In this document: piece by piece, positions 1 through 55,791 of the stretch
Layout of the letters: each line of letters starts with the position of its first letter
Position numbering within the stretch: position 1 is the stretch's first letter
Assembly: GCA_030427505.1 (NCBI GenBank)
Contig: JAUICH010000033.1
Span: forward strand, 1-55,791
Length of the DNA: 55,791 bases
Origin: Verrucomicrobiia bacterium
Lineage (GTDB): Bacteria; Verrucomicrobiota; Verrucomicrobiia; Verrucomicrobiales; DEV007
Reading direction: 5' to 3'
Notes under the pieces: generated by a model
The model's database searches: none
The model's input: the letters and a program-made list of their open reading frames with translations, nothing else
Told to the model about the DNA's origin: nothing
Made by a program: the position numbers and the translations under genes

Positions 1-155
1 GCCGAACGCCGTTGGGTGGTCCCAACAGAGTGAGGCGGAACGCAGCCAGGCGTAAAATGGGCCGCGCTCTTGCAAAAATCGCCGCTCGCGGCGCTGATTC
101 GATCCCCTTTTTTCATTCAAACCAGGCTGTTCGGGAATTTGTCCATACACCCTAG
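1..155. repeat. TIR element family A, copy 1 (cut by window edge)
   Basis: This is the right-hand part of a short non-coding element. It ends in GTCCATACACCCTAG, and its inner part (GCAGCCAGGCG, CGCCG..CGGCGCTG, GTTCGGGAATTTGTCC) matches the complete copy that starts at 152 and the complement of the copy at 20133-20351. The terminal CTAG (152-155) is shared with the next copy, so the two elements abut head to tail. No transposase is present. It is probably a MITE-like element moved in trans by an IS with a CTAG-type target; that last point is inference. Confidence 0.7.
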
Positions 156-351
156 ACGGTGTGGAAAAAATGGGGGACGGCCCGGCGCCAGGCCATTTCT
201 CGGCTGGCAAGGCGCCGTGAACGGCATGGGGCCGGACCCCACCTGAGTGAGCGGGGACGCAGCCAGGCGGAAAAATCGCCGCTTCCGGCGCTGATCCGAC
301 CGCCTTTTTCATCCATTCCGGGCCGTTCGGGAATCTGTCCGTACACCCCAG
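152..351. repeat. TIR element family A, copy 2 (about 200 bp)
   Basis: This complete element starts CTAGACGGTGTGGA and ends TCCGTACACCCCAG, so the two ends are imperfect inverted repeats. The inner sequence holds GGCCCGGCGCCAGG, CTGGCAAGGCGCCGTGAACGG, GCAGCCAGGCGGAAAAA and a CGCCG/CGGCG dyad, all of which recur in the other two family A copies. Short ORFs across it are not convincing genes. The stretch 352-426 that follows shows no other feature. Confidence 0.75.
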
Positions 352-426
352 GTTTTCACCTGAAAAAACGGGGGGTAGCCGCCGAAATCGGTTGAATCTC
401 TTTTATCGCTCTGCGGTAATATAGGC

Positions 427-828
427 ATGCGCCACCTCTACCTGGTTCCCCCGGCATTTCTCGCCTGTTTTCTCATCGTTCTGTTGGCGGGCTGCGCCAC
501 CCGGCCGCCGCGGCCGGAGTACCCCGTGGCGGACTTCGAGACCGTGAGCGGTATCTTTGAAAAGCGGTGCCTGGCATGTCATGGAGACGGTCACCGGTTC
601 GGGGTGCCATCTTTGCGGCGTTTCCAGGACCTGGTGCCCGTCTACGTCACTCCGGGAGAACCTGAGAGAAGCCGCCTCCTTCAGGTGATCTATCCCATCG
701 AAGAAGAGCCGAAGCCCATGCCTCCCGCCGGTCACCGGGTCACGGCCTCGGAGAAAAACCTGATCGGCGAATGGATCTTGCAAGGGGCCCTGTGGCCGGA
801 GGGCGCTGTCCTGGAGTCCTCGGATTGA
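427..828 (+). CDS. c-type cytochrome lipoprotein
   Basis: This is a 133-aa protein. Its N-terminus is a lipoprotein signal peptide: a hydrophobic stretch at about residues 8-22, then LLAGC with the lipidated Cys near residue 23. One haem c site, CLACH, lies near residue 50 and is followed about 50 residues later by a PMPP segment that could carry the axial Met. The length and single haem resemble the cytochrome c domains common in Planctomycetes and Verrucomicrobia. It is probably a periplasm-facing electron carrier. No partner oxidase or dehydrogenase lies next to it, so its redox partner is unknown. It ends seven bases before the next candidate start, so the two may be co-transcribed. Confidence 0.8.
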   Translation: MRHLYLVPPAFLACFLIVLLAGCATRPPRPEYPVADFETVSGIFEKRCLACHGDGHRFGVPSLRRFQDLVPVYVTPGEPERSRLLQVIYPIEEEPKPMPPAGHRVTASEKNLIGEWILQGALWPEGAVLESSD

Positions 829-835
829 ACTCGAA

Positions 836-1081
836 TTGAGCGAACTTCCGGTAGAGAATGGTCCGGTGAGATATGCTGAGTTCAGAGATTCGATTGTGGA
901 GGCCTTGCGCGCGAATCCGCGGGGACTGAATTGGAAAGATCTGAAGGCTCAGGCTCATTTGCCCTACAGCCGGCCCTGTCCGGAGTGGACGAAACGCCTG
1001 GAGCGGGAAAATGGCCTGTTGCGGCAGGGCGGCGCTGGCCGGGCCAAGCTTTGGAGGCTGGACGTGCCGGACAGCCAGTGA
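836..1081 (+). CDS. small winged-helix-like protein, unknown function
   Basis: This is an 81-aa ORF read from a TTG start; a GTG at 866 is an alternative. The body (IVEALRANPRGLNWKDL, then a conserved-looking Pro/Trp/Arg segment and GRAKLWRL at the end) has the rhythm of a compact winged helix: helix, helix, basic recognition segment and a short beta wing. It follows the cytochrome gene by seven bases and runs convergent with rsmB. I do not recognise a named family. Coding is supported by position and amino-acid composition only. Confidence 0.5.
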   Translation: MSELPVENGPVRYAEFRDSIVEALRANPRGLNWKDLKAQAHLPYSRPCPEWTKRLERENGLLRQGGAGRAKLWRLDVPDSQ

Positions 1082-1094
1082 GGCAGGTTTCGTT

Positions 1095-2348
1095 TCAAGC
1101 CCGCTTCACCAGGCGGGCCGCATAAGCGCCATCGAACCCGTCACGCCAGGGCAGACTGGTTTTCTCCTCCTCCAGGGAAAACTCCGGGTGGTCCCGGAGG
1201 AAAACCTCCACGAGGCCGGTGTTTTCCTCCGGCTCCAGGGAGCAGGTGCTGTAAACCAGACGGCCGCCGGGTTTCAGGTAGGGCAGGCTGTGTTCCATGA
1301 TCTGCCGCTGGAGCGCGGGCAGGCGCTCGAACTCACCGGGTTGGAGACGCCAGCGCAGGTCCACGCGCCGGCGCATGACGCCGGTGTTGCTGCACGGGGC
1401 ATCGATGAGGATGGCGTCGCAGGAAGCTTTCGCCAGGCCTTCCGGAGGCGCGGGGGAGGTCCAGTCATGCACCAGGTTCCGGACCCCCTGAACCTGGAGG
1501 CGGTTCACGTTCTCCGTGACACGCCGGAGCCGGCGCTCGCTCTTGTCGCAGGCGACGATCTCGCCCCGGTTCCCCATCTGGGCGGCCATGAAGGTGGTCT
1601 TCCCGCCCGGGGCGGCACAGGCATCCAGGATCCGGTCGCCGGGAGCGGGGGCCAGGAGGCGGCAGGCCATGGCGGTGCTGGGGTCCTGGGCATAGGCGAG
1701 CCCTTCTTCCAGCAGGCGCTGGGGAATGGGGCCTTCCAGCCGGAAGAAGAGATCGCTACCTGGTAGGGGTTCCAGGCCGGGAGACGCTTGCAGCGTGTCC
1801 GCCGCGCCCGTCACCAGGGTATTGGCTCTCAGGTAGACCGGGGGAATCTCGTTGTTCCATTCACACAGCTTCAGGGCCACGTCTTCGCCGAAGTTCCGGA
1901 CCCAGCGTTCCACCACGAAGCTGGGGTGAGACAGACGGGTCCACAGGGGCTCGGCGGCCAGTCCCTGGAGAAGCGTCTCTTTCTGGCGTAGCGCCTCACG
2001 GAGAATCGCGTTGATCAAGCCCCGGTTCCGTTGAGCCAGGCGGACGGTCTCATTCACCGCCGCGTGCGGGGGAATCTCCGCAAAGTAGAGCTGGCAGACT
2101 CCCAGGCGCAGCAGGTTCCGCGCTTCCCGGTTCAGCCGGCCCCGCCGCAGCCGGTCGATGACGTAGTCGATCGCGTTGAGGTGACGCAGCACCCCATAAA
2201 AGAGGTGCTGGACCAGGGAGCGGTCCGCCGGTTTCAGATCCTTCTGCCGGGACCCCACGCTGTCCAGAATGTCATCCGCGTGGCGGGAGGTCTCCTCCCA
2301 GAGACTGAGGCAGGATAGAGCGACCCGGCGGGCGTTGGGAGCGGCCAT
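1095..2348 (-). CDS. rsmB: 16S rRNA (cytosine-967-C5)-methyltransferase RsmB
   Basis: This 417-aa enzyme transfers a methyl group from SAM to C5 of C967 in 16S rRNA during 30S assembly. The N-terminal ~130 residues form a NusB-like RNA-binding domain. The catalytic domain has the SAM loop DACAAPGGKT (residues 242-251), the motif IV DAPCSNTG with Cys319, and the motif VI YSTCS with Cys369; these two cysteines are the release and nucleophile residues of the family. The length is typical. The ATG at 2346-2348 lies 19 bases after the ugd stop, so the two genes probably share a transcript. It is a housekeeping gene with no visible defects. Confidence 0.93.
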   Translation of the reverse strand: MAAPNARRVALSCLSLWEETSRHADDILDSVGSRQKDLKPADRSLVQHLFYGVLRHLNAIDYVIDRLRRGRLNREARNLLRLGVCQLYFAEIPPHAAVNETVRLAQRNRGLINAILREALRQKETLLQGLAAEPLWTRLSHPSFVVERWVRNFGEDVALKLCEWNNEIPPVYLRANTLVTGAADTLQASPGLEPLPGSDLFFRLEGPIPQRLLEEGLAYAQDPSTAMACRLLAPAPGDRILDACAAPGGKTTFMAAQMGNRGEIVACDKSERRLRRVTENVNRLQVQGVRNLVHDWTSPAPPEGLAKASCDAILIDAPCSNTGVMRRRVDLRWRLQPGEFERLPALQRQIMEHSLPYLKPGGRLVYSTCSLEPEENTGLVEVFLRDHPEFSLEEEKTSLPWRDGFDGAYAARLVKRA

Positions 2349-2367
2349 GTGTGGCGGCGGCGGAGCC

Positions 2368-3717
2368 TCAGCCCGCGGTGGCGGCCACCGGGGCTTGGGT
2401 TTCGGCGCTGACCGCCTGGATGATGGGGCGTCCGATGGAGCGGTACTGGAAGCCGAGCTTGGCCATGGTCTTGGTATCCAGCAGGTTCCGGCCGTCGAAG
2501 ACCAGCGGGGCGAGCATGCTTTCCTTCACCGCCTTGAAATTGACGGAGGCAAACTCGGGCCATTCGGTCGCGATGACCAGGGCGTCGGCTTCTTCCACCG
2601 CTTCCAGGGGAGAGTCCACCAGGGTAATCTTCTCCGCCACGGGCAGTTGCCGGGCTTTGTCCATCGCCTTGGGGTCGTAGGCACGCACGTTGGCGCCTTC
2701 TTCCACCAGTTTCTCCACCAGATGGATGGCCACGGAACTGCGGACGTCGTCCGTGTTGGGCTTAAAGGCCAGGCCCCAGACGGCGATGCGTTTGTCCTGC
2801 AACACCCAGAGGGCGTCCCGGATGTTCTTGATGAAGCGGTCGAGCTGATCCGCGTTGATGCGCTGGACTTCTTTCAGCAGATCGAATGGCGTGCCGAGAT
2901 CGTCGCTGATGGCGATGAAAGCGGCGATGTCTTTCGGGAAACAGGAACCGCCATAGCCCAGTCCGGCGTTCAGGAAAGCGCGGCCGATGCGCTTGTCCGT
3001 TCCGATGCCTTCCGCCACTTTCTCCACGTCCGCGCCGCTGGCTTCACAGATGGCGCTGACGGCGTTGATGTAGGAAATCTTGAGCGCCAGGAAGGAGTTG
3101 GCGGCGTGTTTGATGAGTTCCGCGCTGTTGATGTCCGTGACCAGCACGGGGGCGACGAAGGGTTCGTAGATCTTCTGCATCAGGGCCATCGCCCGGTCGC
3201 TGTTGGCGCCGATGACGATGCGGTCGGGCTTCATGAGGTCTTCCACCGCGCAGCCTTCGCGAAGGAACTCGGGGTTGCTCACCACGTCGAAGTCCGCTTC
3301 CGGCGCGTAGCGGCGTATGGTTTCGGCCACCTTCTCGCCCGTTTTCACCGGCACGGTGCTCTTGTCCACCACGACCTTGTAGCTGTCGATGGCGGGCGCG
3401 ATTTCACGGGCGACCCGTTCGATGAAGCGCAGGTCCACGCTGCCGTCCGGCTGAGGCGGGGTCGGCACGGCAATGAAGATCACGTCCGCGAAGCTGACGC
3501 CTTCAGGCGTGTCGTTGGTGAAGCGCAGACGGCCCGCCTCCACATTCTTGGCGACCACTTCTTCCAGACCGGGTTCGTAAATCGGGATTTTCCCAGCCCG
3601 AAGGGAAGCGACCTTGGCTTCGTCATTGTCCACGCAGAGAACGTCGTGCCCGACTTCCGCGAAACAGGCTCCCGTGGTGAGGCCGACATAGCCGGATCCG
3701 ATGATGGCGATCTTCAT
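2368..3717 (-). CDS. ugd: UDP-glucose 6-dehydrogenase
   Basis: This 449-aa enzyme oxidises UDP-glucose to UDP-glucuronate with two NAD+, supplying acidic sugar for the polysaccharide cluster that follows. It begins with a Rossmann motif (IIGSGYVGLTTG), has the NPEFLREG segment near the middle, and carries the catalytic Cys in GGSCFPKD. Its C-terminal UDP-binding domain contains LAFKPNTDDVR. I chose the ATG at 3715-3717 because the Rossmann fold starts right there; the upstream extension (12 residues) looks non-coding. It is clearly distinct from the second dehydrogenase at 8482, which is AlgD-like. rsmB follows on the same strand. Confidence 0.93.
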   Translation of the reverse strand: MKIAIIGSGYVGLTTGACFAEVGHDVLCVDNDEAKVASLRAGKIPIYEPGLEEVVAKNVEAGRLRFTNDTPEGVSFADVIFIAVPTPPQPDGSVDLRFIERVAREIAPAIDSYKVVVDKSTVPVKTGEKVAETIRRYAPEADFDVVSNPEFLREGCAVEDLMKPDRIVIGANSDRAMALMQKIYEPFVAPVLVTDINSAELIKHAANSFLALKISYINAVSAICEASGADVEKVAEGIGTDKRIGRAFLNAGLGYGGSCFPKDIAAFIAISDDLGTPFDLLKEVQRINADQLDRFIKNIRDALWVLQDKRIAVWGLAFKPNTDDVRSSVAIHLVEKLVEEGANVRAYDPKAMDKARQLPVAEKITLVDSPLEAVEEADALVIATEWPEFASVNFKAVKESMLAPLVFDGRNLLDTKTMAKLGFQYRSIGRPIIQAVSAETQAPVAATAG

Positions 3718-3885
3718 AAATCTTATAAACTGAGGCGGGTGCAATATACCCAAACCCCCGGTCTGGCCACTGAAAACCGGTGGCGGCGGAAAAAGCCAAC
3801 TCCGGAGCGAAAGCCTCCGCCCCGTAAATGCGGAAGGCCCCCTGGGCGCCTTCCGTGGCCCAGGGCTGAAAAAAGTGCGCCATCC

Positions 3886-4665
3886 TCAGATGGACATGGC
3901 GGAAAAACCGCCGTCCACGATCATTTCGATGCCGGTCACGAAGGAGCCGGCCTTCGGGGCAGCCAGAAGGAGAGTGGCCCCGATGAGTTCGGGCGCGTCG
4001 CCAAAGCGGTTCATGGGGGTGTGGCCCATGATGGCGTTCACGCGGTCTTCGGTCAGCACCTTGCGGTTTTGCTCGGCGGGGAAGAAACCGGGCACCAGGG
4101 TATTCACGCGGATGCCTTTTTCGCCCCACTCGCGGGCCAGATTCTTCGTCAGGTTGTGCACGGCGGCCTTGCTGGCGGAATAGGTAAAGACGCGGCTCAG
4201 CGGGCCGAGGCCGGAAATGGAGCCGAGGTTGATGATGGAGCCGCCCGTTTCCTGCGTCAGCATGTGCGCGCCAAAGACCTGGCAGGCGCGGAAAATGGCG
4301 GCGGTGTTGATGTCCAGGATACGGTGAATCTCTTCGTCGGAAATCTCCAGGAAAGGGGTGGGGGAGTTCACGCCCGCGCCGTTCACCAGGATGTCCACCT
4401 TGCCGGAAGTTTCGAGCACCGTGCCGAGCAACTCCGTGAGGGACGCGCGGTCCGCCACGTCCGCGGCGACGAAGTAGGCTTTGCCCCCGGCGGCCTCGAT
4501 CTTGGCGATGCGGCCGGCGGCTTTCTCCTCGCTGCGGCCCACGATGACGGTTTCCGCCCCGGCTTCAGCCAGGCCCTGGGCCATTTCTCCACAGAGCGTT
4601 CCGGTGCCGCCAATGACCACGGCCACCTGGCCTTTGAGTCCGAAGAGTTCGTCGAGATAAGACAT
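3886..4665 (-). CDS. SDR-family NAD(P)-dependent oxidoreductase
   Basis: This is a 259-aa classical short-chain dehydrogenase. It shows the cofactor motif GGTGTLCGE near residue 19, NGAGVN near residue 95, the catalytic Ser in the LGSISGLG segment and the YSASK catalytic Tyr/Lys. The C-terminus ends with the usual [12 protein letters not shown]. The overall pattern is closest to gluconate 5-dehydrogenase or mannonate/fructuronate reductase-type SDRs acting on sugar acids, but the substrate cannot be read from sequence. It sits between ugd and an Ldh2-type dehydrogenase on the same strand, which would suit sugar-acid metabolism. A 430-base gap with a TIR element lies upstream. Confidence 0.85.
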
Positions 4666-4741
4666 GATATTAGTTTCAGGGTTAGAGCTTCTGGAGGGAT
4701 GTGGGATGCGGTTTCTTATCGCTGTTTGGTTTTCGTCAGGG

Positions 4742-4987
4742 TACTGAGGCGCAGCCTCTTTGGAGTGCGGCGATCCTTCGCCGCTTTGGGAAGGCGCGGG
4801 CTACCTGCCCCTAGATCCAGTCAAGACCTGAAGCATGCGACTCACGCGATAACGTCCCGAACCAAGGGCTGCCGCCTTTGCTGATTTGTCTGTCAGTAGA
4901 GCACACAATGTTGGGAAAAAACGGAGGTCCGCGAGCGAGGGAAAGCAGCGAAGGATCGCCGCGCTCCAAAGAAGCTTCGCTTCAATA
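4742..4987. repeat. TIR element family C (about 246 bp)
   Basis: Two arms of about 46 bases are inverted relative to each other. The left arm reads TACTGAGGCGCAGCC..GGCGATCCTTCGCCGC and the right arm, complemented, reads TATTGAAGCGAAGCT..GGCGATCCTTCGCTGC. About six positions differ over the arms. The core is non-coding. The motif GGCGATCCTTCGCCGCTTT, as I recall, is a typical dispersed repeat of verrucomicrobial genomes. The element fills most of the 430-base gap 4666-5095; nothing else in that gap is recognisable. Confidence 0.65.
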
Positions 4988-5095
4988 GTGATGACGGACG
5001 CGGGCAGCCGTTGTTGGGGGGGAATCCGGGATATAGGAAAAAGAAACAGGATACGGGATTCAGGATTCAGGGAGAATTGAGGGAATACGGTTGGC

Positions 5096-6202
5096 TCAGC
5101 CTTCAAACTTTTGAAACTGGCTCAGCTCCCAGGCGGCGGTGTCCGCGCCGCATTCTTCGGCGAGTTCCTTGAACCCGCGGATCTCCGCCTCGCTGAAGAG
5201 GAGGCCGCCAGCGCGTTCGCAACGGGCGGCCGCCTGGGCTTCGAGTTGGCCGGGCAGCATGCAGGTTTCGTTGCCATGGCCCAGGATGTCCTTGATCACC
5301 GTGGCCAGGTTCTCCGCCTGGCCGCGGCCCAGGGCGTAGTCTTTGCCATCCACGGCTTCCGGGTGAATGACCTGGAAGTAAAACGCGGTGGTGGTCTTTT
5401 CACCGGCGGGCGCCTTGTCCGCCCGGCCCCGGATGGTGGGCAGGGAACCGCCAATGACGGCGCCAAAGAGTTCGTTCAGCAGCGCCAGGCCGTAGCCTTT
5501 GTGCGCGCCAAAGGGAAGCAAGGCCGCCACTTTGAAGGGGTCCGTGGTGGGGTTCCCCTCCGCGTCCACGGCGGCGCCTTCGGGCAGGGCTTTCCCTTCC
5601 CGCTTGAACTGTTCCACCCGGCCCATGGCGATGGTGGAGGTGGCCCAGTCCAGCACCACGGGGTAGCCCAGCGCGTCCGTGGTGGGAAAGCCCCAGCTGT
5701 GCGGGTTCGTTCCCAGGGTGGGGAACTTTCCGCCAAAGGGCACCACTTCCGCCAAGGCGGAGGTGCAGTTCGTATACGCGATGTAGCCTTTCTTCGCGGC
5801 GTCCATCACATAGCCGCCGCCCCACAGGTAGTGAAAGGCATTGTCCACCGCCACGACGCCCACGCCATATTCGTCGGCCAGTTTCATGCAGGTGTTCATG
5901 GCATCCGTGGCCACGGCCTGGCCGAGCTTGCGGTTGGCGTTCCAGACCTGGGTGGCTTTGAAGCGCGTTTCTTTGACTTCCACTTCCGCCCCAGGCACGC
6001 AGCCGCCTTTGCCGCTGCCGAAAAGTTCGTCCAAGTGCAGGGCCTTGAGCGCATTGTGGGTGCGAATGCCGTGACGCGCCGCGCCGGAGCAAAGCGCGGT
6101 GGCGGCGGCCGCCTCGATCTGGCTGTAGCCGCGGTGCTGGTAGGCCGTCTCCACCAGCGCGTCGTGAAGGGAAGTGGGAACAACGTGGAAGGTTTCCTGC
6201 AT
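5096..6202 (-). CDS. Ldh2/MDH2-family NAD(P)-dependent dehydrogenase
   Basis: This 368-aa protein belongs to the malate/L-lactate dehydrogenase type 2 family (also including sulfolactate, ureidoglycolate and 2,3-diketo-gulonate reductases), which reduces 2-oxo acids or oxidises 2-hydroxy acids with NAD(P). Visible family traits are the HGIRTHNAL segment near residue 45 (usually SHG/RSHG), the VDNAFHYLWGGGYVM region, TNPHSWGFPT near residue 160 and the AHKGYGLALL stretch near residue 235. Substrate specificity cannot be assigned. The ATG at 6200-6202 gives the expected N-terminus. The upstream 198 bases (6203-6400) show no further feature. Confidence 0.88.
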   Translation of the reverse strand: MQETFHVVPTSLHDALVETAYQHRGYSQIEAAAATALCSGAARHGIRTHNALKALHLDELFGSGKGGCVPGAEVEVKETRFKATQVWNANRKLGQAVATDAMNTCMKLADEYGVGVVAVDNAFHYLWGGGYVMDAAKKGYIAYTNCTSALAEVVPFGGKFPTLGTNPHSWGFPTTDALGYPVVLDWATSTIAMGRVEQFKREGKALPEGAAVDAEGNPTTDPFKVAALLPFGAHKGYGLALLNELFGAVIGGSLPTIRGRADKAPAGEKTTTAFYFQVIHPEAVDGKDYALGRGQAENLATVIKDILGHGNETCMLPGQLEAQAAARCERAGGLLFSEAEIRGFKELAEECGADTAAWELSQFQKFEG

Positions 6203-6400
6203 GCCGACTGATTAGATGCAACCCGCCTCATTGGCAAGGGAATGAAGGGCGGGGAGCCTGCGCAATCGAACGAGCAAGGCCCGCGGACAAGAGACTGAGC
6301 GTCAACGCCGGACGGTGTCCGCTCCACGCCTCCCATCCAGGCGGGCCTGAGCGTCCCGGATTTGGCCGCCCCGCATTGCCAGGGGCAGGGGGGCGAGACG

Positions 6401-7528
6401 TCAGTCGCTCTTCTTGAAGACGTGTAGCCCCAGCAGCCCGATAGCCAGCATGCCGGGCAGGCTGACAAAGTGGATGATGGCGAAGAGCGCGTCCGTCAGA
6501 TTCAGGTTGGCGAAATTGTTCGACGCCCAGTTCAAGAGGATCGCGAGGACAAAGACGGCCTCCAGGGAGATCAGGCTTAGGAGAAGGAAGAAGAGGTTGG
6601 CCTCTTCTATGTTGATGAGCTTCGCCGTCAATGGAGTGGGGACCTCCCGTCCTTTCAGATAGAGAACACAACTGAAGAGGTAGAACTGGATGCCGGTCAA
6701 ACCCGCCAGCAGCAGGAGTCCCTTCGTGTGCAGGTCAAAGACGTTCAGTCCCAGAATCTGAGTCGGGCCCACCAGGAGGGCGGCGAGTTGCAGGACGAAG
6801 CTCAGGAGCACCGTGCCCAGGCCCAGGAATTCAAACAGCCGGGGACGCTCTGACAAGATAAAGAGCAGGTGGCGCATGCCGTCCCGCCAGGTGCGAAGGT
6901 GCGCCACCCGGCCCTCCGGGCCCTTGCGCAGTCCGGAAGGAATCTCCACGGAGCGGGCGTCGTTTTTCAGGGCCTTGATCAGTAGTTCGGAAGCGAACTC
7001 CATGCCGTTGGACCGGATGCCCCAGGTCTGATACGCCGACTTCCGGATACAGCGAAACCCGGAATTGCAGTCCGTGAGGCGGCCCCGGAACAGGGTATTG
7101 ATGAGGAAGGTCAGTACCGGCGTGCCCAGCGTGCGGTGCAGCGTGGGCATGGCCCCGTCTTCGATTTCCCCCGTCATGCGGGACGCGATGGCCATATCCG
7201 CGTCTTCGGACTTCGCCTTCTGGTAGAGCGGAAGGGTGTGCTCGTAGAGGTAGGTATTGTCCGCGTCGGCGAAGATGACGTATTCGCCCTGGGCGGCTTC
7301 TATGCCCCCGCGTAGCGCCGCTCCGTAGCCGCGTTCCGCCACTGGGACGACCCGGGCGCCCAGTTCGCGGGCGATCTCCGCCGAGCGGTCGGTGCTGCCG
7401 TTGTCCGCCACCACGACTTCATATTCCAGGCCGGGGTCAGCCTCGGACAGAGAGGCCTGAACCTTCCGGATGCACTCACCGATAGTGGCTTCCTCGTTCA
7501 GGCACGGAAATACAAACGTCAAATGCAT
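6401..7528 (-). CDS. membrane glycosyltransferase family 2
   Basis: This 375-aa protein has an N-terminal GT-A domain of the dolichyl-phosphate-mannose/polyprenyl-phosphate sugar synthase type: FPCLNEEATIGEC at the start, a VADNGS segment near residue 45, and the metal-binding FADADNTY near residue 100. After about residue 225 there are four or so hydrophobic segments and a short C-terminal tail. Such enzymes load a sugar from a nucleotide donor onto a polyprenyl phosphate or a membrane-bound glycan. I chose the ATG at 7526-7528 because the fold begins there; an upstream TTG would add 30 non-conserved residues. It is divergent from the methyltransferase at 7641, leaving about 110 bases for promoters. 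Confidence 0.87.
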   Translation of the reverse strand: MHLTFVFPCLNEEATIGECIRKVQASLSEADPGLEYEVVVADNGSTDRSAEIARELGARVVPVAERGYGAALRGGIEAAQGEYVIFADADNTYLYEHTLPLYQKAKSEDADMAIASRMTGEIEDGAMPTLHRTLGTPVLTFLINTLFRGRLTDCNSGFRCIRKSAYQTWGIRSNGMEFASELLIKALKNDARSVEIPSGLRKGPEGRVAHLRTWRDGMRHLLFILSERPRLFEFLGLGTVLLSFVLQLAALLVGPTQILGLNVFDLHTKGLLLLAGLTGIQFYLFSCVLYLKGREVPTPLTAKLINIEEANLFFLLLSLISLEAVFVLAILLNWASNNFANLNLTDALFAIIHFVSLPGMLAIGLLGLHVFKKSD

Positions 7529-7640
7529 GGGGGAGCGGGCGCGGAGGAACGGTGGTAGGGGAAACAGCCAAGATATGCTTGCGCGAAGTCCGGTATCATC
7601 TACCGGTTTGGGCGTCAAACGCTGGGGACCATTTTACAAA

Positions 7641-8456
7641 ATGAAGGACATTGTCGAGAACAGGCGACGGCTTCCCCTGGGAAAGAAGGTCAAAATCGCC
7701 TTTCTCGCGGTAGAAGAGAATGGATGGCTATGGACCTTCAGCATGGGCGTCTACTACCTTTGCAGCGCCATCGCTGAAAAAGCCTTCGGTCTGGCGGACC
7801 GGCACCGGCGCGACAAAGGCCTCCCCGGCCTGAACAGCGCGGCGATGAACAAGCTCATCTGGGAAAGCTGGGACTGGAGCGCCGCCGGCGAGGAATGGAC
7901 GCCGTCTCCCGAGTGGAAGACCTCCGTGATCCGGAAGATCCTCGCTCCAAACGTCCCGGAAGGGGCCGTGGTGGTCGAAATCGGTCCTGGAGGCGGGCGC
8001 TGGACGGAAGAATTGCAGAAGCGAGCCGCCCGTCTGACCGGAATCGACATCTCCGAAACCTGCGTGGAAGAGTGCCGGAAACGTTTCGCTCATTGCGAGA
8101 ACGTGGAGTTCGTGGTGGGCAGCGGCCGGGACCTGAAAGCGGCGGGGGATGCGTCCGCGGACGCCATTTGGTCCTTCGATGTGTTCGTACACATCAACAA
8201 GACGGAGTTGGCGCCCTACGCGGCGGAATTTTTCCGGGTCTTAAAGCCAGGCGGCACGGGCATTCTTCACCACGGCACCGTGGGCGGTCAGCGTGGTGGC
8301 TGGCGCAGTGACGTAACGTCCCAAGACATGCGGAGCCTCCTGACCGGCGCCGGCCTGGAAGTCGTGGACCAGTTTCAAACCTGGGAAGACGGCGGAGCGG
8401 AGCACGAAGCGGGTCTCTATGACGACGCCATCACCATCTTCCGGAAACCCGCCTGA
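7641..8456 (+). CDS. class I SAM-dependent methyltransferase
   Basis: This 271-aa protein has a SAM-binding motif I, VVEIGPGGGRW, near residue 115, a GIDIS acidic loop, and the motif AIWSFDVFVHIN near residue 180 followed by FFRVLKPGG. The first ~90 residues are an accessory region with a short hydrophobic stretch. The acceptor is unknown; in a polysaccharide cluster O-methylation of a sugar is a reasonable guess. The ATG at 7641 was preferred over earlier in-frame codons because those would overlap the divergent GT2 gene. It ends 25 bases before the end of the convergent AlgD-like gene. Confidence 0.83.
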   Translation: MKDIVENRRRLPLGKKVKIAFLAVEENGWLWTFSMGVYYLCSAIAEKAFGLADRHRRDKGLPGLNSAAMNKLIWESWDWSAAGEEWTPSPEWKTSVIRKILAPNVPEGAVVVEIGPGGGRWTEELQKRAARLTGIDISETCVEECRKRFAHCENVEFVVGSGRDLKAAGDASADAIWSFDVFVHINKTELAPYAAEFFRVLKPGGTGILHHGTVGGQRGGWRSDVTSQDMRSLLTGAGLEVVDQFQTWEDGGAEHEAGLYDDAITIFRKPA

Positions 8457-8481
8457 GGGTTCGCTGCTCCCCAATAGGCCG

Positions 8482-9792
8482 TCACCAGCAGAGCCCCTGG
8501 TACTGGCTGGGTAAAGTACCCAAGTTCCGCCAGCCATTCACGTCGATAACGTGATGGTCCGGAGTCACCCACTTGGCCAGGGCTTCGATTTCGGCGCACC
8601 GCTTCGATACCACCAGTACCTCCGCGCTGGCCACGGCCTCTTCCAGGTTCTCCGTGAGCAGGGTGTCGAGCAGCGGCAGCCGGAGATTGGCGAAGCGTTC
8701 GTTGGCGCCGAGGAGGTTTTCCGGCGCCACGGCGGGATCGAAGATCCGGACTTGGAACCCTTTGAGGAGCAGCGCGGCGGCCAGTTCCACCAGAGCGCTG
8801 CCCCGGAGATCGTCCGTTCCCGCTTTGAAGGCAAGGCCCAGCAGCGCGACGCTGCGCTTTCCGGTCCGTTCCACGATGGAAATGAGGTGCTCCAGGTGTT
8901 CCTGGTTGCTTTCGAGCAGGGAATTCAGCGTGGAGGCCGCCACATTGTGCGAACGCGCAAACAAGCGCAGGGCGCTGACGTCCTTCGGCAGGCAGGAGCC
9001 GCCGAAGGGATTGCCCGGCCGGAGGTAGTAGGGGGAGATGTTCAGGCGTTCGTCCGCGCAAAGCAATTCCATGACCTGGGAACTGTCTATTCCGGCGGCC
9101 TTGCCAATGCGGCCAATCTCATTGGCGAAAGACACCTTCACCGCGTGGAAGGCATTGCAGGCGTACTTCAGCAACTCGGCGGTTTCCAGATCCGTCACCC
9201 CCGTGCCTTCGTCGACGATCCCCTGAATCGGTTTCACGGACCCATCGGCCGCATACGTTCCCACGGCTGAAAGACTGGGATTCCGGAAATCTTCAATCGC
9301 GGTCCCCTGGCGGAGAAATTCCGGGAAGAAGTAGACGCTTACCCGGCCCGTCTCGATCAGATCGCTCAGGTACTTCTCCGCGAACCGGCGCGTGGAGCCG
9401 GGGAGCATGGTGCTGCGGTAAATGAGCGCGTGACTCCCCTCCGACTGAGAGAGCGCGTCCGCGATCTGGCGGGTGACCGCCTCCACATAGGTCAGATCCA
9501 GGTCTCCGGAAGCAGTGGACGGCGTGCCGACGCAGACGAGAGAAACTTCGGTCTCCCGGATGGCGAGAGCCGCGTCCGTGGTGGCGGAAATGAGCCCGGC
9601 CTCATGGTGTTTCGCCATCAGTTCGTCCAAGCCGGGTTCCGCGATGGGCGCCCGTCCGGAATTGATGAGCTCGACCTTCCGCGGGTGGACGTCGACTCCG
9701 ATGACGGGGCAGCCCCGGCTGGCGAGACAGGCAGCCGTGACGCTGCCCACATAGCCGAGGCCGAAGACGCTGATTCTCTGGGGTGTCGGCAT
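8482..9792 (-). CDS. algD: GDP-mannose 6-dehydrogenase (AlgD-like)
   Basis: This 436-aa member of the UDP-glucose/GDP-mannose dehydrogenase family oxidises GDP-mannose to GDP-mannuronate with two NAD+. The N-terminal Rossmann motif is ISVFGLGYVGSVTAAC; the centre contains ANEIGRIGKA and RPGNPFGGSCLPKD with the catalytic Cys; the C-terminal domain contains LLGLAFKAGTDDLRGS. The phrases VCVGTPS..GDLDL, FGGSCLPKDV and the terminal GLCW match what I recall of Pseudomonas AlgD more closely than Ugd enzymes. It suggests mannuronate in the exported polymer. It is followed on the same strand after a gap by the methyltransferase (convergent) and preceded by the VanZ gene 74 bases upstream. Confidence 0.85.
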   Translation of the reverse strand: MPTPQRISVFGLGYVGSVTAACLASRGCPVIGVDVHPRKVELINSGRAPIAEPGLDELMAKHHEAGLISATTDAALAIRETEVSLVCVGTPSTASGDLDLTYVEAVTRQIADALSQSEGSHALIYRSTMLPGSTRRFAEKYLSDLIETGRVSVYFFPEFLRQGTAIEDFRNPSLSAVGTYAADGSVKPIQGIVDEGTGVTDLETAELLKYACNAFHAVKVSFANEIGRIGKAAGIDSSQVMELLCADERLNISPYYLRPGNPFGGSCLPKDVSALRLFARSHNVAASTLNSLLESNQEHLEHLISIVERTGKRSVALLGLAFKAGTDDLRGSALVELAAALLLKGFQVRIFDPAVAPENLLGANERFANLRLPLLDTLLTENLEEAVASAEVLVVSKRCAEIEALAKWVTPDHHVIDVNGWRNLGTLPSQYQGLCW

Positions 9793-9866
9793 GGGAACGG
9801 TATTGAGGACGTTGTTAGGCGAAGAAAAGTGGGTAACGAGTCACCTCTGCCGCGAACTTCTTGGAG

Positions 9867-10820
9867 TTACTCTGGCGGCTGGTTGGTCAGCCTGACGGAG
9901 GAGAGGTAGAAGATACGGGCCGGTTGCTGGATGCCAGTAAAAAATGTCAGGCGCTGGACCTGACTTAAGTCCAGGGACCGGTCTTGGGGGCCCGCCTCGA
10001 TGAGCCGGAGAGGAATGCGGAAGGTTTCTTTACCGGTGGGCACCCGCAGGCTGCCATTGTAGCGGTCGTCATGACCGGAGGAAGCGGCGTCATCCACGCG
10101 GAGACCTAGTTCGAATGGGTCTCCCGGATTCTCCGTGGAGAAAACCAGGAACTGGTAGCCGGACCAATCCTGGACCGTGGGAAGATAGTGAACGCTGCGA
10201 TAGTTCCCCGGAGGGGTTTCCAGCTTCAGCCAGAATTCAGGTGGAGAGGCTTCCGCCGCGGAGGCGGTGGCCCGCAGTTGAACGGCGGTGGACTTGGTCT
10301 CGCTTTCCGGCTGCCAGAACGGAAGCGTTGTTCTTGTGGAAAAATCTCCCAACTCCGGAAACCGCGCCGCGTGCCGCTGGCGAAGCAGCAGGTGTTGCGC
10401 GACGGGCGAGAAAGACGCCAGCACTCCGGCCACGCAGAGCAGAAGGTAGCGGACCACCTGGGGGCGGGACGGGCCTTTGAGGAGCAGGCGCAAGCCCAGG
10501 ATGGCCAGCAGCGCCCCGGTGAGGTCCCACATGATGTCTTTCAACGAAGCGTTTCTCCCGATGAACATCTGGATGCCCTCCGTCAGGAAGGCCAGAAAGA
10601 GCGCGGCCAGCATGAGGTGAAAGGCACGCCTGTCTCCAGAGACGGTTGCCGGCCAAAAGCTGGCCAGGGAGAGCGTCAGCACGAAAAAACCGGGAACGTG
10701 AAAGGTATCTTGAATCAGTCCCGAGAGAGGATCGGAGGGGTCGCCACCATGCCCCGGCCAGAAAAGGCCGGTCAGAACGGTTGCGATCAGAAACGCACTG
10801 AGAAGACGCCACCAGCGCAT
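9867..10820 (-). CDS. VanZ-like membrane protein with C-terminal beta domain
   Basis: This is a 317-aa protein. Residues 1-150 form a VanZ-type module: four predicted membrane helices, with a TEGIQMFIGRNASLKDIMWDLTG region that matches the conserved acidic/Asp positions of VanZ proteins. The remaining ~160 residues are outside the membrane and look like a beta-sandwich (YLPTVQDWSGYQFLVFSTE.., LRVPTGKETFRIPL), similar in style to carbohydrate-binding or CIA30-type domains. I chose the ATG at 10818-10820 since it directly precedes the first helix. It is divergent from the RfaH-like gene (119 bases between). VanZ proteins are common in polysaccharide loci, but their function is not settled. Confidence 0.75.
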   Translation of the reverse strand: MRWWRLLSAFLIATVLTGLFWPGHGGDPSDPLSGLIQDTFHVPGFFVLTLSLASFWPATVSGDRRAFHLMLAALFLAFLTEGIQMFIGRNASLKDIMWDLTGALLAILGLRLLLKGPSRPQVVRYLLLCVAGVLASFSPVAQHLLLRQRHAARFPELGDFSTRTTLPFWQPESETKSTAVQLRATASAAEASPPEFWLKLETPPGNYRSVHYLPTVQDWSGYQFLVFSTENPGDPFELGLRVDDAASSGHDDRYNGSLRVPTGKETFRIPLRLIEAGPQDRSLDLSQVQRLTFFTGIQQPARIFYLSSVRLTNQPPE

Positions 10821-10939
10821 GGGCGACTGTGGCAGGGCTTGAGGGGAAATAAACGGAAAATCCACTCCAGAACGGATTGAGCGATGGTCGTTGCCAGGCG
10901 GGTGAGGTGCGATAGGATGCATTTCCAGAGGCGGCCGCG

Positions 10940-11515
10940 ATGACTGACGAGAACTCCAACCTTCCCCCCGTTCAAGAGAAGACAGTGGGATGGTACTGCC
11001 TTCACGCCAAGGTGAAGCGGGAACACATCGCCGCCCGGAACCTCCGGAACCTTGAGGGCATCCTGGACGTGTTCTGTCCCCGCATCCGCTTTCCCAAAGC
11101 CACGGCCCGGGGGAAAGTGTGGTTCGTGGAAGCCCTGTTCCCTGGCTATCTGTTCGCCCGGTTTGATCTCGCCCTCTTGAAACGGGCCGTGAACGCGCAA
11201 ACCGGCATCTCTGGCGTGGTCCATTTTGGCGAGTGGCATCCGGTCCTGGAAGAAACCATGATCGATCCCCTGCGGCGGGAGTTCCAGACCGGAGAGGTGA
11301 AAGTGGTGGAAGAAGCGCTCCGGCCGGGAGACCAGGCGGAAGTGGCGGCCGGACCGATGAAGGGACTGCAAGTGGTGATCTCCCGCGTGCTCCCGGGCCG
11401 GGACCGGGTTCGCGTCCTGCTGGAGTGGCTGGGGGAAATCAGGGAAGCGGAATTTGGCCGGGAGACTCTCGTGGCGCCTTTTTCGGACCAGAGCGGACGG
11501 AAAAACGAAGCCTGA
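10940..11515 (+). CDS. NusG-family transcription antiterminator (RfaH/UpxY-like)
   Basis: This 191-aa NusG paralogue has an N-terminal NGN domain starting at GWYCLHAKVKREHIAARNL (from about residue 17) with the FPGYLFARFDL segment near residue 70. A C-terminal KOW domain begins near residue 135 (GDQAEVAAGPMKGLQVVISRVL). Specialised NusG paralogues of this type (RfaH, UpxY, LoaP) ride RNA polymerase through long polysaccharide operons and suppress terminators in the leader. Its place at the edge of the export genes, upstream of a leader terminator at 12299-12351, fits this role. Start ATG at 10940 was taken because the NGN fold follows; the preceding 119 bases are shared with the divergent VanZ gene. 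Confidence 0.87.
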   Translation: MTDENSNLPPVQEKTVGWYCLHAKVKREHIAARNLRNLEGILDVFCPRIRFPKATARGKVWFVEALFPGYLFARFDLALLKRAVNAQTGISGVVHFGEWHPVLEETMIDPLRREFQTGEVKVVEEALRPGDQAEVAAGPMKGLQVVISRVLPGRDRVRVLLEWLGEIREAEFGRETLVAPFSDQSGRKNEA

Positions 11516-11556
11516 ACTTCAGAGAGCTGGGAAAAGAGCCCCGGGAAACAAACGCC

Positions 11557-11585
11557 GGAAGGCGCCCCATGGTTTGGGCGCTTCC
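11557..11585. terminator. hairpin between convergent genes
   Basis: GGAAGGCGCCC pairs with GGGCGCTTCC across an eight-base loop with one bulged G. It lies between the stop of the RfaH-like gene (11515) and the stop of the convergent pilin-like gene (11588). No strong T-run follows on the plus strand. On the minus strand a GTTTGTTTCC stretch follows. A bidirectional terminator is plausible. Confidence 0.4.
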
Positions 11586-11587
11586 TC

Positions 11588-11812
11588 TCAAACGGAGGCC
11601 GTCAAACAGGAAGGTGAAGGCTCAAGATACAGAGCGGAGGGGTCCTCATCTTGAGGAAACACCGGCTCGTCGTGTTTCAGGTGGTACTTGATCAAGCCAA
11701 GAATGATGATCGAAATAATGCCGAGGACCCCCAAAACGACCAAGGATTCAATGATCGTGTACCCCTTTTTGAGGACGGGGATTTTGTTCGAGTGCAAAGG
11801 AACAGGCTTCAC
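11588..11812 (-). CDS. small type IV pilin-like protein
   Basis: This 74-aa protein has a prepilin cleavage motif, KKGYTIIESLVVLGVLGIIS, with the peptidase site after Gly17, Glu at mature position 5 and a hydrophobic helix of about 20 residues. The mature domain is very short (about 35 residues after the helix), shorter than major pilins, so a minor pseudopilin or a small membrane anchor is more likely than a pilus subunit. It is preceded by a tiny lipoprotein gene nine bases upstream on the same strand, which suggests a two-gene operon. No other pilus machinery is in the window. Confidence 0.7.
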   Translation of the reverse strand: MKPVPLHSNKIPVLKKGYTIIESLVVLGVLGIISIIILGLIKYHLKHDEPVFPQDEDPSALYLEPSPSCLTASV

Positions 11813-11821
11813 AAGAAGAGC

Positions 11822-12010
11822 TTAGATAACCGGAAGCCAGGGATCGACCCGCTGAATTTCTCTTGGAATGTGGCCATTGTAGCCCTGAGATCCGAAATAT
11901 GGCTTGCTGGGCCGGCCGGACGGTTCGTGATGGGCACAACTCGAAGCCCCCAGAATCGAACAGATTGAAGCCAGCAGGACAGCGGAGCGGAGAATCTTCG
12001 AGCGCTTCAT
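11822..12010 (-). CDS. small putative lipoprotein
   Basis: This 62-aa protein starts MKRSKILRSAVLLASICS and reaches a Cys in GASSC near residue 26, a plausible though not perfect lipobox. The mature part is about 35 residues, rich in Gly, Pro and aromatic residues (PYFGSQGYNGHIPREI). No family is recognised. It sits nine bases before the pilin-like gene on the minus strand, so the two may act together at the cell surface. Coding is supported by the signal sequence and the tight spacing. Confidence 0.55.
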   Translation of the reverse strand: MKRSKILRSAVLLASICSILGASSCAHHEPSGRPSKPYFGSQGYNGHIPREIQRVDPWLPVI

Positions 12011-12755
12011 GAGTCAGCAATTCGTGAGGGGAGCATCCCGGAGTTGATGAGAACAATCAAGCGGAAATCGTGTGAAACTGGGATGGGCCGGCTCTGGAAC
12101 CCTGCTTGGTCCCCGGGCCCAATGGATTGGGGGACGAGACCGCGATAAAATCGCGCGGTGGGAAGCGGGACCGCGGCGGTCTCTTTTCATGTTCCGGATT
12201 TCAAAATTTTTTTGATCCACGGACCATCGGAATTCGTTTAAAACCGAGTTGGGAAAAAACCGAGGGTGGACGAGGGAAGAATGGGGCGATTAGACCCCCC
12301 AAGAAAACTGCCCGCAAGCGCAGGTATCCGTTGGACAGTCTTGGTTTTTTTGGTTAAAATAAGCTGGGGTTTTGTGGCGTCGTCCGGGGAGATTGAATCG
12401 CTGGGAATGGGATTGCGCGGCGTTACAGAAATTATAAAAATCATCTCAATTATTGGGATTACAGGCGAATCTTAAAGAATTTGGGTATTAAATTTATCGG
12501 ATCTTCTTGAATGTCCGGTGCGCCGATAAGTTCGAGAAAGCTTGGGGGTGGAGGCAAGAATTGCTTGTAAAATAAGGGATTTTCCTTCATCGAGAGGCGT
12601 TGTTCTTGCTGCTTCCTTAGAGGACATTATTCCGCCAGAGCACTAAAAGTTAGCCCGTGCAAATATTGTCACCAAGCCGGAATTGACCGGAATTTGTCCC
12701 GAGTCTATACGAACCCCGACTCGCACTGTTTTTGTTTCCGCCAACCACTACCTCA
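12011..12755. other. long intergenic leader region of the polysaccharide operon
   Basis: These 745 bases separate the minus-strand lipoprotein gene from the plus-strand barrel gene. Short ORFs here look random. A hairpin with bulges sits at about 12106-12136 (GTCCCC..CCAAT / ATTGGGGGAC). A terminator-like hairpin with a seven-T run lies at 12299-12351. The part after 12400 is AT-rich and could hold promoters, but no -35/-10 pair is clear enough to call. The length is unusual for this dense locus and suits a regulated leader. Confidence 0.5.
12299..12351 (+). terminator. intrinsic terminator-like hairpin in the leader (possible attenuator)
   Basis: CCAAGA (12299-12304) pairs with TCTTGG (12339-12344), and CTG.CC inside pairs with GG.CAG after a three-A bulge. 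The hairpin is followed at once by TTTTTTT (12345-12351) on the plus strand. No gene on the plus strand ends nearby, since the preceding genes run the other way. It therefore most likely acts inside a leader transcript of the 12756 operon. The RfaH-like protein encoded at 10940 is a candidate to relieve it. Confidence 0.55.
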
Positions 12756-15458
12756 ATGTTCAAACGTTCTTCGAAATTCATTAGAGTTTTCGAATGCGGG
12801 AATTCCCGGAGGGAGGTGGTGGCGTTTTTTATCTGTGCGCTGGCTCTTGTCGCGCTTGGGAATACGGCTTTCGCGGAGGAGAGAGCGAAGGAGGCGCCCA
12901 AACCCAATGCCAAACCCAATGCCAATGGCGGCGGAAACGGATACCTGTTTGCCGATACGGTGGGTTTGGACGGAACGCGTGGGATGAACGTGGACGTGGT
13001 GACTCCCGATTTGAGGGGGCACGCGGTAACGGGTGAGATTCCGATCGCCCAAGCGGCCGGCGGAGAAGGGTTTGTGTTCCAGCCCGCCTCGGAACCCGTG
13101 CGTCCTCAGCAGCCTTCCCGGGTGTCGGCGCCCGAGCGAAAAGCGGGCGAATCCGATCTGGATTCCTGGGTATCGGGAATTTTGGACAAGCCGCGCTCCG
13201 GCGGGGCAGAGGTCAAAGAGGGGAAACGGGAGCCGCTTTTTTCTCCAAAGGTCGCGGAGGAAGTGCCGGACCGGGTCGCTAATGCAAGTCCGGTGCCCGA
13301 GGCGGAGGCGCCCACGGTTCCAAAAGCCAAAATCGTGGAGATTCTGAGGCCCGAAAAGCCCGAAAAGCCCGAAGACACTACCCCGAACGAAGCCAAGCCC
13401 GATGAGAGTGGCGCTTTCAAGCCCAAAGCGGGGGTGTCGGAAGCTGAACTGTCTTCCTCCTGGCAGGTGCCAGTCTACGGACCCAAGAGACTGAAGTCTG
13501 AGGGGCAGGCTCCTCCGGAGCCCCGGCCAGCGGCTCCGGAAAAGCCGGAAGCGAAGGAAGATTCGGGTTCGCTTACCTCCGGAGGGGGCAATCCGCTGCG
13601 GTTTGGTGAGGACAATTCCGGGGTGGTCGGGAATTTTGAAATGACGGGTGGAGAAGAGGCGGTGAAACCAGCCGTGGCGAAGGCGGGCGAAAGTTCCTCA
13701 AAAGAAACTCCCGGCGAAATGTCTGACGTGGCTCCAGCGGACGTCTATGGCTGGTCCGGTTCCGCTCCGTCTTCGGATTTGGTGGGGGTTTCGAGCAGCG
13801 CCCTGAATGCGTCGCTCGCGCCGTCATCCTCGTCTGGAGCCACCTCCAGCAAGGTCGATACCTGGTCGAGTGGATATTTCCCGACCGTTCGCGAGAAACA
13901 GCTCTTGGGCGGGGATTACTCCCGGAGTGGGGGATACACCGGACCAGGCGGGTATGGTGGAGCCGGTTCCAACCGGGGCCCGGACTTTCCGATGCAGTCC
14001 GCGACCGGTCTGTATCAATACGACCAGCCTTATCTCGACAATGAAAGAGCCTTCTACGACCGCTACCCGGGGGTTTTCAAACCGCTGGAGCGTGGCTTGG
14101 GTTTCTTTTCGGATCACGACGCGTTTGTGGTCAGCACTCCCGGCCCTTACAGCAACGGAACGTTTGTGGCGGACGGGTCCTTTGACCTTTTCACCAGGGA
14201 CTTTGACCCGGACCGGGCTCATGTGAAGGTGGGCACCTTCTATCTGGACTTCCTTTCGATGGGAGCCGGCGTGATGTATTCCGACTACGATGGAGTCGAA
14301 CGTTTCAGAAGAGGGGAAGAAGACGGGTGGCTGGGCTTCGTCGAACTTTCTTTGAGGTCTTACTTTCAGATCACCGATAACTTCTACCTTTCCGCCGCGG
14401 GTACCGTTATCTATCTGCCGGTCAAAAACCGCCTGGGATTCAGGCTGGGGACTGGCGGCGAGCCGACCGGCTTCATGCGCCTGAATTACGAAGACGAGTG
14501 GGGCCCGTGGGATCTGCTCGTCTATGATGAAGTGGGGGTTCATCCGGGGTTCGATATCTTCCATGACCAGGGGACCGGGGCTTATCAGAGAGCGGGCCGG
14601 TATTACTACGGTTTCCAGGATACGGACCGGTCAGGCGACTTTTTCAGCGAAGATTCGGCCTACCTGTCCAACGTGGCGGCCGCGGAAGCCTCGCGGCCAG
14701 TGGGCACGGAGTGGCGCCTGTGGCTGGATGCGGATCGCCGGGATTCGTGGAGGTTCTCGGATTTCAGCGAACATACGGCCAACGACCGCGCCGGCGCCTT
14801 GTTAGGATACGAGGGCATCCGGATACCATTCTCTCCCTTCGTGGAATACGACGTCTATGCCCGGGATAACTATCGCAGCTATTACCATACGGTTTATGGC
14901 GGTATCAGGGGCCGGATCACGGAGAACCTGAGCATGAGGTCGCGGACGGGTTACCTGTGGTCGGTCAACTCCGACCCGGAGCGAGACACTTGGCTGTGGG
15001 AGGCAGGTCTTGACCACAACCTGACTGAGCGGACCCGGCAAAGCGTGTTTGGGGGACAGGACTTCGTAACCAATGACCTGACTGGCGAGTCAGGGGTTTC
15101 GAATTTCATCAACTACACCATTCAGCACCAGATCACGGAGCGCTTGCGGGGATCGGCGTTCTTCCAATATTCCGACGACGACGGTTTCGATGGCAGCTTT
15201 TCTGGCGACCGGGAGCTTTACTCGGCCAGTCTGAGCTACGATGTCGGCGACTTTTCCAACATTTTGGGAACCGTTGCCTATGAGCGGCGAAACAGTGACG
15301 GGGAAGGTTCGGGTGGAGACGAGGAAAAACTCCTCTACCGCATTGCCTTCACCCACCGGCTCCTGTCGAGGACAACCTTCTGGGCCTTTTACGAGTTTGA
15401 GGATGCAAACCTGTTTGACGAGCATCTTTACGCCCTCGGTCTCCGGGTTTACTTTTAA
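12756..15458 (+). CDS. large outer-membrane beta-barrel protein with disordered N-terminal domain
   Basis: This protein has about 900 residues. A signal peptide (hydrophobic VVAFFICALALVALG, cut after an AFA site near residue 42) is followed by some 350 residues rich in Pro, Lys, Glu and Ser, including short repeats such as KPNAKPNA and PEKPEKPED. From about residue 430 to the end it alternates aromatic and polar residues like a membrane barrel (YFQITDNFYLSAAGTVIYLP, HLYALGLRVYF), and it ends in Phe as outer-membrane proteins often do. It is the first gene of the export operon, so it may be a porin-like exit channel or surface anchor for the polymer. I chose the ATG at 12756 over a TTG at 12732. 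No named family is recognised. Confidence 0.8.
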   Translation: MFKRSSKFIRVFECGNSRREVVAFFICALALVALGNTAFAEERAKEAPKPNAKPNANGGGNGYLFADTVGLDGTRGMNVDVVTPDLRGHAVTGEIPIAQAAGGEGFVFQPASEPVRPQQPSRVSAPERKAGESDLDSWVSGILDKPRSGGAEVKEGKREPLFSPKVAEEVPDRVANASPVPEAEAPTVPKAKIVEILRPEKPEKPEDTTPNEAKPDESGAFKPKAGVSEAELSSSWQVPVYGPKRLKSEGQAPPEPRPAAPEKPEAKEDSGSLTSGGGNPLRFGEDNSGVVGNFEMTGGEEAVKPAVAKAGESSSKETPGEMSDVAPADVYGWSGSAPSSDLVGVSSSALNASLAPSSSSGATSSKVDTWSSGYFPTVREKQLLGGDYSRSGGYTGPGGYGGAGSNRGPDFPMQSATGLYQYDQPYLDNERAFYDRYPGVFKPLERGLGFFSDHDAFVVSTPGPYSNGTFVADGSFDLFTRDFDPDRAHVKVGTFYLDFLSMGAGVMYSDYDGVERFRRGEEDGWLGFVELSLRSYFQITDNFYLSAAGTVIYLPVKNRLGFRLGTGGEPTGFMRLNYEDEWGPWDLLVYDEVGVHPGFDIFHDQGTGAYQRAGRYYYGFQDTDRSGDFFSEDSAYLSNVAAAEASRPVGTEWRLWLDADRRDSWRFSDFSEHTANDRAGALLGYEGIRIPFSPFVEYDVYARDNYRSYYHTVYGGIRGRITENLSMRSRTGYLWSVNSDPERDTWLWEAGLDHNLTERTRQSVFGGQDFVTNDLTGESGVSNFINYTIQHQITERLRGSAFFQYSDDDGFDGSFSGDRELYSASLSYDVGDFSNILGTVAYERRNSDGEGSGGDEEKLLYRIAFTHRLLSRTTFWAFYEFEDANLFDEHLYALGLRVYF

Positions 15459-15558
15459 TAGGCGCAGCGGAAAGTGTGGGAGGCGGAAACCTTCCGGAAT
15501 ATCCGGGCTGCCAGTGGTTTTGATGTGAACAAATTGCTATACCTTGGGAAAATTTGAC

Positions 15559-16419
15559 ATGAAACGAACGAACTTTACGTCAGCCCTTTGCCTCTTTCTT
15601 GCCTTGGCCGCGGGCGGTTGGATCTGCGGCGAAAATGCCTTCTCGCAGACTGACGGCGCGGAAGGAGAGCCTGCTTTCGGACAAGAGACCGAAATGGATC
15701 TGCCAGGGAGTTTCCACCATTACTATGGTCAGAGGGTCAATCAGTGGCGGGATACCGAGCGCTATGTGGCCAAGCTGGACCTGGACGCCGACCTCAACTA
15801 CGACGGAGTCGTGTCGAACGACGATCCCGCGGACGGTGGAGCCTTCGAGCACACCCCTCCGGGACTGATTGTGGGAGTTGGGGAATTGAGCAAGCTGATC
15901 ATCCGCGTGCGGCCTTACCGCCTGGACTACCGGGGCGAAGTCGTGGTGACGATGGAGGTGGCGGGGATCAACCGGGCATCGCGGTCAGGTGAGTTTGAAT
16001 CCTTCGATCAAGAGTTGGCCTCCACCGGCCAGATTCGCGTCTGGTCGGACGCGCAGCGGAGCAAACTGCTCTTGGACTCCGCAGATCCTGAACTGCGGAC
16101 TCACGAGTGGGTCGCCGATATGCAAGTCTATCCGGCGAATCTGCCAGGTGTATTTCCCCGGCTCGTTTACGTCGAAGGGATGGCCCCGTCCGCTTTGTAT
16201 TCTGGAGACGTTCGTCTTCTGGTGACCGTGTCCCAGCGGGAAAAGGGAGTCACCCGGGAAACTTATGCCGAATATCGGGCCCGGGCCGTAAAGGCGTTCA
16301 GGACTTCATTTGACCACCTGCTTCTCACGGTCAAAGACCAGCCTCAGGAAAAGCTGTACATTAACAATAACGCGGAAGGCGTTTGGATCACCCCTGGCAC
16401 GAGTGGACCTCCGAAATAA
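15559..16419 (+). CDS. secreted protein with a dockerin/EF-hand-like calcium loop
   Basis: This 286-aa protein has a signal peptide (ALCLFLALAAGGWICG, processing expected near residue 30). Near residue 75 it carries DLDADLNYDGVVSNDD, which fits an EF-hand or type I dockerin calcium loop (D-x-D-x-N-x-D-G). The rest is predicted mostly beta, with RVRPYRLDYRGEVVVTMEV and LLVTVSQREKG segments, and resembles no family I can name. It lies between the barrel gene and the Wza-like gene on the same strand, so it probably acts in the periplasm or at the surface with them. ATG 15559 was preferred to the upstream codon at 15544 because it directly precedes the signal peptide. Confidence 0.75.
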   Translation: MKRTNFTSALCLFLALAAGGWICGENAFSQTDGAEGEPAFGQETEMDLPGSFHHYYGQRVNQWRDTERYVAKLDLDADLNYDGVVSNDDPADGGAFEHTPPGLIVGVGELSKLIIRVRPYRLDYRGEVVVTMEVAGINRASRSGEFESFDQELASTGQIRVWSDAQRSKLLLDSADPELRTHEWVADMQVYPANLPGVFPRLVYVEGMAPSALYSGDVRLLVTVSQREKGVTRETYAEYRARAVKAFRTSFDHLLLTVKDQPQEKLYINNNAEGVWITPGTSGPPK

Positions 16420-16556
16420 GGAGCTGAGTTTTCAGCAGTTTCTGATGGTGACTGTTGTTGTTGTTGGGGAATAGCGGGAAATCGAATTTTCCGCGCCCTG
16501 GCGCGAGGGGTGGGCCGGTTCTAGCAGCCGGTCTGTTGAGAGAGTAGGACTGGAAT

Positions 16557-17258
16557 ATGGAAAGACGCCCAGGATCGTATCTGACACTGAGACTGATAGG
16601 AATCGCGGGAACCATAGTGTGCCTGTTAGGCTGTGCCGCGGACGGCACGTCTCCAACTGGGGAGGTTCCCATGGCTGCCGTTCCCGAACCACCGGAAGCG
16701 GTCGCGCAGGACTCTTCCATTCATGTGGGCGACAGTCTGGAAATTTTTGTTCAGGAGGATCCCAGCTTCAATGGGACCTTTGTCGTCAGAGAGCGGGGCG
16801 ACATCATCATTCCGGCTCTGGGCCGGATCGATGTGAGCGGACTGACCGTCAGCGCGGCCGAAAAACGCATCAAAGGCATTCTTGAGGAGGGTCAACTACG
16901 CGAAGCCACCGTAATCTTGGACCGCGTAAGAAAAGCCAATTCCGCTACTGGTCCGGGACCGATCGCGGGTGGCACCCAGATCCTTGTTTACCTGACGGGA
17001 AAAGTGAATCAGCCCGGACAACATGTGCTCACCCTGCCAGATGGTGAGCCTATTGGCGTCTATGAAGCTATTCTGATCATGGGGGGGATGACCCGTTTCG
17101 CGGACGAACAGAAAGTCCACATCTTGCGGGCGGATGAGAATAACATCCGGCAAAAACTGCCCGTGAATATTCGGCTTATCCAAATGGGAAAAGCGCCCGA
17201 TCCCGTGATCGGGCAAGGAGATATTGTGGTCGTTCCCGAAAAAGTTTTTGGTTTCTGA
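16557..17258 (+). CDS. polysaccharide export lipoprotein (Wza-like)
   Basis: This 233-aa protein starts with a lipoprotein signal ending in LLGC near residue 26. A Poly_export domain begins at IHVGDSLEIFVQEDPSFNG (about residue 55), with VRERGDIIIPALGRIDVSGLT typical of the family. A SLBB-like soluble ligand-binding segment follows (VYLTGKVNQPGQHVL, near residue 143). Wza-type proteins form the outer-membrane or periplasmic channel for capsule or exopolysaccharide and work with a Wzc-type kinase; one is encoded here at 20447. It is short compared with E. coli Wza (about 380 aa), as is common in exopolysaccharide loci, and it lacks a C-terminal amphipathic helix, so the barrel protein at 12756 may supply the outer-membrane pore. 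Confidence 0.88.
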   Translation: MERRPGSYLTLRLIGIAGTIVCLLGCAADGTSPTGEVPMAAVPEPPEAVAQDSSIHVGDSLEIFVQEDPSFNGTFVVRERGDIIIPALGRIDVSGLTVSAAEKRIKGILEEGQLREATVILDRVRKANSATGPGPIAGGTQILVYLTGKVNQPGQHVLTLPDGEPIGVYEAILIMGGMTRFADEQKVHILRADENNIRQKLPVNIRLIQMGKAPDPVIGQGDIVVVPEKVFGF

Positions 17259-17290
17259 GATCTCTGGTTAAGAGACATGCCTTTTGCGAG

Positions 17291-17309
17291 TGAAGGGACC
17301 TTCCCTTCA
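17291..17309 (+). terminator. perfect 8-bp hairpin after the Wza-like gene
   Basis: TGAAGGGA pairs perfectly with TCCCTTCA across a CCT loop, 33 bases past the stop of the export gene and 35 before the next start. No T-run follows, so it may be an mRNA-processing or partial attenuation hairpin rather than a true terminator. Confidence 0.35.
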
Positions 17310-17343
17310 ACCCGCTTGGGTGCGCTAATTTGACGACACTAAG

Positions 17344-18840
17344 ATGCTGTTTGGAGTTTCCAAAACATCCCGGCACTGGTTGGCCATCGCTATCCATTTT
17401 TGTGTCGATATGGCGATCGTGTGGATGTCCTTCCTGTTCGGTATCTATGTCAGGTTCGGCTATCTGGATCTGAACAAGCTGTCGGCCTACCTCTCTGGCA
17501 TTGCGATCGCGTCGTTTGTTCTGCCCAGTTTGCTCTATGTGGGAGGACTCTATTCGGCCCGCGGTCCGGAAGGCGGGGTATTGAGCCACATTCGGGCTTT
17601 GGGCGTGGGGTTGCTGGGAATTCTCCTTGTCGTCCTGGCCATGGGGTCGCTGGACTTTTCCGCGCGGTTGGGGAGGGGGGTCCTGGTTATCGGGCTGAGC
17701 GCCCTGATAGTCGCGGTCACCATTCACCATCTCTTTCTCAGCAAACAGAGAAACCATCGCTGGCAGACAGTCCTTTGCCTGGTGTCCGGCAGAGAGGACG
17801 AAACCGCGGCGGCGCTCTTGGGAGAGTTGTGGGGAAGGCACTGCAAGATCCTTGGCATCGTGACCGGCAGAGCCTATCAACCCCTCTCCAAGGTCCCCGT
17901 GATGGGTACCATTGAGGAGATGGTAGCCTCCGCCAAGGAGATAAAGATTTCCGTGGTGCTGGTCCGGGACAGGCACTTGGCCGATCCGGAGTTTGGGCCC
18001 TTGCTCCGGCAGATGCGGTACGAAGGAGTGGACATTGTTTCACTGGCGGACGCCTGTGAGGAAGCCTATCAGGCGGTGCCGCTGGAATTGGTTACCGAAA
18101 GCTGGCTCTTTCGGGCGTCCACTCAGTCCGGTCTCTTTTACGTGAAGAAATTCAAGCGAATGTTCGACGTTTTGGCGTCCCTGTTCTTCTTGGTGGTGCT
18201 GTCTCCGCTTCTGCTCGTTGGCATGGCGATCGTGAAGCTGAATTCGCCGGGGCCAATCTTTTTCCGGCAGAAGAGGAGCGGAAGGTTGGGAAACCAGTTT
18301 GTGATCTACAAACTCCGGACCATGCACGTGGACTCGGAGCGGGACGGCGCCAAGTGGTGTACCGCCGGAGATTCGCGGATCTTTCCTGGAGGAAATTTTC
18401 TGCGCAAGTTCCGGTTCGATGAGATTCCGCAGTTGATCAATGTCTTGAGAGGGGAAATGTCTTTTGTGGGGCCGCGTCCGGAGCAACCGGAGTTTGTCAC
18501 CAGGCTTACCGAGGAGATTCCGAGATATCCCGAACGCTTGCTGATTCAGCCGGGGCTGACGGGGTGGGCTCAAGTCCGATATCCCTATGGGGCTACGGTG
18601 GACGATGCCCGGCGCAAACTGGAATTCGACTTGTATTACATGAAGCACATGAGCGTGCTTCTGGACTTTTTCATTCTAATCGAGACGGTTAAGATCATCC
18701 TTCTCGGTGGCGTAAAACGTACCGGTCTCCGGGATTACTCCCGGTTCCGGGAAGGATTGACCCTGGGTCAAGACGATGCGCCAGTGACCGGTCCCGGAAT
18801 CAATCAAGACCGGCCGGAGCCGGAGGCCGTCGGGAAATAG
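17344..18840 (+). CDS. polyprenyl glycosylphosphotransferase (initiating sugar-phosphate transferase)
   Basis: This 498-aa protein starts polymer assembly by moving a sugar-1-phosphate onto undecaprenyl phosphate. The first ~140 residues hold four to five membrane helices, followed by a cytoplasmic CoA-binding-like domain (to about residue 270). The catalytic bacterial sugar transferase domain starts at KKFKRMFDVLASLFFLVVLSPLL and contains the signature phrases SPGPIFFRQKRSG, YKLRTM, LRKFRFDEIPQLINVLRGEMSFVGPRPE and PGLTGWAQV. This arrangement matches WcaJ/WbaP-type enzymes. The sugar (often glucose or galactose) cannot be read from sequence. It is the last plus-strand gene of this group, with a hairpin just after it. 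Confidence 0.92.
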   Translation: MLFGVSKTSRHWLAIAIHFCVDMAIVWMSFLFGIYVRFGYLDLNKLSAYLSGIAIASFVLPSLLYVGGLYSARGPEGGVLSHIRALGVGLLGILLVVLAMGSLDFSARLGRGVLVIGLSALIVAVTIHHLFLSKQRNHRWQTVLCLVSGREDETAAALLGELWGRHCKILGIVTGRAYQPLSKVPVMGTIEEMVASAKEIKISVVLVRDRHLADPEFGPLLRQMRYEGVDIVSLADACEEAYQAVPLELVTESWLFRASTQSGLFYVKKFKRMFDVLASLFFLVVLSPLLLVGMAIVKLNSPGPIFFRQKRSGRLGNQFVIYKLRTMHVDSERDGAKWCTAGDSRIFPGGNFLRKFRFDEIPQLINVLRGEMSFVGPRPEQPEFVTRLTEEIPRYPERLLIQPGLTGWAQVRYPYGATVDDARRKLEFDLYYMKHMSVLLDFFILIETVKIILLGGVKRTGLRDYSRFREGLTLGQDDAPVTGPGINQDRPEPEAVGK

Positions 18841-18852
18841 GGAGTTTCAGGC

Positions 18853-18873
18853 GGCGGGTTGAGCCCCGCCTTT
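18853..18873 (+). terminator. GC-rich hairpin plus short T-run
   Basis: GGCGGG pairs perfectly with CCCGCC across a six-base loop and is followed by TTT. It lies 12 bases after the stop of the glycosylphosphotransferase gene and before the convergent galE gene. Confidence 0.5.
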
Positions 18874-18877
18874 GCGA

Positions 18878-18910
18878 ACCGCACGGGAACCACACGGGAA
18901 CCACACGGGA
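18878..18910. repeat. tandem 11-bp repeat, three units
   Basis: The unit ACCACACGGGA occurs three times in a row (first copy ACCGCACGGGA, one change). It lies in the short gap between two convergent genes. Its function is unknown; slippage-prone sequence is the simplest view. Confidence 0.7.
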
Positions 18911-18962
18911 CCCGCGGGAGACGCGCCTGGAAACACACTCTCTCTCAGTGATACGGCTTCTT

Positions 18963-19937
18963 CTAGTAGCCGTCGGGATGCGCCGCATGCCATTCGTAGG
19001 CACTGCGAACGATCGATTCCAGTGAATCGTACTGGGGTTTCCAGCCCAACTCCGCGCGAGCTTTCGAACTGTCAGCAATGAGCGTTCCCGGATCTCCGGG
19101 CCGGCGAGGTCCAAATTCCACCGGGATCGGATGGCCGGTGATTTTTCGCGCCATTTCAATGACTTCCAGAATGCTGAAGCCGCGGCCGTTGCCCAGGTTG
19201 AAAGTCATTTCCGGAACTTCGGAAAGTTTTTCGAGGGCGAGGATGTGGGCGTCCGCGAGATCCGCGATATGAATGAAGTCCCGCACGCAAGTCCCGTCCG
19301 GAGTGTCATAGTCATTTCCAAAAATGGAAAACTTCTCCCGCTTGCCTAAGGCGACTTGGAGAACCAGAGGGATCAGGTGAGTTTCCGGGTCCCGGTCTTC
19401 GCCCCGTTCCTTGGTGGCGCCTGAAGCATTGAAGTAGCGCAAACAGGCGTAGCGCAGTCCGCGGGTCCGGTGCAGCCAGTAGAAGATCCGCTCGATGATG
19501 TACTTGGACTCTCCGTAGGGACTTCCGGGAACAATGCGTTCCGTCTCTGAGATCGGCATGCGCTCCGGTTGATCGAAGAGATTGGCCGTCGATGAAAGAA
19601 TGATCCGGTTAGTGCCGTTCTCCAGCATGACCTCCAGAAGGTTGAGGGCGTTGCGAACGTTGTCTCCCAGGTAGAGAAAGGGATGATCCATGGATTCTCC
19701 CACCATGGTATGGGAAGCGAAGTGCAGCACTCCGTCGGGCCGGAAGTCCTGGAACAGGTCTTGGAGTTTGCCGCGGTCGGAGAGGTCTCCTTCGACGAAC
19801 GTGGCATCGGAAGGGACTGCCTCGCGGTGTCCCATGTACAGGTTGTCGTACACGGCCACCGTGTGGCCCTGGGCCAGCAGGCGTTCCGTGGCCACGCTTC
19901 CGATATATCCGGCGCCGCCGGTCACAATGACTTTCAT
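18963..19937 (-). CDS. galE: UDP-glucose 4-epimerase
   Basis: This 324-aa extended short-chain dehydrogenase interconverts UDP-glucose and UDP-galactose (or the N-acetyl forms). It shows the NAD motif TGGAGYIG at residues 6-13, the catalytic Tyr141 and Lys145 in YGESK, the RYFNASGA segment near residue 165, and the [17 protein letters not shown] stretch near residue 210. The length is normal. It is on the same strand as the Wzc-type gene upstream but separated by about 510 bases containing a TIR element. The ATG at 19937 gives a complete Rossmann fold. Confidence 0.92.
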
Positions 19938-20132
19938 TTTATAGGGGCGAAGTAAGGTATGGGGTTAGCTGAAACGAGGGGGGTATCGGTATTCTTTGAA
20001 GAGAAACCCGTGGGCTCGGAATCGTGCCCGTATGGCCTTGTGTCCGGCAGGCATTCGAAAATTTTCGGCACAACCATGGAGGAGGGGACAGGCGGCCGCC
20101 AACCGTTTGACTCATTTGGCGCTGTTCCTCCC

Positions 20133-20351
20133 CTAGGCAGCGTGGACAAATTGGAGAACGGACCAGAAATGAGGAAAAGGAAAGAGAACCCAGCGCCGCG
20201 AAGCGGCGAATATCTGGAGACGCAGCCCATTTTTCGCCTGGCTTTGTTCCCGCTCGCTCTATTGGGGATAGGCCCAATGCCGTTCGCGGCGCCTTGCCAG
20301 ACAAAAAATGCTCTCGCGCCGGGCCGCCCGCGATTTGTCCACACTGCCTAG
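20133..20351. repeat. TIR element family A, copy 3 (219 bp)
   Basis: The ends are a 19-base inverted repeat with one mismatch: CTAGGCAGCGTGGACAAAT at the left, and the complement of CTAGGCAGTGTGGACAAAT at the right. CTAG forms both extreme ends and could be a target duplication. The complement of the core matches the two copies at the window start, including CTGGCAAGGCGCCG.GAACGGCAT and AGCCAGGCGAAAAA. It is non-coding and is inserted between galE and the Wzc-type gene. The rest of gap 19938-20446 shows only small dyads (ATCCAA/TTGGAT at 20401-20417; GGCGTT/AACGCC at 20438-20454). Confidence 0.85.
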
Positions 20352-20437
20352 TAGTCACGGAGCTGGTGGCGGAGGGAATTTTGGGTTCCAGCTGTGAAGC
20401 ATCCAATCCGTTTGGATCTCGGGGGGGACGATTTGGG

Positions 20438-20454
20438 GGCGTTGCGTTAACGCC
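20438..20454 (-). terminator. hairpin overlapping the stop codon of the Wzc-type gene
   Basis: GGCGTT pairs perfectly with AACGCC across a five-base loop, and the stop codon (20447-20449) lies inside it. A second perfect dyad, ATCCAA/TTGGAT, follows at 20401-20417. There is no U-run, so termination strength is uncertain. Confidence 0.35.
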
Positions 20455-22720
20455 AAGCCTCTGACGCCTTGCCTGCCCGGGCCGGAGCATTGTCGGGCTC
20501 GAACTGATCGTAGTAAGGGGCTGAGTAGTAGTAGTAATTGTAGTAGTTACTAGCCTTCGACAGGTCAACCGCGTTCAGGACAAAGCCGAAGATATAGGCC
20601 CCTGACTTCTTCAAGAGATTCACCGCATCGAGAACATCTTTGCGGGAAGTTTTTTCCGCGCGGACCACGATGACGGTGCCATCCACGACCCGCTGTAGGG
20701 AACTGGTTTCGCTTAGTCCCAGGACCGGGGGAGTGTCCAAGATGATCCGGTCGTAATGCTCGCGAAAATGAGCGATCAGTTTGGCGAAGCGATCTTGACA
20801 CAAGATTTCCGTGGTGCCCGCCACGACAGGCCCCCTGGGAATGGCGTCGAAGAGCTCCAGGCCGGTCCGCTGGATGCTTTCCGGAACACCCAGGTTACCG
20901 GGAAGCAGGCCAGTCATTCCATTGGTGTTGTCCAAGCCCAGCAATAGATGCACCCGCCCGCGGCGAAGGTCACAATCGATGAGTAGAGTACGCTCTCCCA
21001 TGGAGTGGAAGGCCCAGGCCAAGTTGGCGGCCTGGGTGGTTTTTCCTTCCTGAGGACGCGAACTCGTAATCAAGATCACTTGCGAGCGCTGATGCTGATT
21101 CGGGTTCAGGCAGATGTTACTCCGGATGACGCGGAAGCATTCCAGCAGGTAGTTCGGCACCGTGGCGCCCTGAGCCGGCGAGCGGTGGACCTCTTCGATA
21201 TAGTCTTTAGAGGCCAAGGGCACGATTCCCAAGCCGAGGAGACCCGTCGTATCCTCAAGCTGATGCACCGTATTGGCTGAAGTACTCAGGAGATTGAGGA
21301 CGGTGGGAACACCGACGGCGCCGGCAACGGCCAGCAGCAGAGAGATCATCGCAATCTTGGACTTGCTGGGAGAGACTGGGATCTTGTCCCGCACGCTGAT
21401 GTGCCCCTGAAAGGCCAGCTCCACCCAGTCGAAGTCTTTGTTGAAGGTGATCGATGCGAGGCTCTTGGCCAAGGTTTCCCGGGCGCTGTCCCACATGGAC
21501 TGGGCGTTTTCGATATTGGAAAACGCGAGGGAACTCTTGCCGAGCTTCTCCGTCACGTTCTGGTATTCCGGAATACGGGATTCCAAAACGGACAGCTTCT
21601 CTTCCAGGCGGGAGTATTCCAGGTTGAACTTTTCTCTCATGACGCGGACTTCGGTCATCAGAGAGCGTTGAACTTCCTCATACTGCGCTCTCAGGTTGCG
21701 CATGATCTCGTGATCGGGCAGATAGGTCTTGGCGGCTTCGGTCAGTTGATCCTCTAGGAGGCGCTTCTGCTTTTCCAGGTCGCGCCAGGAATCCAGCCCT
21801 TCCACCTTGGAGGGTTCCACGACAATTCTGGATTTCGCGGGGCTGGGGCGGATGGTGCTGGTGCCCGGCAGATTGGTCTGGATGACGTCACCCACCTGGA
21901 CGTCGGACTCTTTTTCAAACCCGCTTAGCAAAGAGAGCAGGGTCAGGGTTTGTTCGGGGGACAGATCTCCAGAGTCCGTCTTGGCGCCAGGAGGCGCCAC
22001 GTCTTCAAACTTCGCCATGATTTGGCGAATGCCGTCCATCCGGGCCAGCTTTTCTTTGGTGGTAACGAGATCTTTCGGAATTTCCAGTAGGCTCTGCTGT
22101 TCGATGGAGATTTCCGTCAGGCGCTGATCCCGTTCCATGGCTGTCATCTCTTCCATGGTGTCGGCCACTTTTTGTTCCAGGTCTCTGACCTGAATGGCGT
22201 ACCTTTCCAGGGCCCGGTCGCGAAACTCCAGCCAGCTTTTCTGCTGGTGATCCTGGTACTCTTCCACCATCGCCTGGGCGAATGATGTTACCACTTCCGG
22301 GTCGAAGGCATAGACCGTTACCTCGACGTGGCTGGCGTCAAAAAGGCTCACGGTTACGTTGGGAACGTGGGTGAGCACTTCTTCGAACGTGGCGCGTTCC
22401 CCGACCAGGCCGAGGCGCTTGGCGGCGCCCAACTGGATCAGGCGGGACGGGAACCCCCGGAGGAAGGTTCTTGAGTTGATGGAGATGCCGCCCATCTCGT
22501 CGGGCATACCCGTGCCCTTCATGGCCGTGTAGTAGGTCCTCATGGCGACCAGGGACTTGGCCTGATAGGTGGGGACAGAGTAGAGATACACGACGAGCCC
22601 GGCACAGATGCCCACGGCGCCCATCAGCATCATCAGCCGGATGTGGCGGGCGTAGGTCAGGACTTGCCCGAGAATCTTGATCGGGTCGAACTTCTGCTTG
22701 CCTTCAGGGTTGTGTTCCAT
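20447..22720 (-). CDS. polysaccharide co-polymerase / tyrosine autokinase (Wzc-like)
   Basis: This 757-aa protein is a fusion of a chain-length determinant and a BY-kinase. Membrane helices lie at about residues 28-48 and 455-478 and flank a large periplasmic coiled-coil domain. The cytoplasmic kinase has Walker A SSRPQEGKTT (553-562), Walker A' LLIDCDLRRG (579-588) and a Walker B-type ILDTPP. The C-terminal tail carries a tyrosine cluster (NYYNYYYYSAPYYDQF), the usual autophosphorylation site. It should regulate polymer length and export with the Wza-like protein. The small PLDc_N gene lies 62 bases upstream on the same strand. The protein is full length with no defects. Confidence 0.93.
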   Translation of the reverse strand: MEHNPEGKQKFDPIKILGQVLTYARHIRLMMLMGAVGICAGLVVYLYSVPTYQAKSLVAMRTYYTAMKGTGMPDEMGGISINSRTFLRGFPSRLIQLGAAKRLGLVGERATFEEVLTHVPNVTVSLFDASHVEVTVYAFDPEVVTSFAQAMVEEYQDHQQKSWLEFRDRALERYAIQVRDLEQKVADTMEEMTAMERDQRLTEISIEQQSLLEIPKDLVTTKEKLARMDGIRQIMAKFEDVAPPGAKTDSGDLSPEQTLTLLSLLSGFEKESDVQVGDVIQTNLPGTSTIRPSPAKSRIVVEPSKVEGLDSWRDLEKQKRLLEDQLTEAAKTYLPDHEIMRNLRAQYEEVQRSLMTEVRVMREKFNLEYSRLEEKLSVLESRIPEYQNVTEKLGKSSLAFSNIENAQSMWDSARETLAKSLASITFNKDFDWVELAFQGHISVRDKIPVSPSKSKIAMISLLLAVAGAVGVPTVLNLLSTSANTVHQLEDTTGLLGLGIVPLASKDYIEEVHRSPAQGATVPNYLLECFRVIRSNICLNPNQHQRSQVILITSSRPQEGKTTQAANLAWAFHSMGERTLLIDCDLRRGRVHLLLGLDNTNGMTGLLPGNLGVPESIQRTGLELFDAIPRGPVVAGTTEILCQDRFAKLIAHFREHYDRIILDTPPVLGLSETSSLQRVVDGTVIVVRAEKTSRKDVLDAVNLLKKSGAYIFGFVLNAVDLSKASNYYNYYYYSAPYYDQFEPDNAPARAGKASEAWR

Positions 22721-22782
22721 GGTGAATTTTTGGAATGGCAGCCTGAAAGTTGACGGATGGCGCGCCGGGCATGATGGGCACG

Positions 22783-23088
22783 CTACTTCCTGGGAGCATT
22801 CTCCCGGACTTTAGAGACCGATCCGGAACGGGAAATCATGAGCGGCTTCAGGGCACTCCAGTCCGCGCAAATAAGACAACGGATCGCGTAGATGGCAAGT
22901 CCCATGATGGGAACGCCGAGAATAAACAAAAACCACATCCACTTCGCCCAGACGGAGATGTCCAGGGAACGCAGGCTCGAGAAGGCCGTGATGAGCAAGA
23001 CGACCCAAATTATCCCAAGAGCCGCGTAGACCATTGGGTGTATGTTCAGAACGTCAAATTTTAGGAAACGAATAATAATCCCTGTCAT
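22783..23088 (-). CDS. small PLDc_N-type membrane protein
   Basis: This 101-aa protein has two predicted membrane helices (about residues 20-40 and 48-70) and the pattern SVWAKWMWFLFILGVPIMGLAIYAI, typical of the phospholipase D N-terminal (PLDc_N) domain found alone in small membrane proteins. No enzyme domain follows. The tail is basic. Its role is unknown. It precedes the Wzc-type gene by 62 bases, so it may be co-transcribed and might assist the export complex. Divergent promoters for it and for the GT4 gene would lie in 23089-23267. Confidence 0.75.
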   Translation of the reverse strand: MTGIIIRFLKFDVLNIHPMVYAALGIIWVVLLITAFSSLRSLDISVWAKWMWFLFILGVPIMGLAIYAIRCLICADWSALKPLMISRSGSVSKVRENAPRK

Positions 23089-23267
23089 GGGGCCTCAGAA
23101 GGACGCGCACGGTGTCTCGAATCATCACTGCGGGCTCATACACTGTCAAGCCGCATTCTGGTTGGTCCCCGCGTGACAAAAAGTACCCAGAAAGCCGGAA
23201 AGTGTCGCCGGAAACTCTTTGCACTGTCCGATTGAGACTGTGGAAAGTTCGTCGTAAAGAGGGGCGG

Positions 23268-24425
23268 ATGAATGGTGGCGCCGCGACCTCCCCGGACTCT
23301 CCGGATAGAAAGATTCGGATCTTGCACGTCGTGACGTCGCTCGAACCGGGAGGACTGGAAAACGGGGTCGTGAATCTCTCCAATGGTCTCGACCCAGCCC
23401 GGTTTGAGACGTCCATTGCCTGTATCGAAAGGGTGGGAGATTTCGCCAACCGCTTGAACTCCGGGGTGGAGGTCCACTGTTTGGGGAAAAAGGCAGGTTT
23501 TTCCTGGGCCGCGGTGGTTGAGCTGGGAAAGCTGCTGCGGAAGATACGGCCGGATGTCTTGCATACTCACGACCTGGGGCCTCTGATCTACGGAGTCCTG
23601 GCAAAGTATCGCGCGGGCGCCGCGAGTGCGGTGCTTCATGGCGAGCATGCCGAACTCCGGCCTGAGGAAAAGACTCTGAAGCGCCGTTGGCTCAGGCGGT
23701 TTCTTTACCTGGCGTGTGCCCGGGTTCACACGGTTTCCGAAAGCTTGAAGAAAAGTCTGGCCCAGGAGGGATTCTCCGGATCCCAAATACAGGCCGTGCT
23801 GAATGGGGTAAACTGCGAACACTTCTCCCCCGGGCGTTCCGTGCGAGACGCGCGCGAGGAACTGAAGATTCCCGAAGCCGCGGTGGTGATGGGAATTGTC
23901 GGGAGATTTGGAGCTTTTAAGCGCCACGAGTTCCTCATTTCGGCCTTTGAGCTGTTAGCGGCGAAACGTCCCGAAGCGTTCCTCCTGATCGTGGGAGATA
24001 ACGGGCCCGAAAAAGAGAACGCGCTGCGGCGCTGCCGGGACAGCGATTTCAGGAACCGGATCGTATGGGCCGGTTTCCAATTGGACACGGCGCCCTACTA
24101 TCGGGCGATGGACTTGCTGGCGATCCCGTCGGTGAATGAGGGACTTTCCAACGCGATGCTCGAAGCCATGGCCTGTGGCGTGCCCTGTCTGACACATCCC
24201 GCCTGTGGTTCGAGCGAGGTGATTGAGAACGGCAAAAACGGGTTCATTCGAGAGATGACCACCCCCGCCGCGCTGGCCGCTGAGATGGGGACCCTGCTGG
24301 AGCGTCAAGAGGTCTTGCTTGAGGCCGGACACCGCGCGCGAAAGACGGCGGAGGAGTCCTTTTCTCTCGAAGCCATGTTGAAAAACTATGGCGACCTCTA
24401 CGCCGGGATCGTGCCCCGGCGATGA
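23268..24425 (+). CDS. glycosyltransferase family 4
   Basis: This 385-aa GT-B enzyme has an N-terminal acceptor domain starting IRILHVVTSLEPGGLENGVVNL and a C-terminal donor domain with GIVGRFGAFKRHEFLI (near residue 210) and the family motif SVNEGLSNAMLEAMACGVPCL, which contains the EX7E-type nucleotide-sugar site. It should add one sugar to the lipid-linked repeat unit from a nucleotide donor in the cytoplasm. I chose the ATG at 23268, preceded by a purine-rich GAGGGGCGG; the longer upstream reading adds 52 residues with no similarity to the fold. Confidence 0.9.
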   Translation: MNGGAATSPDSPDRKIRILHVVTSLEPGGLENGVVNLSNGLDPARFETSIACIERVGDFANRLNSGVEVHCLGKKAGFSWAAVVELGKLLRKIRPDVLHTHDLGPLIYGVLAKYRAGAASAVLHGEHAELRPEEKTLKRRWLRRFLYLACARVHTVSESLKKSLAQEGFSGSQIQAVLNGVNCEHFSPGRSVRDAREELKIPEAAVVMGIVGRFGAFKRHEFLISAFELLAAKRPEAFLLIVGDNGPEKENALRRCRDSDFRNRIVWAGFQLDTAPYYRAMDLLAIPSVNEGLSNAMLEAMACGVPCLTHPACGSSEVIENGKNGFIREMTTPAALAAEMGTLLERQEVLLEAGHRARKTAEESFSLEAMLKNYGDLYAGIVPRR

Positions 24426-24465
24426 GCGGGTGGAGAGAGGGAGGGGGGAGAGAGTGAGGCTGCCG

Positions 24466-25893
24466 TCAGAGGTTATCCAGGATGTAGTCCCAGGTCCAAA
24501 ACGTCAGCCAGGTCAAGCCGGCGCAAATAGCGGCGTCAACAATTCCGAACCGGTTCCAGAGTGGCTTCAGCCGTTGCAGGAGAGTGGGCTTCTGGGTGGT
24601 GAAGGCCGGAGAGCTATCCGGCTCCATTTTCGCGTAGAGGGGGACGGGGGCAGTCTCCAGCGCGGTCTCCGGTTCGGGTTCCGTGGGGGTGGACTCCGCC
24701 TCTCTCTTTTCTTTCAGTTCCTGGCCTTTGCGAAGACGGTGCAGCGCGGCCGTCGCGGCGATGATGAGGAAATACTCGGTGTGGTACTCCCGGTTGATCA
24801 TCCAATTGGAAATGATGTTGCCTGCTATGAGAATCCATAGGATTCGCCGGCAGCGGTCCTCGGTTTCGTTGGTGGGCTTGTAGACAATCAGGGTGTGGAT
24901 GCAAACCCAGAGTCCTCCCAGGAAGAGGAACAGTCCATATTTGCCCAAGTCGGCCCCAATCTTTACGTAGCTGGAGTGGGTGGATTTCGGGATGTCATAG
25001 AAGACGTGCTTCCCGTCGCTCCAGGTGATGTAGGCCTGAAACTGGCCCCAACCTTCGCCCGTGGGGGTGAGCTTGGTGACCGTGCGGGCCATTTCCCAGG
25101 CGAGCAGGCGTCCCTGCACCCCTTCGTCCGCTCTGAGGTCGCTCATCTGAGACATTCGCGGCAGGAAGCTGAGGGCTGAAACCCCCAGCGTGAGCGCCGT
25201 GGCAATGGAAATGGCTTGAACGAACTTCGGCCGTCCAATCACGAAGAGCATGGACACCAGCATGCCTCCCACCAGGTACGAGCCCTTGGACTCGGTTTCC
25301 CAAAGGCAGTAGAAGACGATGGCGCTGAGCGCCGGAAAGATCACAAACCTTCCGAAAAAGGACCCTCGCCAGAAAAACAGCAGGTAGCTGACCGGAATGG
25401 CCACGACCACGGTGTGGCCCAGGGCGTTGGGATTGTCGTGGAGCCAGGTTCCCAGGCACAGACGATCGGCCATGACGGCGGTGGCGTCCTTCGCTCCGGT
25501 CGGATCGATGCCATAAAGGCTCAGGACGCCCAGGAGCGCCAGAGTGACCATGGCTCCGTTCCACCATTTGAAGTAGCTGAGGAGTCTCGGCAGGGTGTTC
25601 ACGGACTGGACCGTGAGGGCATAGAAGGCCACGAAGGGGAGGAACCCCATGAAAGTTCCGTAGAAGTCGGGAGCGGTAAACGCCACATAGGCGAAATAGG
25701 CCAGGATTATCCAGTCGTGGGGCGTTTTGACAAAGCCGGGAAAGGAGATCTGGCGCGAACGCATGGCCACCAAGGCGATGACCCACGCCCCGATGATCGG
25801 TTTGACCAGATTCGCGCCGGCCAAACCCGGTATCCAGTCCTGAGGCCGGAGGTAGTAGAACAGCAGGAAAAAGACGGCGAAAAAGAATTCCAT
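24466..25893 (-). CDS. O-antigen polymerase/ligase-family membrane protein (Wzy-like)
   Basis: This 475-aa protein has about ten or more hydrophobic helices, beginning MEFFFAVFFLLFYYLRPQDW, and a large periplasmic loop near residues 280-360 (TKLTPTGEGWGQFQAYI.., YDIPKSTHSSYVKIGADLG). The loop signature with H-S-x-Y-x-x-x-x-x-x-x-G is typical of the Wzy_C/WaaL family. Such proteins polymerise lipid-linked repeats or ligate chains in the periplasm. The C-terminal ~60 residues are a charged tail with a last helix. An earlier ATG at 25951-25953 is a possible alternative start. It is convergent with the GT4 gene and divergent from the MBOAT gene. Confidence 0.83.
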   Translation of the reverse strand: MEFFFAVFFLLFYYLRPQDWIPGLAGANLVKPIIGAWVIALVAMRSRQISFPGFVKTPHDWIILAYFAYVAFTAPDFYGTFMGFLPFVAFYALTVQSVNTLPRLLSYFKWWNGAMVTLALLGVLSLYGIDPTGAKDATAVMADRLCLGTWLHDNPNALGHTVVVAIPVSYLLFFWRGSFFGRFVIFPALSAIVFYCLWETESKGSYLVGGMLVSMLFVIGRPKFVQAISIATALTLGVSALSFLPRMSQMSDLRADEGVQGRLLAWEMARTVTKLTPTGEGWGQFQAYITWSDGKHVFYDIPKSTHSSYVKIGADLGKYGLFLFLGGLWVCIHTLIVYKPTNETEDRCRRILWILIAGNIISNWMINREYHTEYFLIIAATAALHRLRKGQELKEKREAESTPTEPEPETALETAPVPLYAKMEPDSSPAFTTQKPTLLQRLKPLWNRFGIVDAAICAGLTWLTFWTWDYILDNL

Positions 25894-26124
25894 GAATCGC
25901 GAGAGGCCACGGAAATAGTAGGCAGGTTTAGACGCGAAGCAAGGGCGGGCCATCTGGGCCAGATCCCCTGAGAATTCAGGGCGAGAACCCGCCGGGCCGC
26001 GGGATGATTGAAGCCCCGCCCGGCGTGAGGGTCCCAATTTCCTTCTGGCGTGGGGGGCGAAATGGACTAATTACTGAAGCCGGTCCGGAGGGGTGGCATC
26101 ACCGGAAGCGACTTCTTAGATTTC

Positions 26125-27540
26125 ATGTGGTTCAACAGCTTCGGATTCTGGATCTTCCTGGCGGTGGTGCTTGCCGTGCACTCCCGGTTGGGGCACCGGA
26201 ATCGAAACCGGTTCCTGTTGCTGGCCAGTTACTTTTTCTATGGCTGCTGGGACTGGCGGTTTCTTTCGCTGATTCTTTTTACCACGGCGTTCGACTACAC
26301 GGCGGCCAGGGCCATCGGGAGATCGGAGAGCCCGGCGGTGAGAAAAAGGTGGGTGACGGCCTCGGTCTGCGTGGACCTGGGGATTCTCGGGATCTTCAAG
26401 TATTTTGGTTTCTTTGCCAGCGAATTGGAAAGGCTCTGGGAAGTCATGGGCCTGGGTTCGTGGACGCCGGCGTTCCAGATCATCCTTCCGGTGGGGATCT
26501 CGTTCTACACTTTTCAGGCGCTGAGCTACACCATTGACGTCTATCGCGGACAAACCAAACCGGCGGGTAGTTTCCTCGACTTCGCCCTCTACATTTCCTT
26601 TTTCCCTCAGCTGGTGGCGGGTCCGATCGAGAGATCCAGCCACTTGCTGCCGCAGGTGGAGAATCCCCGGCCGCGGTGTGACGAGGCGCGGTTCCGGGAC
26701 GGGCTCTATCATGTGCTGACCGGGCTGTTCAAAAAGGTGGTGCTGGCGGACAACATGGCGTGGATCGCCAATCACATTTTCTCGAAGCCTCCATCAGACC
26801 TGGCGCCTCTGGAGGTGCTGACCGGCGTGTACGCGTTTGCCTTCCAGATTTATGGAGATTTCTCCGGATACAGCTCCATCGCGATCGGGGTCGCCAAGTG
26901 GCTGGGCTTCGACTTGATGGAGAACTTCCGGCAGCCCTATTTTTCGACCAGCCCAAGAGAGTTCTGGAGGCGTTGGCACATCAGTCTTTCCTCCTGGTTG
27001 AGAGACTATCTGTACATTCCGCTGGGCGGAAACCGGGGCGGCAAATGGCAGAACTACCGGAACCTCCTGCTGACCATGCTCCTGGGCGGGCTTTGGCATG
27101 GCGCTTCCTGGACCTTTGTAATCTGGGGGGGGCTTCATGGGGCTTGGCTGGCGGTTCACCGGTGGTCGGAGGGGACTTCCGCCAGGACCCGCGTGCGAGG
27201 ACGGCTGTACCAGGCCTTTGCGCTGCTGGTTACCTTTCACTTGGTTTGCCTGACCTGGCTGTTCTTTCGCGCTGAGTCGGCGGAACAGGCTCTGGGAATG
27301 CTGGGGGCCCTGTGGGGCGACTGGAAGATGACGGACCTGACGGCCACGACCCTGACGCTGATCTGCTTCTTTGCCGGTCCCTGGATGATTTTCGAGTGGT
27401 GGATCGAGCGAAAGGGGGACTCTCTTGCCTTGGCAAAGGTGGCTTGGCCGTGGAGGGCGATGGTCTATCTTTACATTGTGGTGATGTTGCTTTTCTTCCC
27501 GCCACCCGTTCCGTCTGAGTTCATTTATTTTCAGTTCTAG
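26125..27540 (+). CDS. MBOAT-family O-acyltransferase (AlgI-like), copy 1
   Basis: This 471-aa membrane-bound O-acyltransferase has about ten helices. The family core is clear: ILPVGISFYTFQALSYTIDVYRG (near residue 120), FFPQLVAGPIERSSHLLPQ, EFWRRWHISLSSWLRDYLYIPLGGNR (near residue 275) and LLGGLWHGASWTFVIWGG with the catalytic His. AlgI-type proteins move acetyl groups across the inner membrane for polymer O-acetylation, usually with an AlgJ/SGNH partner; an SGNH gene follows. Its stop codon is immediately followed by a family B TIR element. A second paralogue is at 34973. Confidence 0.93.
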   Translation: MWFNSFGFWIFLAVVLAVHSRLGHRNRNRFLLLASYFFYGCWDWRFLSLILFTTAFDYTAARAIGRSESPAVRKRWVTASVCVDLGILGIFKYFGFFASELERLWEVMGLGSWTPAFQIILPVGISFYTFQALSYTIDVYRGQTKPAGSFLDFALYISFFPQLVAGPIERSSHLLPQVENPRPRCDEARFRDGLYHVLTGLFKKVVLADNMAWIANHIFSKPPSDLAPLEVLTGVYAFAFQIYGDFSGYSSIAIGVAKWLGFDLMENFRQPYFSTSPREFWRRWHISLSSWLRDYLYIPLGGNRGGKWQNYRNLLLTMLLGGLWHGASWTFVIWGGLHGAWLAVHRWSEGTSARTRVRGRLYQAFALLVTFHLVCLTWLFFRAESAEQALGMLGALWGDWKMTDLTATTLTLICFFAGPWMIFEWWIERKGDSLALAKVAWPWRAMVYLYIVVMLLFFPPPVPSEFIYFQF

Positions 27541-27731
27541 TGTGGTGTTTGCGAAATAGGTGGACGAAATTCGCGAGGATTCTTTTTCAAAGTCAAGGAG
27601 CGAGGAGGACTGACCGAGCCACGCGGAAATTGGAAAAGGAGACCGCGATGATAAAGATTTCCGAGCGAAGCGAGCCAATTTCCGGCTCTAGAACCTAATT
27701 GATTTCGTCCAGATGTTTCGCAATCACCACA
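27541..27731. repeat. TIR element family B, complete (191 bp)
   Basis: The left end TGTGGTGTTTGCGAAAT..GGACGAAAT and the complement of the right end (TGTGGTGATTGCGAAAC..GGACGAAAT) form 30-base inverted repeats. The left end abuts the MBOAT stop codon (TAG 27538-27540), and the right end stops six bases before the ATG of the SGNH gene. The flanks CTAG and CTGG may be a degraded 4-bp target duplication. The same sequence in inverse orientation occurs at 55679-55791. It is non-coding; a short ATGATAAAGATT.. reading is not convincing. Confidence 0.85.
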
Positions 27732-27737
27732 CTGGGA

Positions 27738-28724
27738 ATGAAGAGTGAGGCAAAGGTAGTTCTGGCCGTGGCAGCCGCTCTCTTGGCGATGGAACTGGTG
27801 GCTCGTCCGTTCGAGCCGCGGCTGTCGCTGGATCTGGCGCACATCCGGGGGTTTGACCAACTGGCGGAGCGGGTGGGAAAGGCATCGAATGGCGGCGAAG
27901 AGGCGTCCCCCGTGCTGGTCTTGGGAAACTCTCTGGCGAGAAACGGAGTGGACGCGGAGGTATTGACCGAAGGTCTGCGTGACGCGGGAATGAAGGAGCC
28001 GCGCCTGGTTTTCATGACGGCTGACAGCACGGACATCGCCCAGTGGCTCTATGGATACCGCCGCTATCTGGATGGCCCCGGAGCAAAGCCGGCCTTGGTG
28101 CTGCTGTTTACGGCTAGAAGTCATCTTTCGGACCGGAGAATTCAAGGTCCGGAAGCGATGGGGGCCTACTATGTGGCAAACGGCGATGTTCAGAGCTTCT
28201 TGCGAGAGGACGCGGGCTCGTTGGATTCTGCCTGCAGCTTTTTGCTGGGACGCGTGTCCCGCCTGTTCGCGGCCAGGGGACGGGTGCGTCCCTTGTTGTT
28301 CTACAATTGGGTGCCGGGGTACGAGGTGGCGGCCCGGCAGATCAACCAAGGGCTGGGGGACGGGGCCTTGGCGGACGAACCCCCGGCGCACGGCAGCGGT
28401 GAGGAAGTTGGGGAAGTTGGGGAAGTCCAGCCCGGAGGTGAGAAGTCCGCGCAATCTTTCCACAGACTGGAGCGGCTGATTGAAACGGTTCGCGAGTCTG
28501 GCGTGAAACTTGTGATCGTGACCGTTCCACTTCCCGAGCCCTACCGCATGCCAGAGGCGATCCGGGAAATTTGCCGGAAGAATGAGGTTCCGATTTCTCT
28601 TGTGGGAGAAAGCGCCTGGTTGCCCGACGGCCGTTTTCCGGACGGATATCATCTGAATCCCGAGGGGGCGGCTGAGTTCATGGAGGCTCTAAGCTCCGAG
28701 CTGAAAGGAATGCTTTCCGAATAG
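27738..28724 (+). CDS. SGNH-hydrolase-like protein, probable acyl-transfer partner of the MBOAT
   Basis: This 328-aa protein has an N-terminal membrane anchor (VVLAVAAALLAMELVA, residues 6-21). The block I motif LVLGNSLARNG near residue 62 carries the likely nucleophile Ser, and DGYHLNPEGAAEF near residue 306 carries the Asp-His pair. This fits the SGNH/GDSL fold used by AlgJ-like polymer acetyltransferases. A short in-frame repeat (EVGEVGEV, 9-bp DNA units near 28402) lies in a poorly conserved loop. The ATG at 27738 was chosen; an upstream TTG lies inside the TIR element. The element has replaced the natural ribosome-binding region. Confidence 0.8.
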   Translation: MKSEAKVVLAVAAALLAMELVARPFEPRLSLDLAHIRGFDQLAERVGKASNGGEEASPVLVLGNSLARNGVDAEVLTEGLRDAGMKEPRLVFMTADSTDIAQWLYGYRRYLDGPGAKPALVLLFTARSHLSDRRIQGPEAMGAYYVANGDVQSFLREDAGSLDSACSFLLGRVSRLFAARGRVRPLLFYNWVPGYEVAARQINQGLGDGALADEPPAHGSGEEVGEVGEVQPGGEKSAQSFHRLERLIETVRESGVKLVIVTVPLPEPYRMPEAIREICRKNEVPISLVGESAWLPDGRFPDGYHLNPEGAAEFMEALSSELKGMLSE

Positions 28725-28830
28725 AAGCCCGCGGCCTGTTAGTGGAATGGCTTCTGGTCTTTTCGGCCGGTTCTTGAAATTGTGGTTGCGGCGCGCTTTA
28801 TAGCGTGATAGCGGCGGGGGCCGGAATTCC

Positions 28831-30045
28831 ATGATAGAAGTCCACATTCCAGCAAATTTCTTTTATCCGGACCTTCCTGGGGGATCGCTTCAGTACTTGC
28901 GCTACGGCCCCTATCTGCGCGAGCGCGGAGTGCGGCTGAACGTCTACGTCATAAAGGAACCTCATCACGAGGAAGACTCGCTGGAAGTGTCCGGCATTCG
29001 GATTCGGAGGTTCGAGGTCCCGGAGAGACAGGCGGGTTTGCAAGAGCTGATCTTCCTGGCGGGGAAAGCCATGGAAGCGATCGGCGAGAGTCCTGGGAAG
29101 CACTGCGTGCATCCTTTGGGCACTTCGGCGGCTTCGCCGAAGTCGGTTTTGGAATGGTGGAAGATTCGCCTCAAAGGGGTGCCGGTCTTGTTTCACTACA
29201 TGATGTTTCCGGTCAAGGAACCCAAACCGCTCTTCCGTCAGATCAGGAGCAGTGTCTGGGACCGGGTTTGCTTTTCGCCATACAGCAAGATGCTGATGTG
29301 CAGCCGGGTGATGGGGCGCGCGTATCAGGCGATCGGCAAGGTGCCTTTTGACAAGATCCACGCCATACCCAACGGCATCGACCTGAAGGTGTTTTATCCC
29401 CTGGAACCCGGAAAACGGAAAGAACTCCGGGAGCGGCTGGGACTGCCGGTGGACGATCCCCTGGTGCTCTTCGTGGGCAGCATCAATCCCCGAAAGGGGG
29501 TGGATCTCCTGGTCAAGGCGTGGACCGCGGTGCTCTCCCGCTTTCCCCGGGCAAAGCTGGTGATGGTGGGAAGCAAGACGGTCCGGCCCACGGAAAAGAT
29601 GCTGGGCTCTCCTTCCACCGTGGAACTGTACCTCCGTGACGTTTTCGACCTGATAGAAGCCCTACCGGATCCTGAGAGCGTCATCCTGGCTGGTGAAGTG
29701 AACAACGTCAGGGACTACTACCAGGTCGCCGATGTGTTTGCCTTTGCTTCGCATCGGGAGGGGCTGCCCAGTGTGGTGTTGGAAGCCATGGGGTGCGGCA
29801 TTCCCTGCGTGGTTTCCCCTTTCCTGGGGCTTCCTGACGATGGAGAGGAATACGGGGTGGCGGGAACTCACTACGTGAAAACGACCCATCAGCCGGAAGA
29901 CATCGCCGCCGACGTGATCCGGGTCCTGGAGGACGAGAGCCTGCGGACCGAAATGGGGGCCGAAGCGGCGCAATGGATCCGGGAGAACCAAGACATGGAA
30001 AAGGCAGCGGATTGCCTGGCCGGGGTCTACCGGAGCCTTTTCTAA
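28831..30045 (+). CDS. glycosyltransferase family 4
   Basis: This 404-aa GT-B enzyme starts with a Rossmann-like acceptor domain (VHIPANFFYPDLPGGSLQYLRYG) and has the donor-domain motif VLFVGSINPRKGVDLLVKAW near residue 210. The EX7E site occurs as SHREGLPSVVLEAMGCGIPCVV near residue 308. It should add a sugar during repeat-unit assembly. A large insertion near residue 235-270 (KTVRPTEKMLGSPSTVELYLRD) is longer than in many relatives. It is followed after 210 bases without another feature by a methyltransferase gene on the same strand. Confidence 0.9.
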   Translation: MIEVHIPANFFYPDLPGGSLQYLRYGPYLRERGVRLNVYVIKEPHHEEDSLEVSGIRIRRFEVPERQAGLQELIFLAGKAMEAIGESPGKHCVHPLGTSAASPKSVLEWWKIRLKGVPVLFHYMMFPVKEPKPLFRQIRSSVWDRVCFSPYSKMLMCSRVMGRAYQAIGKVPFDKIHAIPNGIDLKVFYPLEPGKRKELRERLGLPVDDPLVLFVGSINPRKGVDLLVKAWTAVLSRFPRAKLVMVGSKTVRPTEKMLGSPSTVELYLRDVFDLIEALPDPESVILAGEVNNVRDYYQVADVFAFASHREGLPSVVLEAMGCGIPCVVSPFLGLPDDGEEYGVAGTHYVKTTHQPEDIAADVIRVLEDESLRTEMGAEAAQWIRENQDMEKAADCLAGVYRSLF

Positions 30046-30255
30046 CTTGGTTCTTGTGTGACGGAAAGGTTTGGGTGGTATGTTCTGGCACAGAAGGCTC
30101 AACAAGGGGTGGCTAATTTGGGCCGGCAAGGCGCTCGTGACGTTTTTGTGAGACGCGTGGGAAGAGATAGTCCAAGGAGTGCTTGATTCCAGGCCGGAGA
30201 AGCGCGATGGAGAGGAGATCTCCCTAAGCGAAGACTTGCTGTTGGATCTGCTTTC

Positions 30256-31482
30256 ATGAGAAAGAGACTCTTGAGTTTACTGTTGTGTCCGGCGTGTGGA
30301 ACGGACGGCCTGGAGGTGGTGGCAACAGGGCTTGAAGGAGAGGAAATCCTGGAGGGCGCCATTCAGTGCCGGGGATGTGGGAAGGAGTATCCGATCGTCA
30401 ATGGAATCCCCCGGATGCTCCCCGAAGCGTTCGATTACTTTCCCCGGGACCGGGCGCGGGCGGACAGTAGCGGGAGCGAGGCGGCGAATGACGCGGACGC
30501 GAAAGACCTGCGGCTGACGGTTCAAAACTACTCCGCCTATCAGGGGAAGGCGTATGCGCCCCTAGCCGACCGTCTGGACAACCGGAGGATCTTGGAGCTG
30601 AGGACCAGCCTGGATTTGGCGGATTTTGAAGGAAAGGTCTGTCTGGACGCGGGCTGTGGGGTGGGACGGCTTTCCCGGACGATGGCCAAGGCGCCGGCGG
30701 AACTGGTAGTCGGGTTTGACGCCGGATACGCGGTGGACGCCGCGAAGGAAAAGTCCAAGGAGTTTGAGAACATCGAATGGGTGCAGGCGGATATCTTAAG
30801 GCCGCCGTTCAAACTGGGCTCCTTCGACCGGGTGATCTCGATTGGGGTGCTGAACCTGACGGCGCGCCCGGATGTGGGGTTTGTGAAGCTTGCCAATCTG
30901 GTCAAGAAAGGGGGAACCCTGTCTCTGTATGTTCATCTGTTTGGTTATGTGCCGTGGAACAAGCTGAACAGTGTGAAGAGCGCTCTGGGGCACCTATACG
31001 ATACGCTGACGAAGGAGCCTTTCCGAAAGCTGGTTTCCCGGATGCCGGACGGCGCGCGGTATGGGGTTTGCAAAGCATTGTGGGAATACCGCTCCCGGAT
31101 TGAATCGGGAAAGCGGAAGGGCGGTCTGGTGGGAAAAATCGCCCAGGTTATCGAGCGCCTGGGGCCCGCCAGCGGGTACAAGCCCATGGAGTCCGCGGAG
31201 TCCAATATTGTTCGTAACTTCGACAGCTACTCAACGCCTTTCCAACACAGCAATGAGTTCACCGAATTGCTCGATTGGTTTGAAGGGTACAAGACGTTCC
31301 GGAAACTCAAGGTGGCTCCCTACCGTCTGAGTGTGACCGGTTGGATAGGGGAGGAAAGAGCCGGGACCGAACCCTTGGAAGTCTGGTATTCCCCCTCCAA
31401 ACCGATGGATGAATTTGAAGCCGCCGGAGTTGAGACCGGGGAAAAGAGTGACGCGGCGCCCGGCGAGGGCTCGCCCTCTTGA
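30256..31482 (+). CDS. SAM methyltransferase with N-terminal zinc-ribbon (Trm112-like)
   Basis: This 408-aa protein begins with a small metal-binding domain of the Trm112p-like type: CPAC at residues 11-14 and CRGC at 38-41, then EYPIVNGIPRML. A class I methyltransferase domain follows, with the SAM motif CLDAGCGVGRLSR near residue 128 and RVISIGVLNLTARP near residue 195. The last ~120 residues hold a helical segment and a tail rich in Glu and Ser. Such proteins occur widely in polysaccharide and lipid loci; the acceptor is unknown. It ends 58 bases before the gmhB start. Confidence 0.85.
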   Translation: MRKRLLSLLLCPACGTDGLEVVATGLEGEEILEGAIQCRGCGKEYPIVNGIPRMLPEAFDYFPRDRARADSSGSEAANDADAKDLRLTVQNYSAYQGKAYAPLADRLDNRRILELRTSLDLADFEGKVCLDAGCGVGRLSRTMAKAPAELVVGFDAGYAVDAAKEKSKEFENIEWVQADILRPPFKLGSFDRVISIGVLNLTARPDVGFVKLANLVKKGGTLSLYVHLFGYVPWNKLNSVKSALGHLYDTLTKEPFRKLVSRMPDGARYGVCKALWEYRSRIESGKRKGGLVGKIAQVIERLGPASGYKPMESAESNIVRNFDSYSTPFQHSNEFTELLDWFEGYKTFRKLKVAPYRLSVTGWIGEERAGTEPLEVWYSPSKPMDEFEAAGVETGEKSDAAPGEGSPS

Positions 31483-31540
31483 GCCGAAAGCGTTGTTGCG
31501 TCCTCCGGCATTTTCAGGAATGGTGCGGGCTTTTCAGTCA

Positions 31541-32134
31541 ATGACCTCCCCACCGGCAAAGTCCTATTCCGCCGTGTTTCTGGACCGGGACGGAGTCATC
31601 AACGAAGAAGCGGGAATCATTTTCCAGCCTGACCAGTTGGAACTCATTCCGGGTTCCGCAGCGGGGGTCCGCCGCCTGAACGGGCTGGGCATTCCCGTGA
31701 TTGTGGTGACGAACCAGCCGGCCGTGGCACGGGGCCTGTGCACGGAGGCTGACATCGGCCGGATACACGACCGTCTGAAGGAATTGCTCAAGGAGGAAGA
31801 GGCGGTGGTGGACGCGGTCTATTTTTGTCCGCACCATGAAAACGCGGACGACGTCCGCTACCGGTGCGTTTGTGAATGCCGGAAACCGCGCGCGGGTCTT
31901 TTGCGGCGGGCGGCGTCGGAATTTGGTTTGGATTTGACCCGGTGCGTGGTTATTGGTGACCGGACCGTGGACCTGCAGGCCGCGCGGACCGCGGGGTGCG
32001 AGGCGTTCCTGGTAGAGACGGGATATGGGGGGAGCGACGGAAAGTGCGCCGCCGTTCCAGACCGGACTTTTTCTTCACTGGCCGAAGCAGCCCTGTTTAT
32101 CGAACAATGCCAAACTCCAGAGAACGAACCTTGA
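31541..32134 (+). CDS. gmhB: D-glycero-D-manno-heptose 1,7-bisphosphate 7-phosphatase
   Basis: This 197-aa HAD-family phosphatase removes the 7-phosphate of heptose bisphosphate. The nucleophile motif is AVFLDRDGVIN (Asp15/Asp17), followed by VVTNQPAVARG near residue 56 and a zinc loop of the form CPHH..CVCECRKP near residues 96-118, which is characteristic of GmhB. VIGDRTVDLQAA is motif III/IV. The ATG at 31541 was chosen; ATG 31520 is an alternative. It overlaps the next gene, so the two are translationally coupled. Confidence 0.87.
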   Translation: MTSPPAKSYSAVFLDRDGVINEEAGIIFQPDQLELIPGSAAGVRRLNGLGIPVIVVTNQPAVARGLCTEADIGRIHDRLKELLKEEEAVVDAVYFCPHHENADDVRYRCVCECRKPRAGLLRRAASEFGLDLTRCVVIGDRTVDLQAARTAGCEAFLVETGYGGSDGKCAAVPDRTFSSLAEAALFIEQCQTPENEP

Positions 32135-32838
32135 CGAAAGCGGTCATCCTCAGCGCAGGCATGGGAACGCGGTTAGGGGAACTGACGCGAGACCGGCCGA
32201 AGGTGATGGTCGAGATTGCCGGCAGGCCCATGCTGGAACATCACGTTCTCTGGATGCGGGAGGCCGGTATCACCGACTTCTTCATAAACCTCTTCTACCT
32301 GGGACCGGTCATCGAAAGCTACTTTGGAGACGGCGCGAGATGGGGAGTGAAAATCCACTATTCGCATGAGGAGAAGCTCTTGGGAACGGCGGGCAGTCTC
32401 TACGGTTTTCAAGAGCAGTTGACCGATACCTTTCTGGTGCAGTATGGCGATGTGTATTCCCGGCTGGACTTGAAGCGTTTCCAGGAGTTTCACCAGGGCC
32501 GGAACTCCGCCGCGACTCTGGTGGTACATCCGAGTTCGCATCCGCATGACAGCGACATCGTGACCCTGGCGGAAGACGGGCGGATAGAGCGCCTCTATCA
32601 CAAACCGGGGGACGATCGTTTTGGGAATATTGGGAACGCGGGCGCCTACCTGTTGGAGCCGGTGGCAATGGACTACCTGACCGAAGAGCGGCGGGAGCAA
32701 GACTTCTGCAAGCATGTATTCCCGAAGATGCTGGCGGCGGAGGAGCGGGTTTTTGGTTACAATACGGACGATCTTCTCCTGGATGTGGGGACCCCCGAGC
32801 GGCTGGCCTGGATCGAGCAATACCTTTCTGACTTATGA
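32107..32838 (+). CDS. hddC: sugar-1-phosphate nucleotidyltransferase (HddC-like)
   Basis: This enzyme of about 243 residues activates a sugar phosphate with a nucleotide. It has the signature KAVILSAGMGTRLGEL near the start, PKVMVEIAGRPMLEH, and LVQYGDVYSRLD with the metal-binding Asp. Its context between gmhB and hddA suggests GDP-D-glycero-alpha-D-manno-heptose synthesis, where HddC is the guanylyltransferase. The ATG at 32107 overlaps gmhB by 28 bases. A TTG at 32131 (TTGA overlap with the gmhB stop) would start the protein right at the nucleotide-binding motif and is equally plausible. Confidence 0.82.
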   Translation: MPNSRERTLTKAVILSAGMGTRLGELTRDRPKVMVEIAGRPMLEHHVLWMREAGITDFFINLFYLGPVIESYFGDGARWGVKIHYSHEEKLLGTAGSLYGFQEQLTDTFLVQYGDVYSRLDLKRFQEFHQGRNSAATLVVHPSSHPHDSDIVTLAEDGRIERLYHKPGDDRFGNIGNAGAYLLEPVAMDYLTEERREQDFCKHVFPKMLAAEERVFGYNTDDLLLDVGTPERLAWIEQYLSDL

Positions 32839-33815
32839 TTATTTCCCGAACTCCATTCCGTGTCAGCCTGGTTGGGGGAGGCTCTGACATGGCCACTTTT
32901 TACCGGAATGGACCCGGGCGTGTGTTGAGCTTCACGATCGACAGCTATATGTATGTGACGGTCAGTCCCCGGTTCGACGCCTCTGTCCGGGTGGCCTATA
33001 CCAGGACAGAGATTGTAGACAGCTTCGAGGACCTCCAGCACAATTTGATTCGCGAAGCGATGCGGATGACGGGGGTGTGCGAGGGCGTGGAAATAACCAC
33101 TATTGCCAACATATTTGCCGGCACCGGGCTGGGGTCTTCTTCTTCGCTTTCCGTGGGGGTGTTGCATGCGCTACACGCCCACCGTCATGAGTATGTTTCC
33201 AAAGCGCAGCTTTGTGACGAGGCGTGCCGGCTTGAGATTGAGATTTTGGGCGCGCCCATTGGAAAGCAAGATCAGTACGCGGCGGGGTTTGGCGGCATAA
33301 ACGTTATTCAGTTCAATCCGGACGAAACCGTTTTCGTCGAGCCCGTGGTCTGTTCGCGGGAGACCCGGGAAGCTCTGGACCGGCGGTTGCTGATGTTTTA
33401 TACCGGAATGCGGGGCGACAACACGAAGTTACTCGGGCAACAAACCAAAGATATAGCGGCTAAAAGCAAACAGGAAGTGCTGCAAAAGATGGTGGACCTG
33501 GTCGAACCGCTAAGGGAGTCCCTGGAGTCCGGACAGCTCAACCGGGTAGGAAGCATCCTGCATGAGAACTGGCTGATGAAGCGGCAGCTCACTTCGGGAA
33601 TCGCCAACGAGCGGATCGACTCGCTCTATGAAGCCGGCTTAAAGGCGGGCGCCGGTGGGGGTAAACTGCTGGGGGCCGGTGGTGGTGGCTTTCTACTGTT
33701 TTACTGCGAAGAGGAATACCAGGAACCTTTGAAGAAAGCGATGGGCGAAATGGGGCTCTCTTTCTTTAAGTCCAACATCGAAATGCAGGGTAGCGCGATC
33801 GTTCACTATGGATGA
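32835..33815 (+). CDS. hddA: D-glycero-alpha-D-manno-heptose 7-phosphate kinase (HddA-like)
   Basis: This 326-aa GHMP-family kinase phosphorylates heptose 7-phosphate at C1. It shows RTPFRVSLVGGGSDM at the N-terminus, the ATP loop FAGTGLGSSSSLSVGVLHAL near residue 95, the PIGKQDQYAAGFGGIN segment near residue 138, and GAGGGKLLGAGGGGFLLFY near residue 273. The start overlaps the hddC stop by four bases (ATGA), so translation is coupled. With GmhB and HddC this is most of the GDP-heptose pathway; GmhA is not in the window. Confidence 0.9.
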   Translation: MIISRTPFRVSLVGGGSDMATFYRNGPGRVLSFTIDSYMYVTVSPRFDASVRVAYTRTEIVDSFEDLQHNLIREAMRMTGVCEGVEITTIANIFAGTGLGSSSSLSVGVLHALHAHRHEYVSKAQLCDEACRLEIEILGAPIGKQDQYAAGFGGINVIQFNPDETVFVEPVVCSRETREALDRRLLMFYTGMRGDNTKLLGQQTKDIAAKSKQEVLQKMVDLVEPLRESLESGQLNRVGSILHENWLMKRQLTSGIANERIDSLYEAGLKAGAGGGKLLGAGGGGFLLFYCEEEYQEPLKKAMGEMGLSFFKSNIEMQGSAIVHYG

Positions 33816-34992
33816 ACCTCGCTCTGTGAGGGACCGCGGGGAAGCCGGATTCCAGTTAAGCAAGATGCCCAAGAGCTGTCTTAGTTTTCTCTTCAAGTGG
33901 GTGGCGGGATTCGGAATCTCGGTTCTGGCGATTTGGGCGATTACCGCGGTCTGCCATTCCAACTACATACCGGAGGTTTGGGAGCCTGAGGTTGACCGGA
34001 ATGTACCCCTGGCGGGCTGGAAGTTCCGCTACCGGTACGAGAGCTGGGCGACCACCAAACTGGGCCGGTATGGCATCCCGGCGGTCGAAGATCTTTCGCG
34101 GGCGCCGGGAGATACCATTCTGGTCTGGGGAGACTCATTTGCGGAAGCTCATCAGGTGCCGGACGAAGTGAAGTTTTCGCGGCAACTGACTCGTCTCTGG
34201 AATGAGAATCACCAGGATAAACTGACCGTGGCCCCCGTGGGGCGCAGCAGTTGGAGCGTGGCGGATTCGTATTTCTTTATGTCGAAGTACGAAGAGGTGG
34301 CGAAGGATTGCCGCCTTCACGTCTTTTTGTTGTACCGGTTCGAAGATACGCTGCCGGATAGAGACCCGACGTTGCGGGTTTCTTTATTCCTTTCCGAACC
34401 GGAGTTTCATTTTGAGCGGTACGACGAAGAATCCATGATCCGCTACCCGCCGGAGGAATATGACTGGAAGAAGGCGGCGGTATTCAAAATGAACGTTCAG
34501 TTCTTCCTGAAATTGGTGAACCAAATCCGCGGGTGGGGAGCAAAGGGAAATTTACGGTTTGGACTGGGGCCGGCAGCGAATGTGAAGCAAAGTTTCCGGT
34601 CCATTCAGTTGGACTATCTGGAACGGCCGCCTTCGGAGTCGGAGGCGGCTTGGGAGTTTCTTTTTCAGTCGCTCAAGAAGCAGACGGACCTTCCCATTCT
34701 CTTCGTGTATAGCCCGATCAATCCGACGGTGGAGGATGGAAAGATACTCTTGGAAAACCCCGAGGCCGAGTATGAGAAGGCCTTTTCTAAGGCCTGCGCA
34801 AAAGAGGGGATTTACTACCTGAGCCTGGAGGATCGTTTCGTGAAATCCTGGACGGAGGACAAGGAGTTTCCGAGGGGGTTTCACTATTCCCGCCCGTGGT
34901 CTGGCCACTATAACAAAACCGGTCACCGGATCGTGGCGGAGTCAATTTACGAATGGTTGAAGGCGAATCCTGATGTTATTCACCCAGATTGA
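33808..34992 (+). CDS. SGNH-type protein, AlgJ/DHHW-like partner of MBOAT copy 2
   Basis: This 394-aa protein has an N-terminal membrane helix (FLFKWVAGFGISVLAIWAIT, about residues 27-46). The nucleophile motif is VWGDSFAEAHQV near residue 110. Near the C-terminus is GHYNKTGHRIVAESIYEWL, matching the Asp/Asn-x-x-His block of SGNH enzymes. It overlaps hddA by eight bases and the MBOAT gene by 20 bases, so all are coupled. A shorter start at 33865 is possible. It should act in the periplasm in polymer acylation. It is not closely similar to the other SGNH protein at 27738. Confidence 0.8.
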   Translation: MDEPRSVRDRGEAGFQLSKMPKSCLSFLFKWVAGFGISVLAIWAITAVCHSNYIPEVWEPEVDRNVPLAGWKFRYRYESWATTKLGRYGIPAVEDLSRAPGDTILVWGDSFAEAHQVPDEVKFSRQLTRLWNENHQDKLTVAPVGRSSWSVADSYFFMSKYEEVAKDCRLHVFLLYRFEDTLPDRDPTLRVSLFLSEPEFHFERYDEESMIRYPPEEYDWKKAAVFKMNVQFFLKLVNQIRGWGAKGNLRFGLGPAANVKQSFRSIQLDYLERPPSESEAAWEFLFQSLKKQTDLPILFVYSPINPTVEDGKILLENPEAEYEKAFSKACAKEGIYYLSLEDRFVKSWTEDKEFPRGFHYSRPWSGHYNKTGHRIVAESIYEWLKANPDVIHPD

Positions 34993-36382
34993 ATTTTACT
35001 TCTTCTTCGCCGTGGTGTTCGCGGTGTTGTTGGTGGCGAGGAGTTTCGCCATTCAAAAGCTGGTGCTGCTGGTGGCCAGCTATTACTTCTACGCGTATTG
35101 GGACTGGCGTTTCGCCGGGTTGTTGCTCGCCTGCACCGCGGTGAACTACTGGCTGGCCGGGAGAATGGAGCGCTCGGACAATCCAGGATTCCGAAAGTTA
35201 CTGGTAGCGCTCTCTCTAGTCTATAGCCTGGGGGTTCTGGCCTATTTCAAGTATTTCAATTTTTTTGTCGATACATTCAAGGCTCTCATTGGGGAAGATC
35301 CGGAACGGTTTGGCGCGCTTAATATCATTCTGCCGATCGGGATTTCGTTCTTCACTTTTCAGACGCTCAGCTACACGATAGATGTTTACAGGAGAGACCT
35401 GAAACATTGCAGGCGCTTCACGGATTTCGCTCTCTACGTTGCTTTTTTCCCTCAGCTCGTGGCGGGACCCATTGTGCGGGCGGCGGAGTTCCTGCCCCAA
35501 TTGGAGACCCGCCGGGTGATTACTTGGGAGCGGGGCTATGATGGCTTCCGCCAGTTCGTGTTTGGTTTGTTTAAGAAGGTCTTCATCGCGGACAGCCTGG
35601 CGCAGTTTGTGGATCCCGCTTTTGATAGCGCGGGGGTCTTGAGTGGGGTGACGCTGTGGATTGCGGCGCTGGCGTATGCCATTCAGATCTACGCGGACTT
35701 TTCTGGCTATTCCGACATGGCCATCGGGCTGGCGCGGGCGATGGGGTTTGACCTGTCGAGAAACTTCGATCACCCCTACCTGTCCCGGAGCGTTCAGGAA
35801 TTCTGGAGACGCTGGCATATTTCGCTTTCTTCCTGGTTGCGGGACTATCTGTACATTCCGCTGGGGGGGAACCGGCTGGGAAAGGTTCGCAACTATGTAA
35901 ACCTGATGCTCACGATGCTGTTGGGCGGTCTCTGGCACGGGGCCAGTTGGACCTTTGTATTCTGGGGAGGATGGCACGGACTGGCCCTGTGTGCCGGGCG
36001 TTGGTGGAGCCAACGGAGGAAGGGGCGGAAACCCCGGGAAGAGGGGAGCCATCTGCTTTCGAGCCTGATCGGTTGGGGAATCACGATGTTGGTCGTCATC
36101 GTGGGATGGGTGTTTTTCCGTTCGCCGAGCTTTGAAGTGGCGCTGACGATATTGGGAAAAATGTTTACGCTGGCGGAGGGAGTTTCCTGGTATCAGCCCT
36201 TTACCATTGGCGTCATTGTGGCGGTCAGTTCGTATCACCTCCTACTGGCGCTCGGGTATCGAAAATGGTTCGAGTTGAGGGCGAACACGGTATGGGCGCC
36301 CGCCGTGCTTTTTACGATGATCTGGCTGGTGATTGCTTTCTATCCCCACGATTTCCAGCCGTTCATCTACTTTCAGTTCTGA
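34973..36382 (+). CDS. MBOAT-family O-acyltransferase (AlgI-like), copy 2
   Basis: This 469-aa membrane protein has the full MBOAT core: NIILPIGISFFTFQTLSYTIDVYRR near residue 118, FFPQLVAGPIVRAAEFLPQ, EFWRRWHISLSSWLRDYLYIPLGGNR near residue 279 and LLGGLWHGASWTFVFWGG with the catalytic His. It is clearly paralogous to the protein at 26125. It overlaps the upstream SGNH gene by 20 bases. The pair is probably a second acyl-transfer module for a different sugar or position. The last gene of the plus-strand polysaccharide group, it runs convergent with the kinase at 36444. Confidence 0.93.
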   Translation: MLFTQIEFYFFFAVVFAVLLVARSFAIQKLVLLVASYYFYAYWDWRFAGLLLACTAVNYWLAGRMERSDNPGFRKLLVALSLVYSLGVLAYFKYFNFFVDTFKALIGEDPERFGALNIILPIGISFFTFQTLSYTIDVYRRDLKHCRRFTDFALYVAFFPQLVAGPIVRAAEFLPQLETRRVITWERGYDGFRQFVFGLFKKVFIADSLAQFVDPAFDSAGVLSGVTLWIAALAYAIQIYADFSGYSDMAIGLARAMGFDLSRNFDHPYLSRSVQEFWRRWHISLSSWLRDYLYIPLGGNRLGKVRNYVNLMLTMLLGGLWHGASWTFVFWGGWHGLALCAGRWWSQRRKGRKPREEGSHLLSSLIGWGITMLVVIVGWVFFRSPSFEVALTILGKMFTLAEGVSWYQPFTIGVIVAVSSYHLLLALGYRKWFELRANTVWAPAVLFTMIWLVIAFYPHDFQPFIYFQF

Positions 36383-36443
36383 GTCCGGCCCGGCCGCGGA
36401 GGACGGGCGCGGCTGGAGAGAGAGGATTGGCGGAAAGCGGTTT

Positions 36444-39400
36444 CTATGACGCGGGAGTCAGGAGGTCTTGCATGCTTCTCGCGAACTGTGCCTGGGTAAA
36501 AGGCTTGTCCAACCGCTTGGTGACACCGAGCGAGGCGAACTGCTCGGCCACGTTCTCGTCCAGCCGCCCGCTGGTGACCAGCACGGGAACGTCGGGCAGA
36601 TGCCGCCTGAGGGTGCGCACGAACCCGAGGCCGTCCATGTGGGGCATGTGCATGTCGGTGATGATGGCGCGCAGCGCGGTTCCTTTTTCGGCAATCAGAG
36701 CCAGCCCTTCCGCGGCGTCGGCTGCCAGCAGAGGAGTGAAGTTCAAGAACTCCAGGACGATTTGAGCCGTGTCACGGACGATGGGTTCGTCATCGACAAG
36801 AAGGATCAGTTCGCCCTGGCCACGGAAAGGGGTGTGTTTCAGAGGGCTTGTTTTTTCTCCCTTGGCATCCGTTTCAGCGGCGGGCAGGTAAACGGTGAAG
36901 GTGGACCCTTCGCCGGGCTGTGAGTAAACCTGGACGAACCCTCCGTGACCCTTGATGATGCCCATGACGGTGGACAGTCCCATACCGGTTCCGCGTTCGG
37001 GGCCTTTGGTCGTGAAGAAAGGGTCGAAGATGAGATCGAGGATTTCAGGTTCGATACCCATGCCGGTATCCCGCACCCGAAGGGCCAGAAAATCCCCCGG
37101 TTTGGCATAGGGGTGAGAGCGCACGAAGGCCGCGTCGATCTCGGTTTCGAATGCCTCCAGAGTAAGGGTTCCGCCCTGAGGCATGGCGTCCCGCGCGTTC
37201 ACGCACAGGTTCAGGAGGATCTGGTGCAGTTGCGTGGCGTCGCCCATGATGGTGGGCAGGGAGGGGGCGCACCTTACCTCCACCTTGATGTTCTTGGGAA
37301 AGGTGCTGCTCATCAGCTTTTCCAGGTCCCTCACCAGGTGGCGGGCCTGAAGGGACACGCGTTCTCCGTCCGCGCCCTTGGCGAAAGTCAGCAACTGCCT
37401 CACCATGTCCGCGCCGCGCTGAGCGCTGGTTTCGATGGTGTCGATCATCACCTTTTCGTCCGGGTACTTCATCCGCATGAGGTCGCAGATCATGAGGATG
37501 GGGGAGAGGGCGTTGTTCAAGTCGTGGGCGACTCCGCCGGCCAGCATGCCGATGCTTTCGATGCGCTGGTTGCGGCGTTCCTGTTTTTCGTGGATGAGCC
37601 GCTCGGTAATGTCCCGGGTGACGCAGATGAAACTCGGGCGGCCTTCGTCTTGCTCCGCCCGTTGCATGCTGATTTCCATGGGAATCTCATGCCCGTCTTT
37701 GTGCCGGTGACGGGTGGTGAAATGGATCACTTCTTTTTCTCCGCTGAGGATGGGCTCGATCAACGCCTGAAGTTTGGCTTCGTCAGCGGTGGGGTCGATG
37801 TCCGCGGGAGTAAAGGAAAGGAGTTCCTCGCGGGAGTAGCCGAGTTGTCTGACCGCGCCTTGGTTGACATAGGTGAACTTCATCGTTTCCGCGTCGGTGA
37901 CGTAGGCGCCATCCACGGTGGCATCCAGCGTGGCGAGGGCCTGCCGCATTTGTTGTTCGGAACGGACTCTTTCGCTGATGTCTCTGACGGAGGCGACGAC
38001 CCATTTGCCGTCATCCGAATCCAAGGGGCTGAGGCTGATTTCGACGGGAAAGATGGTTCCGTCTTTCTTGCGGCCTTTCAGATTGGAGCGTCCGGCTCCG
38101 ATGGCGAGCGGAACCACGGAAGCGAGATACTCTTCGCGCAGGCCCACATGGTTTTCGCGGATGGACTCCGGTAAGAGGATCTCCACGGGCTGGCCGTTTA
38201 ACTCGCTCCGGTGATAGCCGAACATGCTCTCCGCCTGGCGGTTGATCCGGGTAATGAAGCCCTGAGCGTTTGCCATGATGATGGCGTCCGGAGCGAACTC
38301 GAAGAGTTCGTGAAACTGTTTTTCGTTTCGTTCCGCCTGCTGCTGGGCTTGTTTGATGGCGGTGATGTCTTCCAGCGAGAGAACGACGCGAACCGGCCCA
38401 TCTCCCGGGAAGCGACTGGCCCGGCAGAGATACCAACATACTTCATCGCAGCCATGGCAGGCAATTTCGGTCCGGGCCGTTTCCTGCTCACCCGAGATCA
38501 CCTTCCGGATGATCTTGGCCATCTCCGCCGCTTCCGGGTTTCCCGTTCCGGCGGCCTGATCACAGGCCTGGAGGTAGTTGGCGCCTTCAGTGACCGTATG
38601 CCATGGAAGGCAGCGCTCGCCCTCAAAGTCCCGCCAGGCGCGGTTCGTGGTGACAATGCAACCGTCCCCGTTCAGGACCGCGATCTGCGATGAAAGCGCG
38701 TCCAGGGAGGCCCGGGTGAAGCGCTCGCTTTCGCGCAGCGAAATCTGGGCGCGAGATCTCTCGATAGCCGCCCGGCAGCGCTCGGTGACGTGCTGAACGA
38801 TTTGAACTTCGGCCGGTGTCCACTGGCGGAAGGTCGTTTGATGAACCGCCATGACGGCGCGCAGTCCGGTCGGATCGACGATTGGGTTGCAAATCAGAGA
38901 TTTCGCTCCTAGGCGGTCAAACATCTCCCTGTCTTCCTGGGACGAGTAATCTGCCTCCGTGTCGCAGACGACCAGAGTCTGCCCCTGACGGAGCGCCCGG
39001 GCGGTCCGGTCATCGAAATCAGAAAGGCGGCAAGTGCCCATGTGGGGGCCGCAATCGCTGGTGTATTCCCGCAGAACGGTGAAGGTGTTTTTGTCGTCAT
39101 CGAACTCCGCGTAGAGGCAGCGGGACGCTTTCAAGCGTTTGCCCAGCCGTTTGACGACCTTTGCTAAGATTTTATTGGGTTCCGTCAGGGGCCTGATGGC
39201 TTCGCCCAGGTCGTTGAGAAAACTCAGGCGGGCCTCGCTTTCCTTAAGGATTTCTTCCGCGAGCTTTTTCTCTGTCAGGTCTTGAGCCATCCCCAAGAAA
39301 CCGGAGACTCCTCCGTGGCCGTCCAGCAGCGCGCTGACGGAGAGAAGCACGGGAAGACGGGAGCCATCTTTCCGCACGTAAGTCCATTCGCGGGTTTCCG

Positions 39401-40139
39401 GAATTCCGGAGCGGGCATTGGTGACGAACACATCGAAACCGGGTTCTATCTTCCGGCCCAGTGTGTGGGTTAGTTCTTCCGCCACGGCGGCGATCTCTTC
39501 CGGGTCATGAAAGGTCCCCGGGGTTTGCTTGCCGACCATCTCATCGGCTGAATACCCGAGCATCTTTTCGGCCTCCGGATTGAAATGGGTGATGATGCCT
39601 TCGGTGGTGGCGGCGATGATGGCCGTGGCGGCATTGTCCAAGATGGCCTGTTGGAATGCCATCAGTTGGTCCTGCTCACGAGCGGTCTGGAGCAGTTCCA
39701 TTCTGGAGGCCAGCAACGTTCCCAGCCGGGTCAGGTCTTCGCGCTGGTCTTCCGTGAGAGTTTTCGATACGTGATCGAGCACGCACAGGACACCGAGGTG
39801 GCGCCCCGTGGGAGAGATCAGAGGCATGCCCGCGTAGAAGCGGATCTGGGAGGCGGTGGGGTTTTTCTCGAAGACCGGGCTGTCCTGGAATGTGGCGTCC
39901 TGGCTGGTATCGGGAATCTCGTGGATCTTTTCGCTTTGGCTGGCGCGGGCGAAAAATGACTGGTTGATGGAGGCTTCAAGTTCGCCGAGACCTACCTGGC
40001 TTTCTAGCTGGTAGCGGTCTTCTTGCGACAAGACGATGAGGGCGATGGGGACTCCGCATGCCCGGGCCGCGAGCTTGGCAACGTCTTCAAATGCGCTTTC
40101 AATTCGTGCAGACTCGTTGGCGGGGGTAGGGGTGGCCAT
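36444..40139 (-). CDS. hybrid sensor histidine kinase with GAF and PAS domains
   Basis: This 1231-aa soluble protein has, in order: GAF (about 15-150), PAS (165-290), GAF (310-465), PAS-like (470-595), PAS (605-725), PAS (730-850), HisKA with His872 in GGVAHDLNNALSP, HATPase with [14 protein letters not shown] and GTGMGLSTVMG, and a C-terminal REC domain (about 1105-1225) with ITDMHMPHMDG and a KRLDKPF segment. No membrane helix is seen, so it senses cytoplasmic cues. A Cys-rich patch CHGCDEVCWYLC (561-572) in the second PAS region could bind metal or respond to redox. No response regulator is adjacent. The start ATG at 40139 lies at the edge of a 403-base gap. Confidence 0.9.
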   Translation of the reverse strand: MATPTPANESARIESAFEDVAKLAARACGVPIALIVLSQEDRYQLESQVGLGELEASINQSFFARASQSEKIHEIPDTSQDATFQDSPVFEKNPTASQIRFYAGMPLISPTGRHLGVLCVLDHVSKTLTEDQREDLTRLGTLLASRMELLQTAREQDQLMAFQQAILDNAATAIIAATTEGIITHFNPEAEKMLGYSADEMVGKQTPGTFHDPEEIAAVAEELTHTLGRKIEPGFDVFVTNARSGIPETREWTYVRKDGSRLPVLLSVSALLDGHGGVSGFLGMAQDLTEKKLAEEILKESEARLSFLNDLGEAIRPLTEPNKILAKVVKRLGKRLKASRCLYAEFDDDKNTFTVLREYTSDCGPHMGTCRLSDFDDRTARALRQGQTLVVCDTEADYSSQEDREMFDRLGAKSLICNPIVDPTGLRAVMAVHQTTFRQWTPAEVQIVQHVTERCRAAIERSRAQISLRESERFTRASLDALSSQIAVLNGDGCIVTTNRAWRDFEGERCLPWHTVTEGANYLQACDQAAGTGNPEAAEMAKIIRKVISGEQETARTEIACHGCDEVCWYLCRASRFPGDGPVRVVLSLEDITAIKQAQQQAERNEKQFHELFEFAPDAIIMANAQGFITRINRQAESMFGYHRSELNGQPVEILLPESIRENHVGLREEYLASVVPLAIGAGRSNLKGRKKDGTIFPVEISLSPLDSDDGKWVVASVRDISERVRSEQQMRQALATLDATVDGAYVTDAETMKFTYVNQGAVRQLGYSREELLSFTPADIDPTADEAKLQALIEPILSGEKEVIHFTTRHRHKDGHEIPMEISMQRAEQDEGRPSFICVTRDITERLIHEKQERRNQRIESIGMLAGGVAHDLNNALSPILMICDLMRMKYPDEKVMIDTIETSAQRGADMVRQLLTFAKGADGERVSLQARHLVRDLEKLMSSTFPKNIKVEVRCAPSLPTIMGDATQLHQILLNLCVNARDAMPQGGTLTLEAFETEIDAAFVRSHPYAKPGDFLALRVRDTGMGIEPEILDLIFDPFFTTKGPERGTGMGLSTVMGIIKGHGGFVQVYSQPGEGSTFTVYLPAAETDAKGEKTSPLKHTPFRGQGELILLVDDEPIVRDTAQIVLEFLNFTPLLAADAAEGLALIAEKGTALRAIITDMHMPHMDGLGFVRTLRRHLPDVPVLVTSGRLDENVAEQFASLGVTKRLDKPFTQAQFARSMQDLLTPAS

Positions 40140-40542
40140 GGGTTTTCTGCTCTAGACTGTCTCCGTAAGAGAGTGGTTTAGCCTCGGAGGAGACTGGTGG
40201 ACCGAACGCGGATGGCTGGAGATTCTCATCCCTTTTCCATAGTAACGATTGAGGGTTTCAAATACCCTCCATGAACCTTCTCTACCACACATGATGAACT
40301 TCCCCGAAAGAACATCCTACCATTGGTAAAACCCTCCTAGATTTTCTGGAGAGGCATCGGGGGGGACGATGATTCGGGGGCTCCAGAATCTATATTATGC
40401 CTTAAATGCCATCCGGTGTCCATCCCTGACTCATTGGGGGGAAAGTTAGGGGGCGTGCCCGCGCGGGAACGGGGGAGGCATCCGAACAACAGGCGGCGAT
40501 GGCTGCCGCCGGGGTGCGGGCTGGGCGATCTGTTATTACGCC
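40140..40542. other. intergenic gap with dyads, no gene
   Basis: These 403 bases separate the kinase start from the stop of the cupin gene. A perfect dyad GAGGGT/ACCCTC lies at 40251-40269 with a seven-base loop, and CCCGCGCGGG is a ten-base palindrome near 40456. A 14-base string TCGGGGGGGACGAT (40357-40370) also occurs at 20419-20432. No promoter hexamers are convincing. The kinase promoter and the terminator of the biuret-type operon should both lie here. Confidence 0.5.
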
Positions 40543-40998
40543 CTACTCCGAGCCACCGGTTTCTTCCGGCGGCTGGTCAGCGGAAGATTCGAGAAAGCGG
40601 ACGGGCTTTTCGTAGATGGCCAGGACGATGCAGCCGGCCTCGCTGACAATGCTGTGATAGGTGCCGGGCGGGTGAATGCGCAGGGTGCCGGCGCGAACGG
40701 TGCCGTTCTGGTCCCGCTGACTGCCGCTGAGCACGAGAATGTGTTCCCAGCCTTCGTGGTAGTGCAGGGGGACGCGGGCTTCGCGGCGGAAGCGTAGCAG
40801 GGCCGCGGTCGGGCCTTTCACGCCGTCGCCGTAGAGCCGGTGAATGTCCACGCCTTCGCGGAAGGGTTGCCAGGGGAGATCTTCCTGGTGGTTCGCCACG
40901 TCGAAGAGATTCGCGATCTCGACGAGGGGGAAGGGGGGAAGCGTGCTTTCCGTGGTCTCTGGCGGAGGGGCGGTGGTGTCCGGCGCGGTCTTCTTCAC
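40543..40998 (-). CDS. ChrR-like cupin protein
   Basis: This 151-aa protein is read from a GTG at 40998. A single cupin barrel spans about residues 45-140, with the metal motif PLHYHEGWEHILVLSGS (His-x-His..Glu-like) and PGTYHS as the second half. The pattern matches the ChrR/cupin_7 family, seen in anti-sigma partners and in small metal-binding enzymes. It is the last gene of the minus-strand cassette, 89 bases behind the BiuH-like hydrolase, so it may be an accessory enzyme or a sensor for that pathway. The function is inferred only from position. Confidence 0.72.
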   Translation of the reverse strand: MKKTAPDTTAPPPETTESTLPPFPLVEIANLFDVANHQEDLPWQPFREGVDIHRLYGDGVKGPTAALLRFRREARVPLHYHEGWEHILVLSGSQRDQNGTVRAGTLRIHPPGTYHSIVSEAGCIVLAIYEKPVRFLESSADQPPEETGGSE

Positions 40999-41087
40999 GA
41001 TGTGGCGGCAAGGTAGGCGCGCCACCGGAGAGCGCGAGGACAAATTCTTCTGACAGGCTGAAGAAAGGAAAGGGAATGGATACCGGA

Positions 41088-41780
41088 CTATGCCGCCGGA
41101 CGGATGGCCTGGACTAGAGCGGCGGAGTCGCTGACGGCGCCAAAGACGCCGCCCTGCATCTGGATCATCTGGATGGCGGCTTCGTGATTGCCCTTGTCGG
41201 TGGCGCCGGTCGCATCGGTCAGGAGCAGGCACTCGTAGCCGCGGTCGTTGGCCTCGCGCATGGTGGTGTGGACGCAGACGTCGGTGGTGATACCGGCCAG
41301 GATGATATTACGAATGCCTTTCTGCCGTAGCAACATATCCAGGTCCGTGGCGTAGAAGGAGCCTTTGCCCGGTTTGTCGATGATGGCTTCTCCCTCCACG
41401 GGGGCGAGTTCGGGGATGATGTCCCAACCGGCTTCGCCCCGGATGAGGATGCGGCCGCAGGGGCCGGGATCGCCGATGCCGGCGCCGATCTGCTGGCTGC
41501 GCCAGCGCTTGTTGGCGGGCAGGTCGGCTAGATCCGGACGGTGGCCTTCGCGGGTGTGCATGACGTGGTAGCCTCCGGCGCGGGTGGCTTCCAGGACGCG
41601 CTTGATGGGTTCGATGGGGGCGCGAGTGAGCGACAGGTCGTAGCCCATCTGGTCCACATAGCCCCCGGGACCGCAGAAGTCGGTCTGCATGTCGATGACG
41701 AGGAAGACGGTGTTCCCCGGCCGGAGATCGCCGTCGTAGGGCCAGCGGTAGGGGAGGGATTCGACGTAGCGTGGCGTCAT
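41088..41780 (-). CDS. biuH: biuret amidohydrolase-like cysteine hydrolase
   Basis: This 230-aa isochorismatase-fold hydrolase has the catalytic triad Asp34 ([10 protein letters not shown]), Lys139 (KPGKGSF) and Cys169 ([19 protein letters not shown]). Its middle ([20 protein letters not shown]-like, [11 protein letters not shown]) agrees closely with what I recall of the Rhizobium biuret hydrolase BiuH, which cleaves biuret to allophanate and ammonia. RutB-type ureidoacrylate hydrolases are the main alternative. ATG 41778-41780 was chosen because family proteins start near here; the longer upstream reading lacks similarity. It lies between the permease and the cupin genes on the same strand. 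Confidence 0.82.
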
Positions 41781-41918
41781 GATTTTGAAAGAGGTCGTGG
41801 CGGAGAAGTTGCCGGTGAGTTGCGTGTTTCCTCCCCCGGTGGCACCCCTGCTCGTTCGGAGCCGGACCAACCAATGCCACCGGTGGGAGGCGCAGGATAA
41901 CACACTGAGTTTTCGAGC

Positions 41919-43520
41919 TTAGGCCGTCTGGGTGGCCATGCCGTCTTCGGCTTCCACCTCTTCAGGCTCCGCTGCCTGGGCCGGTACCTTCGCGAATACG
42001 GCGCAGCCGCAGAGGATGAGGGCCACCATCAGGTAGCTGACCGCCACCACGGGAGACTTTGCGATGCCAATCTCTTCGCCGTGCATGAGGCCGAAGAAGG
42101 TCAGCACCCCGCCGGTCAGGGCGAAGGCGGCCGAGGACCAGAACTTCCGGTCGATGATCAGCGCGGCCACGGCGGCCAGGATGACACCGCTGAGGATGGC
42201 GCCGCCACCCATGACTTCCAGGCCGTGGTAGAGCACACCCACCTGGCCCAGGCTCTCCATGCCCACGGCGGCGGCGTTCGTTCCGGCGGCGCCGAGGGAG
42301 TTGTCGATCAGCAGCTTACCCCAGGCGGCCAGGTGCGGGGTGAGGGCCAGCACGATGGCCGGGGCGTGGCTCTTCGGCGTTTCCTGGAAGGCCTGCGCCC
42401 CAATCAACATGCCGATGTAGAGCAGAATGGGCGAGATGGCCACGATGGGGATAAGTGACGACATCAGCGAGATGATCCCGAAAGTGCAGAAGAGAATGAC
42501 CACGATCCCCGTGGCGGCGGAGTAGCCGATGCGGCCGCCCATGGATTTCCAGCCGGGGTGGCCGATGTAGACGGCGTTGATAAAGGGGTTCCCCAGGCAG
42601 CAACCGATGAGGCTGATGATGCCGTCCGCGGTGAGCACGCGGGTGGTGGGAAACTCGTCGCCCGCGACGGCGGCGCTTTCCACGTTGTCGAGCGCTTCGA
42701 CGAGGTCATAGATGCCGAAGGGAATGGCCGTCACCAGGATGACGCCCAGGAACTCGAAGCCAGAGAAGATGTGGCCGACTGCTGGAAGCGGAATGGAAAA
42801 ACCGAAGCTGGTGAAAGACTCCGTGAGCTTCGCCAGGCTCATGCCGCCGTAGTTCAGGCCGAAGAGATTCGAGCCCCAACCGATGAGGCAGCCCACCGCG
42901 ATGGCGACAAGGCCCGCCGGGATGCCGCGGAAGTAGCGGACGCCACCGAACCAGCTAAGCAGGATGATGGCGAAACAGACGATGCCGATGACCGGCGTCA
43001 TGAACATCTCCAGCGCGGGACGCATGGAGATGAAGCTGATGGACACCCCGGCGAGCGTGCCCAAGAGGGCGGCGCGGGGCGTGATCTTCCGGATGACGGG
43101 GGCGATGAAGCCGCCGATCATGAGCACAAAGCTCTGGATGAATACCCAGGTCAGGCCGGCTTCCCAGCCCTTGATGGGATCGCCCGTTTTCAGGGCGATG
43201 GGCAGCATGATGACAAAGGTAACGACAAACATGTGCGGCACACTGGTGCCGGAGGGCAGGGCGCAGACATCGGTGCGGCCCGTTCTTTTCGCCAGGCGAT
43301 AGGCGAGCCAGGCGTAGTACAGCGTGCTCAGGCAGAGCATGACGCCGGTGGCGGGAAGGATGCGGCCAAAGACGATGTCGTCCGGCATTTTGACGACGAA
43401 GCGCAGGAGCGCCGTGAGGGTCAAGAGGTTAACCAGAATATTGGTTCCGAAACCGAAGAAGGCGTTCCAGTCGCCTGGCGCCCAGATCTTGGGTTTGAAA
43501 GTAGAGCTTGGTGTGGTCAT
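41919..43520 (-). CDS. NCS2/xanthine-uracil-type permease
   Basis: This 533-aa membrane protein has about 12-14 hydrophobic segments starting near residue 25 (FGFGTNILVNLLTLTALLRFVV). It contains NCS2/AzgA-like traits: ALPSGTSVPHMF near residue 88, GIYDLVEALDNVESAAVAGDEFPTTRV near residue 275 and GCCLGNPFINAVYIGHPGWKSMGGR near residue 308, equivalent to the substrate-binding and Q/N-box regions. Such transporters take up nucleobases or related ring and amide compounds with protons. Here the substrate is probably a urea-type nitrogen source such as biuret, cyanurate or a ureide, judged by the flanking hydrolases. The C-terminal tail is acidic. Confidence 0.85.
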   Translation of the reverse strand: MTTPSSTFKPKIWAPGDWNAFFGFGTNILVNLLTLTALLRFVVKMPDDIVFGRILPATGVMLCLSTLYYAWLAYRLAKRTGRTDVCALPSGTSVPHMFVVTFVIMLPIALKTGDPIKGWEAGLTWVFIQSFVLMIGGFIAPVIRKITPRAALLGTLAGVSISFISMRPALEMFMTPVIGIVCFAIILLSWFGGVRYFRGIPAGLVAIAVGCLIGWGSNLFGLNYGGMSLAKLTESFTSFGFSIPLPAVGHIFSGFEFLGVILVTAIPFGIYDLVEALDNVESAAVAGDEFPTTRVLTADGIISLIGCCLGNPFINAVYIGHPGWKSMGGRIGYSAATGIVVILFCTFGIISLMSSLIPIVAISPILLYIGMLIGAQAFQETPKSHAPAIVLALTPHLAAWGKLLIDNSLGAAGTNAAAVGMESLGQVGVLYHGLEVMGGGAILSGVILAAVAALIIDRKFWSSAAFALTGGVLTFFGLMHGEEIGIAKSPVVAVSYLMVALILCGCAVFAKVPAQAAEPEEVEAEDGMATQTA

Positions 43521-43598
43521 GGCTAGTAGTGGATCGAGTTCGAGTTCTTAGTCGGGTAGCGAAACGGGCGTTTATTCGCTGGTGGGAGGGGGCGGGTG

Positions 43599-44291
43599 TC
43601 AGGCAATGGCTTCCAGGACCGCGCCGGAGGTGGAAACCCACCCGAAGATGCCGCCCTGGGCTTTGATCATTTTCAGCCCCATCTCCTGGAACTCGGGGAA
43701 GTAAGATCCCACGCAGTCAGAGGGGACGAGACAGTTGTAGCCACGGTCATTGGCCTCCCGGACCGTGGTGTTCACACAGACCTCCGTCGTCACGCCGGTG
43801 ACGACGAGCTGGGTGATGCCGCGATTCTGGAGAATGGCGTGGAGGTCCGTGGCGAAGAAGGCGCCTTTGCCCGGCTTGTCGATGACCGGCTCGCCGGGCT
43901 GGGGATAGAGTTCCGGGATGATGTCGTGACCCGCCTCCCCACGGATGAGGATGCGGCCCATGGGGCCCTCGTCACCGATGGTGGTCGCGCTCTTGCCACG
44001 GACTTTCTTGGCCGGCGGCAGGTCGGCGAGGTCGGGCCGGTGGCCCTCCCGGGTGTGGATCACCGTCAGTCCGGCCGCTCGCCAGGCCGAGAGCAGCGCC
44101 TTGTTGGGCTCGATGGTGCGGCGCAGCTGGGAAACGTCGTTCCCCAGCATCTCGCCGAAACCGCCGGGTTCCAGGAAATCGCGCTGCATGTCGATGATCA
44201 GCAGCGCGCAGTGTCCGGGCTCGAACTCGAATTCATAGGGTTCGGCCGCGATGGTGGTGGGCTTGGTCTCGGGCATGGCGATAGCGGACAT
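43599..44291 (-). CDS. isochorismatase-family cysteine hydrolase (second paralogue)
   Basis: This 230-aa protein has the same fold and triad as the 41088 hydrolase: Asp38 ([12 protein letters not shown]), Lys142 (KPGKGAFF) and Cys172 ([19 protein letters not shown]). It shares the [14 protein letters not shown] block and [16 protein letters not shown], but the loop after it ([19 protein letters not shown]) differs in length and charge, so it probably has a different substrate. Triuret, ureidoacrylate or another carbamoyl compound are candidates. It lies 62 bases after the porin gene and 78 before the permease. ATG 44289-44291 was chosen; Met6 is an alternative. Confidence 0.82.
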
Positions 44292-44353
44292 GACTTTGGT
44301 GAGTGTGTCAGGTTCTCGTTTCAGGGAAGCGGAGCTTTCTGCTCCGCCGCGCC

Positions 44354-45307
44354 TCAAAAGAAGATGGAGATACCGGTGTGGAACTGGACCAAGTCGTCCT
44401 TGTGCTCGCGGGGCGTCAGCACGCTGTTGCCGTCGCGCAGGCCGTCGTTGTTCAGGTGGTAGTACTTCACCCCGGCGTAGAAGGTCCAGAAGCCCATGTT
44501 CTTGGGAATGAAGTCCAGCGGCACGCTGGCTTTCACGCTGCTGCAGAACACCGCCAGGCCGGAGCCGCCCGGGCTGCCGTCGATCTGCTGATAGAAGTCG
44601 TCGTCCACCAGGTTGATGAAGTTCGGGAACTCGAACTTCACTTTCCCAATATTGAAGGAAGGCGCGACCCCCAGGGTGAAGTAGAAGGACTCGCTGGAAC
44701 GGCTCGGGTCGAAGACCACGGTGGATTTGTTTTCCAGTTCCAGCCAGTAGGCCACCCAGGGGTGCAGGGCGAAGGGGCCGAAGAGGTCGCTGTCGTCATA
44801 GGAGAGCTTGATCTCCATGTGCGAGGACGTCGGGTAGGAATCCACCATGCTCTCGAAGCGGGTGAAGTTTGTGTCCAGTTGGAACTTGTCGGCGAACTTG
44901 AAGGTCAGGCCGAAGATGGGGTCCAACTCATTCCAGTTGCCCGGGTCGGCGCCGGATTCCTCGGTGTGGATGGAGTTCCAGATCCCGAGAGTCATGGAGA
45001 CGCTGTTCAGGAAAGCGTCCGGCTCGGAATAGAGATCGACGAACAGCAGCGCCAGCGGCTGGAAGATGACGCCTTCATTCTCCACGTTCAACCCGCGAGG
45101 GGTGATGTAGTGGTCGGAGACATCCAGTTGGAATAATCCGTGCAGCCAGGGAGCCGGATCTTCCGGAATGACGACGGCGTCTTTCCCGGACATCTCAGGC
45201 TCTCCCGCCCGGACGTTCATAGTAGTGGTGGTGGCCAGCGCCGCGAGGCCCGCGACGAGACAGAGAGTTCGGGGGAGAGGAGCAGCGAGTCGATGGAGTG
45301 ATTTCAT
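44354..45307 (-). CDS. outer-membrane porin-like protein, first gene of the biuret-type operon
   Basis: This 317-aa protein has a signal peptide ([22 protein letters not shown], processing near residue 35). The remainder is rich in alternating aromatic strands ([49 protein letters not shown]) and ends ISIFF, typical of a membrane barrel C-terminus. No named family is certain; a small substrate-specific porin is the best reading. It is the first gene behind the sigma-54-type promoter at 45394-45408, so it should pass the nitrogen compound through the outer membrane. ATG 45305-45307 follows a 75-base leader. Confidence 0.78.
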
Positions 45308-45393
45308 GTGTCGATTGGCTTGGTATGCGGATACTGAGTTGGCTGTTAGTTGAGTGCCACGGGCCTGTGAACCCGGATTGCCGGACACCAATC

Positions 45394-45408
45394 GCAACCC
45401 GTGTGCCA
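45394..45408 (-). promoter_or_regulatory. sigma-54 (RpoN) -24/-12 promoter
   Basis: On the minus strand the sequence is TGGCAC-ACGGG-TTGC, a perfect match to the core TGGCAC-N5-TTGC with the GG and GC at the required spacing of ten bases. It precedes the porin gene by 86 bases, so transcription should start near 45382 with a leader of about 75 bases. It places the whole porin-hydrolase-permease-hydrolase-cupin operon under an AAA+ activator. Confidence 0.85.
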
Positions 45409-45492
45409 AGCGGGGGTAGGGGTGTTTAAACGCCTGGCTGTCAGGGGGTAAGGGATGGGTGGGCGGTTCCGTGGAGACGGGCCGGAGGTGTA

Positions 45493-45519
45493 GCATCTGT
45501 CGCGGGGTGCGACAGGTGC
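45493..45519. promoter_or_regulatory. 11-bp dyad, candidate upstream activator site
   Basis: GCATCTGTCGC and GCGACAGGTGC form an inverted repeat with one mismatch and a five-base spacer (seven central base pairs perfect). Its centre is about 124 bases upstream of the predicted sigma-54 start, the usual distance for an enhancer bound by an NtrC-family dimer. Binding protein unknown. Confidence 0.6.
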
Positions 45520-45593
45520 GTCAGGTTTCCCGTGGAGCGCGATAGATGAGGTTCTTCTCTAGCGCCTCCTGAGAAACCGCGTAGTATTTCTCC

Positions 45594-45803
45594 ATGAGCC
45601 CCGAAGAGATTCACCGGCGCGCGATGGAATTGCCCGAAAACGAAAGGGCGCGCCTGGCTGCTGAACTGCTCACTTCAATTCCAGCAACTCTCACCGGCCC
45701 CGACGATGGAGTCGAAGAAGCCTGGCGCCGGGACCGGGAACTAGACGAAGATCCTTCCACGGGCCGTACGTGGGATGAGATCAAGCGCGAATTGGGCCGT
45801 TGA
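45594..45803 (+). CDS. putative addiction-module antitoxin (TIGR02574-type), orphan
   Basis: This 69-aa protein starts MSPEEIHRRAMELPENERARLAAELL and ends with EEAWRRDRELDEDPSTGRTWDEIKRELG, the typical pattern of small antitoxins of the TIGR02574/RelB-like group (N-terminal DNA-binding helices, C-terminal toxin-binding segment). A ParE/RelE-type toxin gene would normally follow at once, but the next 199 bases hold no such ORF and the base composition drops to AT-rich soon after. The toxin was probably lost when the adjacent island was inserted. Start ATG at 45594. Confidence 0.75.
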   Translation: MSPEEIHRRAMELPENERARLAAELLTSIPATLTGPDDGVEEAWRRDRELDEDPSTGRTWDEIKRELGR

Positions 45804-46002
45804 CCCCCGATGGAGGGCATCTTTTGTTAGACGGAATCCATCATGCAAAGGAAATAAACAATCTAAGTGGATTCCTCTTCCAAGAGAGGGACCCTCGCAG
45901 GGCGCAAAACAAGATGTCTTCCTAGATTTCTTTGTGTATCTTGAAATTCGAAAATTACCTCTAATCAGGAACTTAAGTCCGCTCAATCATTATCCAAAGA
46001 CA

Positions 46003-46821
46003 ATGAATCCGATTCCCGCAGATTTTGACTTGGCTAGCCAGCAACTCGACAGAAATGAGGTATACGCTCGAGACACATTGGGTATCACCATGGAAAATTG
46101 GGCACGTTTTCGGCATGCGGTGGCGGTGGGTACTCACTCAGAAAATGTTCACCCAACGAGCGGTGGATCCGTGTCTTCAGAGGTGAAATCGATGTATTGC
46201 GATATTGGTCGAAATCACTACGACTACATTTGCAGTTTGGCGGCAGCAAATGAGATTTACACGTCCGGAAACTATGGGCCCACTGCGCCACCCCTTCATC
46301 ATCACCGACTATGTACCGGATTCTATAATAACCTTGGAAGCGCTTTAGATGCTCTATCTAGAATTGTTTATATTATTGCAGTTCCCGACGCACCCACGGC
46401 GGTAAACAACCAAGGGCGCTTGAGGCGCCATCTCACTGATTGGACGCGATGCGGAAGAGAAGGGGGGCAAGTTCTACAAGGGTTCGAACCTATTATGACA
46501 AGCGGTTCGGTAGATGCGATGCGAAACGTTCGAAATCAATTAACTCATGGTTGGATGCCTATTGCGCGAATTGGGCCTTCACATGTTCTTGAGTGGCCCC
46601 AAGAAGTAACTTCTCATAGGGATCTTCCATGGCCTCATGATCCCGATGAAAGGGCTGCGTTGGTACAGACTGTCACGACTTGGGTCGACTGGCCGACTCT
46701 GTTTGGGCAGCACTATTCTGATGTGGAGACCGTAGGTGAGTTGATATTTCAAGAATGCGTCAACCAGATACCAAATTTTGAAACCGCTCATAGGATTGAT
46801 ATTCACTATCCACAGGGATAG
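46003..46821 (+). CDS. HEPN-motif protein, unknown function
   Basis: This 272-aa protein contains RNQLTH (Arg177, His182), an R-x4-H motif with Asn after the Arg, as in many HEPN ribonucleases and HEPN-like proteins. It is preceded by a helical region SVDAMRNV and by a long helical segment LCTGFYNNLGSALDALSRIVYII. No other domain is recognised. The gene is AT-rich compared with its neighbours and its codon use differs, suggesting transfer. A DUF2971 gene follows 128 bases later. Start ATG 46003 is preferred, since upstream codons would overlap the antitoxin gene. A role in defence or RNA cleavage is possible but not shown. Confidence 0.7.
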   Translation: MNPIPADFDLASQQLDRNEVYARDTLGITMENWARFRHAVAVGTHSENVHPTSGGSVSSEVKSMYCDIGRNHYDYICSLAAANEIYTSGNYGPTAPPLHHHRLCTGFYNNLGSALDALSRIVYIIAVPDAPTAVNNQGRLRRHLTDWTRCGREGGQVLQGFEPIMTSGSVDAMRNVRNQLTHGWMPIARIGPSHVLEWPQEVTSHRDLPWPHDPDERAALVQTVTTWVDWPTLFGQHYSDVETVGELIFQECVNQIPNFETAHRIDIHYPQG

Positions 46822-46949
46822 CAATTGGGAGCATGAAATAATTGCGGCCAGTAGTGAAATTTGTAGAAAATAGGATAATAATATTGAGGCTAGTGAGGCG
46901 CTACTAGTAGTGTTTTGGGATTCTTAGAAGTAAGCTTCGAAGAAACAAT

Positions 46950-47798
46950 ATGCCCTACTTTAAGTATGTTACTGCCGATCGAATTGATGTGCTTAGGACT
47001 CTTAAGATCCGTTACACGCAGATTTCAGCACTCAATGATCCTTTTGAAGCTCTGCCTTCAATTGAGAGAGGGGTGTCTCAAAAAGAATACGAGGCTCAAG
47101 TAAGAAAGGAGATACGACGACAAACAAGAAATCTCCCGGGAGCAACTCCGGCGAGCCTGAAAGAGTTTCGAAAGAAGCTCCTTCGAGATGCCATGGATGA
47201 ATTTTCCCGAGAGCGGGGAGAGACTGCTGCAAAAAAATATCAGTCTAGAATTCGAAGTATTACCGACTTTACCCTCGGGTTCCTTTGCTTGAGTAAGACG
47301 CCTTCAAACATTCTGATGTGGTCGCATTATGCAGATTGTCACCGTGGGATGGTGATTGAATTCGATTCTAAGAACGAGTATTTCAATTTTGGAACTGAAG
47401 ATGTTGTCTATAGCGAAAAAAGACCATCAATGATATTGCACGATCAGAATCCGGATACAGAAATTCTTCGGACAAAGAGTGTAGATTGGGCGTATGAAGA
47501 GGAGGTGAGGCGCAACGAGTCACTCAGCCCAAAGTCGGAACAAACCTCCGATGGCGGAAAGTTAATCCTTTCACCGAGAGATGTAGCTGAAGATCCTGAT
47601 CGGATTCATCTTTTCGACCTTCCCAAGAACGTTATAACTGGCGTCATCGTAGGATGGAAATCGAGTCCCGTGTTTCGAAGCGAAGTACAAAATGTTGCAC
47701 TTGCGATTGGGATAAAGTCAACAAAAGTCCGGCAGGCGGTGCCGTCAGAACGAGAATACAGAATGGATATTGTGGATATGGGTGCTCAAGTAGACTGA
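46950..47798 (+). CDS. DUF2971-family protein
   Basis: This 282-aa protein has the DUF2971 hallmarks: KYVTADRIDVLRTLKIRYT at the start, LNDPFEALPS near residue 40, FLCLSKTPSNILMWSHYADCHRGMVIEFD near residue 125, DVVYSEKRPSM near residue 150 and RTKSVDWAYEEEVR near residue 174. The family is widespread and uncharacterised; its conserved Trp-Ser-His-Tyr and Glu-Phe residues look catalytic. It is AT-rich like the HEPN gene upstream and is often found, as I recall, in accessory and defence-rich islands. The stop is followed by 723 bases without an intact gene. Confidence 0.87.
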   Translation: MPYFKYVTADRIDVLRTLKIRYTQISALNDPFEALPSIERGVSQKEYEAQVRKEIRRQTRNLPGATPASLKEFRKKLLRDAMDEFSRERGETAAKKYQSRIRSITDFTLGFLCLSKTPSNILMWSHYADCHRGMVIEFDSKNEYFNFGTEDVVYSEKRPSMILHDQNPDTEILRTKSVDWAYEEEVRRNESLSPKSEQTSDGGKLILSPRDVAEDPDRIHLFDLPKNVITGVIVGWKSSPVFRSEVQNVALAIGIKSTKVRQAVPSEREYRMDIVDMGAQVD

Positions 47799-48521
47799 AA
47801 AGACAATTGTGGCGATGTAGCGTCAGCGCGTAGCTGGTGTCGAGCCACGGAATCTTTGGTAAGAATCACGGATAATAATTTATGTCCCCAGGGAGGCTGG
47901 TATTGCTGGATTTTCACCCGCTAAGACTCTGTGCGAAGTGGATTGGCGAGTGATGAGGAAGAATCACTATTTGCTGAGCTGTTCGTAGTTTCCTGCCTGA
48001 ATTTGGCTCCCGGCAATACAGAATGTCTATCCATCTAGCGGTGGCGATCATGGCGGAGTGATTGGGAAGATGACGAGCGAATACTTTGTTAGCTAGGCTA
48101 GCCCAAAGAAGGAAAGCGGTGGTAGATGCGGTTGCGGTGGACTTTGAGGAGGGGGACGGCTTTGGCGATGTAGCCGCCGGGTCCTCTTCGAGCGCCTTGC
48201 AAAGATCGAGCGGGGAGAAGCCGAATTTATCTCTGGCGCTGAATTGAAGAGATGCTTCGGACGCTAGCGCGCTGTCGGACCTATACCTATTTGCAAGAGT
48301 CTTTTCCAGAATGAAAGGAATCTTGGAAATGAAAATCGGCGGTCCTTGGTACCGAAGGTAGGTAGAGTTGCAGTAGCAAAGTCCGTCAGGCTTTGTTCTC
48401 GCTCGGTGAAGGATTTCAATCTGTTCCCTCAAAGCGACTTGCCGCAAAGAATTTCTCGGTCGGGCGATTCACGAGCAGGCTTTTGGCTAGGTGTCCAAAA
48501 AAAATCTAAGAAAGCGCCGCG
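47799..48521. other. gap with regulator remnant, otherwise no gene
   Basis: These 723 bases contain a short copy of the 3' end of the sigma-54 regulator gene (48102-48180, listed separately). The rest gives only weak short ORFs with unlikely protein composition. A 177-aa minus-strand reading at 47914-48447 crosses the remnant in the wrong frame and is not a real gene. Confidence 0.6.
48098..48180 (-). pseudogene. remnant of the sigma-54 regulator 3' end (Fis-type helix)
   Basis: The 79 bases 48102-48180 match 49032-49110 at all but about seven positions. Read on the minus strand they encode ..AKAVPLLKVHRNRIYHRFPSLG, then a TAG stop at 48098-48100, the same as the end of the regulator encoded at 49028 (LLKVHRSRIYRRFPSLG). 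The rest of the gene is absent. It is a partial duplication left after a rearrangement, and it brackets the small secreted-protein gene at 48522. Confidence 0.8.
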
Positions 48522-49001
48522 ATGAGAGTTAGAACCATTGTGAAAGCGTATTTTCTCTTGCTCCTCTTCTTTACGTCTTCCTTCTGCATGGCAGCCGACA
48601 CGGAGAAAAGTCCGCCGATTTTCTCGCCAAGTGACATTATTAGGAATGGAGAGGGTTTCATGAATGGCCTGAGAAAATTTGTCGTGGAGTTTCAAGTCGG
48701 CTCGATCCAGACGGTTCCGACTAGTTATCCCGACGGTTCCACCCATCAGGTGATTCATTTGATTCCAATGGCGGCGGAGTGCAACGGAGGTTTTTCCGTG
48801 CCGATTGAGCCACCGTTTTTCAAACGGCTGAAGGAGATTGGAATTGAAGATGTCCAAACTCACTTTGTCGGCGCTACCGTAACCTTGGAGGGCTACGTCA
48901 CTGGGACTGCCCTGGAAATCTATGGCTCGCCGGCGGTATGGACCTACCACATGCCGATGAATTCCTTCGACGCTATTCGCTCTGTCAAGCGTCCTCAATA
49001 G
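48522..49001 (+). CDS. small secreted protein, unknown function
   Basis: This 159-aa protein has a clear signal peptide (VKAYFLLLLFFTSSFCMAA, cleaved near residue 25). The mature part, about 135 residues, is mixed alpha/beta with IFSPSDIIRNGEGFMNGLRKFVVEFQVGSIQ and a later VGATVTLEGYVTGTALEIYG that suggests an OB-like or bacterial beta fold. No family is recognised. It lies on the plus strand, convergent with the regulator gene and bracketed by that gene's 3' end and a copy of it, so it probably arrived with a rearrangement. ATG 48522 precedes the signal peptide. Confidence 0.62.
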   Translation: MRVRTIVKAYFLLLLFFTSSFCMAADTEKSPPIFSPSDIIRNGEGFMNGLRKFVVEFQVGSIQTVPTSYPDGSTHQVIHLIPMAAECNGGFSVPIEPPFFKRLKEIGIEDVQTHFVGATVTLEGYVTGTALEIYGSPAVWTYHMPMNSFDAIRSVKRPQ

Positions 49002-49027
49002 CAGAAGAAGCAAGGCAAACGACGGTT

Positions 49028-50632
49028 CTACCCCAAAGAAGGAAAGCGGCGGTAGATGCGGCTGCGGTGGACTTTGAGGAGGCGGGCGGCTTCGGCGACG
49101 TTGCCGCCGGTTTTTTGGAGGGCGCGTTGGATGAGGATCATTTCGGCTTCTTCGAGGGCGAAGGGGAGGTCTTCTCCGGGGTTGTTGGTGGCGCTGGCGC
49201 CGGAGGCGGAGGCGGGAGAGGGAGCGGCGGTGTGGCTGGCGGGTGAGGTGGGGGCGGAAGCCGCTGGGGCGGGGAGTGGAACTGGGGTGGAGGAAGGGGA
49301 GGTGGGGGTGCTGAGGGACGAAGTTAGGGCTGAAGCGGGAGATTGCTGAACGGCGGCGATGGGCAGGTGGAGGAGTTGGAGGTGGCCGGGCTCGATGGGG
49401 TTTCCGGCGCTGAGGATGAGGGCGCGTTCCATGGCGTTTTTGAGTTCGCGGATGTTGCCGGGGAAGGGGTGGCCTTTGAGCAGGGTAAGGGCGTCTTCGC
49501 TGAGGGCGGGGCAGGGGACGCCCATTTCGGTGGCGAAGACGTTGAGAAAGTGGGTGGCGAGGAGGGGGATGTCTTCAGGGCGTTCGCGGAGGGGCGGGGT
49601 CTCCACGGTGTAGCGGGCCAGGCGGAAGAAGAGGTCGGAGCGGAAGCCGCCGGAGGCGATTTTCTCGGGCAGGATGGCGTTGGTGGCGCTGATGACGCGG
49701 ACATCCACATGGCGGCCGTGGGCGGCGCCGACGGGGACGATCTCGCCATCTTCGAGGACGCGGAGCAGCTTGGCCTGGAGGGTGGCGGGCATGTCGCCGA
49801 TTTCGTCGAGGAAGAGGGTGCCGCCGTCGGCTAGCTCGAAGTAGCCTTTGCGGTCGGCGGTGGCGCCGGTGAAGGCGCCTTTGACGTGGCCGAAGAACAT
49901 GGACTCCACAAGAGTCTCGGGAATGGCCACGCAGTTGACGGCAACGAAAGCGCCGTCGGCGCGGGGGCTGTGGTGATGGATGGCGCGGGCGACGAGTTCC
50001 TTGCCGGTGCCGCTTTCCCCGGTGATGAGGACGCTGGTGTTGCCGAAGAGATGGAGCCGCTCGATATCCGCCAGGATGCGGCGGAGGTGGGGGCTTTCGC
50101 CGACGAAGGTGTGGAGGCCCCAGCGCTCCGCCTCCAGGGAGACGAGGGAGGAGAGGCGCTGGTCGGCTTTGTCGCGGGACTGCTCGGCGGCTTTCCGGCG
50201 CTGGACCTCGGCCTCCAGCTCGGTATTGCGCTGCTGGAGATCGCGGGTGAGCTGGCTGAGGCGCAGGTGGGTGCTGACGCGGACGAGCACTTCGGCGTCC
50301 TGGTAGGGCTTGGTAATGTAGTCCACGGCGCCGACGCGGAAGCCTTCCAGGACGCTTTGGGTCTCGTCGCGGCTGGTGATGAAAATTACGGGAATATCCC
50401 GGGTCGCTTCCTCGCGCTTAAGCATTTGGCACACGGAGTAGCCATCGTGACCGGGCATCATGACGTCCAGCATGATGAGATCCGGCCGGGCCCGCTCCGC
50501 GAGGTCCAGGGCGTCTTTTCCGCGGGAGACGGCCAGCACTTCGTGGCCCGCGGGTTCCAGCACCCCGGCCAGCAGGGTGAGACTGGCGGGGGTGTCGTCG
50601 GCGACGAGGATGCGGGCGCGTGCGGAACTCAT
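49028..50632 (-). CDS. sigma-54-dependent response regulator (NtrC family)
   Basis: This 534-aa regulator has a REC domain (residues 1-120) with phospho-acceptor Asp56 in LIMLDVMMPG, a coiled-coil linker (125-165), an AAA+ domain with Walker A GESGTGKE (205-212) and the sigma-54 contact loop GAFTGA (252-257), a long Ala/Pro/Ser/Thr-rich linker (about 425-490), and a Fis-type helix-turn-helix at the C-terminus (about 492-534). It activates sigma-54 promoters such as those at 45394 and 53074. Its start overlaps the upstream kinase gene by four bases (ATGA), so the two are a translationally coupled pair. The linker is unusually long and low in complexity. Confidence 0.93.
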   Translation of the reverse strand: MSSARARILVADDTPASLTLLAGVLEPAGHEVLAVSRGKDALDLAERARPDLIMLDVMMPGHDGYSVCQMLKREEATRDIPVIFITSRDETQSVLEGFRVGAVDYITKPYQDAEVLVRVSTHLRLSQLTRDLQQRNTELEAEVQRRKAAEQSRDKADQRLSSLVSLEAERWGLHTFVGESPHLRRILADIERLHLFGNTSVLITGESGTGKELVARAIHHHSPRADGAFVAVNCVAIPETLVESMFFGHVKGAFTGATADRKGYFELADGGTLFLDEIGDMPATLQAKLLRVLEDGEIVPVGAAHGRHVDVRVISATNAILPEKIASGGFRSDLFFRLARYTVETPPLRERPEDIPLLATHFLNVFATEMGVPCPALSEDALTLLKGHPFPGNIRELKNAMERALILSAGNPIEPGHLQLLHLPIAAVQQSPASALTSSLSTPTSPSSTPVPLPAPAASAPTSPASHTAAPSPASASGASATNNPGEDLPFALEEAEMILIQRALQKTGGNVAEAARLLKVHRSRIYRRFPSLG

Positions 50633-53019
50633 ACGGCCTGAATCTGGGCGACGATGCGCTGGATGGTTTTCATGTCGTAACTGGAGAGGAAGCCCCGGAG
50701 GTGCTGGGCGAGCCGCGCCTCGGTGGGGCCCAGGGCCTTCATCTCTTCCAGGCAGGTTTTCAAAACGGTGGAACTGTGCAGTTCCGCCGCCACACTTAAG
50801 CGGTCCGCCAGATCGGCGGGAAGCACTAACTGAGCGAGATCCAGGGCGCCGGTCTCTACTTCTTCCGGCGGGGCTTCGTATTCGAACTCCACGCCGAGCA
50901 ACTGGTGGAGGCAGTCGTAGATACGTTCGGCGCGGAAAGGCTTGGCCACGAAGTCATCGCAACCCGCCTGAAGGAAGGACTCGCGTTCGTGGGTCAGGGC
51001 GGAGGCGGAGGTGGCGACCACTTTCGGGCCGCCGCAGGCGCTGTCCGCCAGGATCTGACGGGCGGCTTCCATGCCGTCCACCTCGGGGAGGCGCATGTCC
51101 AGGAAGACGACGTCGGGCCGGGACACTTTCACCACCTCCAGGGCCTGGCGGCCATGCTCGGCCAGGACGACATCGCCGCCGATGCGGTTGAGCATGGCGG
51201 CGAGGACTTCGCGATTCTCTCGGATGTCGTCCACCACCAGGGCGCGGACGCGGTGGCCTTCCGCCAGGCGCCGGACCCGGCGGACGGCGGGCCGGTCCGG
51301 GTGACCCTCCGGGAGCCCGGCGGGAAGCTGGAGAGTGAAAGCAAAGCAGGAGCCCTTCCCAGGGGTGGACTCCAGGTCCATGGCGCCGCCCATGATGGTG
51401 ACCTGACGCCGCGCGATGGCCAGGCCCAGCCCGGTGCCGCCCCGCTGGCCCTTGCCCTGCTGAAAGGGATCGAAAATGCTTTCCTGGAGCGCGGGCGGGA
51501 TGCCGATGCCGGTGTCCTCCACCTCGAAGCGCCAGGCGCCCGAGTCCGTTTCCCGCCAGCGCAGGGTGACCAGCCCGCGTTCGGTGAACTTCACCGCGTT
51601 GGAAAGGAGGTTGATGAGGACCTGGCGGACTTTGCCTTCGTCGCCATGGACCATGACGGGCTCCGGCGGCGGGGCGGGTTCGAGGCGGAAGCCCAGGCCT
51701 TTTTCCTCGCAGGGGTGGAGGAAGAGACCGCGGATTTCTTCCACGAGACGCGCGAGGTCGAAGTCAGCGGTTTCCAGTTCCATGCGGCCGGCGTCGATCT
51801 TGGAGAGGTCCAGGATTTCGTCGATGAGGCGGAGGAGGTGTTCGCCGCTGTTCAGGATGGTGGCCACGGCATCGCGATGGAAAGGCGGCATCGCGGTGTC
51901 GCGATCGAGGATCTGCGCGTAGCCCAGAATGGCGTGCAGGGGGGTGCGGATCTCGTGGCTCATGTTGGCGAGGAATTCCGACTTGGCCTGGTTGGCGGCA
52001 TCGGCGGCGGCTTCCGCGTCTTTACGCACGGCGACTTCCGTTTGCAGTTCCGCCGCGCGGGCGGCGCCGCTCCAGAGGTGGCGGGAGAGCAGGAGCGTCA
52101 GGCCCAGCACGGCGGCGAGCGTCAGCCAGGACAGGGCGCGGGCCTGGTGGCTGTCGAACTCCACGGTGGGCTCGAAGAGGAGGGTCCAGTGGCGGCCGGC
52201 CACGTCCACGGTGGCGCGCCACTCCGGCGCCCCATTCTGGCGATTTCCTTCCTGAGTGTAGAGCGTCTCGCCGTCCGCCTGGTCGAGCACGGTGAGGGCC
52301 ACGCCGCTTTCCCTGACGTCGCCCAGCGAGAGGCTGATCAGATCGCCAATGCGGAAGACCGCCGTGGCGAAACCCTGGAGCGCGGCGCGGCGTTGCGCCA
52401 CGGTCTGGGCGGGCTGTTTGTAGAGGGGAAAGAAGACCACGAAGCCCTGCTGCGAGCCCGGTTCCTGGGCCAGCCGGATGGGGGCGGTGGCGCAGGGTTT
52501 TCCGGTGTCCCGCGCTTCCTCCAGGGCCGAGCGGCGGCTGGCTTCGGAGCCCACGTCGTAGCCCAGGGCGGCGAGGTTCCGGGAGAGGCTTTCCAGGAAG
52601 TAAACGGGGTAGTACTCCGGCCGGTCGCCGGCGGGGACCATCGCGCCGCCGTCGCTGGTTTCGGTAAAGGTGAAGCCGGTGAAGCCCTCCTCCCGGGCGC
52701 GGGCCTCCCAGGCGGTGCGCTCGCCGTGGGGCACCAGGGGGTCCCAGGCCAGGGCCTGGAGTTCCGGCTGCCGGGCCAGGGCGTTGTCCACAAAGGCGCG
52801 GAAGGTTTCCCGGGTCACGCCGGGGTGAGCTTCAAACAGGGCCGCCACGGCGTGGAGCACCTCCATGGAGCGGAGAATCTGGGACTGGAAGACCTCCACC
52901 CGGTCGGCGGCGCGGCGGCGCACTTCATCCTGGAGGGAGCGGGCGGCTTCCCTGTGAAAAATGCCCGCGAGCAGGCCGCACAGTCCCAGACCCAGGACAA
53001 GCGTGATGATGGCGGGCAC
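50629..53019 (-). CDS. CHASE-domain hybrid histidine kinase
   Basis: This 796-aa membrane kinase starts at a GTG (53017-53019). Two membrane helices (about residues 3-22 and 295-312) flank a periplasmic CHASE domain ([24 protein letters not shown] near residue 71), which binds small external ligands in other bacteria. The cytoplasmic part has HisKA with His355 ([11 protein letters not shown]), a HATPase domain ([25 protein letters not shown]), and a REC domain (about 593-715) with [14 protein letters not shown] helical tail of about 80 residues ends the protein and may be a degenerate Hpt domain. It should phosphorylate the regulator encoded next, with which it overlaps by four bases. Confidence 0.93.
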
Positions 53020-53073
53020 GGTCGAGGGCGCGCGAGAGCGGGGTCTGGGTAGTATCGCGATAGGTCAGGTTGA

Positions 53074-53088
53074 GCACTCGCTGTGCCA
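53074..53088 (-). promoter_or_regulatory. sigma-54-like -24/-12 promoter of the kinase/regulator operon
   Basis: On the minus strand the sequence is TGGCAC-AGCGA-GTGC, preceded by T. GG and GC have the correct ten-base spacing, and only the first base of the -12 box differs from TTGC. It lies 55 bases before the GTG start of the CHASE kinase, giving a predicted leader of about 43 bases. A palindrome AGTTC-C-GAACT at 53133-53143 lies about 75 bases upstream of the start. It suggests that the operon may activate itself. Confidence 0.65.
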
Positions 53089-53175
53089 AGAACAGGACGT
53101 GCGCCAGTTCTGGGCGGGGGGAGAGAGACGGAAGTTCCGAACTGGGTACGTCAGCTACATGACGGCTCCAGCAAA

Positions 53176-55437
53176 TCAGGAGGGAAGGAAGGCTTCGCTG
53201 GTGACGTGGGCATCCAGCGATTTCCGCACTTTATCCGCGAGCCCGGTAGTGGTGAAGGGCTTGTGGAGAAAGGAGACGTTTGGCTCCTCCAGACAGGACT
53301 GGATCTGCCGGTGGTCGGTGTAACCAGACATGAACAACACGGGGATATCGGGGCGGATTTCGCGCACGGCTCGCATGAGGTCTCCGCCGCACATCGAGGG
53401 CATGATGACATCCGTCAGTAGAAGATGGGGGCGGACGGGGTCTTTCCGGACTTCCTCCAGGGCTTCCTGCGGAGTGCCGCAGGCGATAATGTTGTAGCCG
53501 AGAGATTTGAGGACCATGGAGGCGACGAGACGGACCTCCTGTTCGTCTTCGGTGAGAATGATGGTCTCTCCGCCTTTGGGAACGCTGTCTTCGGCGGGCG
53601 GATGATGGGCCGGGCAGGCTACCGCGTGGTCGCTGGCCGGAAGGTAGACCGTAAAGGTGGTGCCACGCCCCACCTCGCTTTCCAACAGAATGTCGCCTTG
53701 GCTTTGTTTGACGATGCCGTAGACGGTGCTCAACCCCAGGCCGGTGCCCTTGCCAACTTTCTTGGTGGTGAAGAAGGGTTCGAAAATGCGATCTCTAAGA
53801 TCTTCAGGGATGCCGCTCCCAGTATCTGATATGGAAAGGGTGACGTAGTCTCCGGCGGGGAGCCATCCTTCGGAGTTGGGATGGATGGTCTCGAAACCTG
53901 TTTGAATGGTCAGAACCCCACCGGAGGGCATGGCGTCCCGGGCATTCACGACGAGGTTCATGATGATCTGCTCGATGTGAGTTGGATCGGAGGAAACACA
54001 GGGCCGTTCCGGCGCTGTCAGGACATTCAATTGAATGTCTTCCCCGATGAGGCGGCGAAGCATTTTTTCCAAGTCGGAGACGACACGATTCAAGTCTAAT
54101 TCTCTGACTTCGATGACCGACTTCCGGCTGAATGCGAGTAGTTGAGAGGTCAGAGCCGCGGCGCGCTGGGCGGCGTTCTTGATGGCCTCCAGAGTTTCGC
54201 GGCCATCCTCGTCCAGTGAAAGACTGTGAAGCCCAATTTCCGTGTGGCCATTGATGACGGTCAGGAGATTGTTGAAATCGTGCGCGATGCCGCTGGTGAG
54301 GGTGCCAATGCTTTCCAGACGCTGAGAGCGCAGGACCTGGCTCTGGAGGTTTTTTCGTTCCGTGATGTCCGTATTGACGATCAAGATGGACTGTGGAAAC
54401 CCCCGGTCGTCAGTGAGAAGAGTCCACCTGCTTTCCACGGCCAGGTGGGAGCCGTCTTTCCGTTTTCCTTCCAGTTCGCCGCTCCACTGGCCTACTTCCA
54501 GCAATTGACGGTACGCCACGATGATGTCGTTTCCGTCGGGATGGAGAATCGCTTTGGCCCTGCGTCCGATGGTTTCGGCGGACGTCCAGCCGTAAACCTT
54601 TTCGGCGCCTTTGTTGCAGTAGGCAATACGTCCTTTGAGGTCTGTAACGATGATGGCGTCACTCGACTTATCCAAGAGGGCCGCCTGTTCGCGCAGCCGG
54701 TCTTCCACCGCTTTTCGTTCCGTGATGTCACGCAGGGTGGCGAGGAAGGCGGGAGAGTCCTCCCATTCCATTTCCGTGACCCGCATGTCGGCCGTTCTAG
54801 TGGTCCCGTCCTGCTTGCTAACGGAGAACTCCTCCGTTTTCCCCGAAACCAGCGGAAAGCCGGGGAACTGGTCCTCGATGCAGTGATCGCCGAACAACTG
54901 CCTCGCGGCGGGGTTGGCGTAGAGGACGAAGCCGTCTTCGTCCACGACGATCATGGCATCGACATTGTTCTCGATGATCGACCGCACCCGCGCTTCGCTC
55001 CTTTCCAACTGGAGCGCGCGGTTGGAGAGCTCTACTTTCAGCCGGTTGCGCTCGATGGCGTAGCGAATCGAACGCGCGACAGGATTCCCCAAGTCCACGA
55101 CCAATTTAAGAAGATAGTCCTGCGCCCCCTGACGGAGAACCTGGCGAGCCACTTCTTCGTCGTGGAAGCCCGTGATGATAATGACGGGAACTTCAGGGGC
55201 CTGTTCGTGCAGCGACTGAAATGTTTGGACTCCGGAACTGTCCGGCAGATTGAGGTCCAGCAGAACGATGTCGAAGGTCTGATCGTGGAGCAGTTGGATG
55301 GCCTCGGAAAGACGTTCGCACTGGGTTATCTCGTTTTCCAGGTCGTCCGCGGCGGCCAGTTGATCCTCGATGAGGAGCTGGTCCACGGGATTGTCTTCGA
55401 CCAGAAGAATCCGAATGAGAGATGGGGACGGAGACAT
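53176..55437 (-). CDS. hybrid histidine kinase, REC-PAS-PAS-HisKA-HATPase-REC
   Basis: This 753-aa soluble protein has an N-terminal REC domain (residues 8-125) with Asp61 in [12 protein letters not shown], two PAS domains (about 145-245 and 250-365), HisKA with His386 ([17 protein letters not shown]), a HATPase domain with [14 protein letters not shown] and [11 protein letters not shown], and a C-terminal REC domain (about 635-745) with [14 protein letters not shown] and a FLHKPFT segment. It has no membrane helix. A receiver at both ends implies input from another kinase and output to a phosphorelay. It is on the same strand as the CHASE kinase operon but 156 bases upstream with its own AT-rich promoter region. 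Confidence 0.92.
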
Positions 55438-55678
55438 GGGACCGGGCGTGGACGGAAGGGGAATCTTTTAATTAATATCAAAATTATAGAAATTGACAGT
55501 TTTTATTCTAAAAATCTTACAATCCCTGTCATTCAACACTTTCGAAGCTCATTGAGAGCGAGTCTCAACAGCGCCTCGCCGCGTGACTGACTATTCCGTG
55601 GAAATGGGCGGAGGAGCCGTGGTGGACGAATGACGGATGTGTACTGGCCAAACCACGGTTTGAGACGCAAACTGCCTG
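55438..55678. other. promoter region of the last kinase
   Basis: The 65 bases before the kinase start are strongly AT-rich, in contrast to the surroundings. A perfect TATAAT on the minus strand (55483-55488) could be its -10 box; a TTAGAA lies 17 bases upstream as a weak -35. Past 55560 the sequence returns to normal composition, with no gene up to the family B element. Confidence 0.5.
55483..55488 (-). promoter_or_regulatory. -10 box candidate (TATAAT)
   Basis: A consensus TATAAT occurs on the minus strand 46 bases before the start codon of the hybrid kinase, inside an AT-rich tract. The matching -35 (TTAGAA, 17-base spacer) fits only three of six consensus positions. Confidence 0.5.
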
Positions 55679-55791
55679 GCGTGGTGTTTGCGAAATCTCT
55701 AGACGAAATCAATTAGGTTATAGAGCCGGAAATTGGCTCGCTTCGCTCGGGAATTTTTATGATCGCGGTCTTCTTTTCCAATTTCCGCGTG
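55679..55791. repeat. TIR element family B, second copy (cut by window edge)
   Basis: From GCGTGGTGTTTGCGAAAT through GACGAAATCAATTAGG, TAGAGCCGGAAATTGGC and TTTTCCAATTTCCGCGTG this matches the reverse complement of the element at 27541-27731, with a few changes. The window ends inside it. It confirms that family B is a dispersed repeat and not a feature of the MBOAT/SGNH junction. Confidence 0.85.

Follow-up and report, generated by a model that had tools for sequence, protein, structure and literature searches.

The 55,791-nucleotide stretch of DNA analysed here (the window) carries five co-oriented open reading frames on its minus strand, in the order porin, trtA, permease, biuH, cupin, and the question raised by this cassette is which nitrogen compound it serves and what controls it. 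A sequence-only reading had proposed a complete uptake-and-hydrolysis unit of the biuret type under nitrogen-responsive sigma-54 control. We consider it likely, on sequence grounds, that the genes form an inducible operon for scavenging nitrogen from triuret and biuret, controlled by a dedicated CHASE kinase and sigma-54 regulator. The unit is bigger than first noted, as a kinase-regulator pair lying beyond the cassette itself co-occurs with it.

The five same-strand reading frames were confirmed and the neighbourhood comparison showed that the gene set recurs among the relatives, as had been expected. One carrier available in culture is Brevifollis gellanilyticus. The porin frame as originally listed begins upstream of the promoter, and its start was corrected by comparison with relatives. 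The biuH gene probably starts at ATG 41780, trtA probably at 44291 or 44276 and the cupin gene probably at GTG 40998. Terminator-like sites were found six times in the region by the consensus scan, versus 3.8 expected.

Features of the triuret/biuret region, in positions of the window
Feature	Coordinates	Strand	Basis or remark
Terminator-like stem-loop 3' of the cupin gene	40492..40511	-	Consensus scan alone; weak T run
ChrR-type mono-cupin, candidate carboxybiuret decarboxylase	40543..40998	-	PF12973; H-x-H-x3-E and PxGxxH residues
biuH, biuret hydrolase	41088..41780	-	NCBIfam NF050097, PDB match, residue set
Permease of UraA/SLC23-SLC26 fold, predicted triuret/biuret importer	41919..43520	-	Predicted structure; trtA linkage
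trtA, triuret hydrolase	43599..44291	-	Alternative start 44276; PDB match, residues, tree
Outer-membrane channel-like protein ('porin')	44354..45307	-	Operon gene 1; ATG 45307 as in relatives
Sigma-54 -24/-12 element TGGCACACGGGTTGC	45394..45408	-	Exact TGGCAC-N5-TTGC
Dyad, core TGTCGC-N5-GCGACA at 45498-45514	45493..45519		Probable upstream activating site
Sigma-54 response regulator, REC-AAA(GAFTGA)-Fis HTH	49028..50632	-	Pfam, motifs, co-occurrence
CHASE-HisKA-HATPase-REC hybrid sensor kinase	50629..53019	-	PF03924, 4.7e-52
Sigma-54-like site TGGCACAGCGAGTGCT upstream of the kinase gene	53073..53088	-	Pattern match

Both hydrolases were confirmed as Isochorismatase members by Pfam. The best PDB match of the upstream enzyme was 6xix, a TrtA; all six positions discriminating TrtA from BiuH are of the TrtA type in it and all seven active-site positions shared by the two enzymes are present, and these 13 positions are kept in each of the seven rows compared, window included. 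The Asp-Lys-Cys triad, the substrate-contact residues and the six TrtA-specific positions are those defined in the accessible part of PMC7948467. In a tree of 112 rows, with bootstrap values not fully settled, labels taken from the best BLAST match and no RutB outgroup, the TrtA of the window falls on the TrtA side, apart from BiuH, with a split of 100/100, and in another subclade than the assayed Herbaspirillum enzyme. Of 560 confirmed stretches the TrtA scan retained the best 80, which weights the sample towards close relatives and Bradyrhizobium. In the case of the downstream hydrolase, the BiuH equivalog model NF050097 gave 415.5 bits against a cut-off of 370 (281.1 bits for the TrtA gene, below it), the best PDB match was 6azo, and the BiuH residue set could be observed. 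Neither enzyme reached the RutB model TIGR03614 (125.9 and 113.8 bits, cut-off 377.95 bits). Judged by these residues and scores, the upstream hydrolase is the triuret hydrolase TrtA and the downstream one is BiuH. The earlier suggestion that the two act in succession therefore holds in the form TrtA then BiuH, a combination already published as far as the accessible text of PMC7948467 goes.

The last gene encodes a cupin, and its proposed ChrR-like character was borne out by Pfam (PF12973, E 2.2e-17); the H,H,E,H residues are invariant in all seven rows. The cupin gene also adjoins biuH or trtA in Proteobacteria. Cupin and AtzH-like genes were found together in no cluster among the loci compared, the exclusion having p = 0.0004 with related loci counted as independent. 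Genomes searched in this survey were those behind 29 of the 80 best TrtA loci (of 560), together with six relatives and the genome to which the window belongs; seven BiuH loci were added by hand for the statistic. Aukema reportedly described TrtB of Herbaspirillum in 2020 as a carboxybiuret decarboxylase, and the cupin of the window may have the same activity. In some plasmid records it is annotated as 'allophanate hydrolase'.

The allophanate hydrolase gene proper (AtzF) is located on another contig of the same genome, beside urea carboxylase, and AtzF scored above the cut-off in 7/7 cassette genomes. It was not found inside the unit, and of the complete uptake-and-hydrolysis unit proposed earlier the transport role and the successive hydrolases stand while the completeness does not. 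In G000 and G045 the atzF operon has a sigma-54-like site before its first gene (10/11 in G000); sites of that score stand before this gene at loci L038 and L041. With up to one mismatch allowed, L038-L043 showed no dyad near atzF, and L044 has one place with a single mismatch. The site without a dyad before the G000 atzF operon fits wider nitrogen control.

With E values up to 10 admitted, none of the seven permease members matched a Pfam transporter family, a single unrelated match below threshold being returned, and the permease had no significant PDB sequence match (best E 0.79). A shallow model with pLDDT 38 was replaced by one built on a 52-row alignment (48 stretches from 47 of 66 permease loci, the window and three relatives; L091, with a stop in its stretch, was left out), which reached pLDDT 85.9. 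The predicted structure has the 7+7 fold of the UraA type and resembles UapA (Z 30.1) and UraA (Z 26.9), with SLC26 members nearly equal; among the 50 matches listed, the NCS2/SLC23 and SLC26 transporters gave Z 23.5-30.1 at 8-16% identity in the structural alignments. The NCS2-like label given earlier is thus right for the fold and not for the sequence signature. The permease gene adjoins trtA in all ten genomes with a clear TrtA among 337 Verrucomicrobiota genomes, G577 and G482, with only distant TrtA-like matches of 170-173 bits, not being scored as TrtA. This linkage and the fold agree with the transport role suggested before, and the protein would import triuret and/or biuret. One record annotates the family as 'regulator'. 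The porin frame is present and has a homologue at 7/7 cassettes, the six relatives being 48-65% identical, and Pfam returned no family at the cut-off; the name goes back to the sequence-only reading's impression and an N-terminal signal-like sequence. Presumably it is an outer-membrane protein through which triuret or biuret enters.

The TGGCAC-N5-TTGC element reported upstream of the porin gene is exact and is the single exact match in the window. Since five matches occur when one mismatch is allowed, versus 3.76 expected, the motif by itself is weak. When the 350 bp preceding the porin gene were dinucleotide-shuffled 1000 times, the sigma-54 score was attained in 8 shuffles and the dyad in none. 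The arms of the dyad (45493-45503 and 45509-45519) are 11 bp long, as claimed, and 10/11 complementary, and its core starts 106 bp upstream of the -24 element. Both elements recur in the relatives at nearly fixed spacing: a -24/-12-like site was present in 9/9 cassette genomes, the eight others scoring 9-10/11 (reached by 21-64 of 1000 shuffles in the six genomes shuffled), and a TGTYGC-N5-GCRACA dyad in 8/9, four of them with one mismatch, 96-106 bp above that site. In G038 the dyad was not found, the best place having four mismatches. Throughout G000 the dyad pattern is not enriched, with five places versus seven for the reversed control pattern, and G037, G041, G045, G048 and G051 have spacer-5 matches at places other than the cassette.

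The kinase-regulator pair is found 3.7 kb upstream of the first cassette gene. The regulator has the REC domain, the Sigma54_activat domain with GAFTGA and the Fis-type HTH of an enhancer-binding regulator. In the genome-wide search, which covered 57 + 7 genomes, its orthologues (at least 515 bits; next best 280 bits) occurred in exactly the seven of the 57 genomes that have BiuH and TrtA; it is also present in G748, an eighth cassette genome from a later phylum-wide draw, and absent from the congener G624. A kinase homologue adjoins the regulator in 7/7 cassette genomes, the Pfam check for CHASE having covered four of the seven kinases. In G748, G045 and L064 the pair lies directly beside the cassette. 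A gap of up to about 1.5 kb separates them in G037 and of up to about 0.8 kb in G038, and in G041 and G048 the distance is about 8 kb, with intervening genes. In G051 three separate contigs carry the pair, the main cassette and biuH, this biuH having a sigma-54-like site without a clean dyad upstream. The kinase and regulator of G038 are the most diverged of the cassette genomes, and L078 (BiuH, cupin, TrtA) has neither gene within its 8-kb flanks. By pattern match, the kinase gene is preceded at 36-69 nt by a sigma-54-like site in six of the seven genomes, not in G038; such a site was also seen in L064, not in G748.

The co-occurrence of the regulator and the conserved promoter and dyad make it probable that a two-component system of its own, and not NtrC alone, controls the cassette, and the NtrC-only reading was demoted after this co-occurrence. 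Global nitrogen control, by NtrC or similar, with the kinase-regulator pair incidental or additive, would suit a sigma-54 promoter before genes of nitrogen function and the dyad-less sigma-54-like sites before the kinase gene and, in G000 and G045, before the atzF operon. We regard it as unlikely, because the REC-AAA-Fis regulator is confined to the cassette genomes among those searched and, among the five dyad-pattern places of G000, only that at the cassette has spacer 5. Of the control proposed earlier the sigma-54 promoter thus stands, and a nitrogen response is not the best reading, though it may act in addition.

Similarly improbable is a different ureide as the natural substrate, for example one arising from urate oxidation or derived from cyanuric acid, with TrtA and BiuH acting on it or on downstream products. 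Related clusters do carry atzD or fdrA/arcC-type genes, and no assay of a TrtA from the window's clade was found in the literature; against this, all discriminating and shared active-site positions are kept, and the TrtA that has been assayed shows high specificity for triuret according to the accessible part of PMC7948467. The cupin could instead be a sensory or structural ChrR-like accessory protein, which we hold to be doubtful, though less so than the two preceding alternatives. Its only NCBIfam matches are ChrR anti-sigma factors, below their cut-offs, whereas the full H,H,E,H set, the position in the cluster, the exclusion with AtzH-like genes and its place directly after trtA in the atzD-bearing cluster of Rhizobium pRL10 argue for a pathway enzyme.

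In the triuret/biuret operon proposed here, the outer-membrane protein and the UraA-fold permease would bring in triuret and/or biuret. By homology, TrtA would convert triuret to carboxybiuret and ammonia, BiuH would form allophanate from biuret, and AtzF would finish it. Between the first two steps, the cupin may speed the decarboxylation of carboxybiuret, whose published half-life is about 20 min (PMC7948467), to biuret. The CHASE domain would sense a periplasmic signal, plausibly the substrate, and the kinase would phosphorylate the adjacent response regulator, which would then bind the dyad about 100 bp upstream and activate the -24/-12 promoter of the five genes. More tentatively, with the chances somewhat against it, CHASE would be a periplasmic triuret/biuret receptor and the system a substrate-specific sigma-54 switch, accompanied by an unrecognised transporter family and a carboxybiuret-decarboxylating metal cupin.

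The pairing of TrtA and BiuH is already published (PMC7948467, in its accessible part) and the main addition here is the regulation. The porin-permease-TrtA-BiuH-cupin arrangement was found described nowhere in the literature covered, the accessible part of PMC12625717 included and subscription journals mostly outside that coverage. To a triuret pathway described by its enzymes, in the texts accessible, the analysis adds a putative importer and a putative regulator of its own. A ligand class is proposed for a bacterial CHASE sensor, and functions are suggested for a transporter family that Pfam does not cover and for a cupin that some plasmid records call 'allophanate hydrolase'.

The TrtA-BiuH-AtzF pathway of Herbaspirillum sp. 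BH-1 and Rhizobium leguminosarum, as given in the accessible part of PMC7948467, has the same two hydrolases in a cluster, and they agree with those here at the active-site and discriminating positions; the unit of the window differs in lacking atzF and in its predicted sigma-54 two-component control. It has a UraA-fold permease and an outer-membrane protein, whereas the Rhizobium, Agrobacterium and Sulfitobacter plasmid clusters compared have a BMP-type ABC transporter. The permease shares its predicted fold with NCS2/SLC23 (UraA, UapA) and SLC26 transporters, but not a Pfam transporter family or a significant PDB sequence match. The AtzH/HpxZ-like decarboxylating amidohydrolase (PMC6219798, accessible part) has an NTF2-like fold and no relation to the cupin; it is encoded in other TrtA/BiuH clusters, those without the cupin gene. 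NtrC has NtrB as its partner kinase, while the neighbour of the regulator here is a CHASE hybrid kinase. This kinase has CHASE and HisKA-HATPase-REC in common with CHASE hybrid kinases of the cytokinin-receptor type, and differs from them in its partner, an enhancer-binding response regulator of the sigma-54 type that is linked to a ureide operon.

The sequence-only reading was correct on the positions of the five genes, the dyad and the sigma-54 core. The downstream hydrolase scored 415.5 bits against the NCBIfam BiuH (biuret hydrolase) model, over the cut-off of 370, with 6azo as its top PDB match; the upstream one stayed under this cut-off with 281 bits and matched 6xix best. According to PMC7948467, these structures are Rhizobium BiuH and Herbaspirillum TrtA (triuret hydrolase), respectively. 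Thirteen positions from that paper were compared, of which 6 differ between TrtA and BiuH and 7 are common. The window TrtA carries DFFNEKKAECYQI and the window BiuH DFYYEKKSDCTQV; the TrtA set was unchanged in 7/7 rows, the window among them, and both strings recurred identically in all 8 plasmid-borne homologues checked. In the tree (112 rows) TrtA and BiuH were split at 100/100, and the two hydrolases, previously read as biuret-type, were resolved as one TrtA and one BiuH. A TrtA-like hydrolase (67% identity, 13/13 checked positions as TrtA) was also observed on the E. coli plasmid pCh101 (IncK2/Z), with DUF2877, fdrA, DUF1116, arcC and a cytosine permease as neighbours; Escherichia accounts for 78 of the 267 plasmid records matching TrtA.

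The cassette had been taken for a complete hydrolysis unit, which could not be maintained: allophanate hydrolase (AtzF) exceeded its cut-off in 7/7 cassette genomes, each time apart from the cassette. In the window's genome (G000) its neighbours are urea carboxylase, UAAP1, UAAP2 and a NikR-like regulator, an operon type which we take to be that of guanidine degradation. In G038 the allophanate hydrolase was seen in two pieces with stops within the match, thus it may be broken or mis-assembled.

BiuH and TrtA occurred together in 7 of 57 genomes, the window's own counted. The expected conservation of the neighbourhood was confirmed: the full porin-trtA-permease-biuH-cupin order is present in the window, G045, G041, G048 and G037, as well as in G748 and Brevifollis (L064), while G038 has the genes in altered order and the biuH of G051 lies on a contig apart from the rest. 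Six Verrucomicrobiota loci (L072, L075, L079, L091, L100, L117) show a different arrangement, in which AtzH and AtzE accompany TrtA and the permease and BiuH is missing; this suggests a carboxybiuret deamination route.

A CHASE hybrid kinase and a sigma-54 response regulator lie upstream of the cassette. The regulator search in the 57 genomes gave 7 matches at 515-1167 bits, the next falling to 280, and these were exactly the cassette genomes. Since they are spread over families as 1/36, 1/5 and 5/6, cassette and regulator were probably gained or lost together more than once. The later-drawn G748 has both and its congener G624 neither; in G534, G712 and G733, which have trtA and permease without biuH, the regulator search gave at most 336 bits. 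In G045 and L064 the pair comes immediately after the cupin, and in G748 immediately before the porin; it lies a short way upstream in G037 and G038, at a distance of about 8 kb in G041 and G048, and on a separate contig in G051. The region is bordered by two more large hybrid histidine kinases; for the one at the lower coordinates only generic kinase matches were obtained at other cassettes.

Coordinates of features in the window and in the extracted loci
Feature	Position	Strand	Basis
REC-AAA-Fis regulator	49028-50632	cassette strand	Pfam
CHASE-HisKA-HATPase-REC kinase	50629-53019	cassette strand	Pfam
Flanking hybrid kinases	36444-40139; 53176-55437	-	
Short divergent ORF	45599-45803	+	
Sigma-54-like site before atzF operon	L038:16663-16678 (G000); L041:17544-17559 (G045)	-	10/11
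Sigma-54-like site of G051 biuH	L025:7629-7644		10/11 positions
G038 allophanate hydrolase	L044, G038:C2:231836-233454		
pCh101, cluster with TrtA-like hydrolase	L157:7992-16170		
Terrarubrum permease	L158:8769-10370		
Cupin of L154	L154:8959-9312		

The permease had been called NCS2-like. Its structural model (pLDDT 85.9, from a 52-sequence alignment) points to a UraA/SLC23-SLC26 fold, which agrees with this name, but none of the Pfam transporter families matched the 7 members at E up to 10; no NCBIfam model matched, and the best PDB hit by sequence had an E of only 0.79. Among the best 80 of 560 confirmed TrtA stretches, a sample chosen by TrtA, the permease was present at 66, in 60 of them with a start less than 800 nt from trtA and in the same orientation. 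Across the phylum, a draw of 337 Verrucomicrobiota genomes gave close permeases (at least 797 bits) in 10, the identical 10 that have a clear TrtA (at least 336 bits), and the two genes were adjacent in 10/10; two further genomes had distant TrtA-like matches only (170-173 bits). None of the permeases at 446 bits or below in this draw adjoined TrtA, therefore members of the broader transporter family also occur in other contexts. The Terrarubrum permease, encoded between trtA and atzF, is publicly annotated as 'regulator'.

Among these best 80 of 560 stretches, the ChrR-type cupin was present at 8 loci and AtzH-like genes at 21, with no locus having both; AtzE was present in 10, none with BiuH. 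In case of 24 BiuH loci, 10 had AtzH, 7 the cupin and 7 neither. Eleven additional loci gave AtzH in 2, the cupin in 6 and both in none, and one of them (L205) combines AtzE, AtzH and BiuH. Genome-wide, PF11533 was absent from 12 of 13 cupin genomes, the 13th (L078) having a weak match outside the cluster (32.5 bits, cut-off 27); it was present in 19 of 23 other genomes tested and absent in 4. The cupin gene of Rhizobium pRL10 overlaps the end of trtA, in a cluster that includes atzD. We suspect that the cupin is the carboxybiuret decarboxylase TrtB or an analogue. The L154 cupin is publicly annotated as 'allophanate hydrolase'.

The sigma-54 motif alone was only mildly unusual, its score being reached by 8 of 1000 shuffles; the dyad (TGTYGC-N5-GCRACA) was reached by 0/1000 in the window and by 0-5/1000 across the six loci tested (G000, G037, G041, G045, G048 and G051). 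The core starts upstream of the -24 element by 106 bp in G000 and G037, 105 in G048 and G051, 104 in G041 and L064, 101 in G748 and 96 in G045, with one mismatch in G045, G037, G748 and L064; upstream of the -24 element of G038 it is absent. Since in G000 the pattern occurs genome-wide no more often than its reversed control, and is also present elsewhere in relatives, what counts is its position and spacing. The short divergent ORF of the window presumably resembles an addiction-module antitoxin.

The kinase gene has a sigma-54-like site, lacking the dyad, in front of it in 6/7 genomes and L064, not in G748, and in G000 and G045 such sites directly precede the operon whose last gene is atzF. 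Because of these sites, sigma-54 may join both halves of the pathway, cassette and atzF operon, while the dedicated regulator would act on the uptake operon. The separately placed biuH of G051 was observed to have its own sigma-54-like site, as if the regulon had been split.

The trtA-biuH-atzF combination has already been published (PMC7948467), thus the enzyme part of the cassette is known. The pathway is known; the predicted layer of transport and control is new.
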